A stretch of 35,744 nt of DNA from Candidatus Poribacteria bacterium (GTDB lineage Bacteria; Poribacteria; WGA-4E; WGA-3G), in assembly GCA_003635305.1 (NCBI GenBank), contig PYJE01000208.1, forward strand, positions 1-35,744, given 5' to 3'. The notes under the pieces are model-generated. The model did not search any database and was not told where the DNA came from. It saw nothing but the letters and a program-made list of their open reading frames with translations. Made by a program: the position numbers and the translations under genes. Each line of letters opens with the position of its first letter. The stretch's first letter is position 1. Shown here piece after piece: positions 1-35,744 of the stretch.

Positions 1-2
1 TC

Positions 3-146
3 GTGCTGAAAATCGGCGGCGTGAGACTCTATCGGCAGGCGGTGCCGTTCTTCTTGGGGCTTATCCTGGGAGATTACACGCTTGGGTGCGTATGGAGTCT
101 CATCGGGTTGGCACTGCAAATGCCGACGTATATTGTGTGGCATTGA
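3..146 (+). CDS. C-terminal fragment of a DUF6785/DUF6784-like multi-TM membrane protein (5' truncated by window edge)
   Basis: Frame 3 reads VLKIGGVRLYRQAVPFFLGLILGDYTLGCVWSLIGLALQMPTYIVWH*, closely matching the C-terminus of the ORF at 16207-18129 (ILRHGGLKWHRRVAPLFLGLILGDYVIGSLWAIIGPVSGLRTYKIFI). Confidence 0.7.
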   Translation: MLKIGGVRLYRQAVPFFLGLILGDYTLGCVWSLIGLALQMPTYIVWH

Positions 147-322
147 CATATTCCCGCTCCCGACTAAACGCCACCGGCACCACGGTGCCAAGACGACTCC
201 TCGCTTCTCGTAGGGCGAGGGCCTGCCCATCGCGAACTTGACACGGCGACGGACAGCCCCCACTCTACGAACAGACGGGCCGATTTTCCTCGTGCCAAGA
301 AATCGAGACTAGGAAGCCGCTC

Positions 323-2137
323 CTATCGGCCCCGCAACGCCTCTTGTCCCTTATACTGCAACTGATACAACCGATAATAAATCCCGCGCTGTTGCAAGAG
401 CTCCGCATGCGTCCCAGTCTCGCGAATCTGACCGCGGTGCATCACCAGAATTTTATCCGCATTCTGGATAGTAGAGAGCCGATGCGCGATGACAACAGAA
501 GTCCGATTCTCCATCAAACGACTCAACGCATCCTCAATCAGAATTTCTGTCTCGGTGTCAACGCTAGAAGTCGCTTCATCTAAAACGAGAATGCTCGGGT
601 CGGACGCTAAGGCACGCGCGAAGGCGACGAGTTGCTTCTGCCCAACCGATAACCCACCGCCATCTTCTTTGAGCACGGAACCGTATACATCAGGCATTCT
701 CTGAACAAACCGGTCCAAATGCACATCTTTCGCGGCTCGCTCCACCTGTTCCGATGAGACTGAAGACTTGCCGAGACTGATATTCCGTTCAATAGAATCG
801 GAAAAGAGGAAGATGTTTTGTTGCACAATGCTAATCGCTTCGCGCAGTTCTTCCAGTGCCATATCACGGATATCCACTCCATCAATCAGAATGTGTCCCT
901 TGTCGATTTCATAGAAACGGCAGAGGATGTTGATAATCGAAGTTTTGCCCGCACCGGTATGCCCAACGAGCGCAACCTTTTCGCCAGGTTTCACCTTAAA
1001 AGAGACATCGCGCAGGACATAGTCGTCATCGTGATAGGCGAACCAGACGTTGCGGAACTCAATCTCGCCTTTCAGTGTTTTAGGGGTTTCACTCTTCGGC
1101 GCGGTGGAGACAATAGCCGGCGGCGTATCCAACAGGTGGAATATGCGTTCCGAGGATGCCATCGCGTTTTGGAAAATGGTGTATTTCTCGCTTAACTCGC
1201 GAATCGGCCAGAAAAAGCGTTCCGCATAACCGATAAACGCGATAAGCACCCCAAGCGTCAACGCGCCTTGCACAATCTGCCCGCCGCCATACCAGATAAT
1301 CACTGCTGTCGCAAGGGAAGCCATCACTTCGATTAGCGGATGGAAGATGGAGAAATAGAAGATGCTCCGCAGATTCGCGGCGAGGTATTTTCGGTTGCGT
1401 TCATTGAAGCGTAAATAGCTGCGTCGTTCCTGTGCGAAAAGTTTCATCGTCGTCATGCCAACGATGTTTTCTTGGAGGAACGCGTTAATGCGCGCCAACT
1501 GCTTGCGCTGCTCACGAAACGCGCGACGCGAGTAAATCTGGTAAACCAGCGTCGCACCGAAGATAATCGGGATGACGGTGAACGTCGCGAGTGCCAATTT
1601 CCAATTGTAGAGCAGCATCGCCACCATGATGCCAGTGATCTTGACTAGGTTCGCGAAGCCGGTAATTACGCCGGAACTGAACAACTCGTTCAACACCTGC
1701 ACATCGCCCATCACGCGCGTCATCAGCCGGCCGACCGGATTTTTATCGAAGAACTGCACATCTAAGCGTTGCAGGTGCGAGAAGAGGGTTTGCCGCAGAT
1801 CGCGCATGACATGCTGTCCCACTACCTGCGTGCGGGATTCCTCAAAATAACTACACACGAATTCGCTTATCAATGCCAATACCATCAAAATCGCGATGGT
1901 GCCTAACCCTTCAAGTTGGCCGGGGGTAATGTTCTCGTCAACCGCGCGTTGCACCAGATACGGCCTAGCGAGGTTCGCCAGTGTATTCCCAAGAATAAAA
2001 AATCCGACAAGCACCAACTGGAACCGATACGGCTTGAGATATGCAATGAGCCGTTTCATCAACACCCGGTCATAGACTTTTCCGAGTTCCTGTTCTTCAT
2101 CGCTATATTCGTGCAGTTCTCTCCCCGTCCCAAACAT
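323..2137 (-). CDS. ABC exporter, fused permease/ATP-binding subunit (MdlB/SmdB-like half)
   Basis: TM region followed by Walker A GHTGAGKT, signature LSVGQKQ, Walker B ILVLDEATSSVD; start trimmed from the 2230 ORF start to ATG at 2137 with AAGGAG upstream. Confidence 0.9.
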   Translation of the reverse strand: MFGTGRELHEYSDEEQELGKVYDRVLMKRLIAYLKPYRFQLVLVGFFILGNTLANLARPYLVQRAVDENITPGQLEGLGTIAILMVLALISEFVCSYFEESRTQVVGQHVMRDLRQTLFSHLQRLDVQFFDKNPVGRLMTRVMGDVQVLNELFSSGVITGFANLVKITGIMVAMLLYNWKLALATFTVIPIIFGATLVYQIYSRRAFREQRKQLARINAFLQENIVGMTTMKLFAQERRSYLRFNERNRKYLAANLRSIFYFSIFHPLIEVMASLATAVIIWYGGGQIVQGALTLGVLIAFIGYAERFFWPIRELSEKYTIFQNAMASSERIFHLLDTPPAIVSTAPKSETPKTLKGEIEFRNVWFAYHDDDYVLRDVSFKVKPGEKVALVGHTGAGKTSIINILCRFYEIDKGHILIDGVDIRDMALEELREAISIVQQNIFLFSDSIERNISLGKSSVSSEQVERAAKDVHLDRFVQRMPDVYGSVLKEDGGGLSVGQKQLVAFARALASDPSILVLDEATSSVDTETEILIEDALSRLMENRTSVVIAHRLSTIQNADKILVMHRGQIRETGTHAELLQQRGIYYRLYQLQYKGQEALRGR

Positions 2138-2269
2138 AAATTTCTCCTTTTCTTGTTGTTCGCAAGGCGTTCGGCGCAGGTGAATGTTGCAATAACGTCT
2201 ATCTGCGTAACCCGTTCTTGACGTTGTCAAGAACTACGTTTCTGGTGCGACAATTGTCGCGCCGGGACA

Positions 2270-4060
2270 TTACAATTCCTCTAACTCTTCCTGCAAAAGT
2301 TGCGTCTCATAGATGCCGGCATAAATCCCGTTTCGCGCCAGCAGCTGCTCGTGCGTGCCGGTTTCGACAATGCTACCCTCGTTGAGGACAATAACCTGGT
2401 CTGCGTTTTTTACGGTTGATATGCGATGCGAGATGAGGATAGTCGTCCGGTCTTTCATGAGTGCCGCCAATCGGGAGAGGATGGTATCTTCCGTTTGCGT
2501 ATCCACATTCGCGAAGGCATCGTCAAGAATGAGTATCTTGGGTTTAATCAGAATAGCCCGCGCGAGGGCACTCCGCTGGCGTTGCCCACCCGAAATCGTT
2601 GCGCCGCGTTCGCCTAAAAGCGTCTCTAAACCTTCCGGGAATTCTTCAATCTGTGCAAGTAAATCGGCGGTGTGCGCTGCCTCTCGAATCTCCTCTTCGT
2701 TGGAAGCCTCCACACCATAGGCGATGTTATTCCGCAAATAGTCCGAAAATAGGAACGGCTCCTGCTCCACAACACCGATGTTAGAACGGAGAACGTTCAA
2801 CGGAATGTCCTGAATATCAACCCCATCAATAAACACCGTGCCACGTTCCGCCTGCCGGATGCGCGAAATCAGCGTCACCAACGTTGATTTCCCAGAACCC
2901 GTGCCGCCGACAATCGCAAGCGTTGAGCCGCGCGCCACCTTGAGGTTGATGTTTTTCAGCACCGGCGGTCCGTCTGGATACGCAAAATGGAGGTTCCGAA
3001 ACTCAATCTCTCCCTCAATGCTTTTGATATTCCACTTAACGTTTTCACCATCGTAAATCTCAGGCTTTTCGTTGAGGATAGCGTTCATCCGCCCCATCGA
3101 TGCCGCGCCGCGTTCAAAAGTATTCACGATGAAACCGAGGGTAATCATCGGGCGCACGAGCATCATCAGATACGCGTTGAACGCCACAAATTCACCAATC
3201 GTGATTTTCTCTTGAATGACATGAAGCCCACCCATCCAGAGCAGCACCACGATACCGATACCCGGTAGAAAACGGAAGAGCGGAAAAAAGAAGGACATCA
3301 ACCGAATCTGCCGGTGGTTCCGCCCAACAAACTCTTCGTTGAGCTCCCGAAAATGCGCCACCTCGCTCTGTTCAAGCGTATATGCCTTCACGACGCGCAC
3401 GCCGGAGAGGTTCTCCTGCACCTTCGTGTTTAGCATAGAAAACGCTTCTTGAATGCCTTCGTAGTGGACATGCAGCCGCTTTCCGAGATGGCGAATGAAA
3501 ATCGCGAGGATAGGATAGGGCAGCAGCGCAACAAGCGTCAGACTGGCATCAATCCGCAACATGAGCACCACCGCAAATCCGAAAAACACCGTCGCATCGG
3601 CGGTATACATCACCGCACTGCTGAGCACCATGCGGATAGCGTTCAAATCGCTAGTGGCGCGCGTCATCAAATCCCCAGTCCGCACATTATCGTAATAAGC
3701 CGCCGATAGTTTCTGCAAATGGATAAAGAAATCCGCACGGAGGTGATATTCCATCTGCCGCGCCACGTTCTGAATCGTCCGCCGCTGCAAAAATCGGAGA
3801 ACACCCGCCAATAGCGCAACACCGAAAATCAGCAGCGCAAAAAAGACGAGCCGCCCAGACGAGAGCGTCCGGTCCGCATCGTCAAGCACCTGTTCCAACT
3901 CATCGAAAACCATCTGGAGAATTTTCGGGCTGACGAGCATCAGCGCATTCGTCAACAGCACCAGAATAAAACTGGCTAAGATGGCGTATCTATAACGAAT
4001 GACGTATTTTTTTAAACCGAGTAGACTACGAATTGTGGATTCCTTTCCGGCCGATTGCAC
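2270..4060 (-). CDS. ABC exporter, fused permease/ATP-binding subunit (MdlA/SmdA-like half)
   Basis: Walker A GGTGSGKS, signature ISGGQRQ, Walker B ILILDDAFANVD; directly upstream of the partner ABC gene on the same strand. Confidence 0.9.
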   Translation of the reverse strand: MQSAGKESTIRSLLGLKKYVIRYRYAILASFILVLLTNALMLVSPKILQMVFDELEQVLDDADRTLSSGRLVFFALLIFGVALLAGVLRFLQRRTIQNVARQMEYHLRADFFIHLQKLSAAYYDNVRTGDLMTRATSDLNAIRMVLSSAVMYTADATVFFGFAVVLMLRIDASLTLVALLPYPILAIFIRHLGKRLHVHYEGIQEAFSMLNTKVQENLSGVRVVKAYTLEQSEVAHFRELNEEFVGRNHRQIRLMSFFFPLFRFLPGIGIVVLLWMGGLHVIQEKITIGEFVAFNAYLMMLVRPMITLGFIVNTFERGAASMGRMNAILNEKPEIYDGENVKWNIKSIEGEIEFRNLHFAYPDGPPVLKNINLKVARGSTLAIVGGTGSGKSTLVTLISRIRQAERGTVFIDGVDIQDIPLNVLRSNIGVVEQEPFLFSDYLRNNIAYGVEASNEEEIREAAHTADLLAQIEEFPEGLETLLGERGATISGGQRQRSALARAILIKPKILILDDAFANVDTQTEDTILSRLAALMKDRTTILISHRISTVKNADQVIVLNEGSIVETGTHEQLLARNGIYAGIYETQLLQEELEEL

Positions 4061-4175
4061 CGGATGGCAAATGTTGCCATAACTGGCATTATTAGTTAGA
4101 CGTGATTTTGCAAAAAGGTTTAAGGCTCATCGCAAATCAGATAGGCAATTAAATTTTAACAAGATCATACGTTCG

Positions 4176-4484
4176 GTAGGAGAGACCTCCCGCGTCTCGA
4201 TAAAAAAACGCGCGGGGGAAACCCCCGCGCGCCAGCCGAACAGGTTAGGATCGGGCGATCCCCACCTACAGAAGTTTTTGACGTAGGGCGAGGGCCTGTC
4301 CCTCGCCACCGTCGGTATCACCCAAAGCATCGAGACGCAGGAGGGCTCTCCTACTGCCATGCACCACCCCTCTCTGTAGGTAAGGATCGCCCGATCTTGA
4401 CCTGTTCGCGATCTGGCGATCGCGAACTACAGGGGCCGCCATGCACCACCCCACTCTGTAGAGCAGGATCGCCAGATCCTGCTC
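4176..4484. repeat. Cluster of short palindromes, most carrying a GTAG (or reverse CTAC) head
   Basis: Elements at 4176-4192, 4244-4269, 4283-4307, 4340-4354, 4376-4402, 4404-4430, 4458-4484, plus a GC palindrome without GTAG at 4209-4231. Confidence 0.9.
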
Positions 4485-4613
4485 GGACGGCGACAAAAAA
4501 AATCCTGTGAATCCTGGATATCTTGAAAATTCTGCTTCGGCTTCAGGTCCGTAAGGACCTTAATGTCTATAGATTCAGAAGGAAATTATAGCGAACGCAT
4601 CTCTTTTTTATTC

Positions 4614-4642
4614 TTGACACCATTTCCATTTCAATTTATTAT
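4614..4642 (+). promoter_or_regulatory. Sigma70-type promoter upstream of gnd
   Basis: TTGACA (4614-4619), 17-nt spacer, TATTAT (4637-4642). Confidence 0.6.
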
Positions 4643-4751
4643 TATATAGAGATGCAGAACAAACCGATAGGCGCGGTTGCAAACCGCGCCTACCGAGATG
4701 CGAATTATGGAATTTGCGTAAAACCCCTGAAAACAGAGGAGGAACACAAAT

Positions 4752-6215
4752 TTGGCAGCAGATATTGGACTTATCGGATTAGCCGTGATGGGCGAAAACC
4801 TCGCGCTGAACATCGAAAGCCGCGGGTTTGAAGTCGCCGTATTCAACCGCACCGTGGCGCGCGTTGACGCTTTCATCTCCGGCAAAGCAAAGGGCAAAAA
4901 TATCATCGGCGCGCACGCCATTCCAGAACTCATCGAAAAATTGGAGACACCCCGAAAAATCATTCTGATGGTAAAGGCGGGGGAACCGGTCGATGCATTT
5001 ATCAAGCAGTTGGTACCGCACCTCTCCAAGGGAGATCTGGTTATCGACGGCGGCAACTCTAATTTCATGGATACTATCCGGCGGCACGCAGAACTCGCCG
5101 AACGCGAAATGCTTTTCATCGGCACCGGTATCTCCGGCGGCGAGGAAGGCGCACTCAAAGGACCGGCGATGATGCCCGGCGGTTCACCAGAGGCTTACGC
5201 TCTCGTCAAACCCATCTTCACACAGATTGCCGCGCAAGTAGACGGCACGCCCTGCTGTTCTTACATCGGCCCAGACGGCGCAGGACACTACGTCAAGATG
5301 GTGCATAACGGCATCGAATACGGCGACATGCAACTCATCTGCGAAGCCTATGCACTGATGAAAAATACCCTCGGCATGGACGCAGCGGAAATGCACAACG
5401 TGTTCAGCGAATGGAATCACGGCGAACTGAACTCTTACTTAATCGAAATCACTGCCGATATCTTCACGCAGTTCGATGCCAAAGGAACAGCCTTCGTCGA
5501 TGTTGTCCTCGATCAGGCCGGACAGAAAGGCACGGGGAAATGGACGAGCATCTCCGCACTTGACTTAGGCATCTCGGCACCCACCATCGCCGAAGCAGTT
5601 TTCGCGCGATGTATCTCTGCCATCAAAAGCGAACGCATCGAAGCCGCACAGATTATCAGCGGACCGGGCGGACACTACGAAGGCAATCGCGAGGAATTCC
5701 TCAACGCCATTCACGACGCGCTTTACGCCGCGAAAATCTGCTCCTACGCGCAAGGCTTCGCTTTAATGCGGGAAGCTAGCAAGGAATTTGACTGGAACCT
5801 TGACATGGGGAATATCAGCCTCGGCTGGCGCGGCGGCTGTATCATCCGCGCGAAATTCCTGCACCGCATCGCCGAAGCGTTTGAGCGGAACCGTGCCTTG
5901 CCGAACCTCCTGCTTGATGACTATTTCCGAGAAGTGATTGAGAAGGCGCAACCGCAGTGGAGGCACGTCGTCGCGACAGCGACGCAACTCGGCGTGCCGA
6001 TTCCGGCGTTCAGCTCCGCGCTCGCCTATTTCGATAGCTATCGGAGCGGACGGCTCTCGGCAAACCTCATCCAAGCGATGCGCGATTACTTCGGCGCGCA
6101 CACTTATCACAAACTCGATGCCGAGGGAAACATCATCCTCGGCGAAAACGGCGAACCGACGGTATTCCACACCGAATGGATGTTAGACGGCCGCCCGGAA
6201 ATCGTTGTTGATTAA
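4752..6215 (+). CDS. gnd: 6-phosphogluconate dehydrogenase, decarboxylating
   Basis: 487 aa; N-terminal Rossmann GLAVMGENLALN, GGNSNF, ISGGEEGALKGPAMMPGG, KMVHNGIEYGDMQ; TTG start with AGGAGG upstream. Confidence 0.93.
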   Translation: MAADIGLIGLAVMGENLALNIESRGFEVAVFNRTVARVDAFISGKAKGKNIIGAHAIPELIEKLETPRKIILMVKAGEPVDAFIKQLVPHLSKGDLVIDGGNSNFMDTIRRHAELAEREMLFIGTGISGGEEGALKGPAMMPGGSPEAYALVKPIFTQIAAQVDGTPCCSYIGPDGAGHYVKMVHNGIEYGDMQLICEAYALMKNTLGMDAAEMHNVFSEWNHGELNSYLIEITADIFTQFDAKGTAFVDVVLDQAGQKGTGKWTSISALDLGISAPTIAEAVFARCISAIKSERIEAAQIISGPGGHYEGNREEFLNAIHDALYAAKICSYAQGFALMREASKEFDWNLDMGNISLGWRGGCIIRAKFLHRIAEAFERNRALPNLLLDDYFREVIEKAQPQWRHVVATATQLGVPIPAFSSALAYFDSYRSGRLSANLIQAMRDYFGAHTYHKLDAEGNIILGENGEPTVFHTEWMLDGRPEIVVD

Positions 6216-6268
6216 TGGGGAATTGCACAATCTATCATTTGACCGCGGTAGGCGCGGTGACAAACCGC

Positions 6269-6387
6269 AGCAGGATTTACAAGATTAAGCAGGATTTCCA
6301 AGAGAAGACAAGATTTTCAGGATGAAGTAGACCCTCTTCTCCTGTTCATCGTGTAAATCCTGTGAATCCTGCTTCGATTTGCGGGAT
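6269..6387. repeat. Foldback (MITE-like) CAGGATTT repeat, copy 1
   Basis: GCAGGATTTACAAGATTAAGCAGGATTTCCAAGAG...GAAGTAGACCCTCTTCTCCTGTTCATCGTG...GAATCCTGCTTCGATTTGCGGGAT. Confidence 0.85.
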
Positions 6388-6423
6388 AAGAGGACATCCG
6401 CGCCTACGCAACAGGAGGGCTCT

Positions 6424-7320
6424 ATGCCACACGAACCGCAACAAGCACTCTACGATTTTCAACCGCAACATGAGTTTTTCGTCGGAATTGACTCAGACGG
6501 TTGCGTTTTCAACAGCATGGAGGTGAAACACAACGACTGTTTCAGCGTCAACCTCGTCAAACACTTCGGGCTCGCCTCCATCTCCCGGCAAGTGCATCAG
6601 GTGTGGGATTTCGTCAACCTCTATTCCACAACACGCGGCACGAACCGATTTAAAGCGATTCTGCTCTCGTGCGACTTCCTCCGCGAAATGCCGCTCGTGC
6701 AGAAAATGGAAGTGGACGTGCCAGAACTCCCTCACTTACGCAACTGGGTTGCAAACGAAACCAAACTCGGCAATCCCGCGCTCCAACAGGCGATTGACAA
6801 CGCCACAGGCGAAAGACGCGATGAACTCAGCCAGGTGATGGCGTGGAGCCTCGGTGTAAACGAAAGCGTCGCCGAAATTGTCTATAACCTCCCTCCCTTT
6901 CCCGGTGTCCGAGAAACGTTGCAGCGGCTGCAGGGAAAGGCGGATGTCATCGTCGTCTCTGCTACGCCAGACGAAGCACTCAAACGCGAATGGGCTGAAC
7001 ACCACATCGAACAGCACGTCGCACTCATTGCCGGACAGGAGATGGGCACCAAAACCGAACATCTCACGATTACGACGAAGGACCGGTACCCGGAAAACCA
7101 CGTCTTGATGCTCGGCGATTCGCCCGGTGATCTGAAGGCTGCCCGCGATGTCGGCGCGCTGTTCTTCCCTGTCAACCCTGGTGCAGAAGATGCATCATGG
7201 GCCCGCTTCCTTGACGAAGCGATAGACTTGTTCTTTAAAGAACAATACGCAGGTGCCTACGAGGACGAACTGCTAGGCACATTCCAGGCATTGCTACCCG
7301 AAACCCCGCCTTGGCTCTGA
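6424..7320 (+). CDS. HAD-superfamily hydrolase
   Basis: N-terminal DSDGCVF HAD motif I, VSATP motif II, MLGDSPGDLKAA motif IV; ATG at 6424 preceded by AGGAGG. Confidence 0.75.
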   Translation: MPHEPQQALYDFQPQHEFFVGIDSDGCVFNSMEVKHNDCFSVNLVKHFGLASISRQVHQVWDFVNLYSTTRGTNRFKAILLSCDFLREMPLVQKMEVDVPELPHLRNWVANETKLGNPALQQAIDNATGERRDELSQVMAWSLGVNESVAEIVYNLPPFPGVRETLQRLQGKADVIVVSATPDEALKREWAEHHIEQHVALIAGQEMGTKTEHLTITTKDRYPENHVLMLGDSPGDLKAARDVGALFFPVNPGAEDASWARFLDEAIDLFFKEQYAGAYEDELLGTFQALLPETPPWL

Positions 7321-7371
7321 GACTAAGCGATAGAGCCATAGGGGGAACTCTTCCGAGGAACGCGATGCCGA

Positions 7372-7586
7372 GCAGGATTTGCAAGATTAAGCAGGATTTC
7401 CAAGAGATGAGCAGGATTTACAAGATGTTCAAGATTGTCAGGATAAGAGACATGATGTCATCAATGTTTCTTAATCTTGCGAATCTTGCTAATCGTGATA
7501 ATCCTGCTTCGATTTTCCGGATGAAGTAGACCCTCTTCTCCTGTTCATCATGTCCATCTTGTGAATCCTGCTTCGATTTGCAGGAT
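7372..7586. repeat. Foldback CAGGATTT repeat, copy 2 (with internal expansion)
   Basis: Same ends and core as copies 1 and 3, with about 90 bp extra made of further CAGGATTT/AATCCTG-type units. Confidence 0.85.
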
Positions 7587-7617
7587 AAGAGGGCATACAA
7601 TAACGAAAGGAACTTTC

Positions 7618-8565
7618 ATGAAAATTCTATCACAAAGCCGCATAGAAGGCGAACTCCTCCAACGCTTGGAGGCAATCATCGGCGACGAACACACCTTCGT
7701 CATGCCGACTTCCCGCGAGGAACTCATCGAAGAAGGCAGAAATGCGGAAGTATTCTACGGATTCTGCAGCGAGGAGATTTTCCCGCACCTGCCGAATATC
7801 AAGTGGATCCAAGCCTCCAGCGCAGGGATGGACCGGCACATGTACCCAGCCCTCCGCGACAGCGATGTCAGTTTGACTAACGCCGCCGGACTCTACGGCC
7901 CACACGTCGCAGACCAGGCGTTCGCACTCCTCCTCGGACTCGCCCGCGGCATCCACCACGCCGTCCGCAACCAAGATAAGCATCAGTGGGGCGGCGGCAA
8001 ATCACCGATGATAGAAGTCGACGGATTCAAAATCGGCATTGTCGGAATGGGCGGCATCGGCATGCAAATGGCGAAGCGCGCCAAAGGATTTGACATGCAC
8101 GTCACCGCCGTCGATGCTTACCGCACCGAAAAACCCGAGAACGTCGATGAACTAATGCCAATCGAGCAGCTCGCGAACATGATGAGCCGCGTCGATGTCG
8201 TCATGATTGCATGTCCGCTGACAGAGGAAACGCGCGGGTTAATCAACGCCTCGAATCTGTCCGTGATGCAACCGACAGCGTTCTTCATCAACGTCGCCCG
8301 CGGCCCGATTGTCAACGAACCAGCTCTGATTGAGGTGCTGCAAGCGCGCAAAATCGCCGGGGCAGGATTAGATGTGACAGAAATTGAACCGCTTCCTGCG
8401 GAAAGTCCGTTGTGGGAACTAGACAACGTTATCATCACGCCGCATGCAGCGGGGGGTTCGCAGCACCGTCTCCACCGTGCAACTTCGTTCTTCTTGGATA
8501 ACCTAGAACGGTATCTGAAGGGCGAGCCGTTGGAGAACGTTGTGAATAAGCAACTCGGTTTCTAA
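7618..8565 (+). CDS. D-2-hydroxyacid dehydrogenase (NAD-binding)
   Basis: GIVGMGGIGMQMAKRA nucleotide-binding motif, NVARGPIVNEPALIEVL, DVTEIEPLPAESPLWELDNVIITPHAAG; ATG at 7618 with AAAGGAA. Confidence 0.85.
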   Translation: MKILSQSRIEGELLQRLEAIIGDEHTFVMPTSREELIEEGRNAEVFYGFCSEEIFPHLPNIKWIQASSAGMDRHMYPALRDSDVSLTNAAGLYGPHVADQAFALLLGLARGIHHAVRNQDKHQWGGGKSPMIEVDGFKIGIVGMGGIGMQMAKRAKGFDMHVTAVDAYRTEKPENVDELMPIEQLANMMSRVDVVMIACPLTEETRGLINASNLSVMQPTAFFINVARGPIVNEPALIEVLQARKIAGAGLDVTEIEPLPAESPLWELDNVIITPHAAGGSQHRLHRATSFFLDNLERYLKGEPLENVVNKQLGF

Positions 8566-8661
8566 GGGTTCTCGTAACCCGTAGGCGCGGTTACAAACCG
8601 CGCCTACCGCTTCTAAGGGTTCTCGTAACCCGTAGGCGCGGTTACAAACCGCGCCTACCGC
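8558..8661. repeat. 52-bp tandem duplication at the 3' end of the D-2-hydroxyacid dehydrogenase gene
   Basis: TTCTAAGGGTTCTCGTAACCCGTAGGCGCGGTTACAAACCGCGCCTACCGC occurs twice in tandem. Confidence 0.92.
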
Positions 8662-8801
8662 AAACAAATTCTCCTGTCAAGACCGGGAGGGCTCTCCTAC
8701 CGAAGTAGGCTTGGACATCTTGAAAATCCTGCTCATATCTTGGACATCTTGAAAATCCTGCTGCGGTTTTCAACCGCGCCTACCGCAAACAGCGGGCGGC
8801 A

Positions 8802-10940
8802 CTATGCCGCCTCAATCCGAACCGCACAAAACTTCAACTCCGGCTGTTTTGAAACCGGATCTGCCGCCGAAGTCGTCACATTATTCGCATTTGTCTCCGC
8901 GTGGAACAAATCTCCCCAATGAAACGGCGTAAAGAGCAACCCTCGCCGTATTGTTTCGGTGACCCGGGCACGCGCATAGCAACGCCCGCGACGACTAACG
9001 AGATAAACCCACTCTCCATCTCGCACTTCATAGGCATCCGCATCGTCCGGATGAATCTCCACAAACGGCTCGGGCTCTTTCTTGACAAGCTGCGGCACCT
9101 TGCCTGTGCGCGTGCGCGTGTGCCACTGACTCGCAACCCGGCCCGTCGTCAAACCCAGAGGGAAATCGGCATCCGGCTTCTCTTCGGGCGGCCGGTAAAC
9201 AGGCGTGTGAAACTGCGCCTTGCCTGAAGGCGTGAGAAACCGCCGGCGCGTGTATCTCCGCAAAGTGCCAGGATGCCGTGGGTGCGGACAGGGCCAACGC
9301 AAAGAGGTTTTCGCAAGCCGCTCGTTCGTCATCCCCAGCTGATCGCACGGGGTACCAGCCGTTAACATCCGATATTCATCCCAAACCGCCTCACTCGAGT
9401 GGAAATCAAAACTCTGCTTGAATCCTATCGTCTTCGCAACTTGCGCGAATATCCACCAATCCGGCATCGCCTCTCCCGGCGGCGTGAGGAACTGCTCGCT
9501 GCGGACGACAAGCCGCTCGCTGTTTGTCATCGTGCCGATTTTCTCACCCCACTGCGCCGCAGGAAGTAGCACATCGGCATATTCCGCCGTTTCTGTCGGA
9601 TAATAACAGTCCTGCACAATAACCAAGTCTGCGCGTCGGAGCCCCTCCTGCGAGACTTTCGTATCAGGCATGCTGACAGCGGGATTCGTGCAGGCAATCC
9701 AGAGCGCGCGGACATCGCCTTTTGCCGCCGCTTCAAACATCGGCACAGCGGTTAACCCCGGTTTCGCATCGATGCTACCGGGCGGCAGCCGCCACGCGCC
9801 TTCCACATAGGCACGATGCATATCGTTCGTGACGACGCGGTAGCCGGGCAACTGATGCGCCAAATACCCAACCTCGCGCCCACCCATCGCATTCGGCTGC
9901 CCTGTCAACGAAAACGGTCCCGCACCTCTGATACCGACCTCGCCTAACTGCAAATGCAGGTTAATCAACGCGACATTTTTGTCCACACCGCTCGTGCTTT
10001 GGTTCGTGCCTTGGCAATAGAAACTGAGCAACCGACTCGGTTTGGAGAGGTATTCCACGAGTTCGTCGATCCGTGCGGGATGAATGCCGCACGCCGCCAG
10101 CAAGGCATCTTCGTCAAGGCCCTCTAAATGGTTCTGATACGCATTGAAATTCTCGGTATGTCTTCGGACAAAACGCCGTTCGATCCGTCCAATCGCGAGG
10201 AGCCGTTTCGCAATGATTTGCAGGAACGCAACATCACTGCCGGGAGCGAGCGGCACGTGAATATCCGAAAACGCCGCTGTCTGTGTCCGTCTCGGGTCGA
10301 CGGTAACAATCCGCGTATTAGCCTCCATCGCGCGCCGTTTCCGAATCATCTGGAATAGCACCGGATGATTCACCGCCATATTCGCGCCGATAATCAAAAA
10401 CACATCGGCGTGCTGGATATCTTCGTAGCACGTCGGCGGGCCATCCGAACCAAACGATTGGACATAACCCGCCACCGCCGAAGACATGCAGAGCCGGCTG
10501 TTCGTATCAACGTTATTAGTGCGGAGGAACCCTTTGAACAATTTGTTGAAAACGTAGGAGGCTTCGGTATCCAACTGTCCGGAACCATAGAATGCGAGCG
10601 CGTCCTTGCCGTGCGCCAGTTGGATATCCTGCAAGCGGTTTGCGATGAACGCGATGGCTTCGTCCCACGTAACCCGGCGCGGGGGTTCACCGCGCCTCTC
10701 TCGAAGCATCGGATAGGCAAGCCGGCCGTCGGGACGCTGAAACACCTGCTTTAGATGCGCGCCCTTCGGGCAAAGCATGCCGTAGTTCGGCGCAAGAGCC
10801 GCATCCGCTGAAATCTTGGTAATCATATTGTCCCGAACCGTAGCACTGATGACGCAGCCAACCCCGCAATAGGGACAGACAGCTTTTCCGGTCCGCTCGT
10901 CTTTCATAATGCGTTTGGTAAGCGTTTCTTGTTCAATCAC
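8802..10940 (-). CDS. narB: Assimilatory nitrate reductase catalytic subunit (molybdopterin oxidoreductase, NarB/NasA-like)
   Basis: N-terminal 4Fe-4S CPYCGVGC...GMLCPKGAH; molybdopterin domain (VTWDEAIAFIA, GSGQLDTEASYVFNKLFKGFLRTNNVDTNSRLCMSSA); C-terminal molydop-binding domain; located with nirA and narK homologues. Confidence 0.85.
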   Translation of the reverse strand: MIEQETLTKRIMKDERTGKAVCPYCGVGCVISATVRDNMITKISADAALAPNYGMLCPKGAHLKQVFQRPDGRLAYPMLRERRGEPPRRVTWDEAIAFIANRLQDIQLAHGKDALAFYGSGQLDTEASYVFNKLFKGFLRTNNVDTNSRLCMSSAVAGYVQSFGSDGPPTCYEDIQHADVFLIIGANMAVNHPVLFQMIRKRRAMEANTRIVTVDPRRTQTAAFSDIHVPLAPGSDVAFLQIIAKRLLAIGRIERRFVRRHTENFNAYQNHLEGLDEDALLAACGIHPARIDELVEYLSKPSRLLSFYCQGTNQSTSGVDKNVALINLHLQLGEVGIRGAGPFSLTGQPNAMGGREVGYLAHQLPGYRVVTNDMHRAYVEGAWRLPPGSIDAKPGLTAVPMFEAAAKGDVRALWIACTNPAVSMPDTKVSQEGLRRADLVIVQDCYYPTETAEYADVLLPAAQWGEKIGTMTNSERLVVRSEQFLTPPGEAMPDWWIFAQVAKTIGFKQSFDFHSSEAVWDEYRMLTAGTPCDQLGMTNERLAKTSLRWPCPHPRHPGTLRRYTRRRFLTPSGKAQFHTPVYRPPEEKPDADFPLGLTTGRVASQWHTRTRTGKVPQLVKKEPEPFVEIHPDDADAYEVRDGEWVYLVSRRGRCYARARVTETIRRGLLFTPFHWGDLFHAETNANNVTTSAADPVSKQPELKFCAVRIEAA

Positions 10941-11060
10941 CTTTCTCTCCGTATTTCTTGTTTTTAATTCCCGGTAGGCGCGCTTTGTAAGCGCGCTTAT
11001 CCGCGTAAGCGAAATAGCCTCAAACTTACTCTTTACCGGTAGGCGCGCTTCCCCTTGCGA

Positions 11061-12401
11061 TTAGGCGACTTCTGCTTTTAAACGCTGTCTCTCAGCGAGA
11101 GCCGCATCAAACGCCTTCTTCTCTGCCGCTTGGACAGCAGGCGAAAACCGCACGAATACCGTCCCAATTGATGCCACTGCAACCATCGCGCCTAGATAGA
11201 GCAACCCCTGTTGCATCGTGATGCCCTCGGCACGGAAGAGGAAGCCAGCGGCAACCGCACCCGCGTTCCCCCCTGCACCGACGATGCCAGCGACAGCCCC
11301 CAACGCCTTTCTATTAATGAACGGGACAATCCCGTAAGTCGCGCCCTCGGACATCTGCACGAAGAGACTGAAGACTATCATCGTGCCCACAGCGAGGACA
11401 AGCACCCCCATCTGCGAGAACAGCACTAGCATGATACCCTCGCCGAGGAGCACAACGAACAGGAACATCACTCTGCCCCTGAGCCCCATCTTCTTCGCGA
11501 AGAAATCGGAGAAAAACCCACCCGTCGTCCGGGCGAAAATGTTCATCACACCGAACAAACCGGCGATTAATCCGGCCGTCTTCACATCCAAGTGAAACTT
11601 GTCGTGATAGTAAAGCGCGGCGATGTTGTTGATAGTCAACTCCACGCCAAAACAAGCGGCGTAGATGACGAAGAGTGCCCAGACTCGGTAGTCCTTAATC
11701 GCCAGCAGAAAGGAGGCGATGCTTCTGCTCTCATCGGCAATCGCGCCTTTCTCGCGAAGCTCTTCATAGTTCCCATCCGGCGCATCTTGCGTGAAGAAGT
11801 AGTAAACGATACCCATGATGAACAAGGCGACACCGGGAATCACCATGGCGAGCCGCCACCCGAGGAACTTATCCACACCGAAACTGAGCACGGCAGTAAA
11901 GATGAGCGGCATAACCATCTGGGTGACACCCCCACCGAGATTCCCCCAGCCCGCCGTAGTCGCATTCGCTGTGCCAACGCAATTCGGCGCAAACATCACG
12001 GAAGTGTGATATTGCGTAATGACGAACGACGCACCAATCGCACCGATTGCCAACCGGAACAGCAGAAATGTCTCATAACTTCGCGCAAACCCGATACCCA
12101 TCACCGGAATCGAACCGAGGATGAGGAGCCACGTATACGCCTTCCGCGAACCGATTTTGTCACACAACGGCCCGATTAAAATCCGCACCAACACGGTGAT
12201 TGCCACAGAAGCGATGATAGTGTTACCGATCTGGGCCTTGGTTAATACCAAGTCTTCGCGGACAATTGCCATCAACGGGGCAATGCCGAACCATCCGAAA
12301 AAGGCCAGGAAGAATGCGAACCACGTCGCGTGAAACGCACGCATCTGGACGGTTTTTAGACTGAATAGGTTAATTTGAGTCGCTTTATTGTTGACTTCCA
12401 T
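11061..12401 (-). CDS. narK: Nitrate/nitrite MFS transporter (NarK/NasA family)
   Basis: 446 aa MFS with nitrate signature motifs AGWGNLGGGVTQMVMP and AGIVGAGGNAGAVAAG; AAAGGAGAG RBS. Confidence 0.88.
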   Translation of the reverse strand: MEVNNKATQINLFSLKTVQMRAFHATWFAFFLAFFGWFGIAPLMAIVREDLVLTKAQIGNTIIASVAITVLVRILIGPLCDKIGSRKAYTWLLILGSIPVMGIGFARSYETFLLFRLAIGAIGASFVITQYHTSVMFAPNCVGTANATTAGWGNLGGGVTQMVMPLIFTAVLSFGVDKFLGWRLAMVIPGVALFIMGIVYYFFTQDAPDGNYEELREKGAIADESRSIASFLLAIKDYRVWALFVIYAACFGVELTINNIAALYYHDKFHLDVKTAGLIAGLFGVMNIFARTTGGFFSDFFAKKMGLRGRVMFLFVVLLGEGIMLVLFSQMGVLVLAVGTMIVFSLFVQMSEGATYGIVPFINRKALGAVAGIVGAGGNAGAVAAGFLFRAEGITMQQGLLYLGAMVAVASIGTVFVRFSPAVQAAEKKAFDAALAERQRLKAEVA

Positions 12402-12428
12402 ATATTCTCTCCTTTTTATTTTTCATGG

Positions 12429-12550
12429 CGAAGCAGGATTTGCAAGATTAAGCAGGATTTCCAAGAGAAGACAAGATTTTCAGGATGAAGTAGACCCTCT
12501 TATCCTGTTCATCGTGTCCATCCTGTGAATCCTGCTTCGATTTGCAGGAT
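12429..12550. repeat. Foldback CAGGATTT repeat, copy 3
   Basis: 12-bp perfect terminal inverted repeats CGAAGCAGGATT (12429-12440) and AATCCTGCTTCG (12528-12539). Confidence 0.85.
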
Positions 12551-12692
12551 TCGCTTCTGTAGCGCGAGGGCCTGTCCCTCGCCATTGAACGCGCGCGGGT
12601 GCGCGTGGGGTATCGAGACGAAGCAGGATTTGCAAGATTTGCAGGATTTGCAGGATTCGCCTACCGCCGGGCCCCCGCGCGACGAACCTTAC

Positions 12693-14270
12693 TTACCTAC
12701 GTGATAAATAGGGAACGAGCCCCTCAAGCACCTCCGGCAATTCATCGCAAGGCACGTTCTCCAATAACTTCGTGGCGGGTTTCGGGTTCGGCCCCGTTTT
12801 GCCGCCGACAAACACATCGACAGCATCGGTGATAACACCGTCGATTTTCGTCCTTTTACCGAGGAGTCCAATATCGGCGGCGGCGTGATTGCCGCAACCG
12901 TTCGGGCACCCAGACCAGTTGATAGAGAGCGGTTTCGTATTCCCGAGCTTCGCTTCCAAATGCCGAATCGCTTCCATCGCACGCTCCTTCGTCTCAATCA
13001 AAGAGAAGTGGCAATAATCGATACCGGTGCAACTCACCATGCCGCGCATCACCTCCGAAGGTTCATAGCGGAGTTCTTGCAGGAGCGGCTCAACCGTTAA
13101 GTCCCCCAATTTGAGACTCGGCACGTTGGGGATAATCAGGTTCTGTTCCTGTGTCAGCCGGATATCGCCGCTGCCGTAGGTATCCGCGATGCGTGCAACT
13201 TCAAAGAGTTGCGCTGTCGTCATGCGGCCTACCGGCACGACGAGCCCGATATAGTTGAGGTCTGGCTGTTTTTGCGCGTAGATGCCAACGTGGTCTGCCC
13301 GTTTTTTCCCGCGCATATCTTTCCCTGCTTGTAGGAGCGTCTTCCCAGTCGCGATGCCTTTGCAGTGCCGCCGTTCTACCTCTTCCCGAAACCTCTCCAC
13401 GCCCCAATCGGCGATGAGAAAGGCGAGGCGCGATTTATTACGGGAAACTCGCGGCCCGTGGTCCCGGAAGATTAGCGTAATGTGTCCGCACAACGCCGCC
13501 GCTTCCTCCTGCGTAACGAATACGTCAAGTTCCGCCGCAACGGTATAGCCGCCCGAGCCCATCTTCCCGCCAACAGCGACGTTAAAACCTTTCGTCTCTA
13601 CCCCATCAATCTCTTTCACAGCCGGCGTGAGAGAGATATCCTGCGAGGCGGCGTGTGTGCAGTTATCCATACACCCGGTGATGCCGACGTTGAATTTGCG
13701 CGGAATATCGGTGTATTCCTTATTCCCGACAAACAAGGTTGTGAACTGCTTCGCCACGTGCGAGGCATCGAACAATTCATTGGGAGTGAGCCCGGAAACC
13801 GGGCATCCCGTGACACCACGAATGTTGTCAAACCCTGTCTGCAGTGAGTTCAAACCCACCGTCTCCAATTGATTCCAGATATTTTGCACGTTCTCAATTG
13901 CGAACCCGCGCAATTGAATCTGCTGCCGCGTGGTGAGATCGATGAATCCCGGGCCGTATGTCTCACTAATCTCGGCAATGACGCGGAATTGCTCGGCATT
14001 GCTAACCCCGCTTGACATGCGAAGCCGCATCATAAACGCGCCCGGCGTTTGCTTCCGATAAAATACCCCGACATACTTAAGCCGGTCGCGTTCGGCTTGT
14101 GGAATTGATTCCCAGCCGTTCCGGATGTAGCACGGGATGTCGTCAATCACTTCAAGGCCGTTCTTCTCGCGTTTGAGTGCTTCAGCGGCGGTTATCTTGG
14201 GGGCCCTCGCCTTTTTTCGCACGCCTGAGCCGCCGCTGAGCCGCCGCTTTTTCTTTTCCAATGCGTTCAT
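12693..14270 (-). CDS. nirA: Ferredoxin-type nitrite reductase (siroheme/4Fe-4S)
   Basis: 525 aa nitrite/sulfite reductase; siroheme cluster motifs CTGIDYC and CPNGC; GCPVSGLTPNELFDAS; AGAGGAG RBS. Confidence 0.87.
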   Translation of the reverse strand: MNALEKKKRRLSGGSGVRKKARAPKITAAEALKREKNGLEVIDDIPCYIRNGWESIPQAERDRLKYVGVFYRKQTPGAFMMRLRMSSGVSNAEQFRVIAEISETYGPGFIDLTTRQQIQLRGFAIENVQNIWNQLETVGLNSLQTGFDNIRGVTGCPVSGLTPNELFDASHVAKQFTTLFVGNKEYTDIPRKFNVGITGCMDNCTHAASQDISLTPAVKEIDGVETKGFNVAVGGKMGSGGYTVAAELDVFVTQEEAAALCGHITLIFRDHGPRVSRNKSRLAFLIADWGVERFREEVERRHCKGIATGKTLLQAGKDMRGKKRADHVGIYAQKQPDLNYIGLVVPVGRMTTAQLFEVARIADTYGSGDIRLTQEQNLIIPNVPSLKLGDLTVEPLLQELRYEPSEVMRGMVSCTGIDYCHFSLIETKERAMEAIRHLEAKLGNTKPLSINWSGCPNGCGNHAAADIGLLGKRTKIDGVITDAVDVFVGGKTGPNPKPATKLLENVPCDELPEVLEGLVPYLSRR

Positions 14271-14382
14271 TAACTGAAATCTCCTCTATTAGGCAGGACA
14301 GACGCAAATGCCTCACTTCCCACCAATAGGCACGGTTTGCAACCGCGCTTACCGGGCCGGTTTTGCGCCTGCGCTAAGCAAC

Positions 14383-14434
14383 AAAAAAAGAAAGGCATCC
14401 ATCAGTGAGCAGCGTGCTCAGGCCAATGGACACC
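14383..14434 (-). terminator. Intrinsic terminator in the nirA leader
   Basis: Minus strand: GGUGUCCAU (14434-14426) pairs with AUGGAUGCC (14402-14394), inner stem UGAGC/GCUCA (14420-14406), followed by UUUCUUUUUUU (14393-14383). Confidence 0.8.
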
Positions 14435-14466
14435 TTTGTCCTTACCCAAACCAACTTTGGTTTAGG
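14428..14466 (-). promoter_or_regulatory. ANTAR-responsive two-hairpin leader RNA element
   Basis: P1 CCUAAACC-AAAGUU-GGUUUGGG (14466-14445), 3-nt linker, P2 GGAC-AAAGGU-GUCC (14441-14428); both hexaloops have A at position 1 and G at position 4; P2 shares bases with the terminator 5' arm. Confidence 0.82.
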
Positions 14467-14519
14467 TGTTTTCGTCTTCAATTTTTCCTACGCGCTTTTC
14501 GCCGTTGAATGCGCGTTTT

Positions 14520-15128
14520 CTAATGGTGGCTTGTCAAGACTTCGGCTACCGACAACACGTCTTGCGCGACTTCCACGAGCCGCTTTCTCCGATTCATCGC
14601 CATTTTTCGCAAAGCCTGATACGCCTCTGCCTCGCTACTGCCGCGTTGCTGTGCGATGACTTCCTTCGCGCGTTCAATGATTTTGCGTTCGGCGAGATTC
14701 GCCTTCGTCTTTTCAAGTTCGCGCTGCAATGCCCGCAACTCACGGAACCTTGCAGCAGCTGCCTCAATAATAGTCTTCACCCGTGCCCCTGTCAGTTTTC
14801 CGACGACATACGCGGACACTCCCGCGCGCGTCGCCGCCTGAATCGTCGCGGCGCATCCATCTTCCGAGAACATCACCGTCGGACACGGATAACACTCGCT
14901 GATGGATGCCACGCCTTTCAGGAACGCTTGCCCTGGAAAGTCAGCACCAATCAGAAGAATATCAGGACACCGCGCCGCTACCTGATGCGTCAAAACTGCC
15001 TGAGGCATTAGCGGCAACGGAGCAAGCACCTCGTAAGAACCAGATGCCAGTATTTGGGTCAAGAGATGCGTCCGTTCCGGATTGTCATCAATGATTAAAA
15101 TTCTCGTTCCCGCGGCGACTTCTTTCAT
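14520..15128 (-). CDS. nasT: ANTAR-domain response regulator / antiterminator (NasT-like)
   Basis: Receiver fold (ILIIDDN...PDILLIGADFP...VSAYVVGKL) plus C-terminal ANTAR (LAERKIIERAKEVIAQQRGSSEAEAYQALRKMAMNRRKRLVEVAQDVL); ORF could start at 15158. Confidence 0.85.
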   Translation of the reverse strand: MKEVAAGTRILIIDDNPERTHLLTQILASGSYEVLAPLPLMPQAVLTHQVAARCPDILLIGADFPGQAFLKGVASISECYPCPTVMFSEDGCAATIQAATRAGVSAYVVGKLTGARVKTIIEAAAARFRELRALQRELEKTKANLAERKIIERAKEVIAQQRGSSEAEAYQALRKMAMNRRKRLVEVAQDVLSVAEVLTSHH

Positions 15129-15199
15129 CGTTTTCTTGTATTGGCACAAAACGTTCAATATGCAGGGTTAGCACAAAAACATGACTCTATTTTACTTTA

Positions 15200-15215
15200 A
15201 GCAAAAACGATGCCA
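15200..15215 (-). promoter_or_regulatory. Possible sigma54 (-24/-12) promoter upstream of the ANTAR regulator
   Basis: Minus strand TGGCATCGTTTTTGCT: GG and GC separated by 10 nt, against consensus TGGCACRNNNNTTGCW; about 70-90 nt upstream of the CDS. Confidence 0.45.
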
Positions 15216-15287
15216 AAACGATTTCAAAAACGTGCAAATCGAATTTTGCCAAGAGAAAACCATAGGGACTAAGGGCTCCGTTAAATT

Positions 15288-15313
15288 GAAAAGCCCGCGG
15301 GCAAGCCGCGGGC
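15288..15313 (-). terminator. Intrinsic terminator-like hairpin downstream of the methyltransferase gene
   Basis: Perfect GCCCGCGG/CCGCGGGC stem with 5-nt loop, followed on the minus strand by TTTTC. Confidence 0.55.
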
Positions 15314-15345
15314 ATCTCCTTTTTGCTTACTTTTTTAGCAAGCAT

Positions 15346-15460
15346 TTCCTATTTTTTATGCAAACCCGTAGGAGAGCCTTCCCGTTCTCGATTCTTCCTA
15401 TTTTTTATGCAAACCCGTAGGAGAGCCTTCCCGTTCTCGTAGGAGAGCCCTCCCGTTCTC
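15346..15460. repeat. 49-bp tandem duplication plus third partial copy of a GTAG-headed repeat
   Basis: TTCCTATTTTTTATGCAAACCCGTAGGAGAGCCTTCCCGTTCTCG at 15346 and 15395, then GTAGGAGAGCCCTCCCGTTCTCG at 15439. Confidence 0.9.
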
Positions 15461-15496
15461 GATTTCCAGGAAAAAGTGCGGGCAGTGAACCAAAAT

Positions 15497-16207
15497 TCAC
15501 CACCCGCGCGGTGCAATCTGAACCGTCCGTGATGCCATCTGGGATTCATTAGACTGAATCGCGTAGAGACAGACGGTAGCAGTCTTTCCATCAAATTCAA
15601 CGGAATAGCCAGACTTTTGATAGATAAACCCGTTGTCGGAAACCGTTTCCAAAAAGCCGATAGCATTCGTGCGATTCGGTTCAGAAAAAAGCGCGACTCC
15701 CCCCGGCGCGAGGTGCTCTTCAAGCAGCCGCACAATCGGTTGCCAATGGTGCTCTTCATAGATGACATCGGAAGCGAGGATGTAAGGATACTGCCCACGG
15801 AGACAGGGAAAGTTCCAATCCATTTGAACGAAAGCGGCGCGTTCTGCAACGCCGTTCTGCAACGCGTTGTATCGGGCAAATCGGAGTGCAGCCTGTTCAG
15901 CATCCGTGAAGACAACCTCCGCGCCATTTTGACAAGCGACAATGCCGGTGAGTCCAAAGCCGCATCCGATTTCTAGGACGCGCTGTCCGGTAAGTCTCTC
16001 GCCTAATCTCTCAATATAGCGCGCCAAACCGACAGAAGCCTCCCAAAGGTAAGTCCAATAGGGGAGATAGAGTCTGCCTTCGCTATCCTCTCGGCTGAGT
16101 CGCTCAAGAAACCAGTCAGGCTCTGCTATAATCGTGAGGGGTAGCCCCCTGTCGCCTAGCGAAATGTGGACGTTCGTGAGTGGGTAATCTTGCAGTTCGC
16201 CTTTCAT
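15497..16207 (-). CDS. Class I SAM-dependent methyltransferase (METTL/methyltransferase-16-like)
   Basis: VLEIGCGFGLTGIVA SAM motif, VVFTDAEQAALRFARYNA, ILASDVIYEEHHW; start codon overlaps the upstream stop (TGATG). Confidence 0.8.
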   Translation of the reverse strand: MKGELQDYPLTNVHISLGDRGLPLTIIAEPDWFLERLSREDSEGRLYLPYWTYLWEASVGLARYIERLGERLTGQRVLEIGCGFGLTGIVACQNGAEVVFTDAEQAALRFARYNALQNGVAERAAFVQMDWNFPCLRGQYPYILASDVIYEEHHWQPIVRLLEEHLAPGGVALFSEPNRTNAIGFLETVSDNGFIYQKSGYSVEFDGKTATVCLYAIQSNESQMASRTVQIAPRGW

Positions 16208-18129
16208 CAGATAAATATCTTATAGGTGCGCAAACCGGACACCGGTCCAATAATCGCCCACAGACTGCCGATGACATAATCCCCCAGAATCAATCCTAAA
16301 AACAGCGGTGCAACGCGGCGATGCCACTTCAGGCCGCCGTGCCGCAAAATCATCAGTTTCAGAAACCATGCCACGAAAAACGCGAACCAGAAGTAGTCCA
16401 TCGCGAAACTAATCGCCAGTGCGTAGCCGGCGGGATGAAACGGCCACCACAGGAAGTGCATCCGCATATACATCATCAGGAACGTCAACAAACCGCCGAT
16501 ACCCATGAACCCAATCCCAGTCCAGTTCGGTTCCGCGGGGTTGTGCAGCCAGCGTTGGAGTCGGCTGAACGATTCGCGTCCTACCCAGCCTTTGAAGCCG
16601 CCCGCCTTTGCAACCGCACCGTTTCGGAAGGTGATGTCCAGATTCGCCCAGAACGTCGCAAGAATGCCGACAACAATGGCAATCAGCATCGCCACCCACA
16701 ACCGCCGATTGCCCATCCCTGTTGACTCGGCGATTTTAAACGCCTCAATCTGATTCGGCATCGGATGATTGCGATAACCCCGATTGAACCAATAAAACAG
16801 CGACATAATCGTCAGGCTACTCGTATCAAATTGCCGAGTACCGCCGACGGTTGCCAGCATATCGTGCGGATTGACATAGTAAATCTCGTGGGGAGTGCCG
16901 AGCTCCGCACGCACCCGCGTAATCGCAAACGAAAGGAGAAAGTAAACGCCGAAGAAGAGCCCCGCCACCCATAACCTCATCCCCGCAACAGATGAAAAAA
17001 TACCCAGCGCAATAAGCGAACCGACGATGCCCAGTAAGGCAGCGCGATACGGCATCGGTTCATCGGAATCATCCAAAGACGAATTGAAGCCGAACGCCTT
17101 TTTCATCACCTCTATTAAATGGCGGCGCGTTACCCACACAGCCAGCAGGAACAGCGCAATCCACGCACCATACGCTTGTTCATTCAGCGACGGAAAATAG
17201 CGCGTGCCGAGCGCCGCACCGATAACAAACTCTGCCAACCGAACAACGAAGAAAAACCAGCACGAAAACGATAGATCCAAGGGAAGAAAGAATGCTAACC
17301 CTACCGCAAATGGATAAACGGAAATGCGGGTACCACGAATGACGTTCCACGGCCGGTCGGTGAAGATATTTTGGAAAACCGCGGTGCGCTTGATATAAGG
17401 AACCTCCGGAAACTGCGGAAACAGATAATGAATCCCGTTAATCACCCCGATAACAAACGCGATGCTGAACCCAATCCACATCATCCGATTTTTTAGAAGG
17501 GTGATGCCACCGCCTTCAGCCAGCCCAAGCGGAAGTTGGATAATCGGATACGCCAACTTCTCGTGCTCTGTCCACCGCTTACGAACAAGCGTATTGATGC
17601 ATAGCATCATGAACATCATAATCAGGAAAAAAAGCCCCCAGAACGCAACCGGTTTCACCCACGTCAAAAAGTTATGCCGCGTATAGAAAGAAGCCTCCCC
17701 TTCATAAAAACCGCGCAGACTTTGCGCATCGCTAACCGTGAGCCAACTCGGAAGGTAACGAAAGAACAGCGTCTGCCACTCGTTCTCGTCCGTAGCAAAC
17801 CGAAACGGATGCGCAATGCTACCAAACATATTTTGCATCGTATCGTGCCCGGCGAACGTGCACGAAATCGCTACCATGATGTAGATACCCAACAACTCTC
17901 CCTGCTGGAGCATCGCACGCGGCGCAAAACGTTTCAGCACGCAGTTGAACACAACACAGACAAACAGAATGAAAACAGGCTGGATAAAAAGCGGCAGGCA
18001 CGAACCGTCAAGCGAGTAGTATTTCACCTCAACCAACGTCATCCAATAAACGTTGAGCGGTATGAATAAAATGCCCAAGATGAGCGAGCGGCCCGTAATA
18101 CGTGCTGAGGTACCCGAGGAGTTTTTCAT
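16207..18129 (-). CDS. DUF6785/DUF6784-like large multi-TM membrane protein
   Basis: 640 aa, many hydrophobic helices; C-terminus paralogous to the CDS at 3-146. Confidence 0.65.
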   Translation of the reverse strand: MKNSSGTSARITGRSLILGILFIPLNVYWMTLVEVKYYSLDGSCLPLFIQPVFILFVCVVFNCVLKRFAPRAMLQQGELLGIYIMVAISCTFAGHDTMQNMFGSIAHPFRFATDENEWQTLFFRYLPSWLTVSDAQSLRGFYEGEASFYTRHNFLTWVKPVAFWGLFFLIMMFMMLCINTLVRKRWTEHEKLAYPIIQLPLGLAEGGGITLLKNRMMWIGFSIAFVIGVINGIHYLFPQFPEVPYIKRTAVFQNIFTDRPWNVIRGTRISVYPFAVGLAFFLPLDLSFSCWFFFVVRLAEFVIGAALGTRYFPSLNEQAYGAWIALFLLAVWVTRRHLIEVMKKAFGFNSSLDDSDEPMPYRAALLGIVGSLIALGIFSSVAGMRLWVAGLFFGVYFLLSFAITRVRAELGTPHEIYYVNPHDMLATVGGTRQFDTSSLTIMSLFYWFNRGYRNHPMPNQIEAFKIAESTGMGNRRLWVAMLIAIVVGILATFWANLDITFRNGAVAKAGGFKGWVGRESFSRLQRWLHNPAEPNWTGIGFMGIGGLLTFLMMYMRMHFLWWPFHPAGYALAISFAMDYFWFAFFVAWFLKLMILRHGGLKWHRRVAPLFLGLILGDYVIGSLWAIIGPVSGLRTYKIFI

Positions 18130-18207
18130 AAAGTTGCAATACCTAGTTAATCACTATAGCTTCAAGCTTGAGAAAAAACGGTCCCACCTACCGTTAGAAC
18201 AGGGCAC

Positions 18208-18478
18208 GGCGAGGGACAGGCCCTCGCCCTACGGTGAGGGAAGAATCCTCTGTAGTTCGGGATCGCCAGATCCCGAACATAAACCAGACCCTCGCCCTAC
18301 GCGAGGCGAGAATCTCCCGATACCGTCGCGCGGGGGCCTGTCCCCCGCGAACGTTTTTGGGTAGAACAGGGCACGGCGAGGGACAGGCCCTCGCCCTACG
18401 GTGAATGGAACGGTTCTCGCTACGGACAGGGACAGCTTAAATTGAAACGTAGCGCGGGGGCCTGTCCCCCGCGAACGT
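18208..18478. repeat. Composite block of GTAG-palindromes, copy 1
   Basis: Collinear with 19377-19597: GGCGAGGGACAGGCCCTCGCCCTACGGTGAGGG...TAGTTCGGGATCGCC..ATCCCGAACA...ACCAGACCCTCGCCCTACGCG...GCGCGGGGGCCTGTCCCCCGCGAACGTTTTT. Confidence 0.9.
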
Positions 18479-18537
18479 TGTTGCTCAAGAAGCACCCTCT
18501 CCACCTCAAACCGAAGGACAGGAAACCCTCAGGGCCC

Positions 18538-19275
18538 CTAGTCGGATTTACCCTTTTTCTTCGGACGATACTCGGTCAGGTGCGGCGGCAGCGGCAGATA
18601 TTTCCGCCCCGCTTTCCGCTCTTTTTCCGATATCTCTGCCAAGTGCTCATAGAGTTCATCAATAGTTTTGAACTCCGCGTTAATTTCCCGCTTGATGCGG
18701 TAGCACTCTTCAAGCACCGGATCCGTGTAAGTCTCCGGATCGAAGCCGGGGAGATAACACTTTCCAACGAATTCTTCTTTCATGACAAGTTCCTCCATGA
18801 GGCGTGTCGGTGTGCAGATAGTGACAGGCCGAAAGCCTGATGCCTCGCACACGCGGTTAATTTGCCTGAGCTGATTTTCATTCACAAGATGCTTGTGGTT
18901 CCATGAAACGAGGTAGTCCACACCATGCACCGTGGCGATGGCGATGTGCTCAGCATCCGCTTCCGAGTTTTCTGGCACGGCACGTGCTGCAACCAGCTGC
19001 CGCACGAGTGCACGCGCCTGCGAGGATAGAGACAAATTGGGTAAATGTGCTACCAGTGCCTCCCGTTTCCTTGCTTGCATCGCGTCTCCTCTGCGAATTT
19101 CAATGAAGACTGAGTCGGAAACCACAAACGTAAATTGATGCTGGTAGTCCTTCCAAAAACGGCGACTTTCCGCTTGCCACAGGGCGAGCTGTGGGTTGTT
19201 GCTGGGGTCTGCCACCGAGTAACTGATAACCGTCGGATCCAGATAGACCCACGGTTTTTGGGCATAAGTTAACAT
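18538..19275 (-). CDS. PIN-domain (VapC-like) protein with fused C-terminal antitoxin-like domain
   Basis: PIN acidic motifs VYLDPTVISY, SDSVFIEIRRGD, EADAEHIAIAT, DYLVSWNHKHLVN; PIN-family terminal motif ICTPTRLME; then DPVLEECYRIKREINAEF...KERKAGRKYLPLP, resembling small partner proteins encoded beside such PIN genes. Confidence 0.7.
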   Translation of the reverse strand: MLTYAQKPWVYLDPTVISYSVADPSNNPQLALWQAESRRFWKDYQHQFTFVVSDSVFIEIRRGDAMQARKREALVAHLPNLSLSSQARALVRQLVAARAVPENSEADAEHIAIATVHGVDYLVSWNHKHLVNENQLRQINRVCEASGFRPVTICTPTRLMEELVMKEEFVGKCYLPGFDPETYTDPVLEECYRIKREINAEFKTIDELYEHLAEISEKERKAGRKYLPLPPHLTEYRPKKKGKSD

Positions 19276-19281
19276 ATAAGC

Positions 19282-19310
19282 ATTATACCACTATTTTCCC
19301 CGAATGTCCA
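19282..19310 (-). promoter_or_regulatory. Promoter of the PIN-fusion gene, positioned for a leaderless transcript
   Basis: Minus strand TGGACA-N17-TATAAT with extended -10 TGG; TATAAT is 6 nt from the ATG at 19275. Confidence 0.6.
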
Positions 19311-19376
19311 GAAAATCTCGCGGGAACGTAGCGCGGGGGACAGGCCCCCGCGAACGTTTCTGGGAAGATCTACGTT

Positions 19377-19597
19377 GGCGAGGGACAGGCCCTCGCCCTA
19401 CGGTGAGGGATGCCTCCTCTGTAGTTCGGGATCGCCTGATCCCGAACAGACACCAGACCCTCGCCCTACGCGCCGCGAAAATCTCCCCATACCGTAGCGC
19501 GGGGGCCTGTCCCCCGCGAACGTTTTTAGGGAGACCGGGACACGGCGAGGGACAGATTAAATTGAAACGTAGCGCGGGGGCCTGTCCCCCGCGAACG
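19377..19597. repeat. Composite block of GTAG-palindromes, copy 2 (direct repeat of 18208-18478)
   Basis: Same order of elements as copy 1, with an internal deletion bounded by GGGACAG. Confidence 0.9.
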
Positions 19598-19669
19598 TTT
19601 TTGGGGAGACCGGGGCGTGGCGAGGGACAGGCCCTCGCCCTACGATGAAAGGGGAAGACGTTCTTCGCC

Positions 19670-22600
19670 CTACGCGAAGAGCGGCGGCAACTCCCCAACC
19701 AACCGCACCGTCTCCACACTCACATGCATCACCTGCCCAACCAACCGCACAATATATCGCGCATCCACACCATTTGGATCCGCGACAATCCCACTCCCAT
19801 TCGGATCGGGTTTCACGCGATACCTATCGATCACCCATTCTAACGCCGAACGCGTCCCCAAACGATAGTCAAACACTTCAGGAGGAATATCCACTACCGT
19901 CAAGGATTCATTGTAGCGGAGCTGCGTCTTGTCTTTTGACAACGCCATCTTCTCCACATGCCAGTTGAGCGGCGGTGTCTCAACAACCTTCGGCATCACG
20001 TCGAGTGCTTCATAGTTGACGTGCAGTTCTGCCAAGGCGCGCCCGATTTCAACAAACCGCCAAAACTCTGGGGCGAAGGGGAGATGCGGCAGATCATGCT
20101 TGAGATTTACCTGATACGTCTCGCGATACTCAGGATGATGCAAGACAGCGTAGTTATAGTGGAAAATATCCCACTTCGTGAGGGTATCGTCGGCATAATG
20201 CGCGCGGAACTGCGATAATGCCCAGTCGGTGATGTTTTCTCGACGGTTTGTGCCATCTTCATCGTAGGTGTAGAAGGGGAAACACTGCGTTTTTTCAAGC
20301 AAATCGATGCACGGAATCTTGTCAACGATGAGTGTCTGAAAAGGTTTGTTGCTTGCAATACCACTGACACAAATCACGCGATTTTCCTGTTCGGTTTCCA
20401 ATGTTGGAAAGATAGAGGGCATCACATAAACCCTTTGGTTCATCAACCTGTCAAAATAGAGATGCGATTTAGTGAACGGACGATACAGAGACGCGCGAAT
20501 CTTTTCCGGCGAAAACGTCACTTGTTTGCCTTTTTTCAATTCCGCTTTCAGCCTATCTGTCCACTTGATTTTGGTGCGATCCGTATTCACAAAATCGTTG
20601 ACAGCGAGCTGCCGGTCGGTGCGGCGTTCCCACCGAGATGTCTCGGCGTTATAGAACTCTATCATCCGCGTCATATGTTCTCGCAGCGCGGCTTCCTTGA
20701 AATGGTAAACCCATGCATCCCGACTAGTCACGACACCGAGGCTGTAGGTTTTAAAGAGCGCGCCTTCAACATCGCCTTTCGCCGCCTTTGCCGTTTTGGT
20801 GCCCATGGGCAGGAACGTCTCAAAGTCATCGCGGAGGCCCTCGGTGAGCCACATCTGACGTGCATTCGGTTGAAGCTCTCGCCATGTCACGTTGCCGACA
20901 TGCGCGCGGTCTGCTAGAAATTGAAAGGTGCGTTCTTTCCGAACCTCAGCGGTTTCGTCGTTATAGCAAATGCGCGCCTTGCCTTCGCGCGGCTGTCCTG
21001 TTTTCACGAGGAAATTGATACTCACGCCGACTTGGATGCCGAACACGTTGGAATCCCCCGGCTGTCCTTTACGGATATTACCACCGAGATTCAGCAGATA
21101 GAGGGTATCAAATTCCTCGACGAGGCACTGCCGCATCCCATCGAACATCTCTGCATCCAGAAAACTGTTGTTCGTGATAAACGCGATGATGCCCTCGGGT
21201 CCAATTTTGTCCGATGCCCAGCGGAGAGATTTCACGTATGGATCGTAAAGTTTATTTTTCAGTTGCGCGGTAGAGGCGGCTGCGTAGGTGGCCCGCACGC
21301 GATTATCCACTGCCTCGTGCGGACGGTTCTTGTTATTATCGTTCTCGTTCGCCTGACTCGCATTGTAAGGCGGATTGCCGATAACGACGAACATCGGCGT
21401 ATCCTTCTGCTCTTGAACGCGCAACGTATTTTCAGCCGTCAGGAAGGCGAAGTTTCCAGTCTGATTCGGCGCGTCCATCAAACCGAAGGTATCGAACGTA
21501 TCCACGAAGCAGATGTGCTTGAAGGGTTCGTATCGCCCCATTTTCTCGTAATAGGCATGCTCGATGTTCATCGAGGCGATATAATATGGCAACAGCATCA
21601 CCTCGTTGCAGTGGAGCTCCCCTTTGTATTTCTTGTCCAGCGCGATGCCTGGGATGTCTTGCATCAGGCGAACGATGAAGTTGCCGGTGCCGACGAACGG
21701 ATCGATGATATGCACACCGGTATCAGCCAGCGACTTGCCGAAGTGAGTTTTCAGGATATGCTGGACGCTATTCACCATGAAATCAACGATGGGTTGCGGG
21801 GTATAGACAACGCCGTGCCTATCGGCATCCTTGACAGAGAAGTCTTGGAAAAAGCGTTGATAGAGGGTGTTGAGGAATTCCTGCTTCTGCGAAAAATCTG
21901 TCAAGGTGCTGGCGGTTTTTTCGATGGCCTCGTAAAAAGGCTGCAGTTCGCGGAAAAACTGATTGCGATTGAGCGCGTGCTGCGTCAGCACGCGAATGAC
22001 GTTCTCAATCTCGCGTGCGATGATATTCCGATGCGTAAAATCGAGGTTATCGAAGACAGTGCGGAAGATGCGTTCCGTCATGAGATGCTGCGCGAGCATG
22101 CGTTCCACCTCTGCCTCGGCGAGGTTCGGGTTGATTGCGTCTCGGCATTGCTGATGGAAGTGCGCGAACGCCTCGCGGAAGGCGGCGGTATTCTGGCGTT
22201 CGGTTTGGATGAGCGTCTCCAGTTTCGCGCCGAGTTCGGGGATGGTATCTTGGAACGTATTGACAGCGGCATCCCATTCGGCGAGATTTTCCTCGGTGTA
22301 AGCGAAAAAGGTTTGGAGCAGATGGATGAGATTCTGCCTGTCGGTGATGTCCAGATCGAGGACAAGTGCGCCGTTTTGGTAGAGGATGGCGCGGTGCGGG
22401 GTTTGGAAGATGATGTTTTTCGCCGGATACCCCGTTGTCAACTTCTGCTGTGCTTCGGTGGAGAGTTCATCAAGGAGATCCTTCGCTTCCCAGTGGCCAA
22501 AAATGAGTCCGAAGTCGGTGACGATTTCACCATCGATGCGGATGTGGTTGCCGTTAGGTGTGGTGCGCGTCTTCTCGCATATCAGCGTTAAGCCGCGGAG

Positions 22601-22735
22601 TGTTGCGTAGTGTTGCAACAGATTTTGGAAGGCGACGCGGACGGCTCCTTCGTGTTGTGCGCCGAGGTTGGTATATTGGCGGAGTTCGGCGTAATAGGTT
22701 GTGATGGGTTTGTGTGTCGGTTTGATGTTAAGCAT
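19670..22735 (-). CDS. Single-chain restriction-modification enzyme (type IIG / type ISP-like N6-adenine methylase with N-terminal PD-(D/E)XK-like nuclease)
   Basis: 1021 aa; nuclease-like TDFGLIFGHWEAKD, MTase motif I DPFVGTGNFIVRL, motif IV NPPY; no P-loop helicase motifs seen; GGGAGG RBS. Confidence 0.8.
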   Translation of the reverse strand: MLNIKPTHKPITTYYAELRQYTNLGAQHEGAVRVAFQNLLQHYATLRGLTLICEKTRTTPNGNHIRIDGEIVTDFGLIFGHWEAKDLLDELSTEAQQKLTTGYPAKNIIFQTPHRAILYQNGALVLDLDITDRQNLIHLLQTFFAYTEENLAEWDAAVNTFQDTIPELGAKLETLIQTERQNTAAFREAFAHFHQQCRDAINPNLAEAEVERMLAQHLMTERIFRTVFDNLDFTHRNIIAREIENVIRVLTQHALNRNQFFRELQPFYEAIEKTASTLTDFSQKQEFLNTLYQRFFQDFSVKDADRHGVVYTPQPIVDFMVNSVQHILKTHFGKSLADTGVHIIDPFVGTGNFIVRLMQDIPGIALDKKYKGELHCNEVMLLPYYIASMNIEHAYYEKMGRYEPFKHICFVDTFDTFGLMDAPNQTGNFAFLTAENTLRVQEQKDTPMFVVIGNPPYNASQANENDNNKNRPHEAVDNRVRATYAAASTAQLKNKLYDPYVKSLRWASDKIGPEGIIAFITNNSFLDAEMFDGMRQCLVEEFDTLYLLNLGGNIRKGQPGDSNVFGIQVGVSINFLVKTGQPREGKARICYNDETAEVRKERTFQFLADRAHVGNVTWRELQPNARQMWLTEGLRDDFETFLPMGTKTAKAAKGDVEGALFKTYSLGVVTSRDAWVYHFKEAALREHMTRMIEFYNAETSRWERRTDRQLAVNDFVNTDRTKIKWTDRLKAELKKGKQVTFSPEKIRASLYRPFTKSHLYFDRLMNQRVYVMPSIFPTLETEQENRVICVSGIASNKPFQTLIVDKIPCIDLLEKTQCFPFYTYDEDGTNRRENITDWALSQFRAHYADDTLTKWDIFHYNYAVLHHPEYRETYQVNLKHDLPHLPFAPEFWRFVEIGRALAELHVNYEALDVMPKVVETPPLNWHVEKMALSKDKTQLRYNESLTVVDIPPEVFDYRLGTRSALEWVIDRYRVKPDPNGSGIVADPNGVDARYIVRLVGQVMHVSVETVRLVGELPPLFA

Positions 22736-22769
22736 GCGTTTTCCTCCCGAATTTGGTTATGTTATGAGA

Positions 22770-22798
22770 ATTATAACGTGAGTTGGCAAAAATTGCAA
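22770..22798 (-). promoter_or_regulatory. Sigma70-type promoter of the RM gene
   Basis: Minus strand TTGCAA-N17-TATAAT. Confidence 0.6.
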
Positions 22799-22817
22799 GC
22801 GAAAATTGTTTGGGGAG

Positions 22818-22846
22818 TTGACAATTAAAATATTTTCGGCTATAAT
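22818..22846 (+). promoter_or_regulatory. Consensus sigma70 promoter P1 upstream of the atp operon
   Basis: TTGACA-N17-TATAAT, perfect consensus. Confidence 0.75.
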
Positions 22847-22900
22847 GCATTAGGATGTGGAACTAGAAATCCGCGCTTCGTAAAAAAATTCAAAATTTTT

Positions 22901-22929
22901 TTGCATTTTTTTAATTTTTGTGGTATAAT
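22901..22929 (+). promoter_or_regulatory. Sigma70 promoter P2 upstream of the atp operon
   Basis: TTGCAT-N17-TATAAT with extended -10 (TGGTATAAT) in a strongly AT-rich tract. Confidence 0.7.
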
Positions 22930-23007
22930 ATATAGCGTTGTCTAATGTGAAAGTTACGCGTTTTCAAAGCGCGGCTACCGGGGAGTCTGCTTCGAGAGGG
23001 AATTGCG

Positions 23008-23301
23008 ATGTTTAAGCGGCGGATGAAACAGTTCAAACACGAGAATATCGGCATGTTCGACCTCGCTTCGATTGGGCTAACGCTTGCCTTAGCGATTGGC
23101 ATTGGCGCGTTCGGCGGGAAGTGGCTCGGTGGGAAATTAGGCAGCGAGACGGTTGGGTTGTTTATCGGTTTCGGGATGGGCGTTACGGCGGGCTTCATGG
23201 AGATGTTCCGCGCCGTTGCGCGGTGGAACCGACATCTGGAAGAGGAAGAGAAACAGCGGCGTGAGGGACAGCGTCGGGAACAGAAGGACCCGCCTCGATG
23301 A
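23008..23301 (+). CDS. atpZ: AtpZ/AtpI-family F0F1 ATPase-associated membrane protein
   Basis: Two TM helices, FDLASIGLTLALAIGIGAFGGKWLGGKLG...GLFIGFGMGVTAGFMEMFR; first gene of the atp operon. Confidence 0.75.
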   Translation: MFKRRMKQFKHENIGMFDLASIGLTLALAIGIGAFGGKWLGGKLGSETVGLFIGFGMGVTAGFMEMFRAVARWNRHLEEEEKQRREGQRREQKDPPR

Positions 23302-23702
23302 GTTCTGCTTTTGAAGTGGATGACCGGTTTATCCGACACATCTATATTTTGAGCATCATCTTCACGGTGCTGATTGCCGGGTTACTTTTCTGGTTTGAGC
23401 GGCGTGCGGTGCCGAGTTTTCTCATCGGCAGTGCCATCAGCCTGAGCATGCTCTGGTCTGTGGAGTTTGTCGTTCGCAGGCTGGTTCGGCCTGGGAAATC
23501 GGTGCGGACGAAATACCTGCTCGGTGCAATCGCGCTGGGCAAGTACGCAGTGCTTGGCGGCTGCCTCTATCTGCTCTTTAAAATGGAGTGGCGGAACGAC
23601 TATGCCCTCGCAGGAGGGATTGCTTTAACGCAAGTTGCAATCATCTTTAAAGCGATGGGGCTCATCGTGTCCCATTTCTCAAACGCGAAAAACGAAAAAT
23701 GA
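23298..23702 (+). CDS. atpI: ATP synthase subunit I-like membrane protein
   Basis: 134 aa with four hydrophobic helices; ATGA overlaps with both neighbouring atp genes. Confidence 0.65.
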   Translation: MSSAFEVDDRFIRHIYILSIIFTVLIAGLLFWFERRAVPSFLIGSAISLSMLWSVEFVVRRLVRPGKSVRTKYLLGAIALGKYAVLGGCLYLLFKMEWRNDYALAGGIALTQVAIIFKAMGLIVSHFSNAKNEK

Positions 23703-24526
23703 TAAAACGATTGTGTATCTTTTTAACTTTCGGCATGAGCCTTGCAAGGTTCGGATGGGCAGCGGAAGACGCGCACCGTTCATGGCTCAAGCCGCTTTCA
23801 GATGTGCTACCGAATACCCTCATTCCGGAGCCAGAGCGGTGGCATCAACCAGATCTGATTGCGAATACCTACTTCGCCGTTGTGCTGCTCGCTGTGCTTT
23901 TTATTTTGGCGACGCGCAACCTGAAGCGGCTTCCGGAAGGGAAAGGACAAACCTTGTTGGAGCTGTTTGTCGGTGGGATAATGGATTTCTTCGGGGGCAT
24001 CCTCGGTGAACATGGCAGGAAGTACGTGCCGTTTGTCGGTTCCTACTTTATCTTTATTATCACACTGAATTACTTGGGGTTGATTCCCGGTTTTCAGTCC
24101 CCGACTGCAGATCTGAATACCACGCTCGCCCTCGGCATTACCGCCGTGCTCGGCGTTCAAATTATCGCTATCAAAGAAAACGGATTCGGCGGTTATCTGA
24201 AGCATCTTCTGGGGGATCCGCCGTGGTTGGGGATTCTGATGTTTCCGCTAGAAGTGATTGCGCAGCTTTCACGCGCCGGCTCGCTTGCTATTCGGCTCTT
24301 CGGGAATATCTTCGGGGAGGAATCGGTTATTATTGAGTTGACGAAACTGGGGCTCATCGTGACGATTGCCTCTATCCCGTTTTTACCTGTGCAAGTCCCG
24401 ATGCTCTTCTTTGGGCTGTTCGGCGGTTTTCTGCAGGCGTTCGTTTTCACGCTTTTAACCACAATTTACATTGTGCTGTTTGTAGAGCACGATGCGGATG
24501 CGCACGGTGCTGAGGCGCATCATTGA
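23699..24526 (+). CDS. atpB: F0F1 ATP synthase subunit a
   Basis: Essential-Arg motif SLAIRLFGNIFGEE; LNYLGLIPGFQSPTADLNTTLAL; likely N-terminal signal peptide. Confidence 0.93.
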   Translation: MIKRLCIFLTFGMSLARFGWAAEDAHRSWLKPLSDVLPNTLIPEPERWHQPDLIANTYFAVVLLAVLFILATRNLKRLPEGKGQTLLELFVGGIMDFFGGILGEHGRKYVPFVGSYFIFIITLNYLGLIPGFQSPTADLNTTLALGITAVLGVQIIAIKENGFGGYLKHLLGDPPWLGILMFPLEVIAQLSRAGSLAIRLFGNIFGEESVIIELTKLGLIVTIASIPFLPVQVPMLFFGLFGGFLQAFVFTLLTTIYIVLFVEHDADAHGAEAHH

Positions 24527-24668
24527 TTGTTTCAAGCAGAATTTACGCGAAATTCCTCGTTCCTATACGTTAGAGGCGCGTTGACAGCGCGCACGGTGTA
24601 GGAAGCGTGGTTTGCGTAAGTTCCAATAATAATAGGAAGACCTGAAAGTTTAAGGAGGCTTTCTGATA

Positions 24669-24965
24669 ATGATTTATCTAGCTGTTTTGGCATTTGGCGT
24701 GACTTTGGGGTTGCCAATTGCCGTGATTTTCGCATCAACCGCTCAAGGCAGGGCCACGAGCACTGCGCTTGAGGGCATCGCCCGTCAACCGGAATCTGCT
24801 CCCCGCATCCAGACTGCGATGATTATCGGTTTGGCACTTATTGAATCGCTCGTTATCTACGCGCTGTTGATGTTCTTCATCTTGCAGGCGAAACTTCCCG
24901 AAGGCGACGTGTTAAAGCAGATGATCGACTCTGATGCACAACGTGTCACGACGCAACAGCGGTAG
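24669..24965 (+). CDS. atpE: F0F1 ATP synthase subunit c
   Basis: ALEGIARQPE loop, GLALIESLVIYALL ion-binding helix; AGGAGG RBS. Confidence 0.92.
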   Translation: MIYLAVLAFGVTLGLPIAVIFASTAQGRATSTALEGIARQPESAPRIQTAMIIGLALIESLVIYALLMFFILQAKLPEGDVLKQMIDSDAQRVTTQQR

Positions 24966-24993
24966 GTTAACGGAAGACCACGGGGTACGAACG

Positions 24994-25638
24994 ATGGTAA
25001 CAAAAAACTACCAAACCCTGCGCTGTCTGTGCGCGCCGCTTTGGCTCGCGGTTTGTGTCATGCTGATGGGTTTCGCGGCGGTGAATGCATTTGCCGCTGA
25101 CGAAGCCCCCGCTGAGGGAGGGGGAATCCTCGCTCTTATCGGCATCGACCCGCAGACGATTATCATCCAGGTCATCGGTTTCCTCGTTGTTCTTGGGGTG
25201 CTCTGGAAGTTTGTATTCGGCAAGGTCGGCGGGCTTCTGGAGGAACGTCGCAACGAGATTGCGCAGCAATCGGCGCAGTTGCAGGCGGACCGGGAGGAGT
25301 TGGACCGGCTTACTGCGGAGACGCGGCAACGCTTAAGTGATATTGAAACCGAAGCGCAGGCGAAAATCCAAGCCGCCGTTGAGCAGGGGAATGCGGAACG
25401 CCAGCAGATTCTGGTGCAAGCCCGGCAAGAGGCGGCGGATGAAGTGGAACGAGCCCGCGCGGAAATCCAACGGGAAAAGGATGAGGCTATCTCAGAACTA
25501 CGGGGTGTTGTCGCAGAATTGGCTATTGATGCCGCCGGTAAGATTATCAGTGCGGAGCTCAATGCTGAGAGACACCAGCAGATTATTGATGCCTCTATTC
25601 GTCGGTTGCCTGAGCGAGATACGAACAGGCGGGTATGA
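24994..25638 (+). CDS. atpF: F0F1 ATP synthase subunit b
   Basis: TM helix IIIQVIGFLVVLGVLWKFVFGKVGGLLEERRNEI followed by a long charged coiled coil; start trimmed to MVTKNYQ. Confidence 0.88.
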   Translation: MVTKNYQTLRCLCAPLWLAVCVMLMGFAAVNAFAADEAPAEGGGILALIGIDPQTIIIQVIGFLVVLGVLWKFVFGKVGGLLEERRNEIAQQSAQLQADREELDRLTAETRQRLSDIETEAQAKIQAAVEQGNAERQQILVQARQEAADEVERARAEIQREKDEAISELRGVVAELAIDAAGKIISAELNAERHQQIIDASIRRLPERDTNRRV

Positions 25639-25649
25639 TGCAAAAGTGA

Positions 25650-25673
25650 GGCGCGGTTTCCTACCGCGCCTCT
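25650..25673. repeat. Palindromic hairpin between atpF and atpH
   Basis: GAGGCGCGGT-ttcc(t)-ACCGCGCCTC. Confidence 0.8.
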
Positions 25674-25689
25674 GACTGAGAGGCATAAG

Positions 25690-26229
25690 ATGAGAGATAT
25701 TCGGGTTGCGAAACCTTACGCTCGCGCGCTCTATGATGCCGCCGTTGAGCAGAACGCTTTGCCCGCCGTTGTTGCGGATGTGCGTGGTTTGACAGAGACG
25801 ATGGAGCAGTCTGAAGAATTCGCGCAGTTCCTCAGCAGCCCCCTCCTGTCACCGCAAATGAAAGGCGAGACGTTTCAGAACCTTTTTGCCGAGAGCGTGC
25901 ATCCGCTGACGCTGAATTTCCTGCGTCTGCTGGCGTTGAAACAGCGGGAACGCTATCTTCTTGCGATAGGCGAGGTGCTACTGGCCATTGTCGATGAAGC
26001 CGCCGGGCGGCTCGTCGCGAAAGTGACAACGGCTGTTTCGATGACAGCGGCGCAGCAGGCAGAACTCGCACAGCAATTGCGCGCGTATTCGGGAAAAGAG
26101 GTGCGGCTTGAAACAACGGTTGACGCGGCGGTTCAGGGCGGCTTCATTGTGCAGCTCGACGATACCGTTTTTGATGCAAGCGTCGCAACACAACTCCGGC
26201 GTTTGAAGCAGCAGCTTGCAAAAGGGTAA
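25690..26229 (+). CDS. atpH: F0F1 ATP synthase subunit delta
   Basis: [16 protein letters not shown]-terminus, C-terminal [27 protein letters not shown]. Confidence 0.9.
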
Positions 26230-26249
26230 CCACTGGGAGAATTGCAAAT

Positions 26250-27773
26250 ATGGCACGAGAAGTCAGACCGGACGAAATATCAAATATCCTCAAACAGCAG
26301 CTCGTCCAGTTTGAACAGGACGTAGATGTCTACGATGCTGGCACGGTGTTGGAGGTGGGCGATGGTATCGCGCGCGTGCATGGCCTCGCGAACGCCATGG
26401 CGAGTGAGATGATCGAGTTTCCGAACGACATTTACGGCATCGCTTTTAACTTGGAAGAAGATAACGTCGGATGCGTTCTTTTTGGCGAAGACCAGCTCAT
26501 TCACGAAGGTGATGTCGCCAAGCGCACTGGCCGGCTGCCGGAAGTCCCTGTCGGCGAGGCACTCCTCGGACGGATTGTTGATGCCCTAGGGCAGCCGATT
26601 GATGGACTCGGTGAGATTCAGACGGACCAGGCGTTGCCGGTTGAACGGAAAGGTTACGGCATCGTTCAACGGCAGCCTGTCAGTGAACCGCTCTACACCG
26701 GGCTCAAAGCGATTGATAGTTTGACACCTATCGGGAGAGGGCAGCGGGAACTTATCATCGGGGACAGGCGGACAGGCAAGACAGCTATCGCGTTGGACAC
26801 GATTCTGAGCCAGAAGGATACAGATGTTTACTGCATCTATGTGGCTATTGGCCAGAAAGGTTCGACGTTGGCGCAAGTTGCTAATACGCTTCGGGAGTAT
26901 AACGCGCTGGAATATACGACTATCGTTTCTGCGCCGGCGAGTGCGCCGTCACCGTTGCAGTATCTCGCGCCGTATTCTGGCACGGCGATGGGCGAATACT
27001 TCATGGATAACGGGAAGCACGCCTTAATCATTTACGATGACTTGACGAAGCACGCGTGGGCTTATCGGCAGATGTCGTTGCTCTCACGTCGTCCGCCGGG
27101 GCGCGAGGCTTATCCGGGTGATGTCTTCTATCTTCACTCTCGGCTCTTGGAGCGGGCTGCGAAGTTGAGTGACGAATTGGGTGGCGGCTCCCTCACCGCG
27201 CTGCCGATTATTGAAATCTTTGAAGGCGATTTGACGACTTACATCCCGACGAACGTCATTTCCATCACCGATGGACAGATTTACCTCACCACGGATCTCT
27301 TTAACCAAGGGGTGAGGCCGGCTATTGATGTCGGCACGTCTGTTTCGCGTGTGGGTGGGGATGCGCAAGTGAAAGCGATGAAATCGGATGAGGTTGCTGG
27401 GACGTTGAAACTCGATCTGGCGAGTTTCCGCGAGGTTGCGGCGTTCGCGCAGTTTGGTTCGGATTTAGATGCGTCTACGCAGTCGCTGCTTCGGCGTGGT
27501 TCGCGGCTGGTTGAATTGCTAAAACAGCCGCAATATGTCCCGATGCCGGTCCAACGCGAAGTCGCCTCGATTTTCTGTGGCACGAACGGCTATCTGGACG
27601 ATGTGCCGGAAGAAGAAGTTGCGGGGTTTGAGACTGATTTCCTGCAGTATCTCGACCGGAATCACGGTGAGATGCTGACAGAGATTTCCGATACCGGCTC
27701 ACTCAGCGATGAGGTGCTTGAAGGGTTACACGCCGCTGTCAAGACGTTCAAAGATAACCGCGCGACGGCATAG
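26250..27773 (+). CDS. atpA: F0F1 ATP synthase subunit alpha
   Basis: P-loop [56 protein letters not shown]. Confidence 0.97.
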
Positions 27774-27893
27774 GAGCCTGAACACCGTGGGTAGGCGCGG
27801 TTTGTCACCGCGCTTCCAAAACGCCGAGAGGCGTGCAATGTTAATAGAAGGAGTGTGTGGCGAGGCTTTGTGCTTTTGCCCAGACCGGTTATT

Positions 27894-28760
27894 ATGGCAA
27901 CTCTACGTGAAATTCGGCGGCGTATCGCGAGTATTACGAACATCTCACAGGTTACGGATGCGATGCGCGTTGTTGCGGCGGCGCGTCTTCGCCGTGCGCA
28001 AGAGAACATCACCGCGACGCGTCCCTACGCAGAGAAATTAGATACTATTTTGGGGCATCTGATTTCGCAAATCGAGAATCCGACGCATCCGTTGCTGGAA
28101 CGGCGCGAGGTGAAACACGTCTGTCTCATTTCAGTTTCGGGGGACAGGGGGTTGTGCGGCAGTTTCAATAGCAACGTTCTCCGCACGACGACGCAGCGTG
28201 CGGAACACTATCGGGAAAACGGCGCGGACGTAACGCTCATCTGCATCGGTAGACGGACGCACGAGCATTTTTCGCGGCGCGGCTACGATATTACAGACGC
28301 GTATGTCAACATCTTTCGGCAGTTGGAATTCCAGACTGCGGTGGATGTCGTCCACGAGTTTGAACAGCTCTACGTTGACAGGCAGATTGACCGGGTTGAG
28401 GTGATTTACAACAACTTCAAGTCGGCGATTTTGCAGACGGTGTTGGTGGAGCAACTTCTGCCGTTGGTGCCTGAAGAGCCGGAAGGTGACGAGCTCTTTT
28501 TGGACTATGTCTATGAACCGGGACAGGAGGCACTTTTTGAGATGCTGCTCAGCCAAGACTTGAACATGCAGATGTGGAAGGTGCTTTTGGATTCCAATGC
28601 GGCGGAACAGGCGGCGCGGATGGCGGCGATGGAGAATGCGACGCAGAAGGCGAACGAACTGATTGACGAGCTTATCCTGCAGCGAAATCGGGCGCGTCAG
28701 ACGCAAATCACAACCGAGATATCCGAGATTGTCAGTGGTGCGGCTGCGTTGGAGGGATAA
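27894..28760 (+). CDS. atpG: F0F1 ATP synthase subunit gamma
   Basis: MATLREIRRRIASITNISQVTDAMRVVAAARLRRAQ; SVSGDRGLCGSFNSN; NATQKANELIDELILQRNRARQTQITTEISEIVSGAAAL. Confidence 0.95.
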   Translation: MATLREIRRRIASITNISQVTDAMRVVAAARLRRAQENITATRPYAEKLDTILGHLISQIENPTHPLLERREVKHVCLISVSGDRGLCGSFNSNVLRTTTQRAEHYRENGADVTLICIGRRTHEHFSRRGYDITDAYVNIFRQLEFQTAVDVVHEFEQLYVDRQIDRVEVIYNNFKSAILQTVLVEQLLPLVPEEPEGDELFLDYVYEPGQEALFEMLLSQDLNMQMWKVLLDSNAAEQAARMAAMENATQKANELIDELILQRNRARQTQITTEISEIVSGAAALEG

Positions 28761-28889
28761 TAAGTCTCTGTCCTTCGGCACCGCTGCATTGGCAACATCG
28801 TTTCAAATCCCAGAGCATTGACAATGTCGATGACGGTATGACGATGGGAGGATTGTCCGAACACCTGACAGTCTGGACAATTTGCGAAA

Positions 28890-29363
28890 ATGCCTATCAA
28901 CGTTGATGAACAGATTGAAAAAGCGATGCAGCGCGGGGAGTTCACGAACTTGCCCGGCAAAGGCAGACCGCTCAATTTGGAGACGCATCCGTTCCTCACG
29001 CCCCAAGTTCGGATGGCGAATCGGCTGTTGAAAGAGAACGGCTTTGCGCCCCGGTGGATTGAATTGGAGAAGGAGATTCAACGGGATAAAGCGCAGTTGG
29101 AGAAGCTGCTCGTGACTCTCAGTGCGCGTCGCGAGAGGCTAGCCGAAATCGTTCGGCGGCAACCGCATCGGGGAGAGGCGGTTCGACGCAGTTTTGAGCA
29201 TGAGCGTGGCCGTGGGTTTGCGCAGTATTGTGACAAACTTGAGGCGTTAAACCGGAAAATCCAGCGTCTGAATCTGATGATGCCGGCCCGAAATCGGCAG
29301 TGGGCGTTGGTGAATTCCGCCGGAGCACGGGCTCGGTTTCATCAAGCGTGCCCGAGTCTATGA
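28890..29363 (+). CDS. DUF1992 (DnaJ-subfamily C28-like conserved domain) protein
   Basis: N-terminal VDEQIEKAMQRGEFTNLPGKGRPLNLE...APRWIELEKEIQ, characteristic DUF1992 block. Confidence 0.85.
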   Translation: MPINVDEQIEKAMQRGEFTNLPGKGRPLNLETHPFLTPQVRMANRLLKENGFAPRWIELEKEIQRDKAQLEKLLVTLSARRERLAEIVRRQPHRGEAVRRSFEHERGRGFAQYCDKLEALNRKIQRLNLMMPARNRQWALVNSAGARARFHQACPSL

Positions 29364-29389
29364 ACGGGCCGGCCGCGAATGCGATTATT

Positions 29390-29760
29390 TTGCTGCGATG
29401 GGATGCGCGGTTGTAAACCGCGCCTACGGGGTTCGTACTGCGTCCGGCCGGTATATCTGTCCAAGTGCCGCAAGTGCCATTGTTTTGCGATGGGATGCGC
29501 GGTTGTAAACCGCGCCTACGGGGTTCGTGCTCTACAGCGAGTCCGGCATATCCGTTTGTTGCATCGGGACAGGGATGTCCCTCCTACGGGGTTCGTGCTA
29601 TACGTCGCATCGCGAGGGACAGGCCCTCGCGCTACGGTGTAAGATGTCCCTCCTACGGGGTTCGTGCTATACAGCGGGGCCGGTATATCTGTCCAAGTGC
29701 AGCAAGTGCCATTGTTTTGCTGCGATGGGATGCGCGGTTGTAAACCGCGCCTACGGGATT
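29390..29760. repeat. Mosaic array of palindromes separated by a recurring CTACGGGGTTCGTGCTATAC-type spacer
   Basis: GCGCGGTTGTAAACCGCGCCTACGGG at 29405, 29497 and 29732; GGGACAGGGATGTCCCTCCTACGG at 29566; CGCGAGGGACAGGCCCTCGCGCTACGG at 29611. Confidence 0.9.
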
Positions 29761-29780
29761 CGTGCGTTGTCGTTGGATAA

Positions 29781-31238
<1,458 letters not shown>

Positions 31239-31246
31239 CAATCACT

Positions 31247-31654
31247 ATGTTAAACCGAAGTTTTCGCCTTGAGATTCGCACGCCAGAGAAGTTGCTTTAT
31301 GAAGGGGAGGTTACGAGTGTCCGCGCGCCGGGTGTTGAGGGTAACTTCGAGATTCTCGCTGGGCATATCCCCTTCCTGACGGCTTTGGAGGTTGGCGAGA
31401 TTCGTATCCGTGAGGGAGATACGCCGCAGTTGCTTTCGACGAGCGGTGGCGTGTTTGAGGTGCTCCGCACAGGCGTTACGGCGTTAGTTGAGACTGCCGA
31501 ATGGGCATCGGAGATTGATGTTGCGCGGGCAGAAACTGCGCTGGAACGCGCGCAGGCGTATCTCGCCGCGAATGAGCCGGATTTGAACGTTCCGCGTGCG
31601 GAGGCTGCCCGTGCCCGTGCGCAGAATCGGATTAAGGTTGCGAGCAATCTATAG
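31247..31654 (+). CDS. atpC: F0F1 ATP synthase subunit epsilon
   Basis: LEIRTPEKLLYEGEVTSVRAPGVEGNFEILAGHIPFLTAL; C-terminal helical domain. Confidence 0.92.
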   Translation: MLNRSFRLEIRTPEKLLYEGEVTSVRAPGVEGNFEILAGHIPFLTALEVGEIRIREGDTPQLLSTSGGVFEVLRTGVTALVETAEWASEIDVARAETALERAQAYLAANEPDLNVPRAEAARARAQNRIKVASNL

Positions 31655-31665
31655 CATCATCTGAG

Positions 31666-31697
31666 GGCGCGCTAGTTTCATTCAGCGCGCCTTTAGT
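31666..31697 (+). terminator. Putative terminator of the atp operon
   Basis: GGCGCGCT...AGCGCGCC stem followed by TTTAGTT. Confidence 0.55.
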
Positions 31698-31715
31698 TAT
31701 TTAAGGGGAGGCTCC

Positions 31716-32288
31716 ATGTCTGCTGTTGCTGTGCAGACCTTCTTAACGCCAGAGGAATATCTTGCTTTTGAGCGAAAGGCGGAATTCAAAAGTGAATATT
31801 TCAACGGAGAAATCGTCGAAATGCCGGGAGCAAGTCACGCGCATAATCTCATTACCGTGAATGCTATCAATGGAATTTACAACCAAGTGGCAGAACGGGG
31901 GTGCCGGGTTTACGGCAGCGATATGCGCGTCGGAACGAGTCCCGTAACGTCTTACCTCTATCCGGATGTCACTGTTGTTTGTGATGAACCACGTTTTGCG
32001 GATGATGTTTTTGACACGCTCATCAATCCGCTTGTTCTGGTAGAGGTGCTTTCGCCATCGACAGAAGCGCGGGACCGGGGTGAGAAATTCGCCTATTGCC
32101 GGCAGTTGGAATCTGTGCAGGAATACGTCTTGATTTCACAGGAGCGGGTTGGGGTTGAGCACTATCTTCGTCAGGGAGAAAAGTGGGTTTTTGAGGCGTT
32201 GCGGGAACTCACGGATGTGCTTGGTGTGGTTTCGATTGACTGCGAATTGCCGTTGCGGGATATCTATCGTTTTGTTGAGTTTGCGTGA
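31716..32288 (+). CDS. Uma2-family (DUF820) restriction-endonuclease-fold protein
   Basis: FLTPEEYLAFERKAEFKSEYFNGEIVEMPGASHAHNLI...SYLYPDVTVVCDEP...NPLVLVEVLSPSTEARDRGEKF. Confidence 0.88.
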   Translation: MSAVAVQTFLTPEEYLAFERKAEFKSEYFNGEIVEMPGASHAHNLITVNAINGIYNQVAERGCRVYGSDMRVGTSPVTSYLYPDVTVVCDEPRFADDVFDTLINPLVLVEVLSPSTEARDRGEKFAYCRQLESVQEYVLISQERVGVEHYLRQGEKWVFEALRELTDVLGVVSIDCELPLRDIYRFVEFA

Positions 32289-32347
32289 GGATTCGGCTTG
32301 ATAATTCTGGTAGTGTTACCAGCCTCCTCAAATCGTGCCCTTGGAAC

Positions 32348-32374
32348 GTAGCGCGGGGGCCTGTCCCCCGCGAA
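32348..32374 (+). repeat. GTAG-headed palindrome, B family
   Basis: GTAGCGCGGGGGCCTGTCCCCCGCGAAC, same as 18449, 19494 and 19569. Confidence 0.9.
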
Positions 32375-32404
32375 CGTTGTTGCAGTCGCGGGAGTTTCAA
32401 CTCA

Positions 32405-32440
32405 CCGCTGTTGTGTCTTTTCACAACAGCGGCTTTTTTT
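32405..32440 (+). terminator. Strong intrinsic terminator downstream of the Uma2 gene
   Basis: CCGCTGTTGTG-tctttt-CACAACAGCGG-CTTTTTTT, 11-bp perfect stem. Confidence 0.9.
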
Positions 32441-32652
32441 GCAATTCCCGCTTTTTTTTGGGAACAATTTGACAAAATAGCGTTTTTTACGTGAAAAAAC
32501 GAAAAAAAGTGAAAAAGGGCCTTAATTTTTGGGCCTTGGAGGGTATAATTAGAATTAAGCGCGCGTGGGAGGTATGGTTCCTCGAAGTTCCAAGCGGTTT
32601 GGATATCCGAGGTGGGGACTCACCTGCCACTCTTCCTCAAAGGAGCAGGAAA

Positions 32653-33783
32653 ATGATTAGGAGATTGTTCAGTTCCTCGCGTATTCAGAGCCTTTCCCCC
32701 AACCTTGCGGCTGTCAGTCTACTCTTTGTGGTGATGGCGGCGGTTGCCTCGGCCGACATTGTTTTCATCTCGGACCGCGATGGCAGCATTGACATCTACG
32801 AGAGCGACATCTACGCGATGAGCGATGCGGGCGGCCATGTCCGGCGGTTGACGCATGATTCGCTGTATAAGGTGAGACCGAAATGGTCTCCGGATGGGAG
32901 GTCCATCACTTTTTCTGTTGACTTAAATTCGGCGGTGCCGGAACAAGAACAGCAGACTGATGTATTCTTAATGAAGGCGGATGGAACTCGCCTGCGAAAC
33001 CTGACACAACACCCGGCATTGGATGGGAATGGTGCTTGGTCTCCCGATGGCCGCAGCCTTGCATTTGTGAGCGCGCGAAGCGGCGACTTTGAAATTCACG
33101 TGATGGATATCGCCACCGGTGCCGTGAAACAACTGACAGACAGCACCGCGGTTGGCGGCTACGCCACGGGTCCCGCCTGGTCTCCCGATGGGCGACAAAT
33201 AGCTTACCAAATGTCGCTGCCGGGGCAAGGACGGCACATCTATCTCATGGATGCTACCGGGGAGCGTAACCGGCCCCTTGTCAAGGCATTAGTCCCGGCG
33301 GTTCTCGGGAAAACTTTCATGAGTCATCACCCGCGGTGGTCCCCGGATGGTGAATACCTGCTGTATACTGAGATAGAGTTTGATGACGGGCCAGACCTGT
33401 TTAAGCGGGTTGCCAATCGTCTGATTATCCGTCGGCGGGATGGTTCCCATCCGCGGGTGTTGGCGATTCCCGAGACATGGCGTGTGGGTGGGGTCTGCTG
33501 GGCGGCGGATGGAACGGCAGTGCTTTTTGATGGGATAGAAAACGGTTTGGTGAACCGCGCGGGTGGCAATTATGAGATTTATCGCTATGAATTGTCCACC
33601 CGGCAGATAACGAATCTCACCCAGCATCCGAGTGACGACTGGGCACCGGATTGGGCATCGCAGGGTTTGTCTGTCGCCTCGGCGGGGAAAATAACGACGC
33701 AGTGGGGACGGATCAAAATGAAGCGCGCGCCGGGTGAGCCTTCTTCGCGGTTGCTGGTTCCGGCAGGTGCTTCTCACCGCTAG
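32653..33783 (+). CDS. Secreted TolB-like PD40 beta-propeller protein
   Basis: Signal peptide MIRRLFSSSR...AAVSLLFVVMAAVASA; repeated W(S)PDGR blades; start trimmed to ATG 32653 with AAAGGAG. Confidence 0.85.
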   Translation: MIRRLFSSSRIQSLSPNLAAVSLLFVVMAAVASADIVFISDRDGSIDIYESDIYAMSDAGGHVRRLTHDSLYKVRPKWSPDGRSITFSVDLNSAVPEQEQQTDVFLMKADGTRLRNLTQHPALDGNGAWSPDGRSLAFVSARSGDFEIHVMDIATGAVKQLTDSTAVGGYATGPAWSPDGRQIAYQMSLPGQGRHIYLMDATGERNRPLVKALVPAVLGKTFMSHHPRWSPDGEYLLYTEIEFDDGPDLFKRVANRLIIRRRDGSHPRVLAIPETWRVGGVCWAADGTAVLFDGIENGLVNRAGGNYEIYRYELSTRQITNLTQHPSDDWAPDWASQGLSVASAGKITTQWGRIKMKRAPGEPSSRLLVPAGASHR

Positions 33784-33788
33784 GTTTC

Positions 33789-33824
33789 AGCCGCGGGCGT
33801 GGTTTTCACGTCCGCGGCTTTTTT
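33789..33824 (+). terminator. Intrinsic terminator downstream of the PD40 gene
   Basis: AGCCGCGGGCGTG-gtttt-CACGTCCGCGGCT followed by TTTTT. Confidence 0.85.
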
Positions 33825-34064
33825 GTTATGTTCACTTCTTTGCAGAAAACGTTGACGTTTCCGAACATAGAGCCCAGATTAAGGGTAGTCTTGATAGTAT
33901 TCGCGCGGTAACATCCGCCTTATTGCGTTTTTTTTAGAAATATGAAAAAAATTCGGCAAAAAAAGTGCATTTTACCCTAAATTTTTACCGTTTAATTCCT
34001 ATACTATATATAAAGGACGAACTACCGTTGAACGTTTCCAAATTTTACGTGAGGAGGTTTCATC

Positions 34065-34886
34065 ATGAAAACGTCACCTCATCGCCATACTCCGCCGGAT
34101 GCGTTAACGTGCTGTCTGCGGTGTGCCGAGACGCATGGCCCGTTATCGCGGGAGGAGGAAGTGGACTTAGCGAAGCGAATGGAAGCCGGTGATGCCGGCG
34201 CACGCGATGAACTGATTGAGGCGAACTTGCGGCTCGTCATTTCCATCGCGCGGAAATATCAGCACAATGGGATGCCTCTTGAAGATCTGATTCAAGAGGG
34301 AAATATGGGGTTGGTAAAAGCGGTGGACAAGTTTGATTATCGGAGGGGATGTAAACTTAGCACTTACGCCACTCGCGGCATTGAAAAGGCGATTCAGGTG
34401 GCGGTTCGCCGCGATTCTGGGTTGACGCATCTCCCCGGGCATCTTCGGCAGAGCGGCAAAGTCACCGCCGCTTACACAACGCTGTGTCAGGAACTGCAGC
34501 GCGAACCGACGCATGCCGAAGTCGCCGAGGCCGTAGACTTAACCGTTGCGCAAGTGGAAGAAATTCTGCTGTTCCGGGAAGGGGCGATTTCACTGGAGGC
34601 ACCGGTTGGCGATGAAGACAGCGACACGTCCATTGGTGACTTCGTTGCAGATGCATCTGTGGACATAGAAGCGGATGTGGTTCGTGCGGCAGTGAGGCAG
34701 CAGGTTCGGGAGGCTCTGTCCACGCTTACCGAGCGGCAGAAGACGATAGTAGTGTCAAAAGCGATTGAAGCGGTGAAAGGGAAGGAACTTGCGAAGCAGT
34801 TGGATATCTCCGAGCCGCGTGTGGCCCAAATCTACCATGAGGTGTTGGGGATATTGAAGGCGCGTTTGTCTTCGTTTCAGGCGTGA
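34065..34886 (+). CDS. Divergent RNA polymerase sigma-70-family factor
   Basis: LIEANLRLVISIARKYQHNGMPLEDLIQEGNMGLVKAVDKFDYRRGCKLSTYAT region 2; C-terminal HTH LTERQKTIVVSKAIEAVKGKELAKQLDISEPRVAQIYHEVLGILKARL. Confidence 0.9.
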   Translation: MKTSPHRHTPPDALTCCLRCAETHGPLSREEEVDLAKRMEAGDAGARDELIEANLRLVISIARKYQHNGMPLEDLIQEGNMGLVKAVDKFDYRRGCKLSTYATRGIEKAIQVAVRRDSGLTHLPGHLRQSGKVTAAYTTLCQELQREPTHAEVAEAVDLTVAQVEEILLFREGAISLEAPVGDEDSDTSIGDFVADASVDIEADVVRAAVRQQVREALSTLTERQKTIVVSKAIEAVKGKELAKQLDISEPRVAQIYHEVLGILKARLSSFQA

Positions 34887-34925
34887 GGGACTCACCTTCC
34901 TCCCTTTCTCAGAAGGAGCAGGAAA

Positions 34926-35030
34926 ATGGTTAGGACATTTTTCACCGTCCCTTTCCTTCCGGGTGCGCCGCATCGGCGCGACAATTGGACAGTCCACCGA
35001 AATTATTCGTTTGATTACGCGCCGGACTAA
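34926..35030 (+). CDS. Possible 34-aa short ORF downstream of a duplicated leader
   Basis: AGAAGGAGCAGGAAAATG start context almost identical to that of the PD40 gene at 32653; MVRTFFTVPFLPGAPHRRDNWTVHRNYSFDYAPD*. Confidence 0.35.
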   Translation: MVRTFFTVPFLPGAPHRRDNWTVHRNYSFDYAPD

Positions 35031-35039
35031 GCCAACGAA

Positions 35040-35082
35040 CCCTCAGACGCGGGTGCCTCGGCATCCGCGTCTGAGGGTCTTT
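35040..35082 (+). terminator. 13-bp perfect hairpin followed by TCTTT, upstream of the second PD40 gene
   Basis: CCCTCAGACGCGG...CCGCGTCTGAGGG-TCTTT. Confidence 0.6.
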
Positions 35083-35100
35083 AAAGGAGGAAAAGAACAA

Positions 35101-35744
35101 TGAAGATGCTACTGTGGATATCCTGCTGCTTTCTGGCCTTGGTTTCAGCCGTTGCGCCTGCGAAAATCGTTTTTTACACAAGTCACGGAGGGAACTACGA
35201 GATTTATGCGATGAACGATGATGGCAGCCACATCCGAAACTTAACGAACAGTCCGTTTTTTGATGGGAATCCGCGCTGGTCTCCGGATGGCAAACAGATT
35301 GCTTTTGCTAGGAGGCCGGGACAAAAACATGTTCTAAAGCAGCTGTTTCTGATGAACGCGGATGGGAGCAATGTGCGGCAACTTACCCACCCGCCGGAAT
35401 CAGCCGGTGCTAACCTCACGTATGCCCCCGATGGAAAACGCATCGCTTTTGTCAGTGTCAAAACTGGCAATCCGGAGATTAATGTCCTCGATATTGCAAG
35501 TGGAACCGTCAAACAGTTGACATCCTCCAAAGTTGCAATGTCCGTCGATCCAAACTGGTCTCCAGATGGAAAACGCATTGTCTATCGATACGGACACCGC
35601 GTACGCGGCGAAGCCATCTACACCATGTCCGCTGATGGAACAAATCAGAAGCCACTCGTACGTCCGAAGCTGGGGGCACTCCTCCGATTCTCACCCGCCT
35701 GGGCACCGGACAGTCAACGGGTGGTGTATTGTGAAATGGAGTGG
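35101..35744 (+). CDS. Secreted TolB-like PD40 beta-propeller protein (3' truncated by window edge)
   Basis: MKMLLWISCCFLALVSAVAPAKIVFYTSHGGNYEIYAMNDDGSHIRNLTNSPFFDGNPRWSPDGKQIAFAR... open to the window end; AAAGGAGG RBS; absent from the ORF track because it runs off the end. Confidence 0.88.

Follow-up and report, generated by a model that had tools for sequence, protein, structure and literature searches.

The leader that separates an ANTAR antiterminator gene from nirA-narK-narB in Candidatus Poribacteria is, judging from its sequence and those of its relatives, very probably an ANTAR-controlled (NasT/EutV-type) transcription attenuator. The mechanism class is already published, ANTAR antitermination having been described for EutV and NasR (PMC3369931, PMC7496416, PMC8934654); what looks new is an extra hairpin and a setting in which the usual nitrate-sensor partner was not found. 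The DNA analyzed here, referred to as the window throughout, is a stretch of 35,744 nt (contig PYJE01000208.1, assembly GCA_003635305.1) that is assigned to Candidatus Poribacteria because the closest relatives of its nirA gene, ~73 to 81% identical, all come from Poribacterial MAGs.

All genes concerned lie on the minus strand. The ANTAR gene (positions 14520 to 15128) encodes a protein of ~202 aa that consists of a degenerate receiver, a coiled coil, and an ANTAR domain; the open reading frame, taken from a TTG start, spans 14520 to 15158, and the ATG at 15128 is the probable start. Downstream lie nirA, for a ferredoxin-type assimilatory nitrite reductase (12693 to 14270), which is the predicted first controlled gene and whose product best matches the NCBIfam ferredoxin--nitrite reductase family at a score below the family cut-off; a gene for a narK-type nitrate/nitrite MFS transporter (11061 to 12401; TIGR00886, 309.8 bits against a cut-off of 311.7); and a gene for a narB/nasC-type molybdopterin assimilatory nitrate reductase (8802 to 10940), recognized by domain matches, with the NCBIfam equivalogs below cut-off. 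At these positions, the domain and family matches bear out the gene order originally predicted, that is, ANTAR followed by nirA-narK-narB. On the other side of the ANTAR gene, a repeat (CGAGAACGGGAAGGCTCTCCTACGGGTTTGCATAAAAAATAGGAA) occurs in tandem copies at 15340 to 15455, between a methyltransferase gene and the ANTAR promoter described below.

A putative antiterminator hairpin overlaps a terminator ahead of nirA

Read along the minus strand, the recruitment-type hairpin P1 (14466 to 14445) comprises CCUAAACC (14466 to 14459), the loop AAAGUU (14458 to 14453), and GGUUUGGG (14452 to 14445). After a spacer of 3 nt (UAA), it is followed by the putative antiterminator hairpin P2 (14441 to 14428), which comprises GGAC (14441 to 14438), the loop AAAGGU (14437 to 14432), and GUCC (14431 to 14428). 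All of the bases quoted in the original prediction are present on the minus strand between 14466 and 14383, and both hexaloops carry the A1 and G4 that it described. An intrinsic terminator (AAAGGUGUCCAU / AUGGAUGCCUUU; 14437 to 14383) overlaps the loop and 3' arm of P2. In its core stem, GGUGUCCAU (14434 to 14426) pairs with AUGGAUGCC (14402 to 14394); an inner stem of 6 bp (UGAGCA/UGCUCA) caps it, and a U tract (14393 to 14383) lies on its 3' side. The proposal that a terminator with a U tract shares bases with P2 stands, whereas its length of 9 bp does not: AAA (14437 to 14435) is able to pair with UUU (14393 to 14391), which brings the stem to 12 bp.

The leader displays the features by which ANTAR targets are recognized, namely, a pair of hairpins with stems of at least 3 bp and six-nucleotide loops, A and G at positions 1 and 4 of each loop, a linker (here 3 nt) within the range of 2 to 25 nt (PMC8164766), a C:G terminal pair beneath each loop (PMC7496416), and overlap of P2 with an intrinsic terminator; the C:G pair closes the loops of P1, P2, and a third hairpin, P0, which is described below. 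On both strands of the window, P1/P2 is the sole tandem pair of C:G-closed A1/G4 hexaloop hairpins with stems of at least 4 bp, and the chance expectation is 0.18 such pairs per first-order Markov random window, or 0.03 when a downstream U tract is included. For the complete leader, the predicted fold is P1 plus the terminator (-40.3 kcal/mol, z = -6.5). When growing transcripts were folded, P1 together with P2 was the minimum-energy structure up to ~nt 72, and the terminator prevailed from ~nt 76, with the U tract nearing. This switch indicates that the P2 and terminator folds are mutually exclusive, as had been proposed.

Both alternative folds are conserved and covary

Each of the 47 nirA loci found in Poribacteria has this P2 and an ANTAR gene directly upstream, whereas among 28 nirA loci from other phyla, an ANTAR gene was found in one and this P2 sequence in none. 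The P2 loop has A1 in 53/53 and G4 in 53/53 cases; the search pattern for P2 prescribed A1 and G4, yet P2 was present in the 47 loci without exception. In the P1 loop, the corresponding counts are 32/34 and 34/34. Across 34 distinct leaders, 95.4% of the P1/P2 cells are paired, compared to at most 51.5% in column-slid controls, and cells in which both partners changed number 24 in P1 plus P2 (5.1 when shuffled) and 39 in the terminator (10.9 when shuffled). Pairing in the terminator likewise scores well above that in column-slid controls. Six of the P1/P2 pairs show double-sided compensatory changes, and one covarying P2 pair (G-C/A-U) shares its 3' base with a terminator pair (C-G/U-A). The original prediction had been staked on conservation of the A1/G4 loops and of the stems in related genomes: both are conserved, and comparison of related leaders revealed compensatory changes in P1, P2, and the terminator.

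In the genome from which the window derives, the covariance model R1 gives one strong match (8.7e-16; the next has E = 4), and this leader is the single one found there. In relatives, ANTAR, nirA, and the leader are present together or absent together: family genomes that possess nirA also possess ANTAR, and six family genomes without nirA (G001, G010, G019, G023, G032, and G035) are also without ANTAR. Two loci contain decayed operons. In one (L161, from G004), the ANTAR gene almost abuts the tail of narB, the intervening operon having been deleted; in the other (L160, from G041), nirA and narB are C-terminal pieces only, and ANTAR and the leader are intact.

A covariance match in G061, located behind a P-II gene (L159:4853-4941, minus strand, E = 2e-4), was rejected as an ANTAR target; it has no GAC...GTC P2, and its genome is without ANTAR. 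Other covariance matches in various genomes, with E of 0.1 to 1, were treated as noise, and a blastn comparison of a relative's leader against plasmids yielded short chance matches only (best E, ~0.2).

The leader varies in composition and in the genes that it precedes

P1 is not strictly universal. In one subclade (L003 to L007, L009, L015, L017, L018, L023, and duplicates), a small palindrome interrupts P1, with P2, the terminator, and the operon seemingly kept and P0 retained in most members. The palindrome CAAATTGTGCCTTGATGGCACAATTTG lies within P1 in L041, L036, L064, L088, L047, L106, and other loci of genus g2. Palindromes similar to the P1 insert occur in 1 to 3 copies per genome tested; the element is possibly a short mobile repeat, and the split hairpin makes a natural P1 mutant.

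The leader also precedes other genes. In family f4, where the gene order is amt, ANTAR, nirB, narK, a P0-P1-P2 leader lies ahead of nirB, and a P2/terminator lies ahead of ANTAR itself (for example, L154:5045-5129 and L154:5827-5906, respectively, both on the minus strand; also in L155 and L156). In this family, the same switch thus accompanies a different nitrite reductase, and ANTAR may be autoregulated. Genomes G009 and G050 contain a second P1-P2 leader ahead of a gene for an alginate-export-family porin (L157:4924-5002, minus strand; L158:4988-5065, plus strand), which reads GGAACC-AACGUU-GGUUCC, then GAC-AGAGGU-GUC, then a terminator. These porin leaders contain P1 and P2 only, are not downstream of an ANTAR gene, and have their own sigma54-like site upstream, as judged by eye. 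Outside Poribacteria, the one nirA locus with an ANTAR gene, a distant one, belongs to a deltaproteobacterium (L071); there, GUUGC-AGCGUU-GCAGC and GGC-AAAGGC-GCC are found just before nirA (L071:2300-2760), and the GGC hairpin overlaps a terminator.

A third A1/G4 hexaloop hairpin precedes P1

P0, which the original prediction had missed, begins 3 nt past the ANTAR stop codon, ahead of P1 (14516 to 14490, minus strand; ACGCGC-A-UUC-[AACGGC]-GAA-AA-GCGCGU), and is present in the minimum-energy fold of the window's leader. Of 52 distinct leaders, which are related rather than independent sequences, 41 have a C:G-closed A1/G4 hexaloop hairpin of this type in the interval from the end of the ANTAR gene to P1, versus 1.9 in shuffles; L078 and L102, the nirA loci that have diverged furthest, share it, as does family f4, where the target is nirB. 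Both hairpins of the two-hairpin target first proposed are therefore accompanied, in most relatives, by another hexaloop hairpin. The P0 stems differ in sequence with pairing kept (GUAUCGUUC/GAACGAUAC, GUAUCAUUC/GAAUGAUAC, CGCGUUC/GAACGUG); their covariation is modest, weaker than that of P1, P2, and the terminator. The longer leaders of genus g2 have a spacer hairpin separating P0 from P1, and the P0-P1 stretch in this genus is A+T-rich and may contain an unrecognized promoter.

The ANTAR target might consist of P1 and P2 only, with P0 acting as a palindromic operator in the DNA or closing the ANTAR mRNA as its 3' hairpin, and in many relatives P0 is indeed a near-perfect palindrome (GUUCAACGUUGAAC); its modest covariation and the porin leaders, with P1 and P2 alone, fit this reading as well. 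However, the P0 loop has A in position 1 in 40/46 and G in position 4 in 42/46 cases and is closed by C:G, which is the ANTAR signature, and the persistence of pairing while the stem sequence varies also speaks against this reading. Given that P0 is also kept in most of the split-P1 subclade, its exclusion from the target appears unlikely.

The regulator and its targets probably share a sigma54-dependent transcript

A sigma54-type (-24/-12) promoter, TTGGCATCGTTTTTGCT, omitted from the original prediction, is predicted upstream of the ANTAR gene at 15216 to 15200 on the minus strand (23.0 of 24.5 versus the consensus). Of 53 loci, 49 have a sigma54 site scoring at least 18 ahead of the ANTAR gene and none has one within the ANTAR-leader interval; sigma54 activator domains are encoded in the window's genome. 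From the positions of these sites, the ANTAR regulator and its target genes are probably transcribed as one unit, which supports the earlier suggestion that transcription of ANTAR continues into the leader. A sigma70 scan detected two promoter-like sites, 15216 and 14795, the former coinciding with the stronger sigma54 site, and found no promoter in the 112-nt gap between the terminator and nirA (14382 to 14271).

That gap nonetheless has room for a promoter, and terminators between adjacent genes are common; the terminator could then simply end ANTAR transcription constitutively, with the hexaloops incidental and nirA expressed from a promoter of its own. Several observations make this highly improbable: A1/G4 and the P2 stem are conserved, bases shared by the two folds show compensatory change, the chance expectation for a tandem pair with a U tract is low, and the same leader recurs ahead of nirB in f4 and, without a preceding ANTAR gene, ahead of porin genes.

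The ANTAR protein keeps the RNA-contact residues without the phosphoacceptor

The window's protein, the product of the only ANTAR gene found in its genome, matches the ANTAR domain PF03861 at 61 bits (cut-off, 27.3; 9.4e-17); its Pfam matches are ANTAR and Response_reg only, without the NIT domain of NasR-type regulators. Its nearest solved relatives are EutV, Rv1626, NasR, and AmiR. The residues with which EutV contacts the hexaloop (R142, K143, K147, K149, E160, Y164, R168, M172, N173, R175, and R177; list from PMC8934654, read off protein alignment A4) are kept in 11 of 11 cases, counting K147 to Arg, the sole and conservative change; the EutV row comes from a PDB match in which three preceding residues, none among those used, were filled in.

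Conversely, the phosphoacceptor Asp of the phosphorylation-activated (EutV/PdtaR) type is missing from the window's protein: of 52 Poribacterial ANTAR proteins, 50 have Gly here and none has Asp, and Asp is kept in the three NasT-like proteins examined. Asp-less receiver (ALR) domains are reported to be enriched with ANTAR, and the taxa surveyed include Ca. Poribacteria (PMC4395418). NasS was not found either; in the window's genome, which is 87% complete, PF13379 reaches 21 bits, below cut-off, compared to 204 bits for a control, a NasS-type protein adjoining a NasT-like gene, and a NasS query of 73 genomes gave no match. A NIT-domain search of the same genome was empty, as was its control, and is not counted as absence.

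We infer a nitrate/nitrite signal from the target genes alone. The missing NasS and the lost phospho-Asp are also what would be seen if the leader answered some other signal, such as P-II/Amt ammonium status, and the ANTAR gene adjoins an ammonium transporter gene in f4 genomes. Yet every target is either a nitrate/nitrite gene or a porin gene, and the sigma54 promoter already seems to take care of nitrogen status, so that a signal other than nitrate is rather doubtful.

Comparison with known ANTAR systems

One close parallel is NasS-NasT (Paracoccus, Azotobacter, Pseudomonas, and Bradyrhizobium), where the regulator is likewise a receiver-ANTAR protein (the window's protein is 35 to 39% identical to NasT-like proteins), the regulator gene lies upstream of the leader, the target is a nitrate/nitrite reductase, and hexaloop hairpins overlap a terminator; the Poribacterial system differs in that NasS was not found, Gly replaces the phospho-Asp, and P1 is an extra hairpin beside P2. 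At the gathering threshold, Rfam has no match in the window. RF00625 (P11) aligns at 13.4 bits (E = 2.8), far below its gathering threshold of 70 bits, and is therefore a lead rather than a membership; in that alignment, P0, P2, and the terminator follow the order of P11, with P0 on the CUUC-AACGAU-GAAG hairpin and P2 on GGACAAAGGC-GUCC. This order suggests that P0 plus P2 may represent the proteobacterial arrangement and P1 an addition.

The EutV-controlled eut leaders of Enterococcus and Listeria likewise have two adjacent A1/G4 hexaloops, C:G closing, and a P2 that overlaps the terminator, and the RNA-contact residues of EutV are conserved in the Poribacterial protein; however, EutV is activated by phosphorylation, whereas the Poribacterial receiver has no phospho-Asp and its leader has a third, upstream hexaloop. 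The nasF leader of Klebsiella also serves a nitrate-assimilation operon through P1P2 antitermination, but its regulator NasR is a one-component NIT-ANTAR protein, and the Poribacterial sensory domain is receiver-like instead. AmiR of Pseudomonas and the ALR ANTAR proteins combine a receiver-like domain with ANTAR and have no phosphorylation switch, as here, although AmiR is held by AmiC, and no such partner gene was recognized in the Poribacterial case. In the literature searched, coverage of which is incomplete, neither a description of this Poribacterial system nor one of a three-hexaloop ANTAR target was found.

Proposed mechanism and implications

Under nitrogen limitation, the sigma54 promoter at 15216 to 15200 would transcribe the ANTAR gene, whose 3' flank would present P0, P1, and P2 in succession, then the terminator, the 5' arm of which includes the end of the P2 loop and the 3' arm of P2. 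Without active ANTAR protein, the terminator would form close behind the polymerase, ending the transcript after the ANTAR gene. Active, dimeric ANTAR protein would be recruited by P0/P1 and passed to P2 on its emergence; bound P2 would stay folded until the polymerase clears the U tract, and nirA-narK-narB would be transcribed. The fuller picture, in which a NasS-free, Asp-less ANTAR protein acts on its own sigma54 transcript through a relay of three hexaloops (P0 to P1 to P2), under a still unrecognized nitrate/nitrite sensor, and the module has moved between nirA, nirB, and porin genes, has in our estimate an even chance of being right.

Because NasS was not found and the receiver lacks the phosphoacceptor, an unrecognized nitrate/nitrite input is indicated. 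The leaders provide a natural series for the number and spacing of hexaloops, with P0, P1, and P2 in most cases, P1 and P2 ahead of porin genes, and P0 and P2 with a broken P1. The comparative evidence, which is unusually strong, would extend ANTAR antitermination to an uncultured phylum of sponge symbionts.
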